64,000 nt of DNA from Rhodopirellula baltica SH 1 (lineage in GTDB: Bacteria > Planctomycetota > Planctomycetia > Pirellulales > Pirellulaceae). The position numbers and the translations under genes are program-made. Where the stretch lies: NCBI RefSeq assembly GCF_000196115.1, contig NC_005027.1:6382001-6446000 (forward strand). Reading direction: 5' to 3'. The notes under the pieces are model-generated. The model searched no databases. It was not told where the DNA came from and was given only the letters and a program-made list of their open reading frames with translations. Shown here piece after piece: positions 1 through 64,000 of the stretch (within the stretch, counting starts at the first letter, position 1; the number at the start of each line of letters is the position of its first letter).

Positions 1-455
1 AAATTCCAAAGATTGGTAGTGCGATTCAAACGATCACGTTGGCCCGGTTTGCTTGGACGTTGTCGCTCTCGTTGGATGCGGGGATCAATCCGATTGATTC
101 GACGAGATTGTCGTTGGATGCGACTGACAGTTCGTATTATCGAAGCGGAGCGAAACCAGCCGAAGAGGCAATCCGCGGCGGGGCAACTTTGAGCGAGGCG
201 CTAAATGAAACTCATTTGTTCCCCGAAGAATTCATCACCCAAATCGAAATCGCGGAGTTATCGGGAACGGACGCTGAGTCCATCGACCGATTGGCTCGGG
301 ACTACGACGAACGAGCCAAAGGGGCCATGCAAACCATCGCGGGAGTGGCGTCTGCTGTGATTTGGATGGGGGTCTCGATGTTCTTGATCTTCATGATTTT
401 TCGCATCTTCGGGAACATCATGGGCTTCTATCAGCAGGGTTTCGAGCCGATTTAG
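1..455 (+). CDS. Type II secretion / type IV pilus inner-membrane protein, GspF/PilC family (5' truncated)
   Basis: Only the C-terminal part is in the window. The reading frame is open from base 3 and reads IPKIGSAIQTITLARFAWTL, the usual entry to the second T2SF domain (a 'K-x-x-x-ARF-x-x-TL-x-x-L-x-x-AG' pattern), followed by the 'GG-x-x-L-x-x-AL' and 'GE/GT' segments. A strong hydrophobic helix near the end (IWMGVSMFLIFMIFRIFGNIMGF) is the final membrane segment of the family. GspF/PilC proteins sit in the inner membrane and couple the cytoplasmic ATPase to pseudopilus or pilus assembly. The first ATG/TTG inside the fragment is not the true start. The remaining secretion genes would lie to the left of the window. 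Confidence 0.85.
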   Translation, partial: IPKIGSAIQTITLARFAWTLSLSLDAGINPIDSTRLSLDATDSSYYRSGAKPAEEAIRGGATLSEALNETHLFPEEFITQIEIAELSGTDAESIDRLARDYDERAKGAMQTIAGVASAVIWMGVSMFLIFMIFRIFGNIMGFYQQGFEPI

Positions 456-500
456 CGGGAGGCGTCTTCGCAACGCTAGCCACTCGTTTATAGTCGTGAG

Positions 501-1190
501 TTGTTTCGCGAATCAGACAACACGATTGCTCCATCAAACCAGGATTTAAACAAGCCCGTGGTCGACAAAGAACAACCAGCCGAACGAACGCCCTTTTTTG
601 TCGACAAGAACGCGCCTCACAACGAAGTCGACTTCGCTCGAATCGAATCGGCCGTGCGTGAGATTTTGGAAGCCGTCGGTGAGGATCCCGATCGCGATGG
701 GTTGTTGGAAACACCAGAACGTGTCGCGCGGATGTACGCCGAAATGTTCGCGGGTTTGAAATCCGATCCCGGCCGTCACCTCGCGAAAGTGTTTGCGGAG
801 GACTACGACGAAATTGTGTTGGTGCGAGACATCAGTTTTTGCAGCATGTGCGAACATCACTTGCTACCGTTCACGGGCAAGGCCCACATCGCTTATTTGC
901 CGAGCGGCAAAGTCGTGGGCCTGAGCAAGTTGGCTCGCGTGGTCGAGGAAGTCGCTCGTCGTCCTCAGGTTCAAGAGCGATTGACCCACACGGTTGCCAA
1001 CTTGATCGAGGATCGATTGTCGGCGCGAGGTGTTGCCGTGGTGGTTGAGTCGACTCACAGTTGCATGACGATGCGAGGCATTCGCAAACCCGGCAGCTTG
1101 TGCCTGACCAGTGCCATGCGAGGTGCTTTCAAGACGGATCCGAAGTCACGCGCCGAAGTCTTGGGGTTGATCAACCGCGCGGCGTCGTAG
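501..1190 (+). CDS. folE: GTP cyclohydrolase I
   Basis: Converts GTP to 7,8-dihydroneopterin triphosphate, the first step towards folate and other pterins, in the cytoplasm. Hallmarks are present: the zinc ligand and catalytic region around '[20 protein letters not shown]', the '[26 protein letters not shown]' block and the late '[12 protein letters not shown]' zinc motif. The core is full length. Two starts are possible: TTG at 501 (229 aa) or GTG at 558 (210 aa, [11 protein letters not shown]). The first 19 residues are low in conservation-like character, so 558 is credible, and an AGGA lies 13 bases before it. The stop codon TAG sits in the sequence GCGTCGTAGG, which resembles the start of the repeats just downstream. 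Confidence 0.95.
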
Positions 1191-1279
1191 GGGATTGGCC
1201 TGGATTCAGTGTGGTCCCTCGCTGACGCGTCGGGTTGGGATTTCGTAACCGAATTCGCCAAGAATTCGTGCGGTGGGGC

Positions 1280-1508
1280 GGCCTTGCTAACGCGGCGGGT
1301 TGTGACGGGGGCGTCGTAGGCCAGGTCGTACCTGGCGGGGTGATTGGACGGACCGCGTTGGGTCTTGCGGGTGTGGTTGGACGCCTCGCTTTGTTCCAAA
1401 GCATCGGTTGGGGTGCCAGGTGAAACCTGGCCTACGGGTGTGGCTGGATTCGCGAGAATTCAGATGTGTCGACGTGGTGAGATCCGAATTCTGGCGAATC
1501 CGGCTACG
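1280..1508. repeat. Composite intergenic repeat, copy 1 (about 229 bp)
   Basis: This stretch is nearly identical to 1641-1869. It has three modules in order: (A) CCTTGCTAACGCGGCGGGTT; (B) two palindromic 'GTAGGCCAGGT...ACCTGGC' type pieces around 1317-1340 and 1410-1435; (C) a hairpin whose arms are GGATTCGC-GAATTC and GAATTC-GGCGAATCC, ending in CGGCTACG. Modules A to C also occur at 4193-4318 and 17191-17345. No reading frame in it looks like a gene. The whole gap between folE and the symporter is made of this material. Confidence 0.85.
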
Positions 1509-1640
1509 GTTGGTGCGGGGATTTTGCCACGGAGGTCACAGAGAGCACGGAGGTTGTGTTGCGGGTGTGATGGATGTGGCTTGAGTTTGTGCGGTTCTCT
1601 GTGAACTCGGTGTTCTCTGTGGCAGGATAAGATTGCGGGT
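1509..1640. repeat. Spacer with a second repeat-like inverted motif
   Basis: Between the two 229-bp copies lies a distinct segment. Its ends are an inverted pair built from 'GCCACGGAGGTCACAGAGAG' (1525-1544) and 'TCTCTGTG-x-TCGGTGTTCTCTGTGGC' (about 1597-1624). It looks like an independent interspersed repeat placed inside the composite array. I see no coding potential. Confidence 0.5.
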
Positions 1641-1869
1641 GGCCTTGCTAACGCGGCGGGTTGTGACGGGGGCGTTGTAGGCCAGGTTGTACCTGGCGGG
1701 GTGATTGGACGGACGTCGCTGGGTCTTGCGGGTGTGGTTGGACGCCTCGCTTTGTTCCAAAGCATCGGCTGGATGCCAGGTGATAACCTGGCCTACGGGT
1801 GTCGCTGGATTCGCCAGAATTCAGATGTGTTGACGTGGTGAAATCCGAATTCTGGCGAATTTGGCTACG
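1641..1869. repeat. Composite intergenic repeat, copy 2 (about 229 bp)
   Basis: Direct repeat of 1280-1508, same length and module order, with scattered substitutions only (for example GGCGAATTTGGCTACG instead of GGCGAATCCGGCTACG at the right end). The right end overlaps the 3' end of the symporter gene on the minus strand. The TAG stop of that gene (1865-1867) lies inside the repeat. Confidence 0.85.
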
Positions 1870-3799
1870 TTGTGGTGGCCTTGCCGTTTTGCGTCATCAG
1901 GGACACCACGACCAAGGTGACCAGCGCCAACGGGATCGTCACGATACCGGGTTGGCTGAACGGCACGGGGCTGCTCAATGGATCGATGCCGTAAACCTTT
2001 TCGAAGGTGTCTGCGGACAACAAAATCCATCCCAGCGAACTGAACATGCCGACGATGACGCTGGCGATGATGCCTTGAGCGGTCGTGCGTTTCCAAAACA
2101 ACAGCATGATCAGCGCGGGTAAGTTCGCACTGGCTGCGATGCTGAAGGCCCAACCCACCAAGTAGCTGACGTTCAGATTGCGGAACAGGATCCCCAGCAC
2201 GATCGCGATGGCTCCCACCACCACGGCGGCGAGCTTCGCGATTCGAACCTGGCTGTTTTCACTGAACTCCATCCCCATCACACCACTCAGCAAGTCGTGG
2301 GCGACGGCTCCACTGCTGGCCAGAATCAAGCCGCTGACCGTTCCCAGAACCGTCGTGAAAGCGATCGCGGAAATGATGGCAAACAGCAGCCCACTCATCC
2401 CGCGAGCCAGCAACGGCGCGGCCATGTTGCTGTTCGTGACGTCCAGCGTTCCGCTGGTCATCGCACCAAGGCCCAGGTACAGCGTCAGGACGTAGAAGAA
2501 CCCAATGCTGGTGATGCCAACGATCGTGCTCTTGCGAGCCGCAGCGGCGTCCTTGACCGTGTAGTAGCGAATCAAGATGTGCGGCAACGATGCGGTGCCG
2601 CAGAACAACGCCAGCATCAACGACAGGAAGTTGAACTTGCCCGTCCAGCTATCGCTGCGAATGCCAGCGAACCGTGGATGCTCGCCGGGCCGAAGGACTT
2701 GCGAACCACTGGTTGGCTTTTGATAGAAGACTTTGGTAGTCGAGCCATCTTCGTTCTTCAAGGTCTCGTTGCCCCACAGCACCACTGTGCTGCGATTGAG
2801 AACGTCGAAGAACTCGAGCGGACCGAGTGGTCCAGTTTCGGCTTGCCCGATGTACTCGTTCGGCAGCACCTTGATTCGACCGACTGGACGCAGGTGGCCT
2901 TCGCCAGGCTGGTCGCCTTTGGGGAGTCCACCGATCAAAGAGTCGCCGTTGGGCATCGTCGTGATCGACTGGGCTTCCGCAACGATCATCGTCCCGTTTT
3001 CTTGGATGTCAGCGCGGTACACGTCGTAGCCGTCGCCGTCCTCGCGAGTGAACTGAAGGTATTGATCATTGTCGGCCCAATTCGATGTCTCGACCAGTTC
3101 ACGGTTCATGGCCTCCGCGATGGCTTGGCGATCAAACTCGCCGATCGAGAGGCTGCGAGATGGAAAGGACTCGTTATCGACTTTGAATCCTTGTTGCAGC
3201 ACCATCACGACCAAGATCGCACTGAAGACAACCAGCAACGATCCTTTGAGGAACTGGACCCAAGTGGTCGAGACCATGCCGGCGGTGACCACGATCGTGA
3301 TCACGACGGCGCCGACCAGCAGCACGCCGACCCAGTGTGGGAAACCCAGCAAGGGTTGAATCAGAACCCCGGCGCCGACCATTTGCGGGATCAGATAAAA
3401 CACGCTGACGATCAGTGTGCTGATCCCCGCTGCGGCCTTGATCCCTCTGGAATCGAACTTGGCGTCGAGTGCATCGGCGAAGGTGAATTTGCCGAGTCGT
3501 TTCATCGGTTCGGCGATCACGAACAAGGCCACGATCCAGCCCGCCAAGTAACCAATCGAATACAGGAAACCGTCGTAGCCGTAGGCGGCGATCATCCCGC
3601 AAATGCCCAGGAACGATGCCGCGGACAGGTAGTCTCCCGCGAACGCGATCCCGTTGATGAACCAAGGGATTTGGCCATGGGCGGCGAAGTAGCCCGCCGA
3701 CGATTTGGCTTTGCCACCCAGATAAAAACTCAGGCCGATCGTGAAGCCGACGAAGGCGAAGAAGACGACGACGGCCGTCATGGAAGGTTCGTAAATCAT
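1865..3799 (-). CDS. Sodium/solute symporter, ActP-like (SSS family)
   Basis: A 644-aa multi-pass membrane protein of the sodium:solute symporter family. The N-terminus carries the typical first helices and 'GGKAKSSAGYFAAHGQIPW', then 'GDYLSAASFLGICGMIAAYGYDGFLYS', which matches the sodium-binding region of acetate/pyruvate-type permeases. A long hydrophilic insert (roughly residues 205-385) separates the helix sets, as in the longer ActP-like branch. It overlaps the upstream DUF485 gene by four bases (ATGA, 3796-3799), so translation is probably coupled. The substrate cannot be told from sequence; acetate or a short carboxylate is the family expectation. The last codons and the stop come from an intergenic repeat. 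Confidence 0.88.
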   Translation of the reverse strand: MIYEPSMTAVVVFFAFVGFTIGLSFYLGGKAKSSAGYFAAHGQIPWFINGIAFAGDYLSAASFLGICGMIAAYGYDGFLYSIGYLAGWIVALFVIAEPMKRLGKFTFADALDAKFDSRGIKAAAGISTLIVSVFYLIPQMVGAGVLIQPLLGFPHWVGVLLVGAVVITIVVTAGMVSTTWVQFLKGSLLVVFSAILVVMVLQQGFKVDNESFPSRSLSIGEFDRQAIAEAMNRELVETSNWADNDQYLQFTREDGDGYDVYRADIQENGTMIVAEAQSITTMPNGDSLIGGLPKGDQPGEGHLRPVGRIKVLPNEYIGQAETGPLGPLEFFDVLNRSTVVLWGNETLKNEDGSTTKVFYQKPTSGSQVLRPGEHPRFAGIRSDSWTGKFNFLSLMLALFCGTASLPHILIRYYTVKDAAAARKSTIVGITSIGFFYVLTLYLGLGAMTSGTLDVTNSNMAAPLLARGMSGLLFAIISAIAFTTVLGTVSGLILASSGAVAHDLLSGVMGMEFSENSQVRIAKLAAVVVGAIAIVLGILFRNLNVSYLVGWAFSIAASANLPALIMLLFWKRTTAQGIIASVIVGMFSSLGWILLSADTFEKVYGIDPLSSPVPFSQPGIVTIPLALVTLVVVSLMTQNGKATTT

Positions 3800-4101
3800 T
3801 CCGATGCCTCCGACGCTTGAGGCTCATCCGGGGTCTTCATTCCGTAGATCAGTGCCATGCCAATTGCGACCAAAATCAGCGCGAATCCGTAGACGATCGC
3901 CAAGTTCAAACCCGCGAAAACGATGGTGTCCATCGTCTCGGCTCGAAAGGCGTTCAGCAGCACAAACCCGCCGTAGAGCAACAGGTAGATGACGAACAAA
4001 ACCAGGCCCAACCGGGAGGCTTTGACGGTGGCGGGAGTTGGCGTGGGTGCGTCGGAGGTGACCGATGCATCAGGTTCGGGGGCGGGATCGGAGGCGGACA
4101 A
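3796..4101 (-). CDS. DUF485 small membrane protein, partner of the symporter
   Basis: A 101-aa protein with a Pro/Ala/Thr-rich N-terminal tail and two hydrophobic helices (LGLVLFVIYLLLYGGFVLL and LNLAIVYGFALILVAIGMALIYG). This is the pattern of DUF485/YjcH proteins, which are found with ActP-type permeases. The ATG of the symporter overlaps its TGA. The pair is transcribed on the minus strand. Function as an accessory subunit is inferred from family context. Confidence 0.82.
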   Translation of the reverse strand: MSASDPAPEPDASVTSDAPTPTPATVKASRLGLVLFVIYLLLYGGFVLLNAFRAETMDTIVFAGLNLAIVYGFALILVAIGMALIYGMKTPDEPQASEASE

Positions 4102-4192
4102 GGCGGGGACTTTTGCTACGAGGGGACGAGACGGCGATCATCGAACGACGCAGTCTATCCGAATCGATGAGGGTGTTGTGGTTGGAGGCGTT

Positions 4193-4318
4193 GTAGCCGG
4201 ATTCGCCAAGAATTCGGAGGGTTGAGTTGGTGAGGTCCGAATTCTGGCGAATCCGGCTACGGCTGGGGTGGCCTTGCTAACGCGGCGGGTTATTACGAAC
4301 GAATCCGGCTACGCGATG
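4193..4318. repeat. Interspersed hairpin repeat, copy 3
   Basis: Left arm 4193-4218 and right arm 4236-4260 are inverted copies (25 pairs with one bulged base), with the right arm reading TCCGAATTCTGGCGAATC followed by CGGCTAC. Downstream is a copy of module A (CCTTGCTAACGCGGCGGGTT, about 4272-4291) and a further CGAATCCGGCTACG at 4302-4315. The TAG stop of the MBL-fold gene falls inside this last piece. Confidence 0.85.
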
Positions 4319-5160
4319 GATGGCATTGGCAGACGCAATCCGTCGTAGGCCAAGTGGACGTGATCGGGCAGCGAGGCTTCCACCGGGCCGTGATCGATGT
4401 CGTGGCCAAGATGAGTCAAGAAGGCTTGGCGTGGTTTCAGCTCTTCGATCACTTCGAGGGCTTCGTCGATGTTGAAGTGAGTTGGGTGCGGCGTGAATCG
4501 CAATGCATCCAAGACGAGCGTGTCGAGACCTCGCAGCCGATCCATGGACGTCTCGGAGATGTGATTGGTGTCCGTGCAATAGGCGAAGTCGCCCATGCGG
4601 AAACCCAGCACCTCGAAGTGCGGTCCGTGCTTCAGTGGAACGGGGGTGACGCGAACGCCGAGAACCTCAAACGGATCATCGTTGTTGATCGAGAGGATTT
4701 CGAGTTGCGGCCGTGATCCCGCGTGGGTTTGTTCACGCTGTGAAAACGCGTAGTCGTAGGACGTTCGAATTCGAGCTTCGACGTCCGCACGGCAGTACAG
4801 CGGAACGGGACGACCGAGCCGAAACGGAAACAACCGCAAGTCATCCAGCCCGTAAATGTGATCGGCGTGTTCGTGCGTGAACAGCACCGCGTGCACGAGC
4901 TTGACCTTTTCGCGAAGCAACTGCGTTCGCAAATCGGGCGGTGTGTCGATCAGCAGATTGCCCTCGGGCAAGCGGATCAGGATCGAGCAACGGGTTCGGT
5001 TGTTGTGCGGGTCGGTGCTTTGGCAAACATCACACTCGCATCCTATGGCGGGAACACCGACGCTGGTCCCGGTTCCCAAAAAGATCACCTCGGGAGTCGG
5101 GGCCGGGGAAGTTGGATTGGTCGCGGACGAGTCGGCTGGAGCAGGATCGGATGCGGTCAT
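4309..5160 (-). CDS. MBL-fold metallo-hydrolase, PhnP-like phosphodiesterase
   Basis: A 283-aa metallo-beta-lactamase-fold protein. It has 'GTGTSVGVPAIGCECDVCQS' near residues 28-48, with the paired cysteines typical of PhnP-type cyclic phosphodiesterases. The metal-binding 'THEHADHIYGLDD' (HxHxDH) is at about residue 95-107, with later histidine ligands in 'FLTHLGHDIDHG'. PhnP relatives cleave cyclic ribose phosphates, but no other C-P lyase genes are nearby, so the substrate here is open. Stands alone on the minus strand. The stop codon lies in an interspersed repeat. Confidence 0.85.
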   Translation of the reverse strand: MTASDPAPADSSATNPTSPAPTPEVIFLGTGTSVGVPAIGCECDVCQSTDPHNNRTRCSILIRLPEGNLLIDTPPDLRTQLLREKVKLVHAVLFTHEHADHIYGLDDLRLFPFRLGRPVPLYCRADVEARIRTSYDYAFSQREQTHAGSRPQLEILSINNDDPFEVLGVRVTPVPLKHGPHFEVLGFRMGDFAYCTDTNHISETSMDRLRGLDTLVLDALRFTPHPTHFNIDEALEVIEELKPRQAFLTHLGHDIDHGPVEASLPDHVHLAYDGLRLPMPSIA

Positions 5161-5325
5161 GCCGCGATGTTATCGCGGGTGAGCAGCCTCGTGCAGGTGA
5201 GGTGTTGAGCGGAGAACCGTTGAACGTTTGCCGGGGTGTGCAGGGGCGTCGTTGCAGCAGCGGGAGGCAACAATCGCGAAGCGAGGGCCGTTGTGAAGTG
5301 AGACGAGTGTTTCAGTTGCGGCGGC

Positions 5326-5367
5326 ATAAAAAACGGACCGACCCAGGTTTCCCCGGGACGATCCGTT
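5326..5367 (-). terminator. Rho-independent terminator of recA
   Basis: On the minus strand, 44 bases after the recA stop, AACGGATCG...CGGTCCGTT forms a stem of nine pairs (one G-T), extended by further CCC/GGG pairing around a GGAAAC loop, followed by TTTTTTAT. This is a classic intrinsic terminator. Confidence 0.85.
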
Positions 5368-5410
5368 CGATTCGCGGTCAGCTGACTTCACGACCAACCC
5401 GATGCGCGGG

Positions 5411-6538
5411 TCAGCTGTTGGCGACGGCTTCTCCGTCTTCGACTGCTTCTTCACTCTCGTCGGCGTCCACTTCAAGCGGCGCGACAAAGCCGCCGGCTGC
5501 CAAGACCTTTTGCTTGATCTCATCGGAGACGTCGGGGTTCTCGATCAAGAAGTTGCGAGCCTTCTCTTTGCCTTGTCCCAGATAAGTGTCGCCGTACTTG
5601 AACCAGGAACCGCTGCGGTTGACGACCTTGTTCTCGGTTCCCAGATCCAGCAAATCTCCTTCGAAACTGATGCCATTGGAGTGCATCATGTCAAATTCAG
5701 CGATGCGGAACGGAGGTGCGACCTTGTTCTTGACGATCTTGGCTTTGACGCGTTGACCGACTTGCTCTTCGCCGTCCTTCAGGCTGCCAATCCGACGAAC
5801 ATCGATTCGGCACGAGCAATAGAATTTGAGGGCACGACCGCCGGGTGTGGTTTCGGGACTGCCGAACATCACGCCGACCTTTTCGCGGATCTGGTTGATG
5901 AAGACGACGGCCGATTTGCTTTTGGCGATCGCACCGGTCAGCTTCCGCATCGACTGGCTCATCAAACGAGCTTGCAGGCCCACGTGGCTGTCGCCAATCT
6001 CGCCTTCGAGTTCCGCCTTGGGCACCAAGGCCGCGACGGAGTCGATGATGATGACGTCGACAGCGTTGGATTTGACTAGCATCTCGCAGATCTGCATCGC
6101 CTCTTCACCGCTGCTGGGTTGGCTGACCAGCAGGCTGTCCAGTTCAACGCCCAGCTTCTTGGCCCAACTGGGGTCAAAGGCATGCTCGGCATCGATGATT
6201 GCCGCGATCCCGCCAGACTTTTGAGCTTCGGCACCGATGTGCAGAGCCAACGTCGTCTTACCGGAAGATTCCGGTCCGAAGACTTCGATGATTCGGCCTC
6301 GCGGGATGCCCTTTCCACCCAGAGCCATGTCGAGGCTGAGGCTGCCTGTGGAGATACAATCGATGGTCAGCTTTTGGGATGCTCCCAGCGGCATGATCGC
6401 ACCGTCGCCAAACGATTTTTCGATCTGTTGAAGCGTCGTCTTCAGACCGGGTTCTTTTTCCAGAATGGTCTTCATCCCTGGATCCAGCTTGACGCCCTTG
6501 GATGCTGCGGGCGTTGCCATGCGTGGTTTCTTTACCAT
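5411..6538 (-). CDS. recA: Recombinase RecA
   Basis: A 375-aa RecA. It polymerises on single-stranded DNA, drives strand exchange and acts as the co-protease in SOS induction. The Walker A motif GPESSGKT is at residues 88-95; '[20 protein letters not shown]', '[17 protein letters not shown]' (Walker B) and the loop '[19 protein letters not shown]' are all intact. The C-terminal tail is acidic ([13 protein letters not shown]), as usual. The ATG at 6538 has AAAGGA about nine bases upstream. Monocistronic, with an intrinsic terminator and a palindromic putative operator 269-285 bases upstream of the start. Confidence 0.99.
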
Positions 6539-6939
6539 GTCCTGATTCCTTTATTCCCTGAACAAACTTTTCTTGTTTCCAATTCAAACCCAACCGATGT
6601 CCAAACCAACGGTGGTCAGACATGGCGATCCCTGCGAAGTCGCAAGGTCGATCCTATCGAGGAAGGTGCCCGAGACAATGAAAGCCCGACAGCTTTTCCA
6701 CCGAAGTGAGTTCGGCCAGTTGATGTGACGACCGGTCGACGGTTGGTTTACAGAGAAGACCGCGGTGAGCTGCCTCCTCTTCACACCCTTAGTATTCGTC
6801 AGGGGTGTGACACGTTTGGTCACGGGTGAGAGATGTCGTTGCCATCCAAGACAGACTCCCGGGAAGCCGGTGGCCGAGCCACGGATCAGATATGCGCCGC
6901 ACTGATCAGGAATGTTTCGTGAAAACGACCGCCGAATGG
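6539..6939. other. Long recA upstream region without a gene
   Basis: Four hundred bases between recA and the unknown gene upstream of it. I find no supportable coding sequence. It holds the palindrome at 6807-6823 and, near the recA start, an imperfect inverted pair GAACAAA...TTGTTTC at 6561-6580. The recA promoter must lie here; I could not assign -35/-10 boxes with confidence. Confidence 0.6.
6807..6823. promoter_or_regulatory. 17-bp palindrome, candidate damage-response operator (recA copy)
   Basis: GTGACACGTTTGGTCAC: perfect GTGAC/GTCAC arms with a 7-base centre. The identical 17-mer occurs at 25994-26010 beside the imuA/imuB locus. Shared presence near recA and a mutagenesis cassette suggests a common regulator such as LexA. 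This is inference; I did not recognise it as a published site. Confidence 0.6.
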
Positions 6940-7680
6940 CTAGGAAGCGAGCCGATTGGGAGTCTGGCCTTCGGTACGCCGAAACGGCTTTTCACGAAGC
7001 ACCACCCAGGTCGCGAACAAGATCAGGACACTGACAATTTGGATGGAGGCAATGATCGCCGGATGGGTGCTTCTCAGCTTGTCCATGGAGCTTCGCAAGA
7101 CTGCGGGTTCCCGTTTCTCCTGCAAAAGGATCTGATCCGAGAGGGACACTTGGGCAGGGATCCCCCCTGTCTGGTTGTTCGCACTGGGCCATTCCGCGAC
7201 GTTTTCCCATCCATTGGAAGTGCGACGCCAACCAACCGGCGGTACTGCCCGAGGGCCGCTGGAGATCAACGCTTCATCGGTTAGTCGATCTGGATCGACT
7301 GACTCATCCGGATTGGACGTCTTGCGTTCCAGCGTCGTCGCCACGGAGGCTGACAGGTGATTTGCAACCGGCAGAGTTGAGCTGGGATCTGGGTGGATGC
7401 CAATTTGGTCGCTGGGGTCAGCGTGCCGATGCACAACGTGGGGCTGCGAATCTGGCCGAGATGAGTTGGTCGACGCTTTCATGGAGCCAGACGCTCCACT
7501 AAGAACGTTCACTACACCCAACAAAATCGCGAGGACGCCCGTCCTTCGCAGTCGCTTCCAATAGAAAGACGCTTCGACCTGAGAGTTGTTTCCCAGGTGA
7601 TGAGCTGCGAGTTGCGAGAAGAATCGGCTGTTGCCGAGCGACGGAGTTCGTACAAGTGCCATGAGGCCACACGGTTGCAC
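6940..7680 (-). CDS. Unknown protein with N-terminal and C-terminal membrane segments
   Basis: A 246-aa product that I do not recognise. A hydrophobic stretch near residues 47-63 (TGVLAILLGVVNVLSGASG) could be a signal/anchor, and a second one near residues 211-228 (IIASIQIVSVLILFATWVV) is a clear transmembrane helix followed by a positively charged tail (REKPFRR). Between them is a Ser/Pro/Asp-rich linker and a short aromatic motif (PPVGWRRTSNGWENVAEWP). The ATG at 7662 is an equally possible start. It is on the same strand as recA but 400 bases away, so not clearly co-transcribed. Base composition and codon use look normal for the region. Confidence 0.55.
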   Translation of the reverse strand: MQPCGLMALVRTPSLGNSRFFSQLAAHHLGNNSQVEASFYWKRLRRTGVLAILLGVVNVLSGASGSMKASTNSSRPDSQPHVVHRHADPSDQIGIHPDPSSTLPVANHLSASVATTLERKTSNPDESVDPDRLTDEALISSGPRAVPPVGWRRTSNGWENVAEWPSANNQTGGIPAQVSLSDQILLQEKREPAVLRSSMDKLRSTHPAIIASIQIVSVLILFATWVVLREKPFRRTEGQTPNRLAS

Positions 7681-8142
7681 GTCCCGGACCGGAGCCGCCT
7701 CGCTGAGTTGGTTCGACGTTCAACGTCCTGTCAGTCAACGGCTTACGTCGAAGTGTCGGAGTTGATTCGTGACACATGGTTGATGCATGAATTCAACCAA
7801 TGATGTGTCTGAGCGACGTTTGATGTCTTGGCGAAACGTATCAAAATCGCGTCACTACAAACGGTGCGACCGACAAAGGTTTCCAACTGGGGCTAATCAT
7901 CCCGAATCCGCGCGTCTTCGGATGAGCCTGCGACGTGCTTCTGCGAAATCTTGGCGTAGGGTTCTATCAGCGAAGAAATGGTCGGGAAACAAGTGTCAGA
8001 CACTTTTTGCCAGCACGGCCGGTGGGGTGCTTTGCACAAGCGGTTCCTGGCACTTCTTTCTCGCTCACCGCTTAAGAATGAAGACCGCGTGAGGCACATC
8101 GCGTGGCGAACAATGCACAAAATAACAAACGAGCTGAAATCG
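7681..8142. other. Intergenic region, no gene seen
   Basis: About 460 bases between the divergent unknown gene and the HDOD gene. Short open frames on both strands lack a ribosome site or recognisable composition. No repeat, tRNA or hairpin stood out. Confidence 0.5.
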
Positions 8143-9042
8143 ATGACGAACGTCGCAGAAAGCACCAACTTGGAAGATGTTTTTCATGTCGACATCCTGC
8201 CTGCTTTGCCGCACAGTGCGATCAGCCTGTTGCAGTTGTCGCAAAAGGAATCCGCTGGGCCGAATGACTTTGCCAAGCCAATCGAGGCTGATCCGGGATT
8301 GATGGGGCAAGTACTTCGCTTTGTGAACTCGTCGTACTTTGGATTCAGTCGTGAAATCATGAGTATCCCGCAGGCCATCACACTGGTCGGCTCGCGAGCG
8401 ATCGTGAACTTTGCATTGTGGAACGCTGTCTTCAGCGTGATTCCTAATCCGAAGTTTGGTCCCTTTGATTTGAAAGCTCTTTGGCAAGACTCGCTGCGTC
8501 GCGCCATCTTCGCTCGCAAAGTCGGCCGGGTTCTGAAGCTGGAAGCCGCCGAGGACTTGTTCGCGGGAGCTTTGTTGCAGGACATGGCGATCCCACTGCT
8601 GCTGAAAGAATTGCCAACCGAATACGAAGAGTTGGTTGAGAAACGAGCTTCCGAGGGCAAGCGTCTGAGCGGTTTGGAAAAAGAAATGTTTGGTTGGAAT
8701 CACGCGGACGCTGCCGCGGTTCTGGCCACGCGTTGGAACCTGCCCGAAGAGTTTGTTGAATTGATCGCTCAACATACTGAGATTGAACAGTTGCTTGAAA
8801 TGGGTGACTCGGCCCGCGGTGCGGCTTGCGTCGCGTTGGCATCGTTGCTGCCCTCGTGCAGCGAAAACGAATGGCACGAGAAAGGAAAGTTTGCCCGAGC
8901 ATGCCAGCGACTCTCTGGCATGTCGAAGGAAGATTTGTTTGAATGCTTGAAAGATGTCGACGAACAAACCGCTGAGTTCGCACCGTTGCTGAAGTTGCCG
9001 GTGCCGGAGCAGTCGATCATGTCTTTCTTGGCTGAAAAGTAA
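8143..9042 (+). CDS. HDOD domain protein
   Basis: A protein of about 299 aa, almost wholly an HDOD domain ('LPALPHSAISLLQLSQ', 'DPGLMGQVLRFVNSSYFGF', 'IPQAITLVGSRAIVNFAL', 'LLQDMAIPLLL', 'HADAAAVLATRWNLPEEFVELI'). HDOD proteins are HD-like but usually lack phosphohydrolase metal ligands and act in signalling. No partner domain is fused. The ATG at 8143 (MTNVAEST) is chosen because the residues before it are not domain-like; 8113 is an alternative, and the frame is open further up to 7978. The phosphotransferase-like gene starts six bases after the stop, so the two may be co-transcribed. Confidence 0.85.
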   Translation: MTNVAESTNLEDVFHVDILPALPHSAISLLQLSQKESAGPNDFAKPIEADPGLMGQVLRFVNSSYFGFSREIMSIPQAITLVGSRAIVNFALWNAVFSVIPNPKFGPFDLKALWQDSLRRAIFARKVGRVLKLEAAEDLFAGALLQDMAIPLLLKELPTEYEELVEKRASEGKRLSGLEKEMFGWNHADAAAVLATRWNLPEEFVELIAQHTEIEQLLEMGDSARGAACVALASLLPSCSENEWHEKGKFARACQRLSGMSKEDLFECLKDVDEQTAEFAPLLKLPVPEQSIMSFLAEK

Positions 9043-9048
9043 TCGCTT

Positions 9049-10338
9049 TTGGATGTTTCACGAATCGCACGACTCTGGTTTCCAGACGCAGCGTCGGTCG
9101 GTATCGATTCGTGGAACCCAGGGCTGAGCGGCGGGCGGGTCTATCGAATTCGCCCCGCCGCGAACCCGTCGTCTTATGTGCTGAAGTGTTCGGCCTCTGG
9201 TGAGCCGATTGCACGATGGCACCGCGTGGCAAACGAACTGGCCAACGCGATGACGCAGCCAGACGTCTCTTACACTGGGTTGCTTGATCCGAACTGGTCC
9301 AATCAAAACGTGGGCTCGGATTCGGCGCTCTTGGCCGCTCCGCTTCCGACCGCAGATGGTCGATGGATCGTTTTGGACCAAGGTCGCCAATGGCAATGCA
9401 CCGCTTGGGTTGACGGCAAAGCGTGTGATGATTCCGAAGCGATGGACAGCGATGCTGCCGCGCGAGCATTGCTGCTGGGCGGGGAAGCGATCGCGAAAGT
9501 TCACTCAAGGTTGGCCGCCCTGCCCTCGCCCGTCATTGATCGAACGCCAAGCGAGTTTGCGTCTGCGGATCACTTACCACGTTGTTTTCGTGAACGGATG
9601 AGACGTTTACACGAATTGAACCCGTGGTTGTCATCGGGAAGTCTGTTGCGAGAACGATTGCCCGGGACGGCTTTGCAGTGGCGAGCGTTGTTGGAACGCT
9701 GCGTCAGTGTGGACGGAGTGGGGCAACGAACGATCGATCGAGCGAACGATGAGTTGCCGGCCTATCAAGAGCTTGCTCATCGTTTGATGGCAGCAACCGA
9801 GTTGTTGGTCGAACAAGGCACCTCCGTTCAGTCAAAGCTGATTGCGGAGCTGGCAGAACGACTGGAGAGTTCGCCTCAGGGTTGGCGCCAGAATTGGGTG
9901 CTTCGCGACGTCCACCGAGAGCACATTTTGTTTGACGAATCTCGTGAGACGGTGAACGGAATCATCGATCACGACGCGATGGATTGGGATTGCCCGGTGG
10001 TGGACTTGGCCCGTTGGGCCGGCAGTTTCCCCGTGCAACTGGAAGGACTGCTTTCGGCGAGTCGGTTGGAATTGGCGGTGGAGGGATACAACCGGATTTC
10101 GTCAGCAAATTGCGGGGTGGAATTGGCGGACGGTGGTCAAGCTCGCTCATTCCTAGTAAAGAGCCCAACACCAGAAGAGCTTGCTCTGGGAGCGACTCTT
10201 CTACGCTTGAACGCGTGGGTGGGTATGGCGAATTGGGTGGATTGGATTGGACTGAGGCGACGAGTGTTTTTCTCGTCACCGGAACGTCTCTCGAGCCGAA
10301 TTTCCGGCTTGATCGATTCAGTTTGCCACTTTTGCTAA
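9049..10338 (+). CDS. Aminoglycoside-phosphotransferase-fold (APH) protein
   Basis: A 429-aa protein with kinase-like features: an N-terminal lobe ('GLSGGRVYRIR...YVLKC') and a catalytic-loop-like 'VLRDVHREHILFD', followed by 'GIIDHDAMDWDCPVVDLAR', which corresponds to the metal-binding Asp segment of APH/choline-kinase families. The usual Asn of the catalytic loop is replaced by His, so activity may be altered. The start is TTG at 9049, six bases after the HDOD gene. The substrate is unknown; a small molecule with a hydroxyl or amine is the family expectation. Confidence 0.7.
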   Translation: MDVSRIARLWFPDAASVGIDSWNPGLSGGRVYRIRPAANPSSYVLKCSASGEPIARWHRVANELANAMTQPDVSYTGLLDPNWSNQNVGSDSALLAAPLPTADGRWIVLDQGRQWQCTAWVDGKACDDSEAMDSDAAARALLLGGEAIAKVHSRLAALPSPVIDRTPSEFASADHLPRCFRERMRRLHELNPWLSSGSLLRERLPGTALQWRALLERCVSVDGVGQRTIDRANDELPAYQELAHRLMAATELLVEQGTSVQSKLIAELAERLESSPQGWRQNWVLRDVHREHILFDESRETVNGIIDHDAMDWDCPVVDLARWAGSFPVQLEGLLSASRLELAVEGYNRISSANCGVELADGGQARSFLVKSPTPEELALGATLLRLNAWVGMANWVDWIGLRRRVFFSSPERLSSRISGLIDSVCHFC

Positions 10339-10374
10339 GCTACGGGACTCATTTCGGTCGAACGATGGGGTTCG

Positions 10375-13116
10375 ATGTCTTTTCGTCTCATTGAATTATC
10401 TCGTCGGAGGATGCTTTCGATGGATCGCTGTTACCAACCCGGGTTCGCTCGGAAATTGCCCGCCTTTGGTGCCGCACTGCTGGCGGTGTTGTTCACCTTG
10501 GCTGTGGCGATGCCCGTTCGTGCTGATAGGCCCGACGCAGCCGGTCTGTTCACCCAGTATTCGCTCGACGATTTTGCCGTCGACGGAAACGCGGCGTTGC
10601 AAACTGACGAGCCCGCCGAGGCCACTGCGTTCTATTCGGTTGTGGGCGACGGTGAGATCGAAATCCAGGTCCAGGTGAGGCTGCAGCCGAAGTGGCACCT
10701 GTATTCGACGACCCAGCCTAAAGGTGGGCCCAAACCGACCAAATTGAGTCTGGTCAAAGCCGATGCCGTCAAGCTTTCAGGTGCTTGGAAGAGCGACCGT
10801 GAACCGCTTCGAAGTGTCTCAGAAGACTTTGGTGGAATCACGGTTGAAGAGTTTGAAGACGAAGTCACCTTCACCGCTCAAGCGAAAGTCGCGGGCGGCA
10901 ACGAAGCGATCTCGCAGCTTGGTGCATTGAAGATTCGCCTGGATGCACTGGCGTGTTTGACCGGCGGTGCTTGCATGCCGGTGAACGAGACATTGACGGC
11001 GAAGCTGAGCGGCGATGTTCCGTCAACGATTTCAAAACCAGCCAAACAAACGATGGCGTCAACGTCGTCGAATGATCCCGCGGGTTTGAAGAGTCATCCC
11101 GTTGACCTGAAGCAAACCTTTCGCGACCAAGATTACGTCGTGCGTTGGGAAGCGATCAACCTGACCCCGGAACTGGAACCCGGACAAACAGGAACGCTCC
11201 GATTCACCGCAATCCCCGATTCGGGATATCACGTTTACACATCGTCGGTGAACGACGAGCAATCAAAGACCAACTTTGTGGTCAGCGAAAAATCAGATCT
11301 GAAAGTCGGGGCACCTCAAACTAAATCTCCGCCGGTGGATTACGACCTGTTGCCCGGCGTGACCTATCACAAAGGCAACGTGACATGGACGTTGCCAATC
11401 TCGATCCCAAAAGATGCCTCGACCGGCGAACATAAAATCGTGGGCGGGATCGCGTATCAAGCTTGCACGGATGACAGTTGCCAACAGCCAAAGGCGATCG
11501 AGTTTCAAACCGTCGTCAATGTGGTGGACTCGGCACCGGTGGATTCCCAACCGAAGTCCATGAATGTTGCTGCGAAGAAACGCATGCTGATTTTGGACGA
11601 TGCGGCGACACTCGATTGGGTCGATACCGACATCTCACCCGCGTTGAATGCCAGCACGGAACCTGAGGCCGATCGCGAACCGCAAATTGTGATGGCGGAT
11701 GCTTCGGCGACCAATCGCTCATCCGCCGGTGCGTCTGCGGACGTTCATGGAGTTGCCGGTGAGACGACGACCGAAGAAGCATCGGGTGCGACCGAGAAAG
11801 CGGGCACACCCTTTGGCACAACGTTGCTGTTTGCATTCATCGGCGGAGTCATCTTGAACTTCATGCCGTGTGTGTTGCCGGTGGTCGGTTTGAAGGTGAT
11901 GAGCTTTGTTCAGCAAGCCGGCGAAGATCGCAAGCGAATTTTCTTTCTCAACGTCGTGTACGCAGTTGGCATTCTGTCTGTCTTCGCGGTCCTCACCGCT
12001 CTCGCGGTTTTGTTGTCATTCAATTGGGGCCAACAGTTCACCTACTTCCCAGTGCGTCTCGGTCTGACGCTGTTGATGTTCGCGATGGCACTGAGCTATC
12101 TCGGCGTTTGGGAAATTCCGGTTCCCGGGATGGCGGCGGGCAAGACTTCGCAGGCTTTGCAGCAACGCGAAGGCTACACCGGTGCGTTCTTCAAAGGTGT
12201 GTTCGCGACTGTCTTGGCAACACCCTGCAGTGGTCCGTTGCTGGGCGGGATTTTGGGGCTGACATTCGCGTTGACCAGTCTGCAAACCATCGCGGTCATC
12301 ATGATTGTGGGAGTCGGCATGGCATTGCCTTATTTGATGATCGGCATTTGGCCGTCATTGGTGGCGTGGTTGCCCAAGCCCGGCACTTGGATGGAAACAC
12401 TGAAAGAGTTCCTCGCGTTCTTGTTCCTGGGAACTGTTGCATTTTTCTTCAACCAATTCAGCGACGGTGACAAGCTGCCCGTGTTTGTGGCCTTGATCGG
12501 TGTTTGGTTTGGTTGCTGGATCATCGGCAAAGTTCCTAGTTGGAGCAGCCTGCAATCACGCATGTATGCTTGGTCGGGTGGAATCGCGTCGGCCGTTGTC
12601 ATCGGTGTCGCTGCTTTCCACTGGTTAGGCCCTGCACCTGAGCCTGCCGAAGGTGTGAAGACAATCGCGTGGCAGCCTTATGACGAAGCCAAGCTGAAAC
12701 AATATCAAGCCGAAGGCCGCACGGTCATGATCGACTTCACCGCCAAGTGGTGTGTGAACTGCATCGTGAACTACAACGTCGCGCTCAATACCGAACCAAC
12801 CCGTCAATTGATCGAAGAGTTGGATGCGGTGCCAATGCTGGCTGATTGGACGGATCAAGACGCGGAGATCGAAGCGAAGTTGAAGGAACTGCAGAGCCGA
12901 TCGATTCCAGTGCTGGCGATTTACCCAGGGAAGTCTCCTGCCGAACCGATCGTGCTTCGTGATTTGGTTTCTCAGCAGATGGTCTTGGACGCGTTGGAGG
13001 ACGCTGGGCCGAGTGTGTCGGGCAGTGCGGCAAACATTGCCAATCGTGTTCGCCCCGATGTGAATGCGGGTGATCGGAGTTTGGCACCCGATGCCGCGGG
13101 TGTGGCAGCACGGTGA
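10375..13116 (+). CDS. DsbD-like thiol:disulfide interchange protein with two periplasmic N-terminal domains
   Basis: A 913-aa membrane protein that moves reducing power from cytoplasm to periplasm. After a signal segment (about residues 28-50) there are two DsbD-N-like domains, each with a cysteine pair ('CLTGGACMP' and 'CTDDSC'). A linker is followed by the DsbD membrane core with its cysteines in 'FMPCVLPVVGLKV' and 'ATPCSGPLLGGILG'. A C-terminal thioredoxin domain has 'AKWCVNCIVN' (CVNC). It is longer than E. coli DsbD (about 565 aa) because of the duplicated N-terminal part. The first ATG (10375) is plausible; an internal ATG at 10420 also precedes the signal. The stop overlaps the mnmE start (GTGA). 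Confidence 0.88.
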   Translation: MSFRLIELSRRRMLSMDRCYQPGFARKLPAFGAALLAVLFTLAVAMPVRADRPDAAGLFTQYSLDDFAVDGNAALQTDEPAEATAFYSVVGDGEIEIQVQVRLQPKWHLYSTTQPKGGPKPTKLSLVKADAVKLSGAWKSDREPLRSVSEDFGGITVEEFEDEVTFTAQAKVAGGNEAISQLGALKIRLDALACLTGGACMPVNETLTAKLSGDVPSTISKPAKQTMASTSSNDPAGLKSHPVDLKQTFRDQDYVVRWEAINLTPELEPGQTGTLRFTAIPDSGYHVYTSSVNDEQSKTNFVVSEKSDLKVGAPQTKSPPVDYDLLPGVTYHKGNVTWTLPISIPKDASTGEHKIVGGIAYQACTDDSCQQPKAIEFQTVVNVVDSAPVDSQPKSMNVAAKKRMLILDDAATLDWVDTDISPALNASTEPEADREPQIVMADASATNRSSAGASADVHGVAGETTTEEASGATEKAGTPFGTTLLFAFIGGVILNFMPCVLPVVGLKVMSFVQQAGEDRKRIFFLNVVYAVGILSVFAVLTALAVLLSFNWGQQFTYFPVRLGLTLLMFAMALSYLGVWEIPVPGMAAGKTSQALQQREGYTGAFFKGVFATVLATPCSGPLLGGILGLTFALTSLQTIAVIMIVGVGMALPYLMIGIWPSLVAWLPKPGTWMETLKEFLAFLFLGTVAFFFNQFSDGDKLPVFVALIGVWFGCWIIGKVPSWSSLQSRMYAWSGGIASAVVIGVAAFHWLGPAPEPAEGVKTIAWQPYDEAKLKQYQAEGRTVMIDFTAKWCVNCIVNYNVALNTEPTRQLIEELDAVPMLADWTDQDAEIEAKLKELQSRSIPVLAIYPGKSPAEPIVLRDLVSQQMVLDALEDAGPSVSGSAANIANRVRPDVNAGDRSLAPDAAGVAAR

Positions 13117-14510
13117 CATCAGAAGCGGACGACACCATCGCCGCCATTGCATCGCCGATGACTCCCGCTCCTCGCGGGATCGTTCGGTTATCGGGCCACG
13201 ACTGTATCGATGTGCTGTGTCGGATGAAGGTGTTGGACACGGACGAAGCCAGCGGTCGACGTCCTTTTCGAAGCTCGAAAACGCTCTCTCTCGGAGAGCC
13301 ACTCGGTGCGATCGAGGTCGATGTGATGGTTTGGCCCACGCAACGCAGTTACACGGGCCAACCGTCGGCTGAGTTGCATCTGATCGGTTCCGCACCGCTG
13401 CTGCAGTCCAGCTTGGACGCGGCAATTCGTGCGGGAGCTAGAGCAGCTCGACCTGGCGAATTTACGATGCGTTCGTTTCTCGCCGGGCGATTGGATCTGA
13501 CGCAAGCCGAAGCCGTGCTCGGTGTCATCGAAGCGGAAGACCGCGGCACGCTCGATCAGGCTCTTTCACAATTAGCCGGTAACCTTTCGCGGCCACTGCA
13601 AGCGGCACGTTCAACACTGTTGGACTTGTTGGCCGATGTCGAGGCTGGATTGGATTTCGTCGACGAAGACATCGAGTTCATTTCAGACGAAGCCCTGATT
13701 CAAAGGCTCGACGAACTTCGCTCGCTGCTTCTGCAGACCCGTTCTCAACTGAGCGATCGCGGCGGTGCATCGTCAACGATTCGTGTTGTCTTGCGAGGGT
13801 TGCCGAATGCCGGGAAGAGCCGGTTGCTGAATGTGTTGTCTCGAACCGAGTCGGCCATCGTGACAGATCAAGCCGGGACGACTCGGGATTTGGTGACTGT
13901 CGAGTCGAGTTGGGGCGGCCACTCGTTTCAATTGATCGACACGGCGGGATCGGAATCCAGAGAGGAGTCCGACCCGGAGGCACCGATCTCTCAAGAAGCT
14001 CAACTGCAAGCCGCTGAGGCAGCGCGGGGAGCCGACGTGCATGTTTGGTGCATTGATGCGACCGGCGGGGATGGTTTTGAATCTCTAAAAAGCCCCAATG
14101 CAGTTTTAGCTGAAGCGAAGCGATCGGCGCAACTGATTTGTGTGGCAACCAAACGTGACTTGATGCCGACGGATTGGAACGGCGAATCGATGCGAGCTGA
14201 TTTGGCTGTGAGCAGTGAGTCGGGTACCGGTGTTGATTCCTTGATCGAGCGACTTGTCCAATTCGCGGAGCAGCGTGATGCTGGCGAGACGGGCAGCGTG
14301 ATCGGCACAGCGGCTCGATGCCAAGATTCTTTGGCCGCCGCGATAGAGCATCTGGCCCAAGCGATACAGTGGACGGAGCAAGCCGCGGGACACGAACTGG
14401 TTGCCGCTGAGATGCGTCTCGCTGTTGAGGCGATCGGTGAAGTGACCGGTCAGGTCTACACGGATGATATTCTGGACCGTGTGTTCGGCCGGTTTTGCAT
14501 TGGCAAATAG
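13113..14510 (+). CDS. mnmE: tRNA uridine-5-carboxymethylaminomethyl modification GTPase
   Basis: A 465-aa MnmE/TrmE. With MnmG it modifies U34 of tRNAs. Present are the N-terminal tetrahydrofolate-binding domain ('PAPRGIVRLSG', 'RSYTGQPSAELHL', 'RPGEFTMRSFLAGRLDLTQAEAVLGVI') and the inserted G domain with P-loop 'GLPNAGKSRLLN'. Also present are 'DQAGTTRD' and 'LIDTAGSE', and the invariant C-terminus FCIGK. The start is GTG inside the dsbD stop (GTGA), implying translational coupling of two unrelated functions. Confidence 0.96.
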   Translation: MTSEADDTIAAIASPMTPAPRGIVRLSGHDCIDVLCRMKVLDTDEASGRRPFRSSKTLSLGEPLGAIEVDVMVWPTQRSYTGQPSAELHLIGSAPLLQSSLDAAIRAGARAARPGEFTMRSFLAGRLDLTQAEAVLGVIEAEDRGTLDQALSQLAGNLSRPLQAARSTLLDLLADVEAGLDFVDEDIEFISDEALIQRLDELRSLLLQTRSQLSDRGGASSTIRVVLRGLPNAGKSRLLNVLSRTESAIVTDQAGTTRDLVTVESSWGGHSFQLIDTAGSESREESDPEAPISQEAQLQAAEAARGADVHVWCIDATGGDGFESLKSPNAVLAEAKRSAQLICVATKRDLMPTDWNGESMRADLAVSSESGTGVDSLIERLVQFAEQRDAGETGSVIGTAARCQDSLAAAIEHLAQAIQWTEQAAGHELVAAEMRLAVEAIGEVTGQVYTDDILDRVFGRFCIGK

Positions 14511-14516
14511 AACATG

Positions 14517-14566
14517 GCATCGTCTTCCAACCTGTGGAGTAATCCACGCGGGCTGGAAGACGATGC
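14517..14566. terminator. Nested hairpin between mnmE and msrA
   Basis: GCATCGTCTTCCA (14517-14529) pairs perfectly with TGGAAGACGATGC (14554-14566). Inside the loop, GTGGA-GTAA-TCCAC forms a second small hairpin. No T-run follows on either strand, so it may be a transcript-end stem or an attenuator rather than a standard intrinsic terminator. Confidence 0.5.
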
Positions 14567-14597
14567 ATTATCCGATCAAATTCAATGGAGATAAGTC

Positions 14598-15104
14598 ATG
14601 ACAGAGCGAGCGGTGTTAGCAGGCGGATGTTTCTGGGGCATGCAGGACTTGATTCGCAAGCTGCCTGGCATTGAGTCCACCCGGGTGGGATACACCGGCG
14701 GCGAAGTCCCCAACGCGACGTACCGCAATCATGGCAATCACGCCGAGGGCATCGAGATTCTGTTTGATCCGGAGAAGACGAGTTATCGTCAGTTACTGGA
14801 GTTCTTTTTTCAGATCCATGACCCAACCACGCCCAACCGTCAGGGCAATGATCGCGGTCCGTCATACCGTTCCGCAATTTACTATGTCGATGAGGAGCAG
14901 AAGCAAATCGCGTTGGACACGATCGCAGATGTGAACGCCTCGGGTTTATGGCCGGGCAAAGTGGTGACCGAAGTCGAACCGGTCAGCGATTTTTGGGAAG
15001 CCGAGCCGGAGCACCAGGACTACCTCGAGAAAGTGCCAAATGGCTACACGTGCCATTTCCCTCGTCCGAATTGGGTGCTGCCGAAGCGAGCTGCCACGGA
15101 GTGA
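14598..15104 (+). CDS. msrA: Peptide methionine-S-sulfoxide reductase
   Basis: A 168-aa MsrA that reduces the S-epimer of methionine sulfoxide in proteins. The catalytic GGCFWGMQ is at residues 9-16, followed by '[25 protein letters not shown]' and '[23 protein letters not shown]', all standard. The C-terminal part has no obvious resolving cysteine pair. The ATG at 14598 has a GGAG nearby (AATGGAGATAAGTC). It lies 87 bases after mnmE with a hairpin between, so probably its own unit. Confidence 0.96.
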
Positions 15105-15195
15105 AGGATGCGCACGCTTCACGATGTTTGTACGAGAGGCTTGCGTCAAATTCAGCGCGAGCCTCGTTGAAGTGCACCGACCGACGTGTGTTCGA

Positions 15196-16455
15196 TCATT
15201 CTTCTTCGGCTTCGTCATCTGGCGTAGCGGTTGGATCATCGACCGGAGCCAGGATGGCTTCGAGCTCGATCTCTTCGCCTTTGCGAATCACTTTCAATGT
15301 TTGGGTTGAACCAACGGGTTCTCGTTCGATTGCTTCGCGAAGATCAATTGCTTTGCGAAATTCCTGTCCCGCGAACTCGGTGATCACATCGAGCTTTTTT
15401 AGACCTGCTCGATCGGCGGGGCTATCGCGGATGATTTCATAAACGAGCACACCCATTCCCTCCTGCAGTTTGAACATCTTGGACATCTTTGCGTTGAGTT
15501 CCACGGTGGTGATTCCCATGGTTGATCGACGGACGGTTCCGAAAGAAGCCAATTCACGAGCGATCCATTTGGCCTGATCAATCGGCACGGCGAAACCGAT
15601 CCCTTGGTAGCTGCCGCTGCGAGTGGCAATCGCCGTGTTGATTGCGATCACGTTGCCATCCAAGTCGACCAGTGGGCCACCGGAATTGCCAGGGTTGATC
15701 GCCGCGTCAGTTTGCAGAAGACGACTGCGACGGATGCGGTCGAGCCTTCGATTCTTTGCGCTGATGATGCCGGCACTGACGGTTGCTTCCAGTTTGAAAG
15801 GACTGCCAATTGCGAGTACCCAGTCGCCAATGTCTAGACTCTTGGAGTCGCCATATTGAGCGATCTTGAGCGGTTCGTCCGATGTGATTTGCAGCACGGC
15901 AATGTCACTGGCCGAGTCTCCATGCACCTTCTTCGCCACCAGTTCGGTTTCGTTTGGCAGTTGAACGACAACCTTCTTTGCATTGGTGATGACGTGGTTG
16001 TTGGTCATCACCCAATAGATCGATTCGTCCTTTTCTTCGTCGTGATCGGTCGCATCGACAAAGGGATTGATGATCACACCCGACCCCAGACCGCTGAGTT
16101 CAAATTCGCCGTCCTCGGATTGTTTAGGTGGCATTGGGCCGACCGATTCGTCGGGTGATTCCTCGTCCGTTTCTTCCTTGGGCTCGTCCTGAGTTTCCCC
16201 GGAGAGTGTTTGATTTTGCCCGTAGGAAAACACCGTCACGACCGAAGGGTTGGCTTCGCGAGCGGCGTCGCGGAAGGCTCGCGAAAGTGATCGAGCGCTG
16301 TCTTGGGCGGTTTCGTCGGCGCGTGCCTCGAACGAACTGAAGACGACTGCGACTGCGAGGGCCACCAGCATCAACGGAAGGCGATTCAGCAAACGGTTCG
16401 GTCGGATGGGTGTGAGTCGGGGTGCCATGCGAAGAGAGGCGAAATTCAAAGGCAT
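15196..16455 (-). CDS. HtrA/DegP-type trypsin-like serine protease with one PDZ domain
   Basis: A protein of about 419 aa for periplasmic protein quality control. A signal/anchor (LPLMLVALAVAVVFSSFEARA) is followed by a trypsin-like domain with the triad His in 'MTNNHVIT', Asp in 'SDIAVLQI' and Ser in 'INPGNSGGPLVDL'. One PDZ domain follows ('LQEGMGVLVYEIIRDSPADRAGLKKLDVITEF'). An acidic segment (EEETDEESPDESVG) interrupts the region before the His motif. Starts at 16455 or 16428 place the signal peptide sensibly; the frame is open to 16572. Divergent from cytidine deaminase. Confidence 0.88.
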   Translation of the reverse strand: MPLNFASLRMAPRLTPIRPNRLLNRLPLMLVALAVAVVFSSFEARADETAQDSARSLSRAFRDAAREANPSVVTVFSYGQNQTLSGETQDEPKEETDEESPDESVGPMPPKQSEDGEFELSGLGSGVIINPFVDATDHDEEKDESIYWVMTNNHVITNAKKVVVQLPNETELVAKKVHGDSASDIAVLQITSDEPLKIAQYGDSKSLDIGDWVLAIGSPFKLEATVSAGIISAKNRRLDRIRRSRLLQTDAAINPGNSGGPLVDLDGNVIAINTAIATRSGSYQGIGFAVPIDQAKWIARELASFGTVRRSTMGITTVELNAKMSKMFKLQEGMGVLVYEIIRDSPADRAGLKKLDVITEFAGQEFRKAIDLREAIEREPVGSTQTLKVIRKGEEIELEAILAPVDDPTATPDDEAEEE

Positions 16456-16666
16456 TTCAGGAACACTTGGAACCAATGGAGATATTGAAGGTGGGCCTAA
16501 CATGTTAACGCACCTGAAGCGATTTCGGACGGACGGAACGCTGGATGTGTTGTGGTAAAATGAAGGCATCACGTCGAGGTTTCGGGGGTCAATCTCGGCG
16601 GAGGTGTTTTCGACGTATATTGTCGCATTGCTTTACGGATGTAGGCGGGTACTCTATTGGCATCTG

Positions 16667-17167
16667 ATGGCGGAATCTGCACCTCACTTCGGCGAGTCTA
16701 CTTCCTTGTCTCTCTATCCTGCCATGACCGACGTACACAGTCACGCATCCGAAATTGATCCTCCCAGCGACGAAGATGTCCAACGTTTGATCCAGGCGGC
16801 TATTTCGGCTCGCGATCATGCCTACGCCCCGCACAGCCACTTCTATGTCGGTGCGGCTCTGCTGACGCACGATGGACGTATCGTGGAAGGATGCAACGTT
16901 GAAAACGCAAGTTATTCGTTGACACAGTGCGCCGAACGCACAGCCGTTTGTACCGCTGTCGCTGGTGGATACCGAATGTTCCATGCGGTTGCGATCGCCA
17001 GTATTGGCGGAGCGATGCCTTGTGGGGCGTGCCGGCAAGTGCTGGCAGAATTCGGATCCGACCTCTACGTCTACACCATCGATGTCATCGACGGTGACCA
17101 ACAAATGCGACGTCTTTCTGAGCTGTTGCCTGACGCCTTTTCGACGTCAGATATTCCCAAACGGTGA
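16667..17167 (+). CDS. cdd: Cytidine deaminase
   Basis: A homotetrameric-type cytidine deaminase (zinc enzyme of pyrimidine salvage). Key motifs: 'GCNVENASYSLTQCAERTAV' (catalytic Glu and first zinc Cys region) and 'PCGACRQVLAEF' (two zinc cysteines). Length with the 16724 ATG (147 aa) matches the family better than 16667 (166 aa) or the upstream frame start 16604. The C-terminus is normal. Followed directly by repeat DNA. Confidence 0.93.
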   Translation: MAESAPHFGESTSLSLYPAMTDVHSHASEIDPPSDEDVQRLIQAAISARDHAYAPHSHFYVGAALLTHDGRIVEGCNVENASYSLTQCAERTAVCTAVAGGYRMFHAVAIASIGGAMPCGACRQVLAEFGSDLYVYTIDVIDGDQQMRRLSELLPDAFSTSDIPKR

Positions 17168-17190
17168 GCTGCCGACACTACTACGTCTTG

Positions 17191-17345
17191 GTAGCCGGAT
17201 TCGCCAAAATTCAGATGCTTGCGTTGGTTGGAGTCCGAATTCTGGCGAATCCGGCTATGGAGGGACGCCCTTGCTAACGCGGCGGGTTGCGACGGACGTA
17301 GGCCAGGCTGTGCCTGGCGGGGTGGCTAGCGAATCCGGCTACGGG
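17191..17345. repeat. Interspersed composite repeat, copy 4
   Basis: The hairpin arms GTAGCCGGATTCGCCA (from 17191) and TGGCGAATCCGGCTA (to 17257) are the same module C as at 1442, 1803 and 4193. Then follow module A (CCTTGCTAACGCGGCGGGTT, about 17269-17288), a palindromic GTAGGCCAGGC...GCCTGGC piece and another GCGAATCCGGCTACG. It fills the gap between cdd and the DUF1552 gene. Confidence 0.85.
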
Positions 17346-17410
17346 AGGTTGCCGGCATACGGCTGGGGAGCTTTGATCTGTGGTTTGGCGACCAAGTGTC
17401 CCGCAGGGAC

Positions 17411-18817
17411 TCAGATCAGTTCCGTGACTTTTCCATCGCTGTCGGCAAACGATTCGGCAGGAACATCGAGCTGCTGAAGCATGGTGACGAACAGATTCGA
17501 GAGCGGGCGATCTTCGTGTGAGATCTCTTGCTGCCAAGGTTCCCGGCCGCCATCCCAAGCACCACCCTGCGGGTTCGAGCCCGCATTGTTGAGATACTTG
17601 CCATGCTTGAATCCCATGTTCTTGCCACCGGCCAAAATCAGCGGGTAGTTACGAGATAGGTGAAAGGCACTGGACGCCGAGCCAAACAACAGCAGCGTGT
17701 TGTCCAGCATCGACCCACGACCGGCAGGTTCCTCAGTTGATTTCAGCTTGCCGACGAAGCGGCCAAATTCCTCATTGAGAAACTGGCAATAGATCGCAAA
17801 GTTCTTCCACCCGCCGGGGTTCTTCGTCTCGTGTGACAGTTGGTGAGCCAGGCTGAAACCAACAGCACGGGCCAAGTGATCGCTGATCCCCACACCGTTT
17901 TCTCGACCGATTTGATAGGTCGCAACACGAGTCGAATCGGTTTTGAACGCTAAGAAAATCATTTCGAACATTGTCTGCAGGTACTGACGCGGTTCATCGG
18001 GCGTCAGGTTGAGGTTCAGATGATCAGCGCTGACGGTTGGCAGAGGTGTTTTGAGCCAGTGCTTTGCTTTTTCGACTTTGATCTCCGCTTCACGGACGGA
18101 ATCAAGGTACTCATCCAAACTGGATTGATCGTTCGACGAAAGCGTTTTGCGAAGTGACCTCGCATCGGCCAGCAAGTCGTCCAACGCACTTTGGCTGATC
18201 GCCAATCGACGGGCGGCGTCCTCATCGCTTTTGACAAACAGCATGTCGAAGATGCGTTTGGGGCGATTCTCCGCCGGGATCGCTCGTCCATTTCGATTGA
18301 ACGAAAGCGTGTGGGTTCCACGTGGCGTGCCGGTGCCACCATCGGTCGACATCACCAACGAAGAATACCGGGTTTGGTTGCCGATGTGCTCTGCGTAGAT
18401 CTGGTCCAGCGAAATGGAATTCTTGTAGGGACCGTTGGATCCGGTGTCGGCGGCGGTCAAAAATTGATCGGCATTGGAGTGCCCGTGGACGCTTCGGGAT
18501 TTCGGATGCGAAAATCCGGAAAGGACACTGATCTCATCTCGTAGTGGCTCCAGCGGTGACAATGCTTTGGTGAACTTGAAATCATCTCCCGTGCCATGGG
18601 GGAACCAAGACCAATCCTTGTAGGCCGGATCTTCCACCAGCGGCATGGGCACGCCATCGGGGAAGTAGAAACATGCCAAACGCTTTGGGTCCTGAGGCGG
18701 TTCAGATGATCGGGGGCCAGCCATCGCGACGGATTCAAGCAGTGGCAGTGCCAACGCGACTCCGGTTCCGCGAAGAAAGCGACGTCGGTCCAAGCCGTTT
18801 AGATTCAGTGTCATCAA
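17411..18817 (-). CDS. DUF1552 family exported protein
   Basis: A 468-aa protein with a Tat-like signal (LDRRRFLRGTGVALALPLLESVAMA) and the DUF1552 body ('RLACFYFPDGVPMP', 'LSGFSHPKSRSVHGHSNADQFLT', 'SISLDQIYAEHIG'). These proteins are expanded in planctomycetes and are paired with PSD-type cytochromes, as here. Function is not established; the arrangement suggests an exported oxidation system. It starts 63 bases after the stop of its partner on the same strand. Confidence 0.9.
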   Translation of the reverse strand: MMTLNLNGLDRRRFLRGTGVALALPLLESVAMAGPRSSEPPQDPKRLACFYFPDGVPMPLVEDPAYKDWSWFPHGTGDDFKFTKALSPLEPLRDEISVLSGFSHPKSRSVHGHSNADQFLTAADTGSNGPYKNSISLDQIYAEHIGNQTRYSSLVMSTDGGTGTPRGTHTLSFNRNGRAIPAENRPKRIFDMLFVKSDEDAARRLAISQSALDDLLADARSLRKTLSSNDQSSLDEYLDSVREAEIKVEKAKHWLKTPLPTVSADHLNLNLTPDEPRQYLQTMFEMIFLAFKTDSTRVATYQIGRENGVGISDHLARAVGFSLAHQLSHETKNPGGWKNFAIYCQFLNEEFGRFVGKLKSTEEPAGRGSMLDNTLLLFGSASSAFHLSRNYPLILAGGKNMGFKHGKYLNNAGSNPQGGAWDGGREPWQQEISHEDRPLSNLFVTMLQQLDVPAESFADSDGKVTELI

Positions 18818-18880
18818 AGGTTCCTTCAGGACTGCGATCTTGGCGGGAGCTAGTTGTTCGAAAACAAAAAGAGACGAGTG

Positions 18881-21610
18881 CTACTTGGATTGAAACAGGT
18901 CGCTGGTGACCAATTGCTCGATCATCGTCGCGAGGCCATCGCCGCGTTGGCGGACTTCGGCGGTGATTTCGTCGATGCTGGAGTGGTCCGAAAATGTGAG
19001 CGGACGCCCCAACGCGTAAGTTGCCAGTTTATGGACCATCCCACGGACAAATTGATCCTGGCGATGTTCCAGCAGGTATCGTTTGAGACCTTCGACGCCG
19101 GCAAGTTCTTGTTGATTGAACAACGTGGCCGATGCGACGACGGGTTTGCCGTTGATGGAATCACGCCAGCGACCAACCGCGTCGTAGTTTTCAAAGGCGA
19201 TTCCCCAAGGATCGATCTTGGAATGACACGACATGCATGCGGGGTGATTGCGGTGATTGGCCATGCGTTCGATCAGCGTCATCTTCGCGATTTCGGGATC
19301 GGCCAAATCAATCTCAGGCACCGCGGGCGGCGGCGGTGGTGGCGGGTCGTTGAGAATGCTCTCCAGCAACCAAACGCCACGTTTGAGCGGATGCGAGTCG
19401 GTTCCATCCGAGTTCATCGCCAACAAACCAGCTTGGGTCAGCAAACCGCCTCGCCGGGGATCAGAGTTCAGTCGAACGCGGCGAAAATGATTGCCATAGA
19501 CATTGGGGATTTGATAGTGACGGGCCAATCGTTCGTTGACCATCGCGAAATCAGCGTGGATGAATTGAAGGACGCTTTCGTCTTCATGCAGTAGTTCGTG
19601 GAAGAACGCGATCGGTTCACGCTGCATCGCTTCCTTCAACAACGGGCTGAGTTTGGGTTTGGTTTCGTTGACGTTGAGAAAGTCCAACAACTGAAGGTCG
19701 AGCCATTGATGGACGAAATGCTTGCTGAAGCGTTCCGCCTTCGGGTCAGCCAGTATGCGACGAACTTGCGTCTTGAGGTGCTCGGCCGATGACAACTGAT
19801 TTTCGCTTGCGAGTTCGAGCAGTTCGGAGTCCGGGACGCTACACCACAAGAACAATGCCAGTCGTGTTGCCAACTCGTTCGGCGACAATCGATCAATCGA
19901 CGTTTCTGCATCGTTCGTTTCAGCCGAGCGAACCACGTACAGAAAATTGGGTGATGAAAGGACGGATGCGAGGACTTCTGAAATGGCTTCTTCCATCGAA
20001 TCGCATTGTCCGCGAATCGCGTCGAATAACTTGAGTTTGCGTTCCAGTTCGGCTTCGGTCGGCGGTCGTCGCCAAGCCCGATGCATGAATGCGGCCAGAA
20101 CTTCCTTGGCGTACCGAGGCTCATCGTCACGATGCTCGCTGGCGATGAAAATCTGCTGGTGTGATTCGGGTGGCCATTGATCGTTCACGGGAGCCACCAC
20201 TTCAACATGGTCGATTTGGATGGCAGCCTTCGATACGGAGCTGTTGATGAACCGAATGTATTCTGATGGGCTGGGCGTCACACCCATTCTTGATGTTCCA
20301 CGGACGGAATTTCGTGGATAGATATCGCCCAATGGAACGTCCCATTCATAGATCTGTGGTTCGTCAGGTGACGCTTCCACAAGAGTGTCAGCGACGCTGA
20401 CTCGCATGTCCGCACGGCCTTCATTGCTGGCCCGCCAACCAAATTCCAGTTGAAGGCTGGGTGGCTGCGTTTGTTTGCCGGTCGATTCGTCGTCTTTCAA
20501 CCAGGACGCTCGAACGCGAACCCGCATGATTCCCTGATCTGGAAGTTGATCCCCCAGTTCAATGATCAGTTTTTGATTGCGACCGCCAGGCAACACCGCC
20601 ACGTGATCGAAGGTCGGCGGCATGACTCGCGGCGCATCTTCCGGAGCCATCGCATAACGTGCACCTTGATAGGCCCAGCTTGCCGAGACCTTTTGGCCGT
20701 TGGTGAGGTCGCGATAATGGGTGTCTCGCGGGATGTCCTGGAATGTCTCGCGAAGGGCATCGACTTCTTGTTTTTGTTTGGCGGGATCGTCTTTGTGTTT
20801 CTCGGCAACTTGGTCGAGTTTGGATTGTTGTTGGTGACGGTCGATCTTGCTGTTCTGCTTCATGCTGATGCTCCAGTACATCGGAGCGGGTTGTTCTTCC
20901 AGCACGATGGCGCGATCAAGTGCTTGTCGAGCGAGTTGGCGATAGGTGTCCAACTGCTTGACCGTCATGTGCAGCATTTCGGAGCTGTTTTGAAAGCCAT
21001 CATCCGAATGAGCTTCGGGCGGAAGATCTTTCGCGAATTCGTATGGCAGGCCGAGCAAATCTTGCAACGCGTGGTTGGTTTCGTAACGTGTCAGGCGACG
21101 AAACGATGAGTGGCCACCGGTCGCTCGCCGAACCGAAGATGCGGTTTGGATTTCGCCTGACAACCATTCCACCACGGTGCTTCGATCGTCGTCGTCCATC
21201 TCGACTTCGTCCGGCGGTGGCATCTCGCCGTTGTTGAGAACCGCTAAGACTTCGACCCACCATTGAACGTCGTCACCCTGCATCAAGTTTGGATCGAGCG
21301 TGTCGACTCGGATGTTGCCCTCTTCGTTGTCGGGGCCGTGGCAGTCGACGCAGGACTCTTCCAGGATGGGTGCGATGACATCGCGAAAGGTTTGTAGGTC
21401 GGCTTGTGGCGTTTTCGTTTCGTTCGGTTGAGTGGTGGGCTCGAGATATTTCGAACGACTCGCGCCGTGCCGCTTGGTTTCTTCCAAGGACAGCGAAGGG
21501 GCGGGAGCATTCAAACGCTCTTCCGCGATCAAGCAGGTTCCTGGAAGGCATGCCCAGCAAAATATTGCGAACAGTGCACGCGCATTCGCACGGAACGGTT
21601 GGGCGAACAT
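18881..21610 (-). CDS. PSD1-type cytochrome c-like protein with DUF1587/1592/1588/1585 domains
   Basis: A large exported protein (about 909 aa from the ATG at 21610; the frame is open to 21682). A signal segment (LFAIFCWACLPGTCLIA) precedes a haem-binding domain with 'EESCVDCHGPDNEEGNIRVDTLDP' (CxxCH). Then come the successive domains of this planctomycete family: 'TRYETNHALQDLLGL', 'FLYVVRSAE...LSPNELATRLALFLWCSVPD', 'RRGGLLTQAGLLAMNSDGTDSHPLKRGVWLLE' and a C-terminal 'HPACMSCHSKIDPWGIAFENYDAVGRWR', with a second CxxCH. Forms a two-gene unit with the DUF1552 gene. Redox role inferred from the haem motifs. Confidence 0.9.
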   Translation of the reverse strand: MFAQPFRANARALFAIFCWACLPGTCLIAEERLNAPAPSLSLEETKRHGASRSKYLEPTTQPNETKTPQADLQTFRDVIAPILEESCVDCHGPDNEEGNIRVDTLDPNLMQGDDVQWWVEVLAVLNNGEMPPPDEVEMDDDDRSTVVEWLSGEIQTASSVRRATGGHSSFRRLTRYETNHALQDLLGLPYEFAKDLPPEAHSDDGFQNSSEMLHMTVKQLDTYRQLARQALDRAIVLEEQPAPMYWSISMKQNSKIDRHQQQSKLDQVAEKHKDDPAKQKQEVDALRETFQDIPRDTHYRDLTNGQKVSASWAYQGARYAMAPEDAPRVMPPTFDHVAVLPGGRNQKLIIELGDQLPDQGIMRVRVRASWLKDDESTGKQTQPPSLQLEFGWRASNEGRADMRVSVADTLVEASPDEPQIYEWDVPLGDIYPRNSVRGTSRMGVTPSPSEYIRFINSSVSKAAIQIDHVEVVAPVNDQWPPESHQQIFIASEHRDDEPRYAKEVLAAFMHRAWRRPPTEAELERKLKLFDAIRGQCDSMEEAISEVLASVLSSPNFLYVVRSAETNDAETSIDRLSPNELATRLALFLWCSVPDSELLELASENQLSSAEHLKTQVRRILADPKAERFSKHFVHQWLDLQLLDFLNVNETKPKLSPLLKEAMQREPIAFFHELLHEDESVLQFIHADFAMVNERLARHYQIPNVYGNHFRRVRLNSDPRRGGLLTQAGLLAMNSDGTDSHPLKRGVWLLESILNDPPPPPPPAVPEIDLADPEIAKMTLIERMANHRNHPACMSCHSKIDPWGIAFENYDAVGRWRDSINGKPVVASATLFNQQELAGVEGLKRYLLEHRQDQFVRGMVHKLATYALGRPLTFSDHSSIDEITAEVRQRGDGLATMIEQLVTSDLFQSK

Positions 21611-21761
21611 GGGCGGGAGTTCGGAAGGCGGGAGGGAGGAGCGTCCAGGAGGGCGGCGCGTCAACGCGATGACGGTTGCCAACGTGGAGTAAAAGCAAAA
21701 GGTGGGGACTTTCTACGCTCGATCCAGTGGAGCTTCATTATGCACCGTTAGGCAAGATTTA

Positions 21762-23867
21762 TCAATCGAACCAACCATGAAGTTGCCAATCGGTCGGATG
21801 ATTGAGATCGCGAAAAATCCACCATCGTGCTCCATCGTCCAGTTCCACACGGAAGTAATCGCGGCGAACCATTGGGCCTTGCCACCATCGTGTTTCGATC
21901 CGTTCGGGGCCCCAATGTTGATGCACGTTCCACACTCTTCCGCGAAAACGAAATTTGGGGGGGAACTGATTTTCACCGGGTGGGGCTTGGCCATGTCCCA
22001 GTGGCGTGAGTCGCTGAGGTGATGAATGCAGTTGAAGCGGCCGGCGTCCGGCATCATGGGGCGTTGGCACTCCGTTGCGAGTTCCACCGCCATGACGACC
22101 ATGAGATTCGTCACGCGATTCCGCGGCCGAGGATGCTTTGGATTTGGGGCGTCGCCGCGGCCGGGTGGTGGCAAGTTTGCGACCACTTGATTGGGTCAGC
22201 GGGAAATCCGTGACAGTGTCTTCGGGCAACGGATCGCGATTGATGCGGACGCCTCGCACGGATTCTTCTCCCAAGCGACCGCTCAACGAATCGATCAATC
22301 GAGCGATGTCGGTTTGACGCGTCCAATCGGTTTGCGTGTCGCTTTCAAAGCCGGGGCCGAAGATCGACGGTTGAGTGCTGGCGAGGATCGCGTCTTGTAG
22401 TACGTCCAATCGAAGATGCGAAACCTTGGACTGACAAGCATGCGATTCAAATGCGCCAATCATCAAGTTGCTGAGGTGATTCAGGTCCAACGTTGGCGAG
22501 AACAGTCCGGATTCGAGCGTCACGGATGGCGACTCGGTGAAGTCGATTTGGCATCGCAAACGCAGCACGCCTCTTCCTAGTGGACGCAAGGATGCGGTGG
22601 CGGATTCGATCAAACGAATGATCCGGTCGCGAATCAAGTCAACCGCGTCGGTTGGATATTCCAGTTCCAAGGACGCGGTGTGTTCGGTGGGAATGTCGAT
22701 CGCGAGAATGGGTTCGTCGACTTCTCCCAGTGCTTGAGCGATACGGTTGCACAAACCGTGACCGATGCGAGTGGCCAATCCGCTGCGAGGCAATTGCAAG
22801 AGCGAGCCGATGGTTTCGATTCCCAATCGTTGCAAGGTTTCCACATCCGTTGGATTTAAACGCAATGCGGATGGCGGCAACGTTTGCAGTGCATCGCGGG
22901 TGCGATTGGCGGGGGCCAAGAAGAAGTCGAAGTGGTTCTTGGCTGGATCTTTGGTTCGCGTTTGAGAGGGCGCATGGGTGGCGAGTGCCCAAGCTGCCCC
23001 GAGAGTGCTGGCGATTGCCAGGCGGGCGTTCAGGTGACGGCGTTTCAGAATAGTGGCCGCGGCAGCGAGCAAGCCTGGTTCGTCATCGAACAAATGTGTG
23101 ACGCCGTCGATCTCCGCGACAAGTGCTTCGGGATCATGTCGAAAGCGTCCGGCCCATTTGAATCGGTCGAGTGTTTCCAATGCGATCTGCGGACACAGAT
23201 GGCTTTGCAGTTCGGTCGCCAACGAATGCAACGCTCGTCGATCGGCGACACGATCATGTTCGTCAATGATCGCGGTGGGGATTGGCGGGACGCTTTGATT
23301 CGCGACGTTTCGGCCGGAGTTGTGCTGGTCGGCCAGCGTGGTAGTGATGTCGACGGCTTGCGCGATCGGCATGCCCAATCGCACGCCCATGGCCGCGGCA
23401 CGTTGACAACTCGCCGCCACGATTCTTCCGCGACGCGGGTCGGCATGCCAAAGGATCAGCGGCGCGGTGGCGGCTTGGGGGGCGGACGGGTGAGTGGGAA
23501 GTTCAGGTTCGGCCCTCCCCTCGCTTCGCTCGACCCTCCCAGAGGGAGGGTGAAGTGCGGAGGAAGAGATGCTTCGCTCTGCTTTCCCAGGAGGAGGGTG
23601 AAGTGTGGAGGGGGAGACGCTTTGCTCGGCCTTCCCGGAGGACGTGTGAATAGCGGAGGTGGAGATGCTTCGCTCGGCTCTTTTGGAGAGAGGGTGAAGT
23701 GGCGAAGTTTTGCTTGTGCTATCCCGCGGCTCGGCGGTTGTTTTGTCGTTGGTCGCTGGGTCGCTGATCCCTGGGTCGCTGTGATTCGGGTTGGCGCTGA
23801 GGAGGCTCTCGGCGCGTCGACGTTGGACGGGCCAGTTGGGCAGCCAAATGCACAGCAGCCTTTTCAT
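21762..23867 (-). CDS. imuB: DNA polymerase Y-family protein ImuB
   Basis: About 701 aa from ATG 23867 (MKRLLCIWLPNWPVQRRR, the canonical ImuB N-terminus). ImuB is the inactive Y-family polymerase that, with ImuA and DnaE2, carries out damage-induced mutagenesis. Recognisable parts are 'LILWHADPRRGRIVAASC', 'LQRLGIETIGSLLQLPRSGLATRIG' (HhH region) and 'GPERIETRWWQGPMVRRDYFRVE'. A weak clamp-type motif (TQPSIFGP) lies before the C-terminal third. About residues 20-130 are an insertion of Ser/His/Glu-rich repeats between the first strand and the LWHADPRRG block. It overlaps imuA by 149 bases. No dnaE2 is in the window. Confidence 0.9.
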   Translation of the reverse strand: MKRLLCIWLPNWPVQRRRAESLLSANPNHSDPGISDPATNDKTTAEPRDSTSKTSPLHPLSKRAERSISTSAIHTSSGKAEQSVSPSTLHPPPGKAERSISSSALHPPSGRVERSEGRAEPELPTHPSAPQAATAPLILWHADPRRGRIVAASCQRAAAMGVRLGMPIAQAVDITTTLADQHNSGRNVANQSVPPIPTAIIDEHDRVADRRALHSLATELQSHLCPQIALETLDRFKWAGRFRHDPEALVAEIDGVTHLFDDEPGLLAAAATILKRRHLNARLAIASTLGAAWALATHAPSQTRTKDPAKNHFDFFLAPANRTRDALQTLPPSALRLNPTDVETLQRLGIETIGSLLQLPRSGLATRIGHGLCNRIAQALGEVDEPILAIDIPTEHTASLELEYPTDAVDLIRDRIIRLIESATASLRPLGRGVLRLRCQIDFTESPSVTLESGLFSPTLDLNHLSNLMIGAFESHACQSKVSHLRLDVLQDAILASTQPSIFGPGFESDTQTDWTRQTDIARLIDSLSGRLGEESVRGVRINRDPLPEDTVTDFPLTQSSGRKLATTRPRRRPKSKASSAAESRDESHGRHGGGTRNGVPTPHDAGRRPLQLHSSPQRLTPLGHGQAPPGENQFPPKFRFRGRVWNVHQHWGPERIETRWWQGPMVRRDYFRVELDDGARWWIFRDLNHPTDWQLHGWFD
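23508..23703. repeat. Repeat DNA inside imuB
   Basis: The 49-bp segment 23508-23556 is identical to 24758-24806 in imuA. It contains CCCTCCC-AGA-GGGAGGG and the motif CGCTTCGCTCG. Decayed copies of the unit follow to about 23703. In protein the perfect unit reads HPPSGRVERSEGRAEP, with diverged units such as HTSSGKAEQSVSPST before it. Confidence 0.85.
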
Positions 23868-25104
23868 GAGTGTTTGCCGTGGATGTGTCAGCGGTTGCGG
23901 TGTCACCAACCGGGTTCGAGTGGGAAACAGAGTTCGAATGAGCAGCGAGGAAGGGCCGCGAATCCAAATCATGCAGCATCGCGTCGGGGGTGATCGCCAG
24001 GAAAGCTTGGCGGGCCGCGTTGGTTTTGGCTCGGGGCATCGTCACATGAGCGACCCGGAGATCGCGATAGCGACGAAGGTTGGTGGGTGGCAAGGCGGAA
24101 CGGGACCGAGGAAGCGGAACGATTTGTTCGGGCTGAGCAGGCACCGACCGGACGTGCCAGCGAACCGAAGCAAACGAGGGCCGGCGCCCCGCCGACGCGG
24201 TTCGCACAAGCAGACCTGGAGTTTGGCCGGTTTCAGCGGCGAGTTGCAACCGTCGTGCGTCGCGATCGTTCAGATTCCAAGGCAACATCGACCACACCGC
24301 GGCGACGGAACCGCACCGGAGGGCTTGGTCGAGCGTCCACACCGCGTCGCGGCGGTTGGTGACTCGACACCAAACGATTCGTTCGGCAGGGATGCCGCAA
24401 GCGATCGCGGCGGGAGCATAGAAATGGCCACCGGGGTCGACGACGATGACGGGACCGTCGTGGTGAGCATGCGCCGGTGGATGAGGTTGGTTGGCCGTTC
24501 CCAAAATCTGGGCCGCGGCGAGCAAGGAAAGTGTGCCCGCGCCGCCGCCTTCGGTTTCCGCGATCCATTCGCTGATCGTGCCGCGTCTCATTCCGCCGCC
24601 GGGTAACCAAGAATCCAACGCCGAAGACCCAGTCGAAAAACGCGGGGTGGAATCGGTCGCGACGAGCGGGTCTGAGATCGCTTCGGTTTGGCGACGCAGT
24701 TTTTGCAGCAACGCCTCGCGAGTGGTGGGGGCGTGTTCGGCTTTACCCTCGTTTGGCTCGGCCCTCCCCTCGCTTCGCTCGACCCTCCCAGAGGGAGGGT
24801 GAAGTGTGGAGGGAGAGACGCTTTGCTCGGCTTTCCCAGAGGATGTGTGAAGTGCGGAGAGGGAGACGCTTTGCTTGGCCCGTCCAGAAGGAACGAGAGC
24901 TTGGTTGTTGCTTTGCTTGGCTGGTTTGGAGGGGAGCGGGGGGGCTGCGTGACGACGCTTGGTGATTGAGGTTACAGTGGAAGGAGCCACTGATTCCTCC
25001 CAGAAAGCAAAGGTTTGCTGTTCGGGAGCCTGTTCCAACACGCCGGTGGACGCGGTCAATCGGCGTGGAACGGAGATACTTTTGGTGGAAATGCTGTTTG
25101 GCAT
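23719..25104 (-). CDS. imuA: ImuA-like RecA-fold protein of the mutasome
   Basis: A 461-aa protein immediately upstream of and overlapping imuB. The central part resembles ImuA: 'FSTGSSALDSWLPGGGMRRGTISEWIAE', then 'GGGAGTLSLLAAAQI' at the P-loop position (lysine missing, so nucleotide binding is doubtful) and 'VIVVDPGGHFYAPAAIACGI'. 'RIVWCRVTNRRDAVWTLDQALRCGSVAAVWSML' follows. Residues of roughly 65-130 are the same repeat-derived sequence seen in ImuB. The Arg/Gln/Pro-rich tail is encoded in the region shared with imuB. ATG at 25104 with a candidate operator 12-28 bases upstream. Confidence 0.82.
   Translation of the reverse strand: MPNSISTKSISVPRRLTASTGVLEQAPEQQTFAFWEESVAPSTVTSITKRRHAAPPLPSKPAKQSNNQALVPSGRAKQSVSLSALHTSSGKAEQSVSPSTLHPPSGRVERSEGRAEPNEGKAEHAPTTREALLQKLRRQTEAISDPLVATDSTPRFSTGSSALDSWLPGGGMRRGTISEWIAETEGGGAGTLSLLAAAQILGTANQPHPPAHAHHDGPVIVVDPGGHFYAPAAIACGIPAERIVWCRVTNRRDAVWTLDQALRCGSVAAVWSMLPWNLNDRDARRLQLAAETGQTPGLLVRTASAGRRPSFASVRWHVRSVPAQPEQIVPLPRSRSALPPTNLRRYRDLRVAHVTMPRAKTNAARQAFLAITPDAMLHDLDSRPFLAAHSNSVSHSNPVGDTATADTSTANTHEKAAVHLAAQLARPTSTRREPPQRQPESQRPRDQRPSDQRQNNRRAAG
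24758..24900. repeat. Repeat DNA inside imuA
   Basis: The 49-bp identical block 24758-24806 (see imuB) followed by two diverged units to about 24900. It is read in the same frame as in imuB, giving HPPSGRVERSEGRAEP and diverged versions. Confidence 0.85.
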
Positions 25105-25115
25105 CGTCTTGCTGC

Positions 25116-25132
25116 CTGCCTCGTTTGGTCAG
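25116..25132. promoter_or_regulatory. Degenerate copy of the candidate operator in front of imuA
   Basis: CTGCCTCGTTTGGTCAG matches GTGACACGTTTGGTCAC at 13 of 17 positions, including the run CGTTTGGTCA. It ends 12 bases before the imuA ATG, a position where a repressor would block transcription. Weak on its own; meaningful next to the two perfect copies. Confidence 0.4.
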
Positions 25133-25142
25133 TCCATTGATC

Positions 25143-25165
25143 CTAGCAAACATTTGCTAGCAAAT
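25143..25165. promoter_or_regulatory. Overlapping palindromes between imuA and lapA-like gene
   Basis: CTAGCAAA-CA-TTTGCTAG (25143-25160) and ATTTGCTAGCAAAT (25152-25165) are both perfect and share a half-site. They lie in the 98-base divergent promoter region. This arrangement of three half-sites is typical of a regulator binding site. Confidence 0.5.
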
Positions 25166-25202
25166 CCCTTTTTTCGCGAGAAATCACCCTCGCCGATTTC
25201 AC

Positions 25203-25562
25203 ATGCTCCAGAAAATCCGCTGGTTTTTGTCGTTGGCGGCCGTCTTGGTCGTCGTCATCGTGGCGTTTCAAAACCAAGACGCGGTGCCGCTAACCATTCT
25301 GTTTTTCAGTGGCGAATACCCACTGACGTTGCTGCTGCTGGGCAGTTCCGGCGTCAGCTTTGTACTCGGGTGTTTGATGACCGCGTGGAGAATCCGCAGT
25401 CGCCACAAGGCTCAAATCGCCCGGGAATCCGAGGCCAAAAAGGGATCCGAAGCCAAAAAAGCGGAAGCTACTGCGAAAGAGACGTCTTCCACGAAGAAGA
25501 AAAGTGTCGCGGGCAACGAGTCAGCCGAAGCTTCCATCGGCTTGGATCAGGAAGCGACCTGA
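25203..25562 (+). CDS. LapA-domain (DUF1049-like) small membrane protein
   Basis: A 119-aa protein with two N-terminal membrane helices (WFLSLAAVLVVVIVAFQNQDAVPLTILFF and LTLLLLGSSGVSFVLGCLMTAW). 'FQNQDAVPLTILFFSGEYPLTLLLL' is the LapA/YciS signature. The tail is lysine/glutamate-rich (EAKKGSEAKKAEATAKE), probably coiled and cytoplasmic. YciS-type proteins act in LPS assembly control. It is divergent from imuA and its last 16 bases overlap the end of the small QLSLF gene on the other strand. Confidence 0.85.
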   Translation: MLQKIRWFLSLAAVLVVVIVAFQNQDAVPLTILFFSGEYPLTLLLLGSSGVSFVLGCLMTAWRIRSRHKAQIARESEAKKGSEAKKAEATAKETSSTKKKSVAGNESAEASIGLDQEAT

Positions 25563-25912
25563 ACGTTGTCGTCGGCAGCGTCAAAGTCGCTGGCCTTCTG
25601 CTGCGACGCGGCACGGCGACGGGCCACCAAATCGTGGCGACGCAAAACGGCTTGAGCAAGATCGCCGATTCGCTGGATGGGGCGTTCGGTCGACGCCTGC
25701 TGAGCTTTGAGCTGCTCCCGGCCTTCGCGGATCAATTCGGCGAGAGCCAACAAAGTGTTGTCCGACCCATTGGACTTCGATGCCGCGATGATTGGCATCA
25801 CGGATGATTGAGTTGCCGGTGCGGTGTGAGTTGCCGGTGCCGCGGTTGCGGAGACCGATGCGATCACGGGGGAAACCGGTGCGATGGCGTCGAAGAGAGA
25901 AAGCTGAGTCAT
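25547..25912 (-). CDS. Small protein with N-terminal beta-clamp-binding motif (QLSLF), next to imuA/imuB
   Basis: A 121-aa product starting MTQLSLFDA. Residues 3-7 are QLSLF, the consensus pentapeptide that docks proteins onto the DNA polymerase sliding clamp. After an Ala/Thr/Pro-rich linker comes a helical C-terminal half ('LLALAELIREGREQLKAQQ' and 'IGDLAQAVLRRHDLVARRRAA'). I do not recognise a family. The ATG at 25912 is preferred; a GTG at 25963 would overlap a palindrome. Two GTGAC/GTCAC palindromes lie 36-98 bases upstream. It converges with the lapA-like gene, which separates it from imuA. A role as an accessory mutasome subunit is inference. Confidence 0.65.
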   Translation of the reverse strand: MTQLSLFDAIAPVSPVIASVSATAAPATHTAPATQSSVMPIIAASKSNGSDNTLLALAELIREGREQLKAQQASTERPIQRIGDLAQAVLRRHDLVARRRAASQQKASDFDAADDNVQVAS

Positions 25913-25947
25913 TCGAAAAACCTTCGTCAGTGGGGCGGGAGGCCGGA

Positions 25948-25963
25948 GTGACGTGTGGGTCAC
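25948..25963. promoter_or_regulatory. Variant palindrome GTGAC-N6-GTCAC
   Basis: GTGACGTGTGGGTCAC, with the same 5-base arms as the 17-bp palindrome 30 bases away but a 6-base centre. It is probably a second, weaker site for the same regulator. Confidence 0.45.
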
Positions 25964-25993
25964 GTCTCACTGAAAAGATTGTTCGCAAGGTCC

Positions 25994-26010
25994 GTGACAC
26001 GTTTGGTCAC
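25994..26010. promoter_or_regulatory. 17-bp palindrome, candidate damage-response operator (imu-locus copy)
   Basis: GTGACACGTTTGGTCAC, identical over 17 bases to the recA-upstream site at 6807-6823. It lies 82 bases before the ATG of the QLSLF gene. It could also serve the divergent unknown membrane gene, but that start is 256 bases away. Confidence 0.6.
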
Positions 26011-26266
26011 GCGGGAAGAGCGTTCGAATGTGACGGTTGTGAGGATCGCACTTCCAGGGGGTGTTCGATCTCCCCGGTCGTTCGTAAAACGTTTGCCTCT
26101 AACGACTTGGGGAACTAATGTGACCCATGCTTTATTGGCCGCTCTGGCTACCGGTGCATCGCATTTGCACGGTGGACATGGCCGCTGGCATCTCACTTAT
26201 CCCCAACCCTGCCACCCCAGTTAGTCAGCTCGTCGACAGTTTTCGCTGCCGTGGACGAGCGATCTG

Positions 26267-27175
26267 GTGCGTGAGCGCTGCACAACTGGCGTTCCTTTGC
26301 TCTGGAAACCTGCACCTCTTTCTGCTGTCAAACAATCGACACGTTCGGTGGCAATCTCATTGGCTGCCGTGGGGGCGATCGCATTGGCCACGTCATTGGC
26401 ATGTGTCGCCACCGAAACCACTCAACTGATGTTGGTTTTGTCATCGATCGGTCGTGACACAATCGTTTGGACGAATTGGGGATTGGCGTTGTTGTTGTTT
26501 ATGGCAACGACCGCGTATGTGTTTCCGATCTTGTCGCGAGCCTTTGGTGTGCGGGTCAAGCATTGGTTTCCCCTGCTGACTCGTCGCAAATTGCGGTTGT
26601 CGGACCTGGCGACTGAGCGACGTGCGCTTCGCGGGTGTTTGATTGTCTTGGCTGCATTTCCATTGCAAACGAGTTTGGCTCATTCGGTCATGTTGCGAGC
26701 CACTCGCGGGGACTCACCCACGCCACTCGTGCCGGCTTGGTCGTTCTTGATATTGGCCGTTGTGATGATGATCGTCGGGGCGGTGATTCATTTTCGATTG
26801 CCCAAAATTTATTTGAAGTGTCGTTTCGATTCGCTTCTCAATGGACTTCGGCACTATTCTCGCGGCGTTGCGCTTCGCAGTTTCATCGCTCAGTGGGACA
26901 ACCCAACTCGAGAAATCTACACGGCATGCCGAGTCAGCCGCCGAGTCGCATGGGCATATCGCGCCGGCATCCTGATTTCCGCCGCATGCTTCACCGCCGC
27001 CGGTTGCTTGGTCGCGCGAGTCGAACTGCCATGGGCATTGGATGAATTGGGGACCGTGATCGCCATTGCCTGCATTTTCAGTTTGTGGCCGACCGCGGTG
27101 CGAATGGTGAACTGGAGCGGTTTGGTTCTCGATCCCATTTGTGGCGGTCCAGACGAATTCGATGAGTACGAGTGA
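26267..27175 (+). CDS. Unknown multi-pass membrane protein
   Basis: A 302-aa protein with several hydrophobic segments (about residues 28-48, 70-90, 122-140, 157-175, 232-252 and 260-275). I do not recognise a family. Charged loops such as 'TRRKLRLSDLATERRALRG' and 'RFDSLLNGLRHYSRGVALRSFIAQWDNPTREIYTACRVSRR' lie between the helices. The tail is acidic (GGPDEFDEYE). Start is GTG at 26267. It is followed by the GNAT gene after 121 bases. Composition is like the neighbouring genes, so no sign of recent transfer. Confidence 0.7.
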   Translation: MRERCTTGVPLLWKPAPLSAVKQSTRSVAISLAAVGAIALATSLACVATETTQLMLVLSSIGRDTIVWTNWGLALLLFMATTAYVFPILSRAFGVRVKHWFPLLTRRKLRLSDLATERRALRGCLIVLAAFPLQTSLAHSVMLRATRGDSPTPLVPAWSFLILAVVMMIVGAVIHFRLPKIYLKCRFDSLLNGLRHYSRGVALRSFIAQWDNPTREIYTACRVSRRVAWAYRAGILISAACFTAAGCLVARVELPWALDELGTVIAIACIFSLWPTAVRMVNWSGLVLDPICGGPDEFDEYE

Positions 27176-27296
27176 CTGATCGCCGGTCGGTCAAAAAGAC
27201 GCACACGGGTGAAAACCTGCTGATTCGGCTACAATCGTCCCCGTCATTGCCAAGAGGCGATCAACTCGACGTTTGACGAGACCGGGAGGCAGACGA

Positions 27297-27737
27297 TTGG
27301 AATTCCTCGAAATCGAATGGTGCACGCCGCTGTACCAGGAGGCATTGGATCTGAGGCATCGGGTGCTGCGCGAACCTTTGGGGCTCCGTCTGACGGCCGA
27401 GGAATTGGATGGCGAATACGCGGATTTGCACTTCGGATTGCGAAATGGATCTGAAAACCTGGTGGCCGTTTTGTCAGCAAAACCTCTGACATCCAGTGCT
27501 GTCAAATTGCGTCAAATGGCGGTTGATCCGGAAAAACAAGGCGAGGGACTCGGCGCGAAATTGCTTGGAGAGGTCGAGTCGGCATTGGAGAAAAAGGGCT
27601 ACTCGCAATTCCAACTGAACGCTCGAGAAACTGCGATTGGTTTCTATGAAAAGGCGGGCTACACCGCTGTGGGAGAAACCTTCACTGAAATTTCTCTGCC
27701 GCATCGCAAGATGGTGAAGCCGCATGTCGACGTCTGA
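27297..27737 (+). CDS. GNAT-family N-acetyltransferase
   Basis: A 146-aa single-domain acetyltransferase. The acetyl-CoA-binding motif A is 'RQMAVDPEKQGEGLGAKLLGEVE' (QxxGxG type), and 'FYEKAGYTAVGETF' is the usual late motif. The TTG at 27297 is chosen as start because GGAGG lies seven bases upstream (27285-27289); the frame is open to 27273. The substrate is unknown. The last 14 bases overlap the next gene. Confidence 0.85.
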   Translation: MEFLEIEWCTPLYQEALDLRHRVLREPLGLRLTAEELDGEYADLHFGLRNGSENLVAVLSAKPLTSSAVKLRQMAVDPEKQGEGLGAKLLGEVESALEKKGYSQFQLNARETAIGFYEKAGYTAVGETFTEISLPHRKMVKPHVDV

Positions 27738-28200
27738 ACCCTCCACCGCCGACATCGTTTCGGGCCTGATGAATCAATGCACCGTCGGTTCGCTGGCAAC
27801 ACAGATGGCGGATTCCGATGCATCGCCACGACCATATGTGTCGCTTGTCACGGTGGCTCGAGTCGGTGAAACTTCGATGGCGATGCTGCTGAGCGGTCTG
27901 GCAAAACACACTCAGAACCTGGCGAAGTGCCCCGCCGTGTCGCTCCTACTTTGCGAAGAGACTTCTCCTGATTCCGATCCAATGGCCGCTCCGCGTGCCA
28001 CATTGATGGGTCAAATTGTTCGCTTGCCGCATGAAGATGATATGAATGTTCGGGACGCCTTCTTGCAGAAGCACCCGAATTCGCGAATGGTGGCGGGGTT
28101 CGGGGATTTCTTCTTTCACGTGATGCACATCGAAGAATGCCATGTGATCGCAGGGTTTGGGCGAATTGAAACCCTCTCGTCTTCTTGTCTACGGGTTTGA
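27724..28200 (+). CDS. Pyridoxamine 5'-phosphate oxidase-like (HugZ-type) flavin-binding protein
   Basis: A 158-aa split-barrel protein. 'IVSGLMNQCTVGSLAT...RPYVSLVTVARV' and 'LLSGLAKHTQNLAKCPAVSLLL' match the FMN-binding split barrel, 'PRATLMGQIVRL' and 'MVAGFGDFFFHVMHIEECHVIAGFGRIETL' match the HugZ-like branch. Relatives include haem-degrading and flavin-reductase-like proteins; the exact function is not shown. Its start overlaps the GNAT gene. Confidence 0.82.
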   Translation: MSTSEPSTADIVSGLMNQCTVGSLATQMADSDASPRPYVSLVTVARVGETSMAMLLSGLAKHTQNLAKCPAVSLLLCEETSPDSDPMAAPRATLMGQIVRLPHEDDMNVRDAFLQKHPNSRMVAGFGDFFFHVMHIEECHVIAGFGRIETLSSSCLRV

Positions 28201-28252
28201 CGGACCCACCTCGTTCCTGTTTTTGCTCATCTCAGTAATTGGTCAATTGTTC

Positions 28253-28663
28253 ATGAATTCGTCGTCTCTTCCTTCTGATGATGCCGCGGAGAAGCAGCCT
28301 GGACCCGAGGACATGTCCAACTTTCGCGTGGCGAACCCACCTGATTCCGCCCAATTGACTCAATTTGTGACCACAATCAAGAACGCGGAACAGCAGGTCG
28401 GAGAGAATATCATTGAGGCGTTGAAGCATCCTGGAACCGTCGCGGTGCTGACCACGGCTGTTTTGGGACCCGATGGTCAACAGCGAGTGTTGTCGATGGC
28501 ACTCGATGCTGACCGCATGAATCAGGTCCAAGAAATCCTGCAAACGTCGGTGGAAGAACGCGAAGACGAAGAACGTTGCTATGGTTTTCATTGCTTGGTG
28601 AAAACGAAGGCGGCAATGGAACAGCCAAGCGCCGACGAAGACGCATCGTCTCAAACGAATTGA
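28253..28663 (+). CDS. Small conserved-looking protein of unknown function
   Basis: A 136-aa protein from ATG 28253 (the frame is open from 28157, but the extension overlaps the flavin-protein gene). The middle part is well ordered and predicted alpha/beta ('NIIEALKHPGTVAVLTTAVLGPDGQQRVLSMALDADRMNQVQEIL', 'CYGFHCLVKTK'). It ends in an acidic disordered tail. No family recognised. Codon use fits the region, and it sits in a same-strand run leading to moxR. Confidence 0.6.
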   Translation: MNSSSLPSDDAAEKQPGPEDMSNFRVANPPDSAQLTQFVTTIKNAEQQVGENIIEALKHPGTVAVLTTAVLGPDGQQRVLSMALDADRMNQVQEILQTSVEEREDEERCYGFHCLVKTKAAMEQPSADEDASSQTN

Positions 28664-28717
28664 TCCACTCCGAATTCTTTTGCATTTCACTCGTCCTCTC
28701 ATCCTGCGTGATTCGTT

Positions 28718-29734
28718 TTGTATTCTCCTACTCAACATGTGACGCCCGCCGCGGAAGCGTTGACGGTGGCCCAAAATCCCAAGTCCACGTTGCCGGATGA
28801 GTTGCAGCTCCCGTGGCGTCATCTGCAAGAGGTGTCCACTCGGCTGCGGCAAGTGATCCGCGGGAAGGACGATGTCATCGAAGCGGTCTTGATCGCCTTG
28901 CTCGCCGAAGGGTCCGTGTTGCTCGAAGACGTTCCCGGTGTTGGTAAGACAACGCTGGCGAAATCTGTTTCGCGTTTGATTGATCTGGAATATCAACGCA
29001 TTCAGTGCACGCCCGATTTGTTGCCCGCAGACATTTTGGGTGGGCCGATCTACTTGCAGTCCAAAGGTGAGTTTGAGTTCCGTCCGGGACCGGTGTTCTG
29101 CAATCTGTTGGTTGCCGATGAAGTCAACCGAGCCTCACCACGAACGCAAAGCGCACTGCTGGAGGCGATGGCGGAATCGCAAGTCACGATTGACGGTGAA
29201 CGTTACGATCTGAAGCATCCGTTCATGGTGATCGCGACTCAAAACCCGGCGGGATTCGAAGGCACGTTTCCGTTGCCCGAGTCACAGCTGGACCGGTTCT
29301 TGTTTCGTTTGTCGATGGATTATCCCGACACCGAAAGCGAGATCGATCTGTTGCTGGATCAGTCCGAAGCGGAACCGGTAGCCGCTTTGCAACCCGTGAT
29401 GCAGGCCGAAGAATTGACTTTGTTGCAAACCTGGGTGCGTCAAATTCGAACCGATCGAAAGGTTGCCGCTTACGTGGTCGCATTGGCCACAGCCACGCGA
29501 CAAGATTCTCGTTTGCGGGTTGGATGCAGTCCGCGGGGCAGCAAAATGTTGATGCGAGCATCGCAGGCTCGCGCCGTGTTGATGGGCCGAGACTTTGTTT
29601 TGCCCGATGATGTTCAACAATTGGGAACGGCGGTGTTGGCTCACCGTGTGAGCACTCGCCACGGAACCGCGACATCGAACGAGAGTCGCCAAATCGTCGC
29701 GTCCATTGTGGATCAAGTTCCGGTTCCAGTTTGA
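28718..29734 (+). CDS. MoxR-family AAA+ ATPase
   Basis: A 338-aa ATPase. Walker A is 'EDVPGVGKTTLAKS', Walker B/sensor 'LLVADEVNRASPRTQSALLEAMAE', followed by 'ATQNPAGFEGTFPLPESQLDRFLFRLSMDYP', the MoxR signature. It is the first gene of the common moxR-DUF58-transglutaminase cluster. MoxR ATPases act as chaperone-like assembly factors. The start is TTG at 28718; the DUF58 gene follows ten bases after the stop. Confidence 0.93.
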   Translation: MYSPTQHVTPAAEALTVAQNPKSTLPDELQLPWRHLQEVSTRLRQVIRGKDDVIEAVLIALLAEGSVLLEDVPGVGKTTLAKSVSRLIDLEYQRIQCTPDLLPADILGGPIYLQSKGEFEFRPGPVFCNLLVADEVNRASPRTQSALLEAMAESQVTIDGERYDLKHPFMVIATQNPAGFEGTFPLPESQLDRFLFRLSMDYPDTESEIDLLLDQSEAEPVAALQPVMQAEELTLLQTWVRQIRTDRKVAAYVVALATATRQDSRLRVGCSPRGSKMLMRASQARAVLMGRDFVLPDDVQQLGTAVLAHRVSTRHGTATSNESRQIVASIVDQVPVPV

Positions 29735-29744
29735 AAGACGATCA

Positions 29745-31076
29745 ATGAAACGGGACGCCTCCGCATCGCGAAAAACGCATTGGTCACGACGTCGCTTGGT
29801 TTTAAAAGCTCTTCGATGGTGCAACCCCATCGTGTGGTGGCTGGCGTTGCGGCGAAGCATGACTGGCGGCTCGGTGACGTTGTTGTTGATGGGCATCGTG
29901 TCGCTGAACATCGTTTGGGGGTATCCCTGGATGGGCATGTTCGCCAGTTGCTTTGCAATGTTTGTGGTGGGTTGGATCGTCAACCGACTCATGTCGCCTC
30001 GTTTGAAAGTGACTTTGGATGTGCCATTGGCGGTGCGAGCCGGTGAAAGCTTTGTGGCCCGTATCTCATTGATCCACGAAGGTCGCTTGCCAGCGATGAG
30101 TCTGTGCGCGGGGCTGGATCACAGTCGCCGCAAGCATGGGCGACGAGACATCGAGATGCCGTTGGATGCGTCTGCGATGCAATGGATTCCTGACATTGCT
30201 CCGGGAGCAACATCGACGATTGAGCAATCGTTGACGTTTCTCAGGCGAGGTGTCCATGAAATGCCTCCGGTCCGAGTCGAGTCTTTGTTTCCTTTTCACT
30301 TGTTCCGATCGACCCAGTGGCTCGACAGTGGCGAGTCGATGGTCATCACGCCGCGACGACTGGATTGGGACAGCGAAATGGCTTGGCAAATGATTCACGC
30401 GAGCCTGCGTGGATTGGCCGTTGGTTTGTCGCAAGGTGACCACCAGCACTATGTCGGCAGCCGCGAATATCGCGCTGGCATGCCCGTGCGTCGGTGGGAT
30501 TTCGCATCGTGGGCTCGCCTAGGCAAACCGATCTTGCGAGAGTTCAATTCCGCGGCAAAGCAGACCGTCACGGTATTCATCGACACCACGCCCGTTGAAT
30601 CGGAAGTTGCGGTCACGCCGATCTCACGATGGCGTCGATACACGGATGACGAAGACGCCTCGCTGGAGCGTTTGTTGTCGATCGCTTCAGCAGGACTGGA
30701 GACTCTGGTCGGCGCGAACGTGCAAGTGCGTTTGGTTGTCCCATGGCAGGCACCCTCGGTGATTCAAAGCCAAGAGCGGAATGGAAAGTTGCGTTCGGTG
30801 TTGTGCGAGGGAGCTTCCGACCCGACGCCACTGCTGATGGCATTGGCCGAGGCGGAGCCGGTTGATGCTAGCATGGCACAAGACGTCTTGCATGCGATGC
30901 CGCAGGCGGGCGGCGCATTCCACGGGGTCGTGTTTTCGCGTCGCGAAAGAGAGGCGGCTGATCTGTCGCATTTGCCAGATTTGATGTGGTTGAACATCAA
31001 CGAGGATTCGCGGGAAGGCTTTGGTGGCACGGCCGTTTCAACGATCGATAACGACCCGGCGAAGGTGCTGGCATGA
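29745..31076 (+). CDS. DUF58 domain protein
   Basis: About 443 aa. Two N-terminal membrane segments ('GGSVTLLLMGIVSLNIVWGY', 'WMGMFASCFAMFVVGWIVN') precede a beta-rich region and the DUF58 core 'GDHQHYVGSREYRAGMPVRRWDFASWARLGKPILREF'. It is followed by a VWA-like fold segment ('TVTVFIDTTP'). Stands between moxR and the transglutaminase gene and overlaps the latter by four bases (ATGA). Probably a membrane-associated partner of the ATPase. Confidence 0.9.
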   Translation: MKRDASASRKTHWSRRRLVLKALRWCNPIVWWLALRRSMTGGSVTLLLMGIVSLNIVWGYPWMGMFASCFAMFVVGWIVNRLMSPRLKVTLDVPLAVRAGESFVARISLIHEGRLPAMSLCAGLDHSRRKHGRRDIEMPLDASAMQWIPDIAPGATSTIEQSLTFLRRGVHEMPPVRVESLFPFHLFRSTQWLDSGESMVITPRRLDWDSEMAWQMIHASLRGLAVGLSQGDHQHYVGSREYRAGMPVRRWDFASWARLGKPILREFNSAAKQTVTVFIDTTPVESEVAVTPISRWRRYTDDEDASLERLLSIASAGLETLVGANVQVRLVVPWQAPSVIQSQERNGKLRSVLCEGASDPTPLLMALAEAEPVDASMAQDVLHAMPQAGGAFHGVVFSRREREAADLSHLPDLMWLNINEDSREGFGGTAVSTIDNDPAKVLA

Positions 31077-33331
31077 CATCTTTGATGCACGAAGAACCGA
31101 TGGAGTGGCGTGATTGGTTGTCGGACGATCGCGTTGTGCTGGGTGCGTTGACGATTGGTTTGGCTTGGTTCTTGGGCGGCACATTTGTGACTTCGCCCGC
31201 ATGTATCTTGGTCGCCACAATCAGCTTGGTTGTTGTGGTCTTTGTCCGCCTTCGTTGGCCGGAACCAATCTTATCGAACGCCAGTTGGAAAATGCGAGCG
31301 GCTCGCGGTGGCGTGTTGTTTTCAGCAATGATCGGTTCGATTCTGATCGTCTTTGCATGGCGTTTCTATCCCGCGTTGCAAGGCACGCCCAACGTGTTGT
31401 TGGTTGCGGTCGATTCGATTGGCCATGCGGCTTTCATGCTGATGTGCGTGTTGTGGATGCATTGGCCTCGTCGTGGCCACGTCATGATGTTGGTGTTAGG
31501 GATGACCGTGGTGTTGATGTCGGTCGCTGGTGGCGGACTCAGTACAACCGTCACGGCACAATCCGCGTTGGGTTTGACCGTGTGCATCGGCTTTGTGTTG
31601 GCGACTCGGGCGATGAACAGTGGTTTGTCAAAGGAACAGGCAGCCGCCGGACCACATTCGTATGAGGAAGCCCCCAAGCGAATTGGCGGGGCGCTGTATC
31701 GGTTCATGGCATTGTTCGCGATGTTAATCGCCGCGTCCGCAACCACCCATGCCACGATATGGTTCCTGCCGGATGTTCAAGCGGGCGTGATGGCCCAACT
31801 AAACGATCGTTTGGAAGCGACTTCGAGTCGAGGTTGGGGCGGAACGGATCGCTATGTCACCGGGTCACGTTTGGGCAACGTTCGCGAGTCGATTCTTAGC
31901 GACCCAGCAGCACTCGCTTTAAAAGGTTTCGCCGAGACAAAACCCGGTTACCTTCGCGGGAATGTTTACGATTCCTACAGCAACGGACGTTGGCGAACGT
32001 CTCGCAAGTGGATCTTTCAGTCACCTCCCGGCAGTGGTGTCCGGCGTGTTGCGGAAGCTCGCTTTCTGCGTCCCGATGGGGTTGCGACGATGTCGCTTCA
32101 AAACACGGATGATCATTTTCGCCAACGTTATTCCATGCGAATTGGATCGGTTGAAGACGAAGTCGATCCATCGATCGAGTTGATGAACTGGAACGGTGTT
32201 GAGTCAACAGACATTGCCGGCGGACGCTTTGTCGGGACCGTTGAGATTCACGGTGAACCGAGCAAAGGACAAAAAGTGTTCTTGCCCGCGGCGACTCGGT
32301 GGATTGAGTTGGCGGGTGAAGGCGTCGGAATCACGCCGCATGGATTGCTGGGGTACGGAGTGGATGTTCGTTGGCCTTGGGTGGCTGGAGTTCAAGAAAA
32401 TCCTCCGGCCGAAGTGTTGGGTGAGGAGGATCGCGAAGCTTTGTTGCGTGTGGAATCTGAGTTTCAGTCGCAACTCAAAATGTTGACCGAAGGTTTGATG
32501 GATGGTGTGAAGACCAACGCCGAACGTGCGGATCGGGTCGCTCAGTTCTTCAAACGGAACTACGAGTACTCACTTGATCCGATCACCGTTCCACCGAAGG
32601 TCGATCCGTTGACTCACTTCATTCAAAGTCGGCATCCGGCTCACTGCGAGTTGTTTGCCAGCGCGACCGCGTTGATGTTGCGGACGGTAGGTGTTCCAAC
32701 TCGTTACGTGACGGGCTACGTCATGGACGAACTGGACGATGCGGGGGAGGCGTATCTGGCTCGTAACCGAGACGCGCACGCTTGGGTAGAGTACTACGAC
32801 GAGGACGCATCACGATGGTTGCCGGTCGAGTCGACGCCGGGGCGTTCTTATCTCTCCATGCAGCACCAGGAAGTGTCGCTGCCGGGTGCCGGTGGCGGCG
32901 GAAGCAATGAGCAAACCGAGGACGTTACACGAAGTTGGTTTGCTCCCATCTTGAGTTGGTGGGCGTCCATGCGAGCGACCGATACTCTGGTCACGTTGTT
33001 CCGTTGGTTGCAGGTGCCTTTGTTGATTTTCCTGGTCACGGTGTTGTGGCGACGAAACCGAACCAAGCCTGGTGACCAACGCAGTGTCCAGTTGGCTGCC
33101 GAACGTCGCCGGATGGACCGGCGCATTCGTCGGCTCGGTTGGGTGCGACGGCCGAGTGAAACCCTGCACACGTTTGCCAGCCGGTTGGAATTCGAAGCGA
33201 TCGCAAGTCCAGCCGGAGAAGAGCTTTTGAAAGCCGCGAACTGGTATCGCGAACACGCGGTGGAGTGTTACCGCGGTGTTCCGATGACAACACCGCTCAC
33301 TCGGCAGGACGTCTCAGTCGTTCAAACGTGA
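31073..33331 (+). CDS. Transglutaminase-like membrane protein (TgpA/DUF3488 type)
   Basis: A 752-aa protein. Several N-terminal helices (residues 20-220) precede a periplasmic transglutaminase-like domain with the Cys in 'HPAHCELFASATALMLRTVGVPTRYVTGY', the His in 'RDAHAWVEYYDEDA' and the Asp-region 'WLPVESTPG'. A further helix (LLIFLVTVLWRR) and a DUF4129-like tail ('RRPSETLHTFASRL') follow. It completes the moxR cluster. Its 3' end overlaps the DUF971 gene on the opposite strand by 35 bases. Confidence 0.88.
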   Translation: MTSLMHEEPMEWRDWLSDDRVVLGALTIGLAWFLGGTFVTSPACILVATISLVVVVFVRLRWPEPILSNASWKMRAARGGVLFSAMIGSILIVFAWRFYPALQGTPNVLLVAVDSIGHAAFMLMCVLWMHWPRRGHVMMLVLGMTVVLMSVAGGGLSTTVTAQSALGLTVCIGFVLATRAMNSGLSKEQAAAGPHSYEEAPKRIGGALYRFMALFAMLIAASATTHATIWFLPDVQAGVMAQLNDRLEATSSRGWGGTDRYVTGSRLGNVRESILSDPAALALKGFAETKPGYLRGNVYDSYSNGRWRTSRKWIFQSPPGSGVRRVAEARFLRPDGVATMSLQNTDDHFRQRYSMRIGSVEDEVDPSIELMNWNGVESTDIAGGRFVGTVEIHGEPSKGQKVFLPAATRWIELAGEGVGITPHGLLGYGVDVRWPWVAGVQENPPAEVLGEEDREALLRVESEFQSQLKMLTEGLMDGVKTNAERADRVAQFFKRNYEYSLDPITVPPKVDPLTHFIQSRHPAHCELFASATALMLRTVGVPTRYVTGYVMDELDDAGEAYLARNRDAHAWVEYYDEDASRWLPVESTPGRSYLSMQHQEVSLPGAGGGGSNEQTEDVTRSWFAPILSWWASMRATDTLVTLFRWLQVPLLIFLVTVLWRRNRTKPGDQRSVQLAAERRRMDRRIRRLGWVRRPSETLHTFASRLEFEAIASPAGEELLKAANWYREHAVECYRGVPMTTPLTRQDVSVVQT

Positions 33332-33701
33332 ACAAGCCTGACGAATGTCCGTCGCTGAAGCCGATGTTGTACGCATAGGTTCCCACCGGACGCATCGATT
33401 CGATGGTCAGCGGACGAGCCTCCGCCGCGCTCAAGACGGGCAACCCCAGCGATTGCGGAGGTTTGTTGCCGTTTGCCGCGTCTGAATTCTTATCCGTCAA
33501 CGTGACCGCTTCGTGCCCGCCAGTTTCGCCCCGTTTTTCGCGACAGGTCGCACATGGGCAAGCGTCGCGCAGTTCCCGAGCGGTCCAGGATGACGATTGG
33601 CCATCGTTCCAAAGAATGCGGATCCCGCGTTCGCCTTCACGCTCTATGGCGGTGGGAGAATATTCGACCGGATCTTGAATGTTGCGTTTGGGAGCATTCA
33701 T
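33297..33701 (-). CDS. DUF971 protein (gamma-butyrobetaine hydroxylase N-terminal-like)
   Basis: A 134-aa protein with the pattern '[33 protein letters not shown]', typical of DUF971, and the closing '[23 protein letters not shown]'. Such domains occur alone or beside iron-sulfur proteins. The 'CPCATC' cluster may bind metal. The ATG overlaps the stop of the dehydratase (4 bases), so it is co-translated with an iron-sulfur enzyme. Confidence 0.85.
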
Positions 33702-35713
33702 CGGGCACTGGCCTGCTGGTGAGACATCTCTGAGTTTCGTGCTGCAAGTGCAGCTTGACCAGCATTCAATGTCTCGATGATTTTGTCCACGTCATAGGTG
33801 CATCCACCCCACGAGCCACCACCGACTTGTTGAAGTGCCGCCCACAATCTCGTGTCTTCGGGGATGTTCTCATCTCGATCCAATCCTTCCGCAATCGGGC
33901 GGGTTTGCAAAGCTTTGATGGGATCGGTGCCGTCGATCGTGGCAACCAAGTCCACTCGTCCATCCAAAGTGTTGCGATCGATGATGATCTCGACCGTGTC
34001 ACCGTCACGCACTCGACCGATTGGACCGCCCGCGAGAGCTTCGGGGCCAACGTGGCCAACGCATGCACCCGTGCTGACGCCGGAGAACCTCGCGTCTGTG
34101 ACGAGTGCGACATGCTTTCCGAACGACAAGTACTTCAGTGCGGATGTGATCTGGTAGGTCTCTTCCATTCCGCATCCAATCGGGCCACGGCCGATCAAGA
34201 CAATCACGTCCCCGGCTTCGATTGGTTTTTCCGTTTGCCCCTTCACCGCCGCAATCGCATCGCTTTCTTTTGAGAAAACTCGGGCTCGTCCGCGTTTGCG
34301 ATACACGCCATCCGCATCAATCACGGTTGGGTCAATCGAGGTGGCCTTGATGACCGAACCTTCCGGGCACAGGTTGCCTGATGGGAAGCAAACCGTGCTT
34401 GTCAGACCGCGTTCCTTGGCGATCGCAGGCGGCAAGATAACTTCATCTGGATCGACTCCGTCTGCGGCACGCAATCGTTCGCGGCAAACTTCGCGGCGTT
34501 CCGAGTTCTGCCATTTATCCAGCAATTCATTCCAAGTCATTCCGGTGACTGTTTTTTCGTCCGAGTTCCACAGGCCCGCTTCGCGAAGGTGCCAAGCGAC
34601 TTCTGGGACCCCGCCGGCCAAGAACAGCCGAACGGTTGGATGGCCGACTGGTCCATTGGGCAAACAATCCACAAACCGTGGAACGGATTGATTGATACGT
34701 CGGAAGTCATCCGCGGTTGGTCGTCGTCGTCCGGCGGCTGCCGCCACCGCGGGAATGTGTAGCAATAGGTTGGTGCTTCCGCCCACCGCTGCGTGCATCA
34801 ACATTGCATTTTCAAACGCTTTGTCAGTCAGCACCTCATGGAGTGATAATCCGGAGGCATGCATCGCCGCGGCCGTCGCTGCTGCGTCACGAGCTAGTCG
34901 AGTCCAGATCGGTTGTCCGCTGGGAGCCAGTGCCGCATGAGGGACGGTCATCCCGAGGGCTTCCGCGATCACTTGGCTGGTGGCTGCTGTACCGAGAAAC
35001 TGGCATCCTCCACCGGGAGTGCCGCAGGCTTTGCAACCTGCAACCGATGCTTCTTCCAGAGTCATTTCGCCGCGGCTATAGCGAGCCCCGATCGTTTGAA
35101 CTTTGCCCGCGTCTTCGCCGACCGTTGGCGGCAATGTCACTCCGCCGGGAACCAAAACATTCGCGAGGTGACCAGTGCCGGCGAGAGCCATCATCATGGC
35201 GGGCAGCCCTTTGTCGCACGTCGCGATGCCGATCACCCCTTTGCGACGCGGAAGCGATCGGATCAGTCGTCGCATGACAATCGCGGCGTCGTTCCGGTAC
35301 GGCAACGAGTCAAACATGCCGTGGGTGCCCTGCGTGCGACCATCGCACGGGTCGCTCACAAACGCGGCGAATGGAACTCCGCCGTCGCGTTCAATTTGCT
35401 CGGCGGCGGCTTGTCCCAGCAGACCGACTTCCCAGTGCCCGGTGTGGTAACCGAGAGCTTGCGGTGTGCCATCGGGGTTGCGCACTCCGCCCTGAGTGCT
35501 GAGGATCAAGTACTGATCGCCGAGGACTCGACGAGGGTCGAATCCCATTCCGACACTTTGCGTGAGCCCAAACAGGTCACCGCTGGTCCAGGAACGAAGG
35601 ATCTCGTCGGAAAGCGGAAGTTTGCCATCGGGCCCATCCGCTTTGGTTGCCAAAGTCTCGGGGGCATCCAAAGCAGCAAAGTAATCAGAAGGGTCAATCA
35701 CTACGTCGGCCAC
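33698..35713 (-). CDS. IlvD/Edd-family dehydratase, YjhG/YagF (D-xylonate dehydratase) type
   Basis: A 671-aa dehydratase, near the length of E. coli YjhG/YagF (about 655). Family marks are '[27 protein letters not shown]', '[18 protein letters not shown]' (iron-sulfur ligand cysteines), '[24 protein letters not shown]', '[16 protein letters not shown]' and '[21 protein letters not shown]'. Likely dehydrates a sugar acid such as D-xylonate to the 2-keto-3-deoxy acid. The length and insert pattern argue against ordinary IlvD. It overlaps the Zn-peptidase gene by 20 bases and DUF971 by four. Confidence 0.88.
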
Positions 35714-36368
35714 TGGTGAGAATCAGGAGGTAATATGCCAGCGTCATGATCGATTGCAATGTCGCGGCAACGTAAGTCAACGCGGCAGCATTCAGAACCT
35801 TTGCGACATACTGTTCTTCCTGCGCCGTGATCAAACCATACTCGACCAAGTGCTCTCGAGCACGACTGGATGCATTGAATTCCACCGGCAAATTGACGAC
35901 TTGGAAAAACACCACAGCCGAGAACAGGATGACCCCAATCCACATCAATGGTGCGAACGACATGATCGCACCAACGAAAAGCAGCGTCGCACCGATCCCA
36001 CTGCCGAAATTCGCGGCCGGAACGGCAAAGTTGCGGACGACCAACGGAGCGTAGTGCTGCGCGTCCTGGAATGCGTGCCCGGCTTCGTGGCAAGCCACAC
36101 CGAGTGCAGCCATCGAACGCCCTGAGTAAACGTCTTCGCTGAGTCGCAGCACTTTGGATCGCGGGTCGTAGTGGTCCGACAATTGACCAGCGATCCGTTC
36201 GATTCCAACGGATTGCAAGCCGGCACGGTCCAGCATGCGACGAGCGGCTTCGGCACCCGACATTCGTGCCGGCACCTCTGCCATCGCTGCGAACGACGAT
36301 TTCACCTTCCACTGCGCATACAGGCCCAGCAAAAACGGAGGCAAAACAAAAAGGAAGTAGATACCCAT
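35694..36368 (-). CDS. Membrane zinc metallopeptidase, YugP type
   Basis: About 224 aa from ATG 36368 ([20 protein letters not shown], an N-terminal helix; the frame is open to 36443). The zinc motif HEAGH is in '[19 protein letters not shown]', and helices '[18 protein letters not shown]' and '[28 protein letters not shown]' complete the family pattern. The substrate is unknown. First gene of a three-gene minus-strand unit with the dehydratase and DUF971. Confidence 0.9.
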
Positions 36369-36584
36369 CGAAGGAATGTTCCCTAAAACATCGATAGCAA
36401 ACGCGATCGGTCGTCTGGGAAGCCTTTCGGAAAAGGTCGCCAAACGCCGAGAATCAGCCGTTCTGACAGCCGAAAATGTGCATTTTCAGCGGCAGATCGC
36501 CAATTGGGCAGGCACTCGCTGCGCCACAGCCTTCATTACGCAATTGCCGCACCAACGTTCGCGGCAATCCATTGTTTCAATTTG

Positions 36585-37037
36585 TCACGCGTACAGTTGG
36601 TAGAGCATCAGATAGACCAAAACGCCCGTGACCGAAACGTACATCCAAATGGGATAGGCAATTCGGACCAGCTTTTTGTGAGCCACAATGCGACCGTTCT
36701 TGGCCAGGTAAATCGCTCGCAACGCAAGGAACGGCACCGCGATGGCAAGCAGAATGTGTGGGATCAAGATCGACAAATACGTGTATCGAGCGGCATCGGG
36801 CGCGTCCGTCGGAAATCGACGGTTGAACTCACCCGTCGATTGATACAACGCGAATTTATGGAACAGATAGCACAGCAAGAACAAAATGCTGACGCCAAAC
36901 GCACGCAGCATCATCTGTTTGTGAATCTTCGCTCGGCCATTCTTGATGTAGTACAAGCCAAGGGCGAGCAAGATCGTTGCGATCAAATTCAGAGCCGCGT
37001 TGAGGTGCGGCAAATTGGCCGCCAGAGTATCCCACAT
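36585..37037 (-). CDS. DUF420 membrane protein (cytochrome c oxidase assembly-linked)
   Basis: A 150-aa protein with four helices and the DUF420 marks 'LPHLNAALNLIATILLALGLYYIKNGRAKIHKQMM', 'LHKF-ALYQ' style loop and 'HILLAIAVPFLALRAIYLAKNGRIVAHKKLVRIAYPIWMYVSVTGVLVY'. Conserved His residues may bind haem or copper. The stop of SCO1 lies three bases before its ATG, so it is the second gene of that unit. Confidence 0.9.
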   Translation of the reverse strand: MWDTLAANLPHLNAALNLIATILLALGLYYIKNGRAKIHKQMMLRAFGVSILFLLCYLFHKFALYQSTGEFNRRFPTDAPDAARYTYLSILIPHILLAIAVPFLALRAIYLAKNGRIVAHKKLVRIAYPIWMYVSVTGVLVYLMLYQLYA

Positions 37038-37040
37038 GAA

Positions 37041-37736
37041 TCAAGACTTCTTCGAGGAGGCTTCTTCCTGGAGCATCGATTCGATGCTCTCTTTCAGTGC
37101 TTCCAGTTGACGTTTTTCAGGCCAGTTGTAGAAGCCCTCGATCTTTCCATCCGGATCGACCAAGACAAATCGCTCGGTGTGAAATTGTTTGTTGACGGGT
37201 TGCTGGAAGATCTCCGCACCGATTCGGCGGATGTAATTCAGCTCACCAGTCAAGAACAACCATTGGTCTGGATCGGCTCCAAATCGTGCGGCGTACTCGC
37301 GGAGGACCTCGGGGGTGTCGTTCTCAGGATCGACCGAGATCGCGACAAAGCGAACGCCCTGACCTTCAAACTCGTCCTGCAGTTCTTTCAGTTTTTGATT
37401 CTGAGACACACAAATGCTCGGGCAAGTGCTGAAGAAGAAACTGACCACATACGGTGCCCCCTTCAGATCAGCGGTCGAAACCATTTCGCCACTGCGTTCA
37501 AGCAACTCGAATTCGCTGAGCCATTCGGCATCTTCAGGTGGTTTGGACGGAGTGTCGTTGGCAACGTCCTCGGGGCGAAGCGTCGCGTTGTCCACCACCG
37601 CGTTGTCGTTGCCGTAAATCACTTCGTCCGGCCCCGGGCCGTCGGAGGGAGCGGTCGAGTGACGCATTTGCCGACCGATCAGTCCAAGGGCAACCCCGGC
37701 AACGAGGATCAGTGCGACGTGAGTGACTATTTTCAT
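37041..37736 (-). CDS. SCO1/SenC copper chaperone for cytochrome c oxidase
   Basis: About 231 aa from ATG 37736 (MKIVTHVALILVAGVALGLIGRQM, a signal anchor; the frame is open to 37826). The thioredoxin-like fold has 'FFFSTCPSICVSQNQKL' (CxxxC copper motif), 'AISVDPENDTPEVLREYAARFG' and the later copper His in 'FHTERFVLVDPDGKIEG'. It delivers copper to the CuA site or acts in redox control. Two genes of the same theme, DUF420 here and ctaA/ctaB further on, support the role. Confidence 0.92.
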   Translation of the reverse strand: MKIVTHVALILVAGVALGLIGRQMRHSTAPSDGPGPDEVIYGNDNAVVDNATLRPEDVANDTPSKPPEDAEWLSEFELLERSGEMVSTADLKGAPYVVSFFFSTCPSICVSQNQKLKELQDEFEGQGVRFVAISVDPENDTPEVLREYAARFGADPDQWLFLTGELNYIRRIGAEIFQQPVNKQFHTERFVLVDPDGKIEGFYNWPEKRQLEALKESIESMLQEEASSKKS

Positions 37737-38081
37737 GGCGAATTGCCCGGACAGGAGTTGGGTTTGCTCGTGAGTGCTTTCGAACCGAGCAGTCGATGAT
37801 CGACGCTCTGCATTGTAGTGCCACACCGCGGGATTCTTAACCGTCGTTTCCCATTTGCGGATGAGGAGGCGTGTACCGGTCAGTCAGATCGTACGATCCT
37901 CGGCCAGCCACAGTTCCTCGAATCAGGGGGGTGAAATAACATCAAATTGCGTTTTTACCCCATCTGGTGGGCTAGTCTTCCGAGGTTGGAAATCGCCAGC
38001 CATTTTGTCGCAGTTGAAGACAAAGCTTCCAGGGAAGCCATTTGCCTGGAATCCACCGAAGAGCGTGTGCCCCACAATTTT

Positions 38082-39170
38082 ATGATTTCCACTTCCCGAA
38101 CTTTTCCGTCTCTGCGTTTTTGTTGCTTTGCCTGCATCTCGATCTTGTGCTGCGCGAGCATCTGCATGGCGCACCTACCGAAATCTGCTGCGCCAGACAT
38201 CGAAGCGTCGGAACCGCACGTTCGCAAGAACGAGCAGGGTGGTGATGGCATTGGTCAGCGAGTTGATGGGGAACGATTCGGCAGTGTCGCGAACGTGAAG
38301 AAACCTCCCGTGCTCGACACGGCATTCATCGAAAACAAATTACCGAGTGGCACTGAGTACATCAGCGATGTCGTCTTCAAAGAAGTTGACGGGCTGGAGC
38401 TGAAGCTTGACTTGTTGTTGCCGGAGAAACGAACCGACGCACACTTGCCGACCGCGGTGTGGATCCACGGCGGCGCGTGGACGCGAGGCAACAAGGCTCG
38501 CGACTTCCACCGTTTTGATCAGTTGGCGTCACGAATATTGCAGGAAGGTGTGGCATTGGTGTCGATCGAGTATCGCCTGTCCGATCAAGCCTCGTTTCCC
38601 GAGCCTGTTCTCGATTGCACCGACGCACTCGCCTTTTTAAGTCGCAATCGTGAAAAGTATGGTTTGGACACGGATCGCACGATCGTTCTCGGCAGTTCCG
38701 CCGGCGGTCACTTGGCATCTTTGATCGGAACCAATCTCACCAGTGATCACACCCGGTTCATCAGCGATCCATCTCAGCCGATGGCCAAAATTCGAGGCGT
38801 TGTTGACTTTTACGGACCAACGGACTTGGTCATGTTGCAGTCCAAACGTGGTGAAATCGACTTCCAAAACGATCCCTCACCTGAAGCTCGATTCCTAGGG
38901 CATTCACCGTTGATGCGTCCTGATCTCGCCCGAGCCGCCTCGCCGGTCACCTATGTCAGCGTGAACTCACCACCGTTCTTGATCTTTCACGGTGACCTCG
39001 ATTCACGCGTGCCGATGATGCAGAGCATCTACTTGGATTCCATGTTGAGAGTCAACGGTGTCGAGAGCCGGTTGGTCGAGGTTGAAGGGGCTCGTCATGG
39101 CGACGAGAAATTTGATGAAACGATTTACAATGACATCGCCATCGAATTCATTCGATCATTGCTTCAGTGA
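38082..39170 (+). CDS. Secreted alpha/beta-hydrolase (esterase/lipase, BD-FAE-like)
   Basis: About 362 aa from ATG 38082. A cysteine-rich hydrophobic signal (FCCFACISILCCASICMA) leads into the hydrolase fold. It shows 'TAVWIHGGAWTRGNKA' (oxyanion HGG), nucleophile elbow 'IVLGSSAGGHLASLIG', and catalytic Asp and His in 'FLIFHGDLDSRVPMMQS' and 'GARHGDEKF'. Probably an exported carbohydrate or small-ester esterase. The frame is open from 37947. It is transcribed against the oxidase-assembly genes that flank it. Confidence 0.88.
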   Translation: MISTSRTFPSLRFCCFACISILCCASICMAHLPKSAAPDIEASEPHVRKNEQGGDGIGQRVDGERFGSVANVKKPPVLDTAFIENKLPSGTEYISDVVFKEVDGLELKLDLLLPEKRTDAHLPTAVWIHGGAWTRGNKARDFHRFDQLASRILQEGVALVSIEYRLSDQASFPEPVLDCTDALAFLSRNREKYGLDTDRTIVLGSSAGGHLASLIGTNLTSDHTRFISDPSQPMAKIRGVVDFYGPTDLVMLQSKRGEIDFQNDPSPEARFLGHSPLMRPDLARAASPVTYVSVNSPPFLIFHGDLDSRVPMMQSIYLDSMLRVNGVESRLVEVEGARHGDEKFDETIYNDIAIEFIRSLLQ

Positions 39171-39181
39171 GGACTCATTGG

Positions 39182-40375
39182 CTACTTTGAGTTGCCAATT
39201 CGTTTTCGACCGGTGACGGTGGATAGATCGTGTTTTGAACCGTGGCGTTGCCCGCGATTCGCAGCATCTGGATCATGTTGGTCTCGGCCGCTGCCCCTGG
39301 ACATCACCAGCGAGATGCCACACTCGAGCTTGAGCCAATCCAATGCGGCCTGTTTGACCGCGAGTGTGCGAGCGTGGATCAATGCCGATTGACTGAAGGC
39401 TTGATCTTCAGCCATGGCATTTGGTGTTTGCGAAACTTGCTTGGGCATTCCGCCCACATAGCCTTCCGCGTACGACGCTCCACTGCCGCGAGAATGACCG
39501 CCGTATTGCAACTGAGCTGCGGTCGCGATGGTCAGCAACAACTCGCGATATAGCAGGATGCAATTCTTGACATCGTCGACAGGACCATAGAACCAAAACA
39601 ACGTTCGGTTCTGTTTGCGGCCGTAGTACCATTGCACCATCGGAAAGATCTCCTCGCTGACATACGCTGCCAGCGACTTTTCCCACGCGCAGGCTCGGCG
39701 TCCGTTCACCGGGCAAGCCATCCTCGTATAAGAAACACTTTCGATGTTGTCGTCTTCGGTGATGTCTTCGCGTGACAAGTTGTGACGCAGCATCAGACTT
39801 TGCATCATTCGCAAAGCGTTTCGTTTTTCACCCTCGGTGCTGGCATGATTGCTGGCGGTTGTGTCCAGAGCACGCAAACGGCGAAGGATCTTTTCGAATT
39901 CGTTCTGAGTCAGCAGTTGCTCGCTGTCCTGCGGTCGTTGAGGCCCGATGGCCGGCAACGTTGAATCAGACGGAGCACCCGCGAATGTCCAGTAGTTCAC
40001 GATGGCATAGTCGTCATCGTCCATTGGATTCCACGTGTCATGAATCTCGTGGTCGATGAGGCAGCAAAAGTGACCGCCACGCCGCGTGTTGTGTTTCTCA
40101 AGATGCGCAACGACGACACCGCGAGGCAAATGCTCGGCGTGGAAGCTGAGTCCGTTGCCGTGATGTCGGCGCCATTGATTGGCACGAAGGTATTCATCCC
40201 CCACCGAGCTGCAGACTCCGTTGCGAACGGTTTTGTTCGCGGATTTGCCCAGTGATTGGTAAACGTCGCGATAGCTCGTTCCCGTTGCGATCGCGATTGC
40301 CCGGGTCACACAATCTCCCGCTAGACCAACGAATCCTGCCGAGGATCGTCCGCCGTCGTTCCAGATAAATTCCAT
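39182..40375 (-). CDS. DUF2786 protein with an N-terminal GDC-type (cysteine-peptidase-like) domain
   Basis: About 397 aa from ATG 40375 (MEFIWNDGGRSSAGFVG; the frame is open to 40414). The N-terminal part has 'AGDCVTRAIAIATGTSYRDVYQSL' and 'RRGGHFCCLIDHEIHDTWN', a Cys...His arrangement like small papain/NlpC-type domains known from phages and accessory islands. After a linker comes DUF2786 ('EGEKRNALRMMQSLMLRHNLSREDI') and its usual C-terminal companion ('WEKSLAAYVSEEIFPMVQWYYG...YAEGYVGGM'). Function unknown. The context (inserted among housekeeping genes) hints at acquisition. It ends 11 bases from the convergent esterase. Confidence 0.75.
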   Translation of the reverse strand: MEFIWNDGGRSSAGFVGLAGDCVTRAIAIATGTSYRDVYQSLGKSANKTVRNGVCSSVGDEYLRANQWRRHHGNGLSFHAEHLPRGVVVAHLEKHNTRRGGHFCCLIDHEIHDTWNPMDDDDYAIVNYWTFAGAPSDSTLPAIGPQRPQDSEQLLTQNEFEKILRRLRALDTTASNHASTEGEKRNALRMMQSLMLRHNLSREDITEDDNIESVSYTRMACPVNGRRACAWEKSLAAYVSEEIFPMVQWYYGRKQNRTLFWFYGPVDDVKNCILLYRELLLTIATAAQLQYGGHSRGSGASYAEGYVGGMPKQVSQTPNAMAEDQAFSQSALIHARTLAVKQAALDWLKLECGISLVMSRGSGRDQHDPDAANRGQRHGSKHDLSTVTGRKRIGNSK

Positions 40376-40446
40376 TGCGGTGTCGCGAAAATATTTAAAA
40401 AGGACGCGGGTCAATGTGAGTCAGGATCGACATCAACGTCGATGGA

Positions 40447-41328
40447 TCAAACCATTGTATCGGCTTTGCGGCTTCCTCGCATAAGACGCCAAGCGATCAC
40501 AACAACAACGATCGTGGCGATCACGGTCACGGTCCAACACGTCGTTGAAGAAGGAGCAAATCCAGCCGATGACAAATCCAACGTAGGATTCAACAGTCGA
40601 CGTAGTTCCAGCATCGAATAACTCAAAGGGTTCAGTTGCATGATGCCCGCGAGTACCCAGCCGCCCCAATCGCCCATTGTTGCCGCCCCCGATTCGATGA
40701 CCGGTCCAGAAAGGCTCCATGCGGGAATCGGAAAGAAGGTCCCGGCCAACAACCACATCGGCATCAGGCCCAGCATCATGATGGCGTGAAAGCCTTGTGT
40801 GCTTTCCATCGGCCACGCGACGATCATGCCAAGTGCGCACATCGCAATCGCGATGATTGCCAGCAAGAGCAACAGCCACGGAAACGTCCATGCGATCGAA
40901 GCTGCACCGACCAAGTACACCAGCAACAAAAAGATCAACGCTTGTGCCCAGGCGATGGCGGCGCCGCCCAGCACTTTGCCGACCAGAACGGGAAAACGTC
41001 CCGCGGGAGAAACCAGCACCGATTGCATGAAACCTTCTCGGCGATCTTCGATTACCGAGATCGTCGCGAAAATAGCGGTGAAGAGAACAATCAGCCCAAT
41101 CGTGCCCGGCAGAAAGAATTGCGAGAAGCTTTCGCCTCCGGCTGATTCGAACGAACCACGCAGCCCAGTTCCAAACAGCAACCAAAACAAAAGCGGTTGC
41201 ACGATCGCGGCGGTCACCCGGTTTCGTTGGCGAAAGAACCGCGTCCATTCGCGTCTCGCCAGCATCCACGCGGCGCCCATGCGAGCGGAGGTGGTCATGC
41301 CTGAGTCAGTCATCGCAGGAGAACTCAT
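40447..41328 (-). CDS. ABC-2 type transporter permease
   Basis: A 293-aa permease with six hydrophobic segments ('FFLPGTIGLIVLFTAIFATISV', 'IAWAQALIFLLLVYLVGA', 'WLLLLLAIIAIAMCALGMIVAWPM' and so on) and 'EDRREGFMQSVLVSPAGRFPVLVGKVLGGA', the ABC-2/DrrB-NodJ signature. Forms an operon with the ATPase, ATG overlapping its stop by four bases (41325-41328). Homologous ABC pairs lie with ctaA/ctaB in related bacteria; the cargo is not known. Confidence 0.9.
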   Translation of the reverse strand: MSSPAMTDSGMTTSARMGAAWMLARREWTRFFRQRNRVTAAIVQPLLFWLLFGTGLRGSFESAGGESFSQFFLPGTIGLIVLFTAIFATISVIEDRREGFMQSVLVSPAGRFPVLVGKVLGGAAIAWAQALIFLLLVYLVGAASIAWTFPWLLLLLAIIAIAMCALGMIVAWPMESTQGFHAIMMLGLMPMWLLAGTFFPIPAWSLSGPVIESGAATMGDWGGWVLAGIMQLNPLSYSMLELRRLLNPTLDLSSAGFAPSSTTCWTVTVIATIVVVVIAWRLMRGSRKADTMV

Positions 41329-42299
41329 TGGAATTGTTTCCCCGTTCGAGCGACGAAGACATCTTCAAGATTTGGGCGTCCGATGCTTATCGACTGGACG
41401 GCATCACCCAGCGTTTCCGAAACTTTGGCAACTATCTCCGGTGCATCGCATGGCATGCGAAGAGTCTCGCCGACAATTTGAGTTTCCAAATTCAGCTCCC
41501 GCTTCAGAATTGCTTTTGCGTCAGCCAGATCGTCCGGGACGATGGTCAGTACGCCGCCACCCAGGTCGGCTCGCAATCGCGAAGGGGCGTCGTCGGCAAT
41601 CTTCTTGCCTTGGTCTAGCAGGATTACGCGGTTGGCCTTGGCGGCCTCTTCCATCAAATGAGTTGTTAGTAAAACCGCCACACCGTCGTTGGCCAATTGT
41701 TGCAGTGCGTCCCACAGCGACAGGCGAGCTCCCGGGTCGAGTCCCGTGCTGGGTTCATCGAGCAGCATGACCCGTGGTCGGTGCAGCAAGCCTTTTGCCA
41801 GTTCCACACGACGTTTCAATCCGCCCGAAAGTGTTTGGCAAAGATCTCGCCGTCGATCGGTCAACGAGAATTGTTCCAGCAGAGCATCGCAGCGTTTGGA
41901 CAATTCGCGTCCCGACAAACCGTACAACGCGCCTTGGCAGCGAAGGTTTTCATCGACCGTCAGTTTGATGTCCAAACTGGGTGACTGAAAAATGATTCCG
42001 ATGCGGCTGCGAACGGCGTCCACGTGTTCGGCAATGTTCAGCCCATCGATGGTGACACTGCCGCGTTGAATTGGCAGCAATGTGCTGAGGACTCGAAACA
42101 GCGTCGTCTTTCCGCTGCCGTTCTTGCCGAGCACGACAACGATTTCACCCGCCCGAACCGAGAGGTCGATTCCGTCGACGGCGACGTTATCGCCATAGCG
42201 GTGATGCAAATCGCGAATGTCACAGAGGACATCGCCCAACGCTGACGCGGACTCATTCGGCGCGTCGATGGGACTGGTAGCAGTCGAAGTCGTTGTCAT
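41325..42299 (-). CDS. ABC transporter ATP-binding protein (DrrA/CcmA-like)
   Basis: A 324-aa ATPase. Walker A 'VVLGKNGSGKTTLFRVLS', signature 'QTLSGGLKRRVELAKGLLHRPRVMLLDEPSTGLDP' (LSGG plus Walker B) and H-loop 'LLTTHLMEEA' are intact. The C-terminal extension is typical of drug/polysaccharide-type exporters. The gene follows ctaB by ten bases and is coupled to the permease gene, so it belongs to the oxidase-assembly operon. Confidence 0.93.
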   Translation of the reverse strand: MTTTSTATSPIDAPNESASALGDVLCDIRDLHHRYGDNVAVDGIDLSVRAGEIVVVLGKNGSGKTTLFRVLSTLLPIQRGSVTIDGLNIAEHVDAVRSRIGIIFQSPSLDIKLTVDENLRCQGALYGLSGRELSKRCDALLEQFSLTDRRRDLCQTLSGGLKRRVELAKGLLHRPRVMLLDEPSTGLDPGARLSLWDALQQLANDGVAVLLTTHLMEEAAKANRVILLDQGKKIADDAPSRLRADLGGGVLTIVPDDLADAKAILKRELNLETQIVGETLRMPCDAPEIVAKVSETLGDAVQSISIGRPNLEDVFVARTGKQFQ

Positions 42300-42309
42300 G
42301 AATGATTAT

Positions 42310-43479
42310 TTACAGTGAAGCTCGAAGAGTCATCACCAAGAGAACGGCGGGCAGAACGACCAGCGACCAACGCAGCATCTTGCGAGCGGTTTTGTCGTTG
42401 GGGTTTGCACGGAAATTCAGGGAGGCTCGCAGGAGAGGCCAAGAAGCGGCCAGGATCAAAACCGTTGCCAAGACGCTGGCGGCCGATGCGACCCATTGCC
42501 CATCAGGAAACCAAGCCAGGACCACGCCACAAGTTGCGAGAGCGACGCTGCCCAGAATGCTTTGCCATGCCGCATGTCGCCCGGTGGGTTCAACGGTCGT
42601 CGTCATGCAGAAACCCGCCTCGGCGTATTGCGTTCGGTACAACCAAGCGATGGCCATGAAGTGTGGGTACTGCCAACAAGCCAGCACGCCGAACAACATC
42701 CATCCGGGCAATTCGGTCAAGGTGCCGCCGGCGGCGGTGTAACCGATGAACACCGGAAGAGCCCCGGCAATCGCGCCGACGGTCGTGTTCCAAGCGGTGC
42801 GGGTTTTCATCGGAGTGTAAACCAACACGTAAATGAGCCAGGTTGCGATGCCAACGCACGCGGGGACCAGGCCGTTGCCCAACCACAGAATGATTGATCC
42901 AGCGATTCCGCTGGAGGCGGTCAAAGCAACCGCGACGGCGTAGCTCATCCGGCCACCAGGGACGGGGCGGTTTGCGGTTCGCGGCATGTTTCGGTCGATT
43001 CGGCATTCCCAAACTTGGTTGGCCGCACCCGCACTGCCCGCGATCAAAGCGGTTCCGATCATCAACCAGAACCAATCGATCAACGTCAGTGTCGCGCTGC
43101 CAGCGATCAAAGCTGATGCCACGGTCGTGACCAGGATCATCGTGACGATGCGAGGTTTGGTCAGCTCAATCACATCCGTGAAGACACTGCGATTGACACC
43201 AGCGGCGACATCGGTTTTCGCTTCTGCGCCAGCGTTCAGGGATTCGGCGTTCGAGTTGGTTTCTTGCACGGGAATTTCATCATTCAACGTGCTGGCTCGA
43301 TCGGTCGAGGGACGCGGGCGGGAAACAGTTTTCATCCGCGGCGTCGGTTCCAGCACGGCGGTCGATCCGCTCGCAGAAACGCTGCGTGGAAGCGAGCCCA
43401 AGTTTTGGAGAGACCGGTCATCAAGGGACAGACCGCTCCCGGCGACAATCTCGAGCGTTTCGCGGCAATCAGATGCCAT
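42310..43479 (-). CDS. ctaB: Protohaem IX farnesyltransferase
   Basis: Converts haem B to haem O for terminal oxidases. The 389-aa protein has a long polar N-terminal tail (about 95 residues, unusual for the family) and then the UbiA-type core. It shows 'DVIELTKPRIVTMILVTTVASA', 'ANQVWECRIDRNMPRTANRPVPGGRMS' (N-x-x-D-x-x-x-D-type motif with D replaced in part), 'TPMKTRTAWNTTVGAIAGALPVFIGYTAAGG' and 'WQYPHFMAIAWLYR-QYAEAGF'. An internal start nearer the core cannot be excluded. Lies 13 bases after ctaA. Confidence 0.93.
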   Translation of the reverse strand: MASDCRETLEIVAGSGLSLDDRSLQNLGSLPRSVSASGSTAVLEPTPRMKTVSRPRPSTDRASTLNDEIPVQETNSNAESLNAGAEAKTDVAAGVNRSVFTDVIELTKPRIVTMILVTTVASALIAGSATLTLIDWFWLMIGTALIAGSAGAANQVWECRIDRNMPRTANRPVPGGRMSYAVAVALTASSGIAGSIILWLGNGLVPACVGIATWLIYVLVYTPMKTRTAWNTTVGAIAGALPVFIGYTAAGGTLTELPGWMLFGVLACWQYPHFMAIAWLYRTQYAEAGFCMTTTVEPTGRHAAWQSILGSVALATCGVVLAWFPDGQWVASAASVLATVLILAASWPLLRASLNFRANPNDKTARKMLRWSLVVLPAVLLVMTLRASL

Positions 43480-43492
43480 GATCGTTCCGGAT

Positions 43493-44563
43493 TCAGGATG
43501 AGACAGAAAAGGATAAAACGCGGCGGCGGCGTAGCAACCGGACTAAAAGGAGCGATGAAACCGCCAAAATCAGCGACCCCGTCGCGACGTGCCCCGTCAC
43601 AATCCACGCGTCCAACACGTTCTTGCTGTGCAGGAGATACGAGTCAGCAACTGAAAGCGAAGCCAGCATCTGTGGGTAGCCGTAGTTAACGATCCAGGTC
43701 GCGAACCCCAAGCCGATTTGAATGGCCACAAAGCATATCAAGGCACCCGCCGGTCGCGACAGCGTCAAATCGCCGCAGCGTCGCATTCGCCAGTAAGCCA
43801 CGCCGGTCGTCAGCCACAAAATAAAGGCGATCGTGATGTGCGTCTTGACGATATGAGCGAACCCAACCGGGCTGAATCCGGGCAAGGCATGACGCATCAT
43901 CGCGCCCAAAACCAGCTGCATGTAGGCCAAAACCAACAGCGAAATCGGCCAAAATGCCATCGGTGTCCGCTCGGAAGTTCCCTCGGCGGATTGTCGCACC
44001 GAATCAGCCAACCATCTCCTGCCGGTGACGCAGGCGGCGATCACGCACAACACAAAAAACGCGGGGCCGACGCAACCGTGGATCATCGCCAGTGTCCGGG
44101 CACTCAGCGTCACCCGTAAACCGCCCAGAACACCCTGCCCAATCACGGCCGCCAGAACCAGCACCGACAGGCCAATTGCCCAGCGGCGTTTTTCCGTGTT
44201 GAGCGAGGCGATCACCAATCCGATCGCGATGAATCCGACCAACGCGGCCAGCAGCCGGTGACCGTGCTCGATGAACAGATCAAATGGTCCAAACAACCAA
44301 GTCGAGAGCGGATACAGAAGCAGGTTGTACCCGTATGTCCCAGGCCAATCCGGCACCGACATCCCGGCGTCGTAGGTCGTCACCAAACCGCCGACCCAAA
44401 TCAATGGCCAGGTCAAACAAACCATCACGCGAGTGAGCCGGAACGGCCATTTCGGGACCGATTGAGCGGTTGGCTCGTTCGAGGCGTCTTCGCCGTGCGA
44501 ATCGGCCGGTGTCTCAGGCACGTGCGGCAAAGTTCTGTTTTCGGAATCAGCAACTTCGCTCAT
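43493..44563 (-). CDS. ctaA: Haem A synthase (COX15/CtaA)
   Basis: A 356-aa membrane enzyme that oxidises haem O to haem A. Marks: 'ICLTWPLIWVGGLVTTYDAGMSVPDWPGTYGYNLLLYPL' and 'FIEHGHRLLAALVGFIAIGL' (conserved His) early, 'MIHGCVGPAFFVLCVIAAC' and 'HIVKTHITIAFILW' later. The ATG overlaps the stop of the 58-aa gene upstream (44560-44563). Second enzyme of the haem A route in the same operon as ctaB. Confidence 0.93.
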   Translation of the reverse strand: MSEVADSENRTLPHVPETPADSHGEDASNEPTAQSVPKWPFRLTRVMVCLTWPLIWVGGLVTTYDAGMSVPDWPGTYGYNLLLYPLSTWLFGPFDLFIEHGHRLLAALVGFIAIGLVIASLNTEKRRWAIGLSVLVLAAVIGQGVLGGLRVTLSARTLAMIHGCVGPAFFVLCVIAACVTGRRWLADSVRQSAEGTSERTPMAFWPISLLVLAYMQLVLGAMMRHALPGFSPVGFAHIVKTHITIAFILWLTTGVAYWRMRRCGDLTLSRPAGALICFVAIQIGLGFATWIVNYGYPQMLASLSVADSYLLHSKNVLDAWIVTGHVATGSLILAVSSLLLVRLLRRRRVLSFSVSS

Positions 44564-44736
44564 CGCTGTCCTCGTCGGTCAAAAATCTGTTCTCCCGCGA
44601 TTCCGCCGATCACGCATCCGCCCGCACCAAATCCAGCTCCGGCGACAATTCCCGACATTCCAAACAAGAACATGACGCCAATGCCCACGGCCAAACCCAA
44701 GATCGCACCGATCGTTCGATAATTGTCGCGACTCAT
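44560..44736 (-). CDS. 58-aa glycine-rich small membrane protein between cytochrome c and ctaA
   Basis: The frame starts with ATG at 44736 and ends with TGA at 44560-44562. The product begins MSRDNYRTIGAILGLAVG and is a single hydrophobic region of about 40 residues with many glycines ('GAGFGAGGCVIGGIAG'), a glycine-zipper look, ending in the charged tail FDRRGQR. ATGA overlaps join it to the cytochrome gene on one side (44733-44736) and ctaA on the other (44560-44563), strong evidence that it is translated. I do not know the family. A membrane subunit or assembly factor of the oxidase pathway is plausible. Confidence 0.78.
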   Translation of the reverse strand: MSRDNYRTIGAILGLAVGIGVMFLFGMSGIVAGAGFGAGGCVIGGIAGEQIFDRRGQR

Positions 44737-46166
44737 GAGGAAACACCTGTTTCTGCGGCGGCAAGGGGATTTTTGTCATCCGCCACACGCACGGACGGTT
44801 TGGGCGTGGGCTGGACCAACGACTGAACGTAATGAACCAAGTCCCAAACGTCTCCAGGGGTCAAACCGGTTGTGCCCGCCGCCGACTCGCTCAAATCGAC
44901 GCCCGGCATCGGTGTGCCCGCGATTCCGTGCTGAATTCGGCGGAAAATCGTCTCGGGTTCATCGCCGCCACGCAGCACCCCGCCGGACAATCGCCGGGGT
45001 TGGATGATTCGCGGTGGCAACGCACCCGCCTTGCGGAAGGGTTTGACCGCATCGGCATCGGTCGGCGTGATTCCAATCCGCGTCGTGAACTCTTTGGTCC
45101 AATCATCCAAATCGTTCAGCGGCATACCACCCTGCCCCTCCGGTCCATGGCAACCTGCACAATTCGCGATCTGCCCACCGAACAACTTCGCACCGCGAGC
45201 GATTGAGGCGTGCAATTCATCGGCAGCACCGGGAATCGGTTCAGTAGGGACGGGAGCAACGGTTGTCTCGATCCACTCCCCCACAACACTTTGCAAAACA
45301 GAAATTGCGATGAGTTCCCCTTCGGTTGAGACGACATCAATTTCGACCGAATCCGATTCATCCACCTGCGGTTCGTCACGACTGGACTGATTCAGGTCCG
45401 TGAAAATGATATTCCCAGCCTCATCTTTGCCCGGATCGCTCTCTTTGCTGCTCGCTAATCGCAACCGCAAGTCATCGTTTGGCGGCGTTTCCTCGTATCC
45501 AAGATCATCGATCGCGACTGCCAACAGCTGACGTTCGACTTCGCCACGAATGGAGAGGTAGATCAAATAGTCGATCAATGCTTCGCGGTCCTCGGGTGCG
45601 ACGGTGGCAAACGAAGGCATGGGCGATCCGGGAATCCCGTTTTCCAGCAACCGTCTCAGGTCATCGCGAGTCGGTTTGGCATCTCGCTCGCTCGATTTCC
45701 ACTTGAATACACCGGCTCGGAAATCACGTGGGTAAGGCCATTGATACATCGATGCAGGACCGGTTCCGCTGCCCGAAACTCCGTGGCAGATGACGCAGTG
45801 TTCGGTGTACAGACCGCGGTGCACGTTCTCCGCGTCACTTTCGACAGATCCCGAGGCTTGTTGCAACCGTTCCAGCGACACCAGTTCAAGTTGTTCTCCG
45901 GTGAGATGATCTGACGGCCAAGTGGGCTCTTCCGGCGTTCCGAACAATTCGGCAATCACTAATTCCACATCGGCGAGAGCCGCATCGGTGGGAACATCGC
46001 GAGAGCGTTCAAGTGCCATCGCATGAACGCGATTGGATTCAAACTCCATTGTGCTGTCGCTGCAGCCGAACCCGACGGGAAGGCAGCACGCGGCGGCCAG
46101 CAACCAAAGACGTGAGTGGGGCCCAAACAACGAAGAAATCCTTGCACTAGAAAACGAGTCGAACAC
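44733..46166 (-). CDS. Exported dihaem cytochrome c
   Basis: A 477-aa protein with a hydrophobic N-terminal segment (WLLAAACCLPVGFGCS; a cysteine after it may be lipidated). Two haem-binding sites are seen: 'YTEHCVICHGVSGSGTGPASMYQWPYPRDFRAGVFKWKS' and 'IANCAGCHGPEGQGGMPLNDL', each with a later methionine ligand region ('GSPMPSFATV', 'GTPMPGVDLS'). Cytochromes of this build often feed electrons to a haem-copper oxidase. First gene of the ctaA/ctaB operon. Confidence 0.88.
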   Translation of the reverse strand: MFDSFSSARISSLFGPHSRLWLLAAACCLPVGFGCSDSTMEFESNRVHAMALERSRDVPTDAALADVELVIAELFGTPEEPTWPSDHLTGEQLELVSLERLQQASGSVESDAENVHRGLYTEHCVICHGVSGSGTGPASMYQWPYPRDFRAGVFKWKSSERDAKPTRDDLRRLLENGIPGSPMPSFATVAPEDREALIDYLIYLSIRGEVERQLLAVAIDDLGYEETPPNDDLRLRLASSKESDPGKDEAGNIIFTDLNQSSRDEPQVDESDSVEIDVVSTEGELIAISVLQSVVGEWIETTVAPVPTEPIPGAADELHASIARGAKLFGGQIANCAGCHGPEGQGGMPLNDLDDWTKEFTTRIGITPTDADAVKPFRKAGALPPRIIQPRRLSGGVLRGGDEPETIFRRIQHGIAGTPMPGVDLSESAAGTTGLTPGDVWDLVHYVQSLVQPTPKPSVRVADDKNPLAAAETGVSS

Positions 46167-46691
46167 CTAATCGGAGCACATTTGCCCCGAGGAGCCAACC
46201 GGAAAAAAAGACGCAGGGAAACGGGGTGCGTCAATCCGTTCATCTTCATGATTCTCCGCAGAGCGAACCTGCCACCGCATGCTCGAAGTTCTGAGCGTGT
46301 GATATGTAATGCAAATCGCAATGATCGGCTCGACCGACATGGTGCAAACAGGAGGTTGCAAACCAAAGTTTCGATCGAAACGCAGGCTGCGAAAGCTCTC
46401 GACCAGCGGAAAACGATCTCCGCCAACGAGACGACGGAACAAGCAAAGCGAATTGCAGCGAAAGGTGATTCCACGAATTGGCTGACACTCTTGCACTACC
46501 AGCAGGCCGCCCCGATTGCCATGCAGTCATTCATGTTGGCGATTGCCAGCGACCAGACTGCCCATGCCGACCGAAAAGCCGTCTAATCGAACGCCCGTCC
46601 GAACAACGATCTCATTATAAGCAATCACCGACGAATACGACGCAGTGCAAAAATGCGATGGACGCTGATGCTCGCTGAGAAGCAACGAGCG
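46167..46691. other. Gap of about 520 bases, no supported gene
   Basis: Lies between the start of the cytochrome c gene and the end of the glycosyltransferase gene. It must hold the promoter of the oxidase-assembly operon. A plus-strand frame (46116-46586) overlaps the cytochrome start and has the composition of a chance frame. No hairpin or repeat seen. Confidence 0.5.
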
Positions 46692-47927
46692 TCAGCCCAG
46701 TCGGCCGCGCCAGGTGACTTGGCGACCTCGGAGGTGATTCCAGAACGCCCACCACTGGATCAGTAGGAAGCCGAGGATGGCGATCGGATGGAGGATCGCT
46801 CCGGCAATGCTTTGACGCAAACGGAATGCGGCGATCAGTCGAGGTACGTAACTCACCAAAATCGCGATCCAGCTGACCAAGATTCCAATCACGATCGATG
46901 TTGGAACCGGCAAACCTTCCGCGATCAAGCTCGATCGTTCCGCAAATGCGATTGCCAGCGTGATCCAAGGCAACAGATTGGCTCCGCCTAAAAGAATCGT
47001 GAACGGAATCAACAACCGTGAATTCGCGATGCCCTCGTGAGCATTCTTGAGCAGTCCCTGCACGACCTCGCCAGTCGTTGTGTACATCCGGCACTTGGCC
47101 CAACGCGATCCATCCACGCAGTCCGTCAGCATTCCATTTTCGCGATACGCTTTGGGTAACTTCAGCCCATCGTGGCGGCTGGATCGAATCGCAGCGTGGG
47201 TTCCCGCCGCTTGATAGGCATCTTGTGTCGTGAAGAACAGCTGTCCACATCCGGATGCGTACGCGGGATGGTTGCTGCCTCGCATGCGAGCGAATGGCAA
47301 GTAAGAAAGCAAAATGAAATGCATCATCGGGATCAGCAATTTCTCCGCGAGCGTGCCGGTCACTTGCCGAGGGAATGCACTGAGCAAGCCGATGTGGCCG
47401 CCATCGTGTAGAACCCTTCGTCGTTGGCAAAGACCGATGATAGCGGTTGGTTCCAGTCGCACGTCGGCATCCAAAAACAACAAGTGCTCGAATTTGGCAT
47501 GCTGAGCCAATCGGTAACAAGCATGTTGCTTTCCGTTCCAACCTTCCGGCAAGTCGATGCCCTCGATCAACTCGACACGCCGATCTTGTTGCATCAGTTC
47601 GCGGACGATCGCGCCTGTTTGATCAGTCGAGCCATCGTCGAGCACGATGACTTCGAGGGTGACTTGCACGGACTGCAAAATGGATTCAACGCAATCGCGG
47701 ATCGAACCCTCTTCGTTTCTCGCTGGGATCAACACCGATACGCCAGGTGGACTAGCCTCGTTAGTTTGACTGGCCTCGTCAGGTTCGTTCGCCTTGCTCG
47801 CGTCCGCAGTCTCGCCATCCATGAAAAGGGATAGGTTGGAAACGAACATCCCAGCTGCCAAAGTGGCCAGTGCCAGCGAGACGAATGGTAAGACGGCGAC
47901 GATGAGCCATTGAAGCCAAGCGATCAT
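46692..47927 (-). CDS. Membrane glycosyltransferase family 2, CrtQ-like
   Basis: About 411 aa from ATG 47927 (MIAWLQWLIVAVLPF; ATGA overlap with the upstream acyltransferase). Motifs are 'VSVLIPARNEEGSIRDCVESIL', 'VIVLDDGSTDQT' and 'LPEGWNGKQHACYRLAQ' followed by 'HLLFLDADVRL' (DxD-type). 'P-x-GW-x-GK-x-x-AC' is typical of CrtQ and hopanoid-associated transferases. Three C-terminal helices follow. With the neighbouring acyltransferase, desaturase and aldehyde dehydrogenase it probably glycosylates a carotenoid acid. Confidence 0.82.
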   Translation of the reverse strand: MIAWLQWLIVAVLPFVSLALATLAAGMFVSNLSLFMDGETADASKANEPDEASQTNEASPPGVSVLIPARNEEGSIRDCVESILQSVQVTLEVIVLDDGSTDQTGAIVRELMQQDRRVELIEGIDLPEGWNGKQHACYRLAQHAKFEHLLFLDADVRLEPTAIIGLCQRRRVLHDGGHIGLLSAFPRQVTGTLAEKLLIPMMHFILLSYLPFARMRGSNHPAYASGCGQLFFTTQDAYQAAGTHAAIRSSRHDGLKLPKAYRENGMLTDCVDGSRWAKCRMYTTTGEVVQGLLKNAHEGIANSRLLIPFTILLGGANLLPWITLAIAFAERSSLIAEGLPVPTSIVIGILVSWIAILVSYVPRLIAAFRLRQSIAGAILHPIAILGFLLIQWWAFWNHLRGRQVTWRGRLG

Positions 47928-48775
47928 TGAAATTGATCTCCATGGCCGGCTTGGAATGATTGACCGGTCATCCAAGACTTCAAGCGTCTCGCCGTGTCAT
48001 ACATTCCGGAGGCCCCACGTTTGCCTCGCAATAGATTTTCAAATGGTTCGCTGGATCGATCAATGCAAAGTTTTGCCAGTCGCGACTGACTGAATCGAAG
48101 ACGCTCGGTGAGTTCGTCTGTCCAATGTTGTTTGTCCCAATCGTTCGCGGTGGGGATTGAGATCACATCGCCAAAGCGAAACAGGACCAACGGCAATCGA
48201 TCGTCCCAGAACACATACTCCATCGCCAAAGGCACGACCCAGCCCCGATCGAGTTTCGAGCACACATGTGATAGACCGGGCATCAATTCGGCCTCGTGAT
48301 CGCGAACGTCAGCGAAGCGACCTTCCGGTGTGACCCATAGCGCGCTGTGATCTCGCCGGAACAATGCCGCCGTGGTCTTCAGGAATTGGGCTGCCCCGCG
48401 ATTCGAATCTGATTGCACGCCAAAGAAACCGAGTTTTTCAAACACCTTGTATTGCTCCAAGGCTTCCGCATCGATTGGCGCGTAAAACTGTCGAGGCGCG
48501 AGCAGTCGTTCGTTGATGAAGTGTGCCAGCAGCGGATCCCACCACGAGGCATGGTTGCTGTAAACGATCAGCGGAACGCTGCCGTCATCCAGCGGTGAAC
48601 GCTGCGTCTGTTCTGGCAACGGGGTTGCCATCGATTCGAATTGAGACCTCAGTCCTGTCTCACGAGCGAACGCGATCGCATGAAAGTTGCGACGGAGGTA
48701 AGAGTGTAGGAATCGATGGAATCCGTTCTGAAACCAATCCGCTGGTTTCGCAATGACATCCGACTCAGACGTCAC
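47924..48775 (-). CDS. PlsC-type acyltransferase
   Basis: A 283-aa acyltransferase. The HX4D motif is in 'IVYSNHASWWDPLLAHFI', and 'LWVTPEGRFADVRDHEAELMPGLSHV' matches the substrate-binding EGxR-type motif. It overlaps the genes on both sides by four bases. In this context an acyl transfer to the carotenoid glucoside (CrtO-like step) is a reasonable inference; a phospholipid role is the alternative. Confidence 0.82.
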   Translation of the reverse strand: MTSESDVIAKPADWFQNGFHRFLHSYLRRNFHAIAFARETGLRSQFESMATPLPEQTQRSPLDDGSVPLIVYSNHASWWDPLLAHFINERLLAPRQFYAPIDAEALEQYKVFEKLGFFGVQSDSNRGAAQFLKTTAALFRRDHSALWVTPEGRFADVRDHEAELMPGLSHVCSKLDRGWVVPLAMEYVFWDDRLPLVLFRFGDVISIPTANDWDKQHWTDELTERLRFSQSRLAKLCIDRSSEPFENLLRGKRGASGMYDTARRLKSWMTGQSFQAGHGDQFQ

Positions 48776-50376
48776 GCGAATTTTCCGTTGGTGACGTCTT
48801 GGTCCAACGAGTCCGCAGCGATCCAGCCGCTCATTAGAACCATTGGCATGCCAGGTCCGGGGTGTGCCGCACCGCCGGCCAAGTACAGGCCATGCAGATC
48901 TTTGCGGCGGTTGCCAGGTTTAAACGCACCGGTGAATTTTCCATGGCTGGCCAAACCATAAATGGCGCCGTTGAGAACGCGGTAACGGTTGTGGATGCCC
49001 TCGGGGGTCAGCGAATCTTCTGTGACGATCGCATCACGAAGGCCCTCCATCCCGGCGGTCCGTTCCAATTTGTCCAAAATCACGTCGCGGTAACCCGGCA
49101 GCATCGCTTTCCAATCATGACCGGGACGCAGGTACGGAGTGTGAACCAAGATGTACAGCGATTCACAACCGTCCGGTGCCACATCGGGTTCGCTGATCGC
49201 GGGAGCACACACATATGCGGTTGGATCGGGTGCCGGTTGCCCTTTTTTGTAGATGTAATCGAATTCTTCTTCGGGATCTTTGGAGAACACAAAGTTGTGA
49301 TGCAGCAATTGTTCGTAACGCCGGTTCAGTCCCAAATACAGGACAACGCCGCTGCAGGCGGCTTCGTAGCGATTGGACTTTTCAAACTTGGTCGACTCCG
49401 GTGTACCGCTGAGTAATTCGCGATAGGTACGAACGGCGTCGCAGTTACTCACCACGGCATCGCAGGCAATCGTTTCGCCACCCGCGGTGGTCACGCCGCT
49501 GACGGATCCACCGCCGGTTTCGATCCGAAGGATGTCGGTTCCGGTTCGAATGTCGACGCCGAGTTCACCAGCGAGTTTTGACAAGGCTTCGGGGACCGCT
49601 CGCGTGCCGCCGATCGGATACCAGATGCCTTCTTCGGTTTGCATGTGAGCGATGCTGCACAACACGGCCGGCGATGCGTAGGGCGATGACCCAACGTACT
49701 GAGTGAAGTGATCCATCATCTGTGACACGCGATGTTCCGGAACGTGTGACCGGACGATGGAAGCAACACTGCGTCCCATTTTTAGTGAAAGAACATCCTT
49801 CAGAACCGCGGCGGAGAAAGCACCACCGACTTCCATCGTGTCCGCCAAACCACCGATCGATCGCCAAAAGAAGAAACGATCGGAGACGCCGTGAAGTTGT
49901 TTGCTTCGTTCGATGAACGATTCGTAGCCTTGACCGGTCGACTCACCACCGGTGAAGTCACGCAGGTGGCGTTTCATCTGATCGACGTCGGCGACCAAAT
50001 CCAGCACCGTGTTCTCGGTGGTGCCGGATTGCGGGGTGGCTTCGAAAAAGCACCGCCACTGTGGATCCAACGCGACAAGTTCCAGGTAGTCCTCCATCTT
50101 CCGGCCAGCTTCGGTGAAAACTCGCTTGAGAACGCTGGGCAGCGTTAAGATTGTCGGCCCCATATCAAACCGGTAGCCCTTGGTCTGGTGCACGGCCGCT
50201 TTGCCACCGACCCAATCATTTTTGTCGCACAGAGTGACTTTGTGACCGCGCGCGGCCAACACGCAGGCGGATGACAATCCGGCCAACCCACCGCCAACGA
50301 CAACCACGTGTTGCGGATTGGAGGTTTTCTCGGCTGGGGCGAAGGGTTCATTTGCGGCGGATTGGGTGGCGATCAT
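48772..50376 (-). CDS. Carotenoid desaturase/oxygenase (CrtI/CrtN/CrtP family)
   Basis: A 534-aa FAD enzyme. The N-terminal dinucleotide fold is 'HVVVVGGGLAGLSSACVLAARGHKVTLCDKNDWVGGKA', with 'GYRFDMGPTILTLPSVL' and the closing 'LYLAGGAAHPGPGMPMVLMSGWIAADSL'. These are the standard marks of phytoene/squalene-type desaturases and their oxygenase relatives. Which reaction (desaturation or terminal oxidation) it does cannot be told. It overlaps the acyltransferase gene and starts 64 bases after the aldehyde dehydrogenase. Confidence 0.9.
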   Translation of the reverse strand: MIATQSAANEPFAPAEKTSNPQHVVVVGGGLAGLSSACVLAARGHKVTLCDKNDWVGGKAAVHQTKGYRFDMGPTILTLPSVLKRVFTEAGRKMEDYLELVALDPQWRCFFEATPQSGTTENTVLDLVADVDQMKRHLRDFTGGESTGQGYESFIERSKQLHGVSDRFFFWRSIGGLADTMEVGGAFSAAVLKDVLSLKMGRSVASIVRSHVPEHRVSQMMDHFTQYVGSSPYASPAVLCSIAHMQTEEGIWYPIGGTRAVPEALSKLAGELGVDIRTGTDILRIETGGGSVSGVTTAGGETIACDAVVSNCDAVRTYRELLSGTPESTKFEKSNRYEAACSGVVLYLGLNRRYEQLLHHNFVFSKDPEEEFDYIYKKGQPAPDPTAYVCAPAISEPDVAPDGCESLYILVHTPYLRPGHDWKAMLPGYRDVILDKLERTAGMEGLRDAIVTEDSLTPEGIHNRYRVLNGAIYGLASHGKFTGAFKPGNRRKDLHGLYLAGGAAHPGPGMPMVLMSGWIAADSLDQDVTNGKFA

Positions 50377-50440
50377 CTGGGGCTTTCGATCCGTGGGGAA
50401 ACGTTCCGGGCAAATGTGGGCGGCTTCAATTCGAAACGCC

Positions 50441-51940
50441 CTACTTTTTTAATGCACGCCACCGGGAGGCGGCAGTGGTGACGCGGCGGAGAGCTGCAAT
50501 TCGCCGCCCCCAGCCCTCGCTGTGGGACAATTGCAGCACGCCGGACAACAACTCGGCGTCTGCATCGTTTCGAGGTGACAAGTGCATTGCCACGCGACCG
50601 CGCCGAGTCGCGATGACTCGACACCCCGTCATCGCGAGCAACCCTTCCGGGCCTCGGGTCACTCCAAAGCCACTTTGCCCACGTCCGCCAAAGGGTAAAC
50701 GCGGATCGGCCGTTGGTGCGACCATATCGTTGATCGTGACCACGCCCACATCCAGACGTTCCGCACACTCGCGTGCCTCGGACACCGGACCAAAAACGGA
50801 GGCTGCCAAACGGTAAGGGCATTCGTTGACCATCCGGATAGCTTGTTCGATTTTTTGAACCGGTATGATCGAGATGACCGGCGCGAACACATCGCTTTGC
50901 AAAATTGCGTGATCGTCCGGCACGTTTTGAAGCACCACCGGATGCATCTTGCCCGTGTTGCGAAGTCTTCCCGCGTTGTATTGACCGAGGCTATCTTCAG
51001 CACCGTTTTCAAGAGCGTTGTCGATTAGGTCGGCAACGCCGGAACGTGCTGCCGGGTGAACGGACACTTCGGTCGCATCTCGCAGGCGATTGATGAGTCG
51101 GTGTGTGATTTCCGACGTCGTTGGATGATTGAGAATGATCAATCGTCGCGGGCCGATGCAGGTCGCTCCGCTGTTGAACAGCAACCCAAACGCCAAGGAA
51201 TCAATCACGCGATTCACATCTGCACCGGGCAGAGCAATCGCCGCGTCGACGCCCGACAATTCCACGATCGATGGAGTGAGTGTTTCAGCCGATTGTCTAA
51301 GGACCCGTTTTCCAGTTTGCGCTGATCCAGTCAGGACGACCAAGCCAACGCCCTTGGATTGCGCTTCGATTGCCGCCTCGGTGGAGGAGCCCAGCGAGGT
51401 GACGGCGGACTCCGGAACACCCGCCGCGACAAATGCGGCGACCAGTTCCGCGGAGACGGCTTCCGATCCGGGAGCCGGTTTGAGCCAAACGTGATTGCCG
51501 GCGGCCAGGGCCTGGGCCATTTGCACTCCCGGCAAAAGCAACGGGTAATTCCACGTTCCGAGGATCAGAACGCGCCCCAGCGGGACTCGCTGGACAACGC
51601 TGCGGACACCCCACATCCACACCGGACGACCCGTCAAACCGACCTTTCGGGGTGCGAGCGTTTTCCTGCCGTGCTTGCCGATCCACCGCAATGCGTCGCA
51701 CAAGGGGATCAATTCCGACGCCACCGTTTCTGCGTCATCGGTGCGTTGTTCGCTTCGACTCAAGCGTGTCAACTGATCGACTCGTGATGCGATTTCGTCG
51801 CGTGCTCGACCCACAATTTGACATCGCTTGCGAATCGACCACGTAGCCCAGTTTGAACCGCCGTGATAACCTATCCGCTCCGCACCAGGACGGTTTGAGT
51901 TCGCGTTTTCTGACGTGGCGACCTGGGGTGCGTTGTTCAA
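50441..51940 (-). CDS. Aldehyde dehydrogenase, carotenoid-locus (AldH-like)
   Basis: About 499 aa with the TTG at 51940 as start, which avoids overlap with the divergent nitroreductase gene; the frame is open to 52111. Motifs: 'LILGTWNYPLLLPGVQMAQALAAGNHVWLKPAPGSEAVS', glutamate in 'VELSGVDA', catalytic cysteine in 'LFNSGATCIGPRRLIILNHP', and 'DPRLPFGGRGQSGFGVTRGPEGLLAMT'. In the staphyloxanthin pathway an aldehyde dehydrogenase makes the carotenoid carboxylic acid that CrtQ glycosylates, which fits the gene order here. Confidence 0.9.
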   Translation of the reverse strand: MNNAPQVATSENANSNRPGAERIGYHGGSNWATWSIRKRCQIVGRARDEIASRVDQLTRLSRSEQRTDDAETVASELIPLCDALRWIGKHGRKTLAPRKVGLTGRPVWMWGVRSVVQRVPLGRVLILGTWNYPLLLPGVQMAQALAAGNHVWLKPAPGSEAVSAELVAAFVAAGVPESAVTSLGSSTEAAIEAQSKGVGLVVLTGSAQTGKRVLRQSAETLTPSIVELSGVDAAIALPGADVNRVIDSLAFGLLFNSGATCIGPRRLIILNHPTTSEITHRLINRLRDATEVSVHPAARSGVADLIDNALENGAEDSLGQYNAGRLRNTGKMHPVVLQNVPDDHAILQSDVFAPVISIIPVQKIEQAIRMVNECPYRLAASVFGPVSEARECAERLDVGVVTINDMVAPTADPRLPFGGRGQSGFGVTRGPEGLLAMTGCRVIATRRGRVAMHLSPRNDADAELLSGVLQLSHSEGWGRRIAALRRVTTAASRWRALKK

Positions 51941-51968
51941 AACAATCTTGTAAAGCGTTGGATGGAAG

Positions 51969-52574
51969 ATGGCAGTCAACGAAACGGATCTGGAAGTATT
52001 GCCCGTCATCGCTGATCGATGGAGCCCGTATCGATTTGACGGGCGTGAAGTCGAAGATGACAAGTTGCGTCGGTGCTTGGAAGCCGCTCGTTGGGCCGCC
52101 AGCAGTTTCAATGATCAGCCTTGGTCATGGATTGTCGCACGTCGCCAAGACGGTGAAGCGTTCGAGGCAATGTTGCAGTGTCTATTAGAAGCCAACCGTG
52201 ATTGGGCGTCGCGAGCCGGAGTGTTGATTTGCACCGTCATTCGCACCAATTTTTCGTACAACCAAAAACCGAACCGTGTCGCTTTGCATGACCTTGGTGC
52301 GGCGGCTGCTCAGATGTCACTGCAAGCGACCTCGATGGGTTTGCAGGTGCATCAAATGGCCGGTGTCAATTTGAGCCAAGTTCGAGGCCAATACCAGCTT
52401 CCCGAAGGTTATGAACCGGCCACCGCGATTGCCATCGGGTATGCCGACGAACGTGAACCCAACACCGACGCCGAACAAGTCTTGGAAGACCGTCAAAGCG
52501 GCGTCCGGGAAAGAACTCCATTGAAGAATCAAGTCTTCATGGATGCATTCGGGCAATCTGCACCTTGGTTGTGA
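51969..52574 (+). CDS. Nitroreductase-family protein
   Basis: A 201-aa FMN-dependent oxidoreductase of the nitroreductase fold: '[40 protein letters not shown]' at the N-terminus (the flavin-binding R-S-x-R-x-F-type region is modified), '[28 protein letters not shown]' and '[11 protein letters not shown]'. It is divergent from the aldehyde dehydrogenase and the sigma-54 activator begins five bases after its stop. The true substrate is unknown. Confidence 0.87.
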
Positions 52575-52578
52575 TTTC

Positions 52579-53730
52579 GTGAGTTCTCGAGGACAGCTCC
52601 TGCCTGGCGTTATCGGCCATTCGCCCGCGATGCGTGAAGTTGATCGCGTGACGCGAAAGGTCGCGGTGAGCAATGCGTCGGTGCTGATCCTTGGAGAAAC
52701 CGGAACGGGCAAAGAACTGATCGCTTCAGCGGTGCACCGATTGAGTCACCGTAGTGGTGGCCCGTTCGTCAAAGTCAACTGCGGTGCCCTGAGCGAGAGT
52801 CTGCTGGAAAGCGAATTGTTCGGGCACGTGCGAGGTGCCTTCACCGGCGCCGTCGCCAACCGAGCCGGTCGTTTTGAAGCCGCCGACGGGGGCAGCATCT
52901 TTCTCGATGAGATCAACTCCACCACGTTGACGTTGCAGGTCAAGCTTCTGCGAGTACTGCAGGAAAAAGAGTTCGAACGAGTTGGAGACACGTCGAGTCA
53001 TCGCACCGACGCGAGAATCATCGCGGCCAGCAACCGCGACTTGATGCGTCAGGTGCAACTGGAAGAGTTTCGGGAAGACCTTTATTGGCGTCTGAACGTG
53101 GTGCCGATCGAGCTACCTGCATTGCGGCACCGTCGCGAAGATATTCCGGCGCTCGTGGCGTTTTTCTTGGATCACTACAACGAAGTCAACGACCGATATG
53201 TATCGCACTTGGGTCCGGGCGTGATGCGTGCATTGCAGGATTACCACTGGCCGGGGAACGTTCGCGAACTTCAAAACTATGTTGAGCGAGCGGTGGTGAT
53301 GAGCGACACCGACGAATTGGTGCTGGACGCATTGCCGTTGTGTGTTCGCGATCCTCACCACAGTGCACCGGTTCGCGAATTGAACAGCGCCGCAGGCGTG
53401 TTGCAGGCACCGCCGGTTTCCAACGGGATGAATGAAGTGCGTCCGAGCGACGTCGCACCCGGAGCACCCGCTGGTGCAAACGCGGCACTCGACATCAATC
53501 GAATGGATCTGAAAACACTCGCTCGAATTGTCGTTCAGCGTGGTTTGGACGAAGCCGACGACGCCGAAGATTTACACTCGGTCGTCGTCGACCAAGTTGA
53601 ACGCGAATTGATTTCGCAGTTGCTGCTGCGTTGCGGTGGAGTGCAGACCAAAACCGCGTCGCGTCTCGGGATGAACCGGAACACGTTGTCCAAAAAGATG
53701 AAAGACTACGGTCTGAACCTGGACGATTGA
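52579..53730 (+). CDS. Sigma-54-dependent transcriptional activator without sensor domain
   Basis: About 383 aa from GTG 52579 (frame open from 52543). AAA+ domain begins almost at once: '[40 protein letters not shown]' (Walker A), 'GAFTGA' (sigma-54 contact loop, in '[17 protein letters not shown]'), '[33 protein letters not shown]' (Walker B) and '[18 protein letters not shown]'. The Fis-type HTH is '[26 protein letters not shown]'. No receiver, GAF or PAS domain is present, so it may be controlled by expression or partner binding. Confidence 0.93.
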
Positions 53731-53751
53731 TCGCGAGCTTTCTGGGCTGGT

Positions 53752-55896
53752 TCACTCAGAATCGAGTGGCAGCCAATTGACTAAGTCAATCACGACGTAG
53801 CCATTTGCATCTTCGTTCGAGATAACAACCTTTGCCGGTTGCGACTTGTCGAATGCATACTTGCCCAGCGACAGTAGTTTGCTTGACTTGGAATCGGATT
53901 CGATTTGCGTTTGATCGATTCGATGCGTCGTCGTGCCCGCTCCGTGATGGACATCGACGCGAGTTTGTTTGGATCGGTTGGAGTTGGTGGGAAAACTCAG
54001 ACGCACTTCGTACTGACCCGACTTCGGCAGATCCGCTTGGTAAATCGCTTGCTTGACGCGATCGGTGACTTTCCCATCGTGGTGATAGCCTGAACCGTAG
54101 AAGTTGCCCGAAGCATGGCTGTGGATCCAACCGCCGATGCGTTGGGCTTGCGTGTCATCGACGCTAACGCCTTCGACCGTTTTGAGATCCAGCGATTCAG
54201 GATGGTTGGATTTCGCAACGCCCGCTGGTGTTTCCAGGATTTGATTGTCATCAAGCAGACGCTTGCGAAGATCCGCGTAGGGCACGTCTTGAACGGCCGC
54301 ATCGGATTGGTTGGCCAGCGCGGCGATCGTTGCCGCGGATTGGCCAAGGATCATGAAGACCGGTTCCATGCGGATCGAACCGAAGGCGACATGCGTGGCG
54401 GATACACAAACTGGTGAAAGCAGGTTTTCGCACTCGTCGCGTTTCGGAAGCAGTGCACCCATCGCAATTTTGTAGGGTCCGCGAGTGGAGACGCCCAGGT
54501 CGCCCTCGTTTTGCACGTAGCCTTCCGGGGTGATGTATCGCTGAGTGTTGTGCGAGTCGATCCCGTAAGAACCCATGCCAACGGAGTCGGGGGTGGGCAA
54601 ATCTTTTCGCAAATGGTTTTCGGTCATCACGAATTGGCCAACCATCCGCCGGGCTTCGCGAACGTAGATTTGGTGTGGCCAGTGATCGTTGTCGGTGAAC
54701 TCATCCGCCGACAATCCCCATTCATTGATTTCGTCTTGGACTTCCTTCGGCACTCTCGGGTCGGTGGCGATGAAGTACAGCAAGCCGCGTTGGTAATTCT
54801 CGTGTTGCTGGATGATTTCCTGGCGACGCTCGTAGGTGGCTTCGGGGTAATCGTAGTTACCGCCAATGTTGTCGAAGCTGACTGGTCCGTGATTGTTAGT
54901 GTCCGTTTTATGGTTCGGTAATGGATCGAATTTCTTAAACACATCTCGCCAACCAGCTTCGAAAGTGCGAGCCATGATTTCATACGTCGCGGGGTCATAG
55001 CCTTCCGGACGTTTCCACGCGACGCGGTTTTCCGCGTGATTGGTCATGCACGTGCGGAAGCAATAGGCCTGAACATGATCGTCAGCGGATCCAAACTCGC
55101 CCGGTGGATCAGCGCTGACCAACGGGATCACGCCGCTGCTCGGGTCGCCTGGGACGACATACGGATCAACTCGTTTGGGCAGCACATCAAAGTGGTGCGA
55201 GTGATGCAGGACACCGGTTTGAACTCCGGCATGAGGTTCGTTGTAGTCTTTGATCCCTTCACGGCCGTGAGCCGTTTGGACTCCCGCCGCGGCGATCAAG
55301 TCGCCTTCGTAGGTAGCATCAATGAACATCTTTCCCGGATAGGTTTTACCGTCCAGTGTTTGGATGGACTTGATGCGGCCATCCTGCTTCTTCACGCCCT
55401 TTTCCCGATCCAGCCATGCGTCGCGAACGACCGTGATATCGTGTTCGGCCAACATCTCATCGAGAATGTTTTCGGCGACATGCGGTTCGAAAACCCACAT
55501 CGTTGCTTGATCATCGTCACTGGCTCGGTGACCTTGCGCCCGGTTGCCATATTTCTCTCGCGTTTGAAATTTCCATGACGAGTCGTCTTGGTAGTGTTTG
55601 TAGACGCGGTGGTAGAAGTCCTTTGCGAGGCCACCAATCACACCTTTGTTGCCGGTGTCAGTCCAACCCAGTCCGCCGCTGGTTAAACCACCCAAATGTT
55701 TGTCGGGCGAAACCATGATGACCGACTGGCCCATGCGAGCAGATTGTATCGCCGCGGTAGCGGCTGCTGCGGTTCCACCATAAACGACAACATCGTGGGA
55801 CGTTTCAGCGTTTGTGGGTGACTTGGGGAAGAGCAACAACGTGGCAAGAATCATCGAGCACATCGACAAACGATGGCGCCAAGAAGCGGAACGCAT
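53752..55896 (-). CDS. Exported FAD-dependent oxidoreductase with C-terminal golvesin-like domain
   Basis: About 714 aa from ATG 55896 (signal: RLSMCSMILATLLLFPKSPTNA; the frame is open to 55965). FAD fold 'DVVVYGGTAAAATAAIQSARMGQSVIMVSPDKHLGGLTSGGLGWTD' and 'MFIDATYEGDLIAAAG' match the exported FAD-oxidoreductase family common in planctomycetes. The last 120 residues ('GGWIHSHASGNFYGSGYHHDG...VVIDLVNWLPL') look like a golvesin/xanthan-lyase C-terminal domain, a beta-sandwich often in carbohydrate-active proteins. A role in polysaccharide or sulfated-sugar breakdown is inferred. Confidence 0.87.
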   Translation of the reverse strand: MRSASWRHRLSMCSMILATLLLFPKSPTNAETSHDVVVYGGTAAAATAAIQSARMGQSVIMVSPDKHLGGLTSGGLGWTDTGNKGVIGGLAKDFYHRVYKHYQDDSSWKFQTREKYGNRAQGHRASDDDQATMWVFEPHVAENILDEMLAEHDITVVRDAWLDREKGVKKQDGRIKSIQTLDGKTYPGKMFIDATYEGDLIAAAGVQTAHGREGIKDYNEPHAGVQTGVLHHSHHFDVLPKRVDPYVVPGDPSSGVIPLVSADPPGEFGSADDHVQAYCFRTCMTNHAENRVAWKRPEGYDPATYEIMARTFEAGWRDVFKKFDPLPNHKTDTNNHGPVSFDNIGGNYDYPEATYERRQEIIQQHENYQRGLLYFIATDPRVPKEVQDEINEWGLSADEFTDNDHWPHQIYVREARRMVGQFVMTENHLRKDLPTPDSVGMGSYGIDSHNTQRYITPEGYVQNEGDLGVSTRGPYKIAMGALLPKRDECENLLSPVCVSATHVAFGSIRMEPVFMILGQSAATIAALANQSDAAVQDVPYADLRKRLLDDNQILETPAGVAKSNHPESLDLKTVEGVSVDDTQAQRIGGWIHSHASGNFYGSGYHHDGKVTDRVKQAIYQADLPKSGQYEVRLSFPTNSNRSKQTRVDVHHGAGTTTHRIDQTQIESDSKSSKLLSLGKYAFDKSQPAKVVISNEDANGYVVIDLVNWLPLDSE

Positions 55897-55937
55897 GGGG
55901 GTGGGGTCCGGATGGGGAAGGGATGGCGGGGCAGGTT

Positions 55938-55976
55938 CAAAAAGAAAGCCCGATGAGTGAGACACTCATCGGGCTT
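55938..55976 (-). terminator. Strong intrinsic terminator after the small cytochrome c gene
   Basis: A perfect 14-bp stem, AAGCCCGATGAGTG / CACTCATCGGGCTT (55946-55959 and 55963-55976), with a 3-base loop. On the minus strand it is followed by TCTTTTTG, so it ends transcripts from the cytochrome gene at 56043-56441. Confidence 0.88.
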
Positions 55977-56042
55977 CGCAGTTTAGTCGAACTCAACGTG
56001 CATCATGGGGTTCAGTGGAACCCAGACGACGGTCCGAGGCGA

Positions 56043-56441
56043 TCAAAGACCAGCGTCGGTCGCTGGCAATTCGTTCGCTTTGATTTTTTCGCCGAAGGTC
56101 TTGCCGTCTTTGCTCTTCTCTTCAGCAACCTTCTTGAAGGCGGCCGAGATCTTAGCGGCAGCTTCTTCTGGATGCTCTTTGAAGTATTCCTTGGGGAAGT
56201 CCTTCTTGTCGAGCAGTTTGTGCAAGGCACGTCCGTACTCGTTACGAGCTTCTTTCTTTTCTGGTGCACCTTTAACGTGGCAGAGATTGCAACCGGCTTT
56301 GCGAGTCGCTTTCACGAAATCGGCGTCGGTTTCTTCAGTGATGTAGTCAGCTTTCCACTGTTTGCCAAATTCGCTGATGGCGAACGATGGGGTGGAAAAG
56401 CAGGCAGCGATGCCCAGAACAAGAGCCAAGCGTTTCATCAA
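56043..56441 (-). CDS. Small exported monohaem cytochrome-like protein
   Basis: A 132-aa protein with a signal peptide (LALVLGIAACFSTPSFA) and one haem site 'KAGCNLCHVKGAPEKKEARNEYGRALHKLL' (CxxCH). The remainder is Lys/Glu-rich helical. It has its own strong terminator. Redox carrier role inferred from the haem motif; the electron partner is not known. Confidence 0.85.
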   Translation of the reverse strand: MMKRLALVLGIAACFSTPSFAISEFGKQWKADYITEETDADFVKATRKAGCNLCHVKGAPEKKEARNEYGRALHKLLDKKDFPKEYFKEHPEEAAAKISAAFKKVAEEKSKDGKTFGEKIKANELPATDAGL

Positions 56442-56512
56442 GCAGGTTCCTCAAGTAAAGATCAGGTGGGTTTTAGGCGGGAGCCGACGAGGCCGTCGAC
56501 GCACCATTAAAG

Positions 56513-59500
56513 TCACGGTGTGGGGGGAAAGTCAAATGTACGTTCCATCGGCATTCTAGGTAGAGTCCGTTCCTGGAATCCACCCACAACTGATCCATCT
56601 TGCCTAAAGTCTCGCGGTGACCACCGGCTAGAGGGGGTGGATTCGGGCAGTTGCTCGGTCCAACGGACGGTCCATCGTGGTTGGCGTTCGTTCATCCAAG
56701 GTGGCGGATTTTCAAGGATTTCCAGGATGTCGCTCATCGTTGTGATCCTGGTTTGACCCAATTCGTCACGAATCAGCAGCATCGGGTCGTCCAACGCGGT
56801 GTCTGTGTCGTAGGCGTTGCCTGAGCCACGAAGACGCACCCAAATTTCATCTCGGTCGACACGTGGGATTCCCGTTAATTCAATGTGAGGAATTCCCGTG
56901 TCGACGACAAACACGCATTCCTCGGCTCGTCGCTCGATTTCGACCGGGTAGGGCGCACTGACGCCCATTCGCATTTGCAATAGTCCTTTGGGCGTGATCG
57001 CGGTCAGTTGCTCCAGCGACAATCGCACGGATCCGGAAGAAGGATGAGGTGGTTGAAGCGCGCCGCCCATTTCGATCATTCGGCGTGAAACCGCCAACAG
57101 TCCGTTTTCCCAGAGCAACTGAAGCTCGGCGGCGACGTCCATCCGCAACATCGTGATTTGGCCGCGGACGATCACGTTGGACAGTTCGATGGAAACCAGC
57201 GGCAGCGCTCCGCTGGTATCTGAAATACCGCCGCTTTCAACTCGGTCATAAGGCAGTCGTTCCGGATCGGTAACGATGCTGAAGGCTTGTACATCATCCC
57301 GACGCGAAGCGTTGTCGATCGTCACCGTGCAATCACGTAGGCGGACGCGGCGGTTGTCGTTGATCGCGAATAGGGCGCCGCCGTCCGTCTCCGTTGCTGG
57401 AACGGTCCAGAAAAAATGCAGCCCTGACATTTCAATTCGGTGTGAACCAATCGTCATCATCTCGCTGCGTTGCATGTCCACGTTCTCGGTCGAACGGAAC
57501 AAGATCTCAGTCCCACCAGGCAGGCTGGATGAGAGAATCAAATCACTGCGTGGGATCGTCACCGGTGCGGACACAAGCTGTGGAGTCGCAATGTCGATGC
57601 GATCAATTTCCAGTTCGTCGGCCAGTTGCAATGCATCGGACAAAGTGGTGGCAAGTTGCACGCCAGCCCGAGCGGCTTCTTCTCGAAGCTGGGGAACTCT
57701 GAGTGCTTCGGTCGAAACGATCTGAACCCGAATGGGTTCGGGCGGCGTCGTTGCCACTGGCAAATTGGTATCGGATTCTGCGGCAGATGTTGAATCGTCG
57801 GTCGATTCGCCGCCGGCGAGCGGTCTCACTGAACTTGTGGAGTTCGGGTTCAGCATGTTGGCTGCGATGGAATCTGACGTGGTCGCCGAACCAACCGATT
57901 CGCCTGTCAGCGGATTCGCGTTGACGGGCCCGATCATCGGTCCGCCATTCATCGGCGTGGCGGTGTAGATCGGGCTGCTGCCAGAGACTCCTTCGCGATT
58001 GACAACGCTGGGAACGGTGGGGGCCAGCGGCAGTGTTTGATAAGGCTCGCCCGTCATTCCAGGTGGAAGAGGCAGGCCGCTGATACGAGGTGGATCAATT
58101 GCAATGGAAGGTGACCCGTTGCCGCTCGCGGCAGTGGGTGACGCGGAATCATTGATCGTGATTCCGCCGCCGAGTGGTGTTGAGGCTGAAATGACAGAGT
58201 CAGGATCAATCGACGGCGGGATCGATGGATCCTGTTGCGTCGCGTTTCGTCCCGTCATGCCGCCTTCAGCAATTTGATCGATCGCCGTCAAAGGTTCGGT
58301 ACCGCCGGGGCGTGATTGTTCCACTGTCGTTCCGGTCGCGGATGTTCCGCTGGGCAGCCGATCGTCAACCGATGTCTCCGGCAATTGGCCCGGAGGCAGC
58401 AATGCACCCTGGCCGCCCGATGTCCCGTTTTGCGGATCCATTGCGTTAGCGGTTCCGGCGGCGGGAGAGCTCGTCGATGATGGAATTGATGTTCCCTGCG
58501 AAAACGGACGCGATGTCTCCAAATCGTTTGAACCGATGACGTTTTGCAGGTTTTCAGTCGATCGCGGTGCGACGGATTCAGTTGCATCGGGCGAGACTGA
58601 GTTGTCAATCGCGAGACTGAAGTCCCGTCGCGATGGCATCGAAAGTAATTCCACCGCGAGTGCGCTGAAAAGCAGAATTCCAGCGGCGATCATCCATGGC
58701 AAATGGCGACGCAACCGCCGCATCGATTCGCGGTGATCGTGGTCTTCCACAGTCGGAACGGTGACGCCACGACTGCGTGGCAAATTCTCTCGCGAGGCCA
58801 GTTCTCGCAGATCCGCGATCAGCGTTTCGCTGCGTTGATAGCGTTCCTCGGGAAGTTTCGCGAGCATCTTGTTCAGGATCGCCGTCATCTCCGCCGGAAC
58901 ATCTTCGCGGTGTTCGCGGATATCCGGAATCGCGGCGTTGCCATGGCTGAGCAACTTCTGCAGCATCGTTCCGCCAGGGAACGGTGGCGATCCGGTCAGC
59001 ATGTAAAACAGCGTGCATCCCAGCGAATACAAGTCGCTGCGGATGTCGGCCAATCTTGGATCGCGGGCTTGTTCGGGCGAGATGTAATCAAACGTTCCCA
59101 GCGTAACGCCGCTGGCCGTCATGTCTTCGCTGGTGTCAAAGTTGTCCGACCGAGCCAACCCCATATCGACGAGCTTGACTTCACCTTCGGTCGTCACGAT
59201 GACATTGGACGGTTTGATGTCTCGGTGAACGATGCCCCGACGCGATGCGTGTCCGATTGCTTCGGCGACTTGGGTTGTAAAGAACAACGCGTCATCGAGC
59301 GACAGCGGTCCACCATTGGCCACCATGTCGCGAACATTGGCACCGTCGATGTATTCGAAAACGATGTAGTGCCACGGGCCATCGTTGCCGACGTCGAACA
59401 CGCGTGCGATCAACGGGTGATCCAGCTTTGCCGCACTTTGGGCTTCGTTGCGAAAACGTCTTTGCAAGTCGGGGTCGTCGGCCGCGAACGGGATGACCTT

Positions 59501-60016
59501 CACCGCCACGGTCCGACCCAATTGTTCATCGCGGGCTCGGAAGACGGCACCCATCCCGCCGCCGCCGATTTGATCGAGCAGCAAAAAGTGATTCAGACGT
59601 TGGCCGCCCAGGTCTCGTGTGATCGACGCCGGGGTGTTGTGTCGATGCGATGCGTGGGAAGAGTCGCGGAGCCGAAATGGCTCGCCCGTCATGCGGTGCG
59701 ATCGAGTGGCTGAAATGTTCGATCGACTCGATCCGGCCCGGATCACCGTGTCAGCACCCTCGATCACCTCATCGATAGGATAGGGCTGATTCGAACGAGA
59801 TGGCTTTGACCCACCGGATGACCGCTGGCCGTCCTGAAACGATTCGTCATCCGCATCAACGATCGGTTCGACCAATGAAGGGTCGGATGATTCTCGCGGC
59901 GAGCCCTCTTGGTCTGCCGGTGCAGGTTTGGGGCGATGCACCGTGGATCCCTCCGGCAAAACCGCAGAACGGTCCGGATGCGAGGAATCGGAAGATGAGA
60001 GCGACCGGGAATCCAT
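56513..60016 (-). CDS. Giant Ser/Thr protein kinase, single-pass membrane
   Basis: A 1167-aa protein. A low-complexity N-terminus (about 1-140) precedes a kinase domain. It has the glycine loop 'GGGGMGAVFRARDE' (151-164), catalytic Lys173, 'HRDIKPSNVIV' (264-274), DMG at 284-286 in place of DFG, and 'GTFDYISPEQARD' (307-319). After the kinase is one transmembrane helix (about 440-458). The remaining 700 residues are extracytoplasmic: a Ser/Pro/Gly-rich linker and a beta-rich C-terminal region that resembles a parallel-helix repeat fold. No regulator or phosphatase gene is adjacent. Ends 28 bases from the end of the gap before the cytochrome gene. Confidence 0.93.
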   Translation of the reverse strand: MDSRSLSSSDSSHPDRSAVLPEGSTVHRPKPAPADQEGSPRESSDPSLVEPIVDADDESFQDGQRSSGGSKPSRSNQPYPIDEVIEGADTVIRAGSSRSNISATRSHRMTGEPFRLRDSSHASHRHNTPASITRDLGGQRLNHFLLLDQIGGGGMGAVFRARDEQLGRTVAVKVIPFAADDPDLQRRFRNEAQSAAKLDHPLIARVFDVGNDGPWHYIVFEYIDGANVRDMVANGGPLSLDDALFFTTQVAEAIGHASRRGIVHRDIKPSNVIVTTEGEVKLVDMGLARSDNFDTSEDMTASGVTLGTFDYISPEQARDPRLADIRSDLYSLGCTLFYMLTGSPPFPGGTMLQKLLSHGNAAIPDIREHREDVPAEMTAILNKMLAKLPEERYQRSETLIADLRELASRENLPRSRGVTVPTVEDHDHRESMRRLRRHLPWMIAAGILLFSALAVELLSMPSRRDFSLAIDNSVSPDATESVAPRSTENLQNVIGSNDLETSRPFSQGTSIPSSTSSPAAGTANAMDPQNGTSGGQGALLPPGQLPETSVDDRLPSGTSATGTTVEQSRPGGTEPLTAIDQIAEGGMTGRNATQQDPSIPPSIDPDSVISASTPLGGGITINDSASPTAASGNGSPSIAIDPPRISGLPLPPGMTGEPYQTLPLAPTVPSVVNREGVSGSSPIYTATPMNGGPMIGPVNANPLTGESVGSATTSDSIAANMLNPNSTSSVRPLAGGESTDDSTSAAESDTNLPVATTPPEPIRVQIVSTEALRVPQLREEAARAGVQLATTLSDALQLADELEIDRIDIATPQLVSAPVTIPRSDLILSSSLPGGTEILFRSTENVDMQRSEMMTIGSHRIEMSGLHFFWTVPATETDGGALFAINDNRRVRLRDCTVTIDNASRRDDVQAFSIVTDPERLPYDRVESGGISDTSGALPLVSIELSNVIVRGQITMLRMDVAAELQLLWENGLLAVSRRMIEMGGALQPPHPSSGSVRLSLEQLTAITPKGLLQMRMGVSAPYPVEIERRAEECVFVVDTGIPHIELTGIPRVDRDEIWVRLRGSGNAYDTDTALDDPMLLIRDELGQTRITTMSDILEILENPPPWMNERQPRWTVRWTEQLPESTPSSRWSPRDFRQDGSVVGGFQERTLPRMPMERTFDFPPTP

Positions 60017-60109
60017 GCGACGCAGCGGCGGAAAAGACAGAAGAGAAGAGGCAGTCCATTCACTTCCAGGATAGTTCTTTCACCCGGTTCGGGCAAACAA
60101 TCTCAACCG

Positions 60110-61018
60110 CTAGAGACTGGTTTCGCCGCAGAAAAAACGGAGCTTCGCTGATCCCAAGCCCACTTCTTGAGCCATTTCCGAGAGTGTCGTCAAAGCGTCT
60201 TGACCCACCGATCCGAGGTCCACGGTCCAGTCGTTGACGTACAGGTCCACGTGCTGCATCAGCACCGAATCGTCCATTTCCTGGGCGTATCGACGCATCG
60301 CGGGCAGCGCGGAGTCTGGATCCAGCCGAGCAGATTGCAGCGATCGGCGAATCACTTCGCAGGCCGCCCCCATCGTGGCGGGGGCATGGCGGTCTCGCAT
60401 CACCAATCCGCCCAGTGGCAAAGGACGTTGGGTCGCGTTTTCCCAGAGATTTCCCAGGTCAGCAGCCAAGTGCAGGCCCGATTCCGCGTAAGTAAAACGT
60501 CCCTCGTGGATACAAACGCCGAAATCCGCCTCGGACCGCTGAAGCGCCGGCATGATCTCCGAAAAAACGACCTGACGCACCGAAGTGGAGTCTGGATAAA
60601 ACAACCGAAACAACAAATGAGCGGTCGTGTGTTCACCGGGGCACAGCGTGATTTGATTCCTGGTTTGTGGCTTGGCGTCGTTTTCGGCAGACAGAAGCAA
60701 TGGGCCAACACCGAATCCAAGTGCCGATCCCACCGGTAGAACCTGAGTCTCATCAGCCATCAGCAAAGCCGCGTGAAAACTGGTCTTTGCCAAGTCAAAT
60801 TCGCCGGCCAGTAGTCTTTGGTTCAGCTCATCGATGTCCAGCAACTCGATTCGCCATGTGAACCCGCCAGTATCAAACGACGACTCACCGGGGGCCACCG
60901 CCGCATCCAACAATCGCGAAAAGGCAAAGGTGTCGTTGGGGCACGTGGAGATTCCCAGGTGCAGTTCAGGACCTTCGCCGATTCGCAGTTCGTGCGGGGC
61001 AGATTGGATGGAGTTCAC
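60110..61018 (-). CDS. mqnD: 1,4-dihydroxy-6-naphthoate synthase, futalosine menaquinone pathway
   Basis: A 302-aa periplasmic-binding-fold enzyme. 'ELHLGISTCPNDTFAFSRLL' near residue 18-37 is the MqnD signature, and 'LDIDELNQRLLAGEFDLAKTSFHAALLM' and 'GVCIHEGRFTYAESGLHLAADLGNLWE' support it. MqnD converts cyclic dehypoxanthine futalosine towards menaquinone. The rest of the pathway is not in the window. Minus strand, 93 bases from the kinase start. Confidence 0.93.
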   Translation of the reverse strand: MNSIQSAPHELRIGEGPELHLGISTCPNDTFAFSRLLDAAVAPGESSFDTGGFTWRIELLDIDELNQRLLAGEFDLAKTSFHAALLMADETQVLPVGSALGFGVGPLLLSAENDAKPQTRNQITLCPGEHTTAHLLFRLFYPDSTSVRQVVFSEIMPALQRSEADFGVCIHEGRFTYAESGLHLAADLGNLWENATQRPLPLGGLVMRDRHAPATMGAACEVIRRSLQSARLDPDSALPAMRRYAQEMDDSVLMQHVDLYVNDWTVDLGSVGQDALTTLSEMAQEVGLGSAKLRFFCGETSL

Positions 61019-61096
61019 TGATTCCGTGCGTCTTGGGTCCGCGCGTTATTGAGGGGCGTGCGTTGTTGAGGGCCGGGCCCTGGGACTGTGATGGGC

Positions 61097-61939
61097 TCAA
61101 TTGTCGGACATGCCCAGCACATCGAACATGCTGTACAGGCCTGGGCCCTTTTTCTGGTGAATCAGCCATTTGGCCGCAGCCAACGCACCGGACGCATAGC
61201 AATCACGATTACTGGCGGCGACGTTGAGCTCGATTTTTTCGCCTAGCATGCCAAACACGATCGTGTGTTCGCCCGGATTGTCGCCCACGCGAATGGCGTG
61301 ATAGCCAATTTCTTCGCGGGTTCGAGCACCCGTGTGACCTTCTCGACCGTGAACATGCGAGGTGGATTCACCCAACTGTCCAGCAATCAGTTCACCAAAC
61401 TTCAGAGCAGTGCCGCTCGGTGCGTCTGCTTTGAATCGGTGGTGTCGCTCCAGAATCTCAACGTCCAAACCGCCGGCGACATCCTTCAATGCGGCGGTGA
61501 TCTGTTCGGCGATCTTCATCGACAAATTGACCGCCAAAGACATGCTCGGTGCCCAGACGACTGGAATCGACGCAGCAGCTTCGGACAGGTTTTGCTTTTG
61601 TTCGTCGGACAAACCTGTCGTCGCAACGACCAACGGTGAGCCAACTTTGACGCAGTGTTCGACGCATCCGTCGATGGCTTCGGGAAGCGAGAAATCGATC
61701 ACGGCTTGGTTGGTGGCTGCATCGTCGAGCACCGGCCAATGCGAAGAAATTTCAATGCCCGAGGGAGCTTCGCCGGCCACGGCACCTGAATCTTGGCCGA
61801 GGTGATCCGACTTGGCGTGATCGATGGCACCAACCAATTGGAAGTTAGGGTCCGCCAAACCGAGTGCCACTACGCGGCGTCCCATGCGACCGGCTGCACC
61901 ATGAACTGTGAGGGAAATCGGGCCTGTTGAATCTGCCAC
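61097..61939 (-). CDS. dapB: 4-hydroxy-tetrahydrodipicolinate reductase
   Basis: A 280-aa DapB of the lysine/diaminopimelate pathway. 'LTVHGAAGRMGRRVVALGL' is the NAD(P)H-binding glycine motif, 'ILERHHRFKADAPSGTALKFGELIA' contains the catalytic His/Lys region (E-x-HHxx-K-DAPSGTA), and 'GREGHTGARTREEIGYHAIRVGDNPGEHTIVFG' completes it. Length is typical. It ends 78 bases from the mqnD start, same strand. Confidence 0.96.
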   Translation of the reverse strand: MADSTGPISLTVHGAAGRMGRRVVALGLADPNFQLVGAIDHAKSDHLGQDSGAVAGEAPSGIEISSHWPVLDDAATNQAVIDFSLPEAIDGCVEHCVKVGSPLVVATTGLSDEQKQNLSEAAASIPVVWAPSMSLAVNLSMKIAEQITAALKDVAGGLDVEILERHHRFKADAPSGTALKFGELIAGQLGESTSHVHGREGHTGARTREEIGYHAIRVGDNPGEHTIVFGMLGEKIELNVAASNRDCYASGALAAAKWLIHQKKGPGLYSMFDVLGMSDN

Positions 61940-62127
61940 CGAATGGAACCGTCTGTGAGAGGAAATGAACTGCGATTACGCTGCAAAAGCTTCAATCTAA
62001 CGCCCCCACAATCGAACCAACAGGTCGGACGATTGGCCGCCTGCGGAGTTGTGTTGGTTGTCGTGATCTGCCTTTGATTCGAGCGGTGCGACTCTTACGC
62101 GTTGTCACGCCCTGCCTCGATTCCAGA

Positions 62128-62778
62128 ATGAGCTCGCAGCGACGAGACGCTCGCAGAAGATTTCCACCAAAGGACGCTCGATCAGGAATGTCGATACTCG
62201 CCACTGAAGGCCAGAACCAGACTGCTGCTGACGCGGGGCACGCTGATCGGACAACGTGCGTTCTGACTCATTCCGGATTGCAGTTGGGAATGAGCGTCTT
62301 GGTTTTGATCGCAGCGGTCGCTTGGATGCAAAGGACCTTGTTGCGATCGGGGGGCGAAACCGGTGGTCGATCGCCGGAAGCGTCTGCCAAATTGAGCATC
62401 GGACTGAACTCGTCTGACGCTCGTGAATTGTCATTGTTGCCAGGAATTGGTCCTAATTTGGCCGATCGGGTTGTCCGGCATCGCGAATCTCATGGCCCTT
62501 TTGCATCGGTCGAGGATTTGTTGGCAGTTCACGGCGTCGGGCCGAAATTATTGCATTCGCTGCGACCATGGGTTCACGTCACGCGATCCGCGCCGGTGTC
62601 GGCGGAGCAATTGGAGCAATCTGATCAGCGGAGATTGAGGGTGACTTCAGCCAAGCACGGGCGAAGCGTTGATCCACCCCCGATCGCCAATCCGCCGACC
62701 GATCGGTTTGACGATTTCGGGGCTGGCAGCCATGATGAACATCTCGCGAGAGTCGCCTCCGGCCGACTTTCTGACTGA
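62128..62778 (+). CDS. ComEA-like helix-hairpin-helix protein
   Basis: About 216 aa from ATG 62128 (frame open from 62074; 62188 also possible). One membrane helix ('GLQLGMSVLVLIAAVAWMQ') precedes a double HhH domain: 'SSDARELSLLPGIGPNLADRVVRHRESHGPFASVEDLLAVHGVGPKLLHSLRPWV'. This is the ComEA fold, which binds DNA during uptake. The C-terminal tail (about 60 residues) is polar. Whether it functions in competence here is not shown. Confidence 0.85.
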   Translation: MSSQRRDARRRFPPKDARSGMSILATEGQNQTAADAGHADRTTCVLTHSGLQLGMSVLVLIAAVAWMQRTLLRSGGETGGRSPEASAKLSIGLNSSDARELSLLPGIGPNLADRVVRHRESHGPFASVEDLLAVHGVGPKLLHSLRPWVHVTRSAPVSAEQLEQSDQRRLRVTSAKHGRSVDPPPIANPPTDRFDDFGAGSHDEHLARVASGRLSD

Positions 62779-62839
62779 CCACGTCTACACGTCGACGTCG
62801 GCAAACGATTCCCAACCACGTGATTCAACGAGCATTCCA

Positions 62840-63160
62840 ATGGCTCTGGCCGAAGACAAAGTCCGCGAAGCCCTCAAAGAGGTCATCGATCCCGAGTTGT
62901 ACGTCAACATTGTTGACCTGGGATTGGTGTATGTCGTTCAAGTCGGTGAGGAAAAAGAGGACGGCCGTCACGACGTCAATGTTGAGATGACGATGACCAG
63001 TCCCATGTGTCCAGCTGGTCCTCAGTTGGTCGCAGGAACCAAAAACGCCGCTGAGTCACTCGAAGAGGTCGACACTTGTGACGTGAAGGTCGTCATGGAG
63101 CCAGCATGGACTCCAGATTGCATGACCGATGAAGCTCGCGATCACCTCGGCATCTTTTAG
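62840..63160 (+). CDS. DUF59 (MIP18/SufT-like) iron-sulfur assembly protein
   Basis: A 106-aa protein from ATG 62840 (MALAEDKVREALKEVID; the upstream frame overlaps ComEA). Family motifs: 'VIDPELYVNIVDLGLVY', 'EMTMTSPMCPAGPQL' with the conserved Cys, and the end 'EPAWTPDCMTDEARDHLG'. The thioesterase gene starts five bases after it, so the two are likely co-transcribed. Confidence 0.92.
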   Translation: MALAEDKVREALKEVIDPELYVNIVDLGLVYVVQVGEEKEDGRHDVNVEMTMTSPMCPAGPQLVAGTKNAAESLEEVDTCDVKVVMEPAWTPDCMTDEARDHLGIF

Positions 63161-63165
63161 CCGCG

Positions 63166-63558
63166 GTGACTGATTCGCTACCCACGCATAAGTACGGATT
63201 TCGCGTGGCCTATCAGGAAACCGATGGGCAACGTCGAGTCCACCATGCCAACTACCTGAATTACTTCGAGCGTGGTCGTGTCGAGATGCTGCGCGATCTC
63301 GGGCACAACTACAAAGCGATCGAAGACGATGGCCGAATGTTGGTTGTCGCCGAAATGAACGTGAAGTATTTCGCTCCCGCCGAGTTCGATGATTGGTTGG
63401 AGTTGACGACCACCGTGGTCGAAATTCGCAAAGTTCGAATGCGACATCTTTACCAGATTCATCGTGGCGACCAATTGATCGTCGAAGCGGATTCGGTAAT
63501 CGCGTGCGTCGATCGAACCGGCAAACTGGCTCGTTTGCCAAATCTGGAAAGTCGCTGA
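63166..63558 (+). CDS. Acyl-CoA thioesterase (4HBT/YbgC-like)
   Basis: A 130-aa hot-dog-fold thioesterase. 'YQETDGQRRVHHANYLNYFERGRVEMLRDLG' matches the 4HBT active-site region, where the usual Asp is part of 'ETDG'. 'MNVKYFAPAEFDDWLELTTTVVEIRKVRMRHLYQIHR' is typical of the rest. Start GTG at 63166, no ATG available. The substrate is probably an acyl-CoA of unknown chain length. Confidence 0.87.
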   Translation: MTDSLPTHKYGFRVAYQETDGQRRVHHANYLNYFERGRVEMLRDLGHNYKAIEDDGRMLVVAEMNVKYFAPAEFDDWLELTTTVVEIRKVRMRHLYQIHRGDQLIVEADSVIACVDRTGKLARLPNLESR

Positions 63559-63571
63559 CGGCGATCTCCGC

Positions 63572-64000
63572 ATGCGAGTCTTTGTTGGCGAATTTCTGTG
63601 TGGTGGTGGGATGGCGTCCACGCACGAGGATCAAATCTCTTCTTCGCTGCTCCGCGAAGGTCTCGCGATGTGGCGAGCACTGGTCACCGATTTCGCCGAA
63701 TGGGCCCAAGTGGTCACGCCGATCGATCCCAGGTTGAATTTGCGAGTCGATCGAATGCCTGATTCGGTTGTTTGCATTCCGCTCCGATCCGGCGAAAACG
63801 TCCGAGAGCAATGGTTGACCATCGCCAAATCCTGTGACATCGCCCTCGTTGTTGCACCCGAAACCGATGATGAACTCGGCGGGATGATTCAAACTTTTCG
63901 TGAGGCGGGAGTCGATGTTTTGGCCACTGACCTGGCAACACTTCGCATGGCCAGTGACAAATGGTTCACCGCGAAATGGTTGATGGAACATGCCATCCCA
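63572..64000 (+). CDS. ATP-grasp ligase, MfnD-like (3' truncated)
   Basis: The frame opens with ATG at 63572 and runs without a stop to the window end (143 codons). It begins MRVFVGEFLCGGGMAS and has 'SLLREGLAMWRALVTDFAEW' and 'TLRMASDKWFTAKWLMEHAIP'. This N-terminus and the 'K-x-F-x-x-x-x-L' ATP-grasp entry are like tyramine-glutamate ligase MfnD and related ATP-grasp proteins that accompany tetrahydromethanopterin-linked C1 genes in planctomycetes. The assignment of a substrate is tentative because the catalytic half is outside the window. 13 bases after the thioesterase stop. Confidence 0.65.
   Translation, partial: MRVFVGEFLCGGGMASTHEDQISSSLLREGLAMWRALVTDFAEWAQVVTPIDPRLNLRVDRMPDSVVCIPLRSGENVREQWLTIAKSCDIALVVAPETDDELGGMIQTFREAGVDVLATDLATLRMASDKWFTAKWLMEHAIP

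What the first reader, a model, noticed from the sequence alone, without database searches (positions are those of the whole stretch)
6807..6823. Identical 17-bp palindrome upstream of recA and at the imu mutagenesis locus: candidate planctomycete SOS operator
GTGACACGTTTGGTCAC is present at 6807-6823 (recA side) and 25994-26010 (imu side), both with perfect GTGAC/GTCAC arms. A chance exact 17-bp match between exactly these two loci is unlikely. A GTGAC-N6-GTCAC relative lies at 25948-25963 and a 13/17 match sits 12 bases before the imuA ATG. RecA and ImuA/ImuB are classic members of the damage regulon in bacteria (established knowledge). That this site binds LexA, or another regulator, is inference. 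I do not recognise it as any published LexA box.
Basis: partly seen in the sequence, partly recalled or inferred. Interest (0 to 1): 0.88.

Follow-up and report, generated by a model that had tools for sequence, protein, structure and literature searches.

The report
WYL-type damage promoter box in planctomycetes
The repeated 17-letter DNA site is real and looks like the switch of a DNA-damage gene set (recA and partners) that is probably turned on by a single-strand-DNA-sensing activator protein instead of the classical LexA repressor.

Summary
The two identical 17-bp sites are real. Read towards their genes they are GTGACCAAACGTGTCAC. The genome holds nine copies with at most one mismatch (reversed-pattern control 0), between genes; eight point at a gene start in one orientation: recA, priA, a ResIII-type helicase, csrA, a stand-alone WYL protein, two paralogous small proteins and a 121-aa protein near imuA. 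In 69 sites a sigma70-like -10 follows at fixed distance, and GAC-N7-GTC sits where a -35 should be. That is the layout published for DriD, the ssDNA-activated WYL activator of Caulobacter. One WYL regulator (closest solved relatives DriD, then PafBC) co-occurs with the box: 34 of 37 class genomes with its orthologue have a strict match, against 36 of 260 without. Upstream of recA the box is in 17 of 17 tested Pirellulaceae with the orthologue and 1 of 4 without. LexA is an unlikely binder: no box at R. baltica lexA; relatives with canonical LexA mostly have TGTACA-type boxes there; Rhodopirellula LexA lost its catalytic lysine (12 of 12). Binding, trigger and induction are inferred; nothing was tested in cells.

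The parts
6807..6823 (-). WYL/DriD-type activator box of recA, GTGACCAAACGTGTCAC read towards recA
   Evidence: exact copy; matrix score 42.6, best in window (a training site)
6791..6796 (-). predicted -10 element AATACT of the recA promoter (A at -11, T at -7)
   Evidence: fixed position in the 69-site logo; sequence; start of transcription near 6784 is inferred
5411..6538 (-). recA, start 268 bp downstream of the box
   Evidence: Pfam RecA 1.3e-128; distance
25994..26010 (-). second exact box, upstream of the 121-aa gene
   Evidence: matrix score 42.3 (a training site)
25978..25983 (-). predicted -10 element AACAAT
   Evidence: register; sequence
25547..25912 (-). 121-aa protein with N-terminal MTQLSLFD (resembles a beta-clamp-binding motif, recalled); box 81 bp upstream
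   Evidence: similar N-terminus and box in L080, L105, L117, L131; no NCBIfam family
25948..25963 (.). GTGAC-N6-GTCAC palindrome in the predicted 5' leader of the 121-aa gene; not counted as a copy of the box
   Evidence: spacer of 6, not 7
25116..25132 (-). 13/17 match 12 bases before the imuA-like gene; read as chance or decayed
   Evidence: matrix score 9.4
23719..25104 (-). imuA-like gene (neighbour, not a shown target)
   Evidence: NCBIfam ImuA 5e-26, 91.7 bits, below the curated 150
21762..23972 (-). imuB-like gene (weak)
   Evidence: weak DNA polymerase IV hits, best E 2.8e-4, far below cut-offs; no PDB match

Best explanation
The site is the upstream part of a class of DNA-damage promoters. 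Two half-sites, GAC and GTC 7 bp apart, sit over the place of the -35 element, and a sigma70-like -10 lies at a fixed distance. Promoters of this kind lack a good -35 and need an activator. The most likely activator is the HTH-WYL-WCX protein encoded at genome position 907,632-908,654 (outside the window). By analogy with DriD and PafBC, single-stranded DNA made at broken or stalled DNA binds the WYL domain, the dimer holds RNA polymerase on the promoter, and recA, priA, helicases, csrA, small proteins and, in relatives, addAB-type and recQ repair genes and mobile defence genes are switched on. In Rhodopirellula this may have taken over recA from LexA. Shown by computation: motif, -10 register, orientation, gene set, co-occurrence, loss of LexA protease residues. 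Inferred: binding by the WYL protein, ssDNA trigger, induction by damage, the take-over from LexA.
For: Nine own copies at up to 1 mismatch, control 0. The -10 was not part of the selection of the 69 sites, yet A29 70%, A31 65%, T33 71%. Of 69 sites 49 have a gene start only downstream, 11 on both sides, 0 only on the divergent side. DriD consensus ATACGAC-N7-GTCGTAT over the -35 at constant distance from the -10 (PMC12340889); its CCNA_03891 promoter has GAC at 3-5, GTC at 13-15, A29 and T33 as here. WYL profile against PDB: DriD about 1e-17, PafBC about 1e-6 to 1e-5. Strict motif in 34 of 37 genomes with the orthologue and 36 of 260 without (two or more copies: 27 of 37, 5 of 260; reversed control 20 of 297 genomes). 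recA box in 17 of 17 against 1 of 4 Pirellulaceae. In G245, another family, a site lies about 270 bp upstream of the WYL gene. In G074 and G127 the box precedes an addB-addA-sbcD-sbcC-like operon beside the WYL gene.
Against: No binding or expression data. G017 has the recA box but no WYL hit (91% complete). G223, G296 and G026 have the orthologue but no strict motif; G026, G029, G245 lack the box at recA. 36 of 260 genomes without the orthologue have a strict match, above the reversed control. The WYL gene in Pirellulaceae has no box of its own (top score 14.1 in 34 loci). The HTH part is not covered by the DriD match. addB has no box in 13 of 13 Rhodopirellula. One of nine own sites has no co-directional gene; an own 2-mismatch match inside a gene scores 23.8. 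Conservation of the arms in the logo and in the recA set follows in part from how the sites were picked. Genomes of one family are not independent.
Confidence: 0.8

Rival explanations
1. LexA operator of an SOS regulon: a symmetric repressor sits on the palindrome over the promoter and is removed by RecA-stimulated self-cleavage.
For: Palindromic arms; recA and repair genes in the set; LexA present in the genome. G015 lexA has a 4-mismatch match upstream, facing away.
Against: At least 5 mismatches upstream of lexA in 12 of 12 Rhodopirellula loci; TGTACA or TGTATACA upstream in 13 of 17 loci outside the genus; Rhodopirellula LexA lacks the catalytic Lys in 12 of 12; G022 has 7 matches and no LexA above cut-off; asymmetric centre and fixed orientation.
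Confidence: 0.06
2. An XRE-family repressor cleaved by an IrrE-like protease (DdrO/IrrE type) binds the site.
For: An XRE-IrrE pair has the box upstream in several genomes.
Against: The close XRE homologue (over 90% identity) is in 5 of 40 relatives, the motif in 21 of 40: it looks like a mobile target.
Confidence: 0.03
3. A different, unrecognised regulator or an alternative sigma factor reads the whole element.
For: Fixed orientation and -10 spacing; G017 has a box without a detected WYL protein.
Against: Co-occurrence with the WYL orthologue, including its absence together with the recA box in G078, G220 and G019; spacing as in DriD promoters.
Confidence: 0.1
4. Conserved 5'-leader RNA hairpin.
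For: 5-bp arms with a conserved 7-nt centre.
Against: The element precedes a conserved -10, so it is not transcribed from that promoter; positions 2 and 16 show no covariation in 17 recA sites (4 of 17 complementary, shuffles 4.0).
Confidence: 0.01

Closest known systems
DriD of Caulobacter crescentus (WYL, ssDNA-activated, SOS-independent activator)
   Same: HTH-WYL-WCX type protein; GAC-N7-GTC half-sites; site over the -35 at constant distance from the -10; poor -35; damage genes (PMC12340889, passages and section 11)
   Different: Outer arms differ (GTGAC/GTCAC or variable here, ATACGAC/GTCGTAT there); here recA is a steady target and the gene set differs; the HTH is not covered by the sequence match
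PafBC and the RecA-NDp promoter of mycobacteria
   Same: WYL activator driving a RecA/LexA-independent damage response including recA, by sigma adaptation (PMC11804915, PMC8223512, passages)
   Different: Heterodimer with a non-palindromic motif (PMC6789036, passages); weaker similarity (about 1e-6 to 1e-5 against 1e-17 for DriD)
LexA / SOS box
   Same: Short palindrome before recA and repair genes
   Different: Not found at R. baltica lexA, other sequence than the TGTACA-type box seen at lexA in most related lineages, oriented and asymmetric
DdrO/IrrE radiation response
   Same: An XRE-IrrE pair appears in the regulon
   Different: The pair is patchy and seems to be a target

Membership tests
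DriD-type WYL damage promoter | GAC-N7-GTC half-sites | tested here: met
   69-site logo; GACC at 3-6 and TGTC at 12-15 in 17 of 17 recA sites. Both sets were picked by likeness to the motif, so this is partly built in
DriD-type WYL damage promoter | site over -35, constant distance to -10 | tested here: met
   A29/T33 favoured without having been selected for; same register as CCNA_03891, and didA with weaker half-sites; bapE ambiguous
DriD-type WYL damage promoter | cognate WYL-WCX regulator in the same genome | tested here: met
   WYL 2.8e-15 and WCX 1.7e-14; DriD best PDB match
DriD-type WYL damage promoter | HTH orthologous to DriD HTH | tested here: inconclusive
   match covers WYL-WCX only; Pfam names no HTH in the protein, the HTH is read from the alignment
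DriD-type WYL damage promoter | protein binds the box, ssDNA activates, damage induces | not testable with these tools
   needs bench work
PafBC | paired homologous WYL genes (pafB, pafC) or their fusion | tested here: not met
   no second WYL gene beside it; the neighbour is weakly HicB-like, below cut-off
LexA SOS regulon | box upstream of lexA | tested here: not met
   12 of 12 Rhodopirellula lexA loci at least 5 mismatches away; best of 30 loci 4, facing away from lexA
LexA SOS regulon | self-cleaving LexA with Ser-Lys dyad in the genus | tested here: not met
   Lys position is Arg in 12 of 12 Rhodopirellula read (of 13 genomes), Lys in 15 of 15 readable others; that this Lys is catalytic is recalled
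LexA SOS regulon | LexA binds the site | not testable with these tools
   gel shift needed
DdrO/IrrE | regulator present wherever the box is | tested here: not met

The most novel reading that the evidence does not exclude
Rhodopirellula has replaced the LexA SOS response: LexA has decayed into a non-cleaving DNA binder, and an ssDNA-sensing WYL activator of DriD type is now the master switch of recA and of a repair-plus-defence regulon, with a stand-alone WYL protein inside the regulon as a possible brake. Mobile modules (CRISPR-Cas genes, methyltransferases, integrase, XRE-IrrE) plug into it by carrying its promoter box.
Probability: 0.45. Interest if true: 0.85.

Novelty: new variant of a known kind. 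Interest (0 to 1): 0.77.

Why it matters
My paper searches found little on how planctomycetes sense DNA damage; the one statement on their LexA box that I saw is that it is not the E. coli one (PMC3108266, passage). A WYL activator holding recA, in a genus whose LexA has lost protease residues, would be a natural swap of the SOS master switch, in a lineage far from Caulobacter and mycobacteria. The box also predicts which mobile and defence genes answer to DNA damage, and gives WYL regulators of this phylum a testable promoter.

Tried and rejected
LexA as binder: disfavoured. A clean exchange of LexA boxes for the new box at recA could not be shown: GTAC/GTATAC-type matches upstream of recA occur in 8 of 20 genomes with the WYL orthologue and 4 of 10 without; the odds of the novel case were lowered from 0.5 to 0.45 for this. 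XRE-IrrE as regulator: patchy, so read as a target. WYL domain as such: present in 38 of 40 relatives, uninformative until the orthologue was separated; the limit E 1e-60 was set after seeing the gap between 5.6e-63 and 1.2e-38. The YafY-like WYL gene with a 2-mismatch match (L024) scored 6.5: dropped. RNA hairpin: no covariation. Strict matches read in G052, G087, G072, G251 and one of G029 lie inside predicted genes: taken as chance. 3-mismatch matches of the own genome that were read lie mostly inside genes. Of 110 relatives' matches, 60 were fetched for the logo. The 20 proteins annotated are a choice among downstream genes; 6 of 20 had no Pfam family. That 7,145,576 bp is R. baltica SH1, the QLSLF clamp reading and the catalytic role of the LexA Lys are recalled.

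Full report
OBSERVATION. The genome that holds the window is one contig of 7,145,576 bp, the size I recall for Rhodopirellula baltica SH1; no call names it. Genome-wide there are 4 exact and 5 one-mismatch copies; the reversed pattern gives 0 at that limit. At up to 3 mismatches the count is 28 per strand against 14 and 11 for the control, so the weaker matches are largely noise. The bare palindrome GTGAC-N6/7-GTCAC has 37 sites against 10 for its control.

ANATOMY. The centre is not symmetric, and read towards the downstream gene the nine copies are RTGACCNNAYGTGTCAC. They score 28.5-42.8 against a matrix of which they are part, and lie between genes (with laxer ORF settings one, L021, falls in a short ORF on the other strand). 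The largest score elsewhere in the 30 own loci is 10.4; two own 2-mismatch matches score 24.5 (between genes, upstream of an ECF sigma gene) and 23.8 (inside a gene). Eight of nine have a co-directional gene start 17-392 bp downstream: recA 268, the 121-aa MTQLSLF protein 81, a ResIII-type helicase 55, priA 17 or 62, csrA 392, a stand-alone WYL protein 67, and two paralogous 'MAKFYVQ' proteins 65 and 84. The ninth (6192009) has none. The logo uses these nine and 60 of the 110 matches found in relatives. Its arms are nearly invariant partly because sites were picked at up to 1 mismatch. The part after the 17-mer was not selected: 10 bp on lies a -10-like hexamer with A at position 29 (70%), A at 31 (65%) and T at 33 (71%). 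If A29 and T33 are -11 and -7, the element spans -39 to -23 and takes the place of the -35. Of 69 sites, 3 fall in predicted ORFs, 49 have a gene start within 450 bp only downstream, 11 on both sides, 0 only on the divergent side and 6 none. Such orientation and spacing are marks of an activator-dependent promoter.

CONSERVATION. Copies with up to one mismatch occur in 21 of 40 genomes (own included), 13 of 13 in the genus, with one control match in all 40. Downstream genes in relatives include recA, csrA, priA, recQ, Cas3, Cas7 of the GSU0053 family, C5 and N6 methyltransferases, a phage integrase, an ECF sigma factor and an XRE-IrrE pair; 6 of the 20 proteins scanned had no family. In G074 a box precedes a PD-(D/E)XK nuclease, a UvrD-like helicase, a metallophosphatase and an SbcC/YhaN-like ATPase, that is an addB-addA-sbcD-sbcC-like operon; G127 has the same order by ORF list. 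A site above 27 stands upstream of addB in 5 of 8 tested genomes outside Rhodopirellula that have it (G149, G161, G176, G263, G312), weaker or none in G299 (14.0), G018 (8.5) and G194 (0.8); other-strand controls in this scan reach 14.8. Rhodopirellula has none, 13 of 13 (3.9 or less). G062 had no addB match.

LEXA. R. baltica has LexA. Upstream of lexA the 12 Rhodopirellula loci read (of 13 genomes) are at least 5 mismatches from the box; the best of 30 loci has 4 (G015, facing away from lexA). Outside the genus LexA keeps Ser and Lys in 15 of 15 readable sequences (3 more were not extracted), and TGTACA or TGTATACA stands upstream in 13 of 17 loci; in Rhodopirellula the Lys position is Arg in 12 of 12, the Ser is lost in 2 of 12, and 0 of 12 have that box. 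At recA the picture is mixed: L139, L138 and L141 show GTAC- or GTATAC-type sequences, but such matches occur in 8 of 20 genomes with the WYL orthologue and 4 of 10 without, so a clean exchange of boxes is not shown. G022 has seven matches (one inside a gene, L091) and no LexA match above cut-off (96% complete).

THE WYL REGULATOR. DriD of Caulobacter binds ATACGAC-N7-GTCGTAT around the -35, at constant distance from the -10, and is activated by ssDNA (PMC12340889, passages and section 11). The CCNA_03891 promoter printed there, numbered as here, has GAC at 3-5, GTC at 13-15, A29 and T33; didA keeps the register with weaker half-sites; bapE is ambiguous. R. baltica has a WYL-WCX regulator conserved through the family (genome 907,632-908,654). 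Its closest solved relatives are DriD (profile E 1e-17 to 3e-17; 8TP8 is named DriD in PMC11804915) and then PafBC (1e-6 to 1e-5), over WYL-WCX only. In 297 genomes of the class its orthologue (E at most 1e-60) is in 37, among them 34 of 36 Pirellulaceae. The strict motif TGACCNNACGTGTCA is in 34 of those 37 and in 36 of the other 260; two or more copies in 27 of 37 and 5 of 260; the reversed motif is in 20 of 297 (Fisher 1e-21 and 4e-25, without correction for kinship). The two Pirellulaceae of that set without it, G078 and G220, have no motif. Upstream of recA, 17 of 17 tested Pirellulaceae with the orthologue score 8.2-35.4 while their other strand never exceeds -0.3; without it G078, G220 and G019 score below -4, and G017 is the exception (33.5). 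Outside the family, G245 and G029 have orthologue and motif, but not at recA; G026 has the orthologue and no motif. In G245 one site (27.1) lies about 270 bp upstream of the WYL gene, one (17.5) just beyond it and one (19.0) 11 kb away. In 8 of 12 genomes of genera g29 and g30 a strict motif lies about 11 kb from the WYL gene (coordinates); I read two of these. Within Pirellulaceae the WYL gene has no box of its own in the 34 loci scanned.

MECHANISM. Most likely an ssDNA-bound WYL dimer grips GAC and GTC around the empty -35 and anchors polymerase, as DriD does. Binding, trigger and induction are inferred. In an R. baltica stress microarray paper a word search found no lexA, SOS response or DNA repair, and its one 'reca' match was the word recalculated (PMC2754498).

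LITERATURE. Searches listed no paper on a planctomycete LexA box or WYL damage regulon; the lists were capped, and the library lacks most subscription journals. PMC3108266 (passages) says planctomycete LexA does not recognise the E. coli motif. PMC6789036, PMC8223512, PMC11804915, PMC9122601 and PMC4211646 were seen as passages only.

Noticed in passing
genome 632,090-632,248 (L247:3034-3417): A 127-aa stand-alone WYL-domain protein is itself preceded by the box; WYL hits beside matches also in G003, G006, G008, G011. A possible feedback brake.
   Followed up: partly
L250:3586-3960 and L253:3883-4293: Two paralogous small 'MAKFYVQ' proteins without Pfam or NCBIfam family, both with the box; an unknown part of the regulon.
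   Followed up: partly
L255, L256, L318: XRE protein of an XRE-IrrE pair is 96-100% identical in five genomes of two genera, with the box upstream in those read: probably a mobile module using the host promoter type.
   Followed up: partly
L116, L127, L133: CRISPR genes (Cas3, Cas7 GSU0053) directly downstream of the box in G004, G005, G007.
   Followed up: partly
window 25948-25963: GTGAC-N6-GTCAC palindrome in the predicted leader of the 121-aa gene; a similar inverted repeat is seen in relatives L105 and L117.
   Followed up: no
L085:1241-1459: A 72-aa LexA-DNA-binding-domain-like ORF (E 1.6e-4, below cut-off) lies downstream of a box in G020.
   Followed up: no
genome 6,344,117-6,347,817: Seven copies of GTGCCACCTTCGGTCAC, most at 528-bp steps, outside the window; looks like a repeat in a gene.
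   Followed up: no
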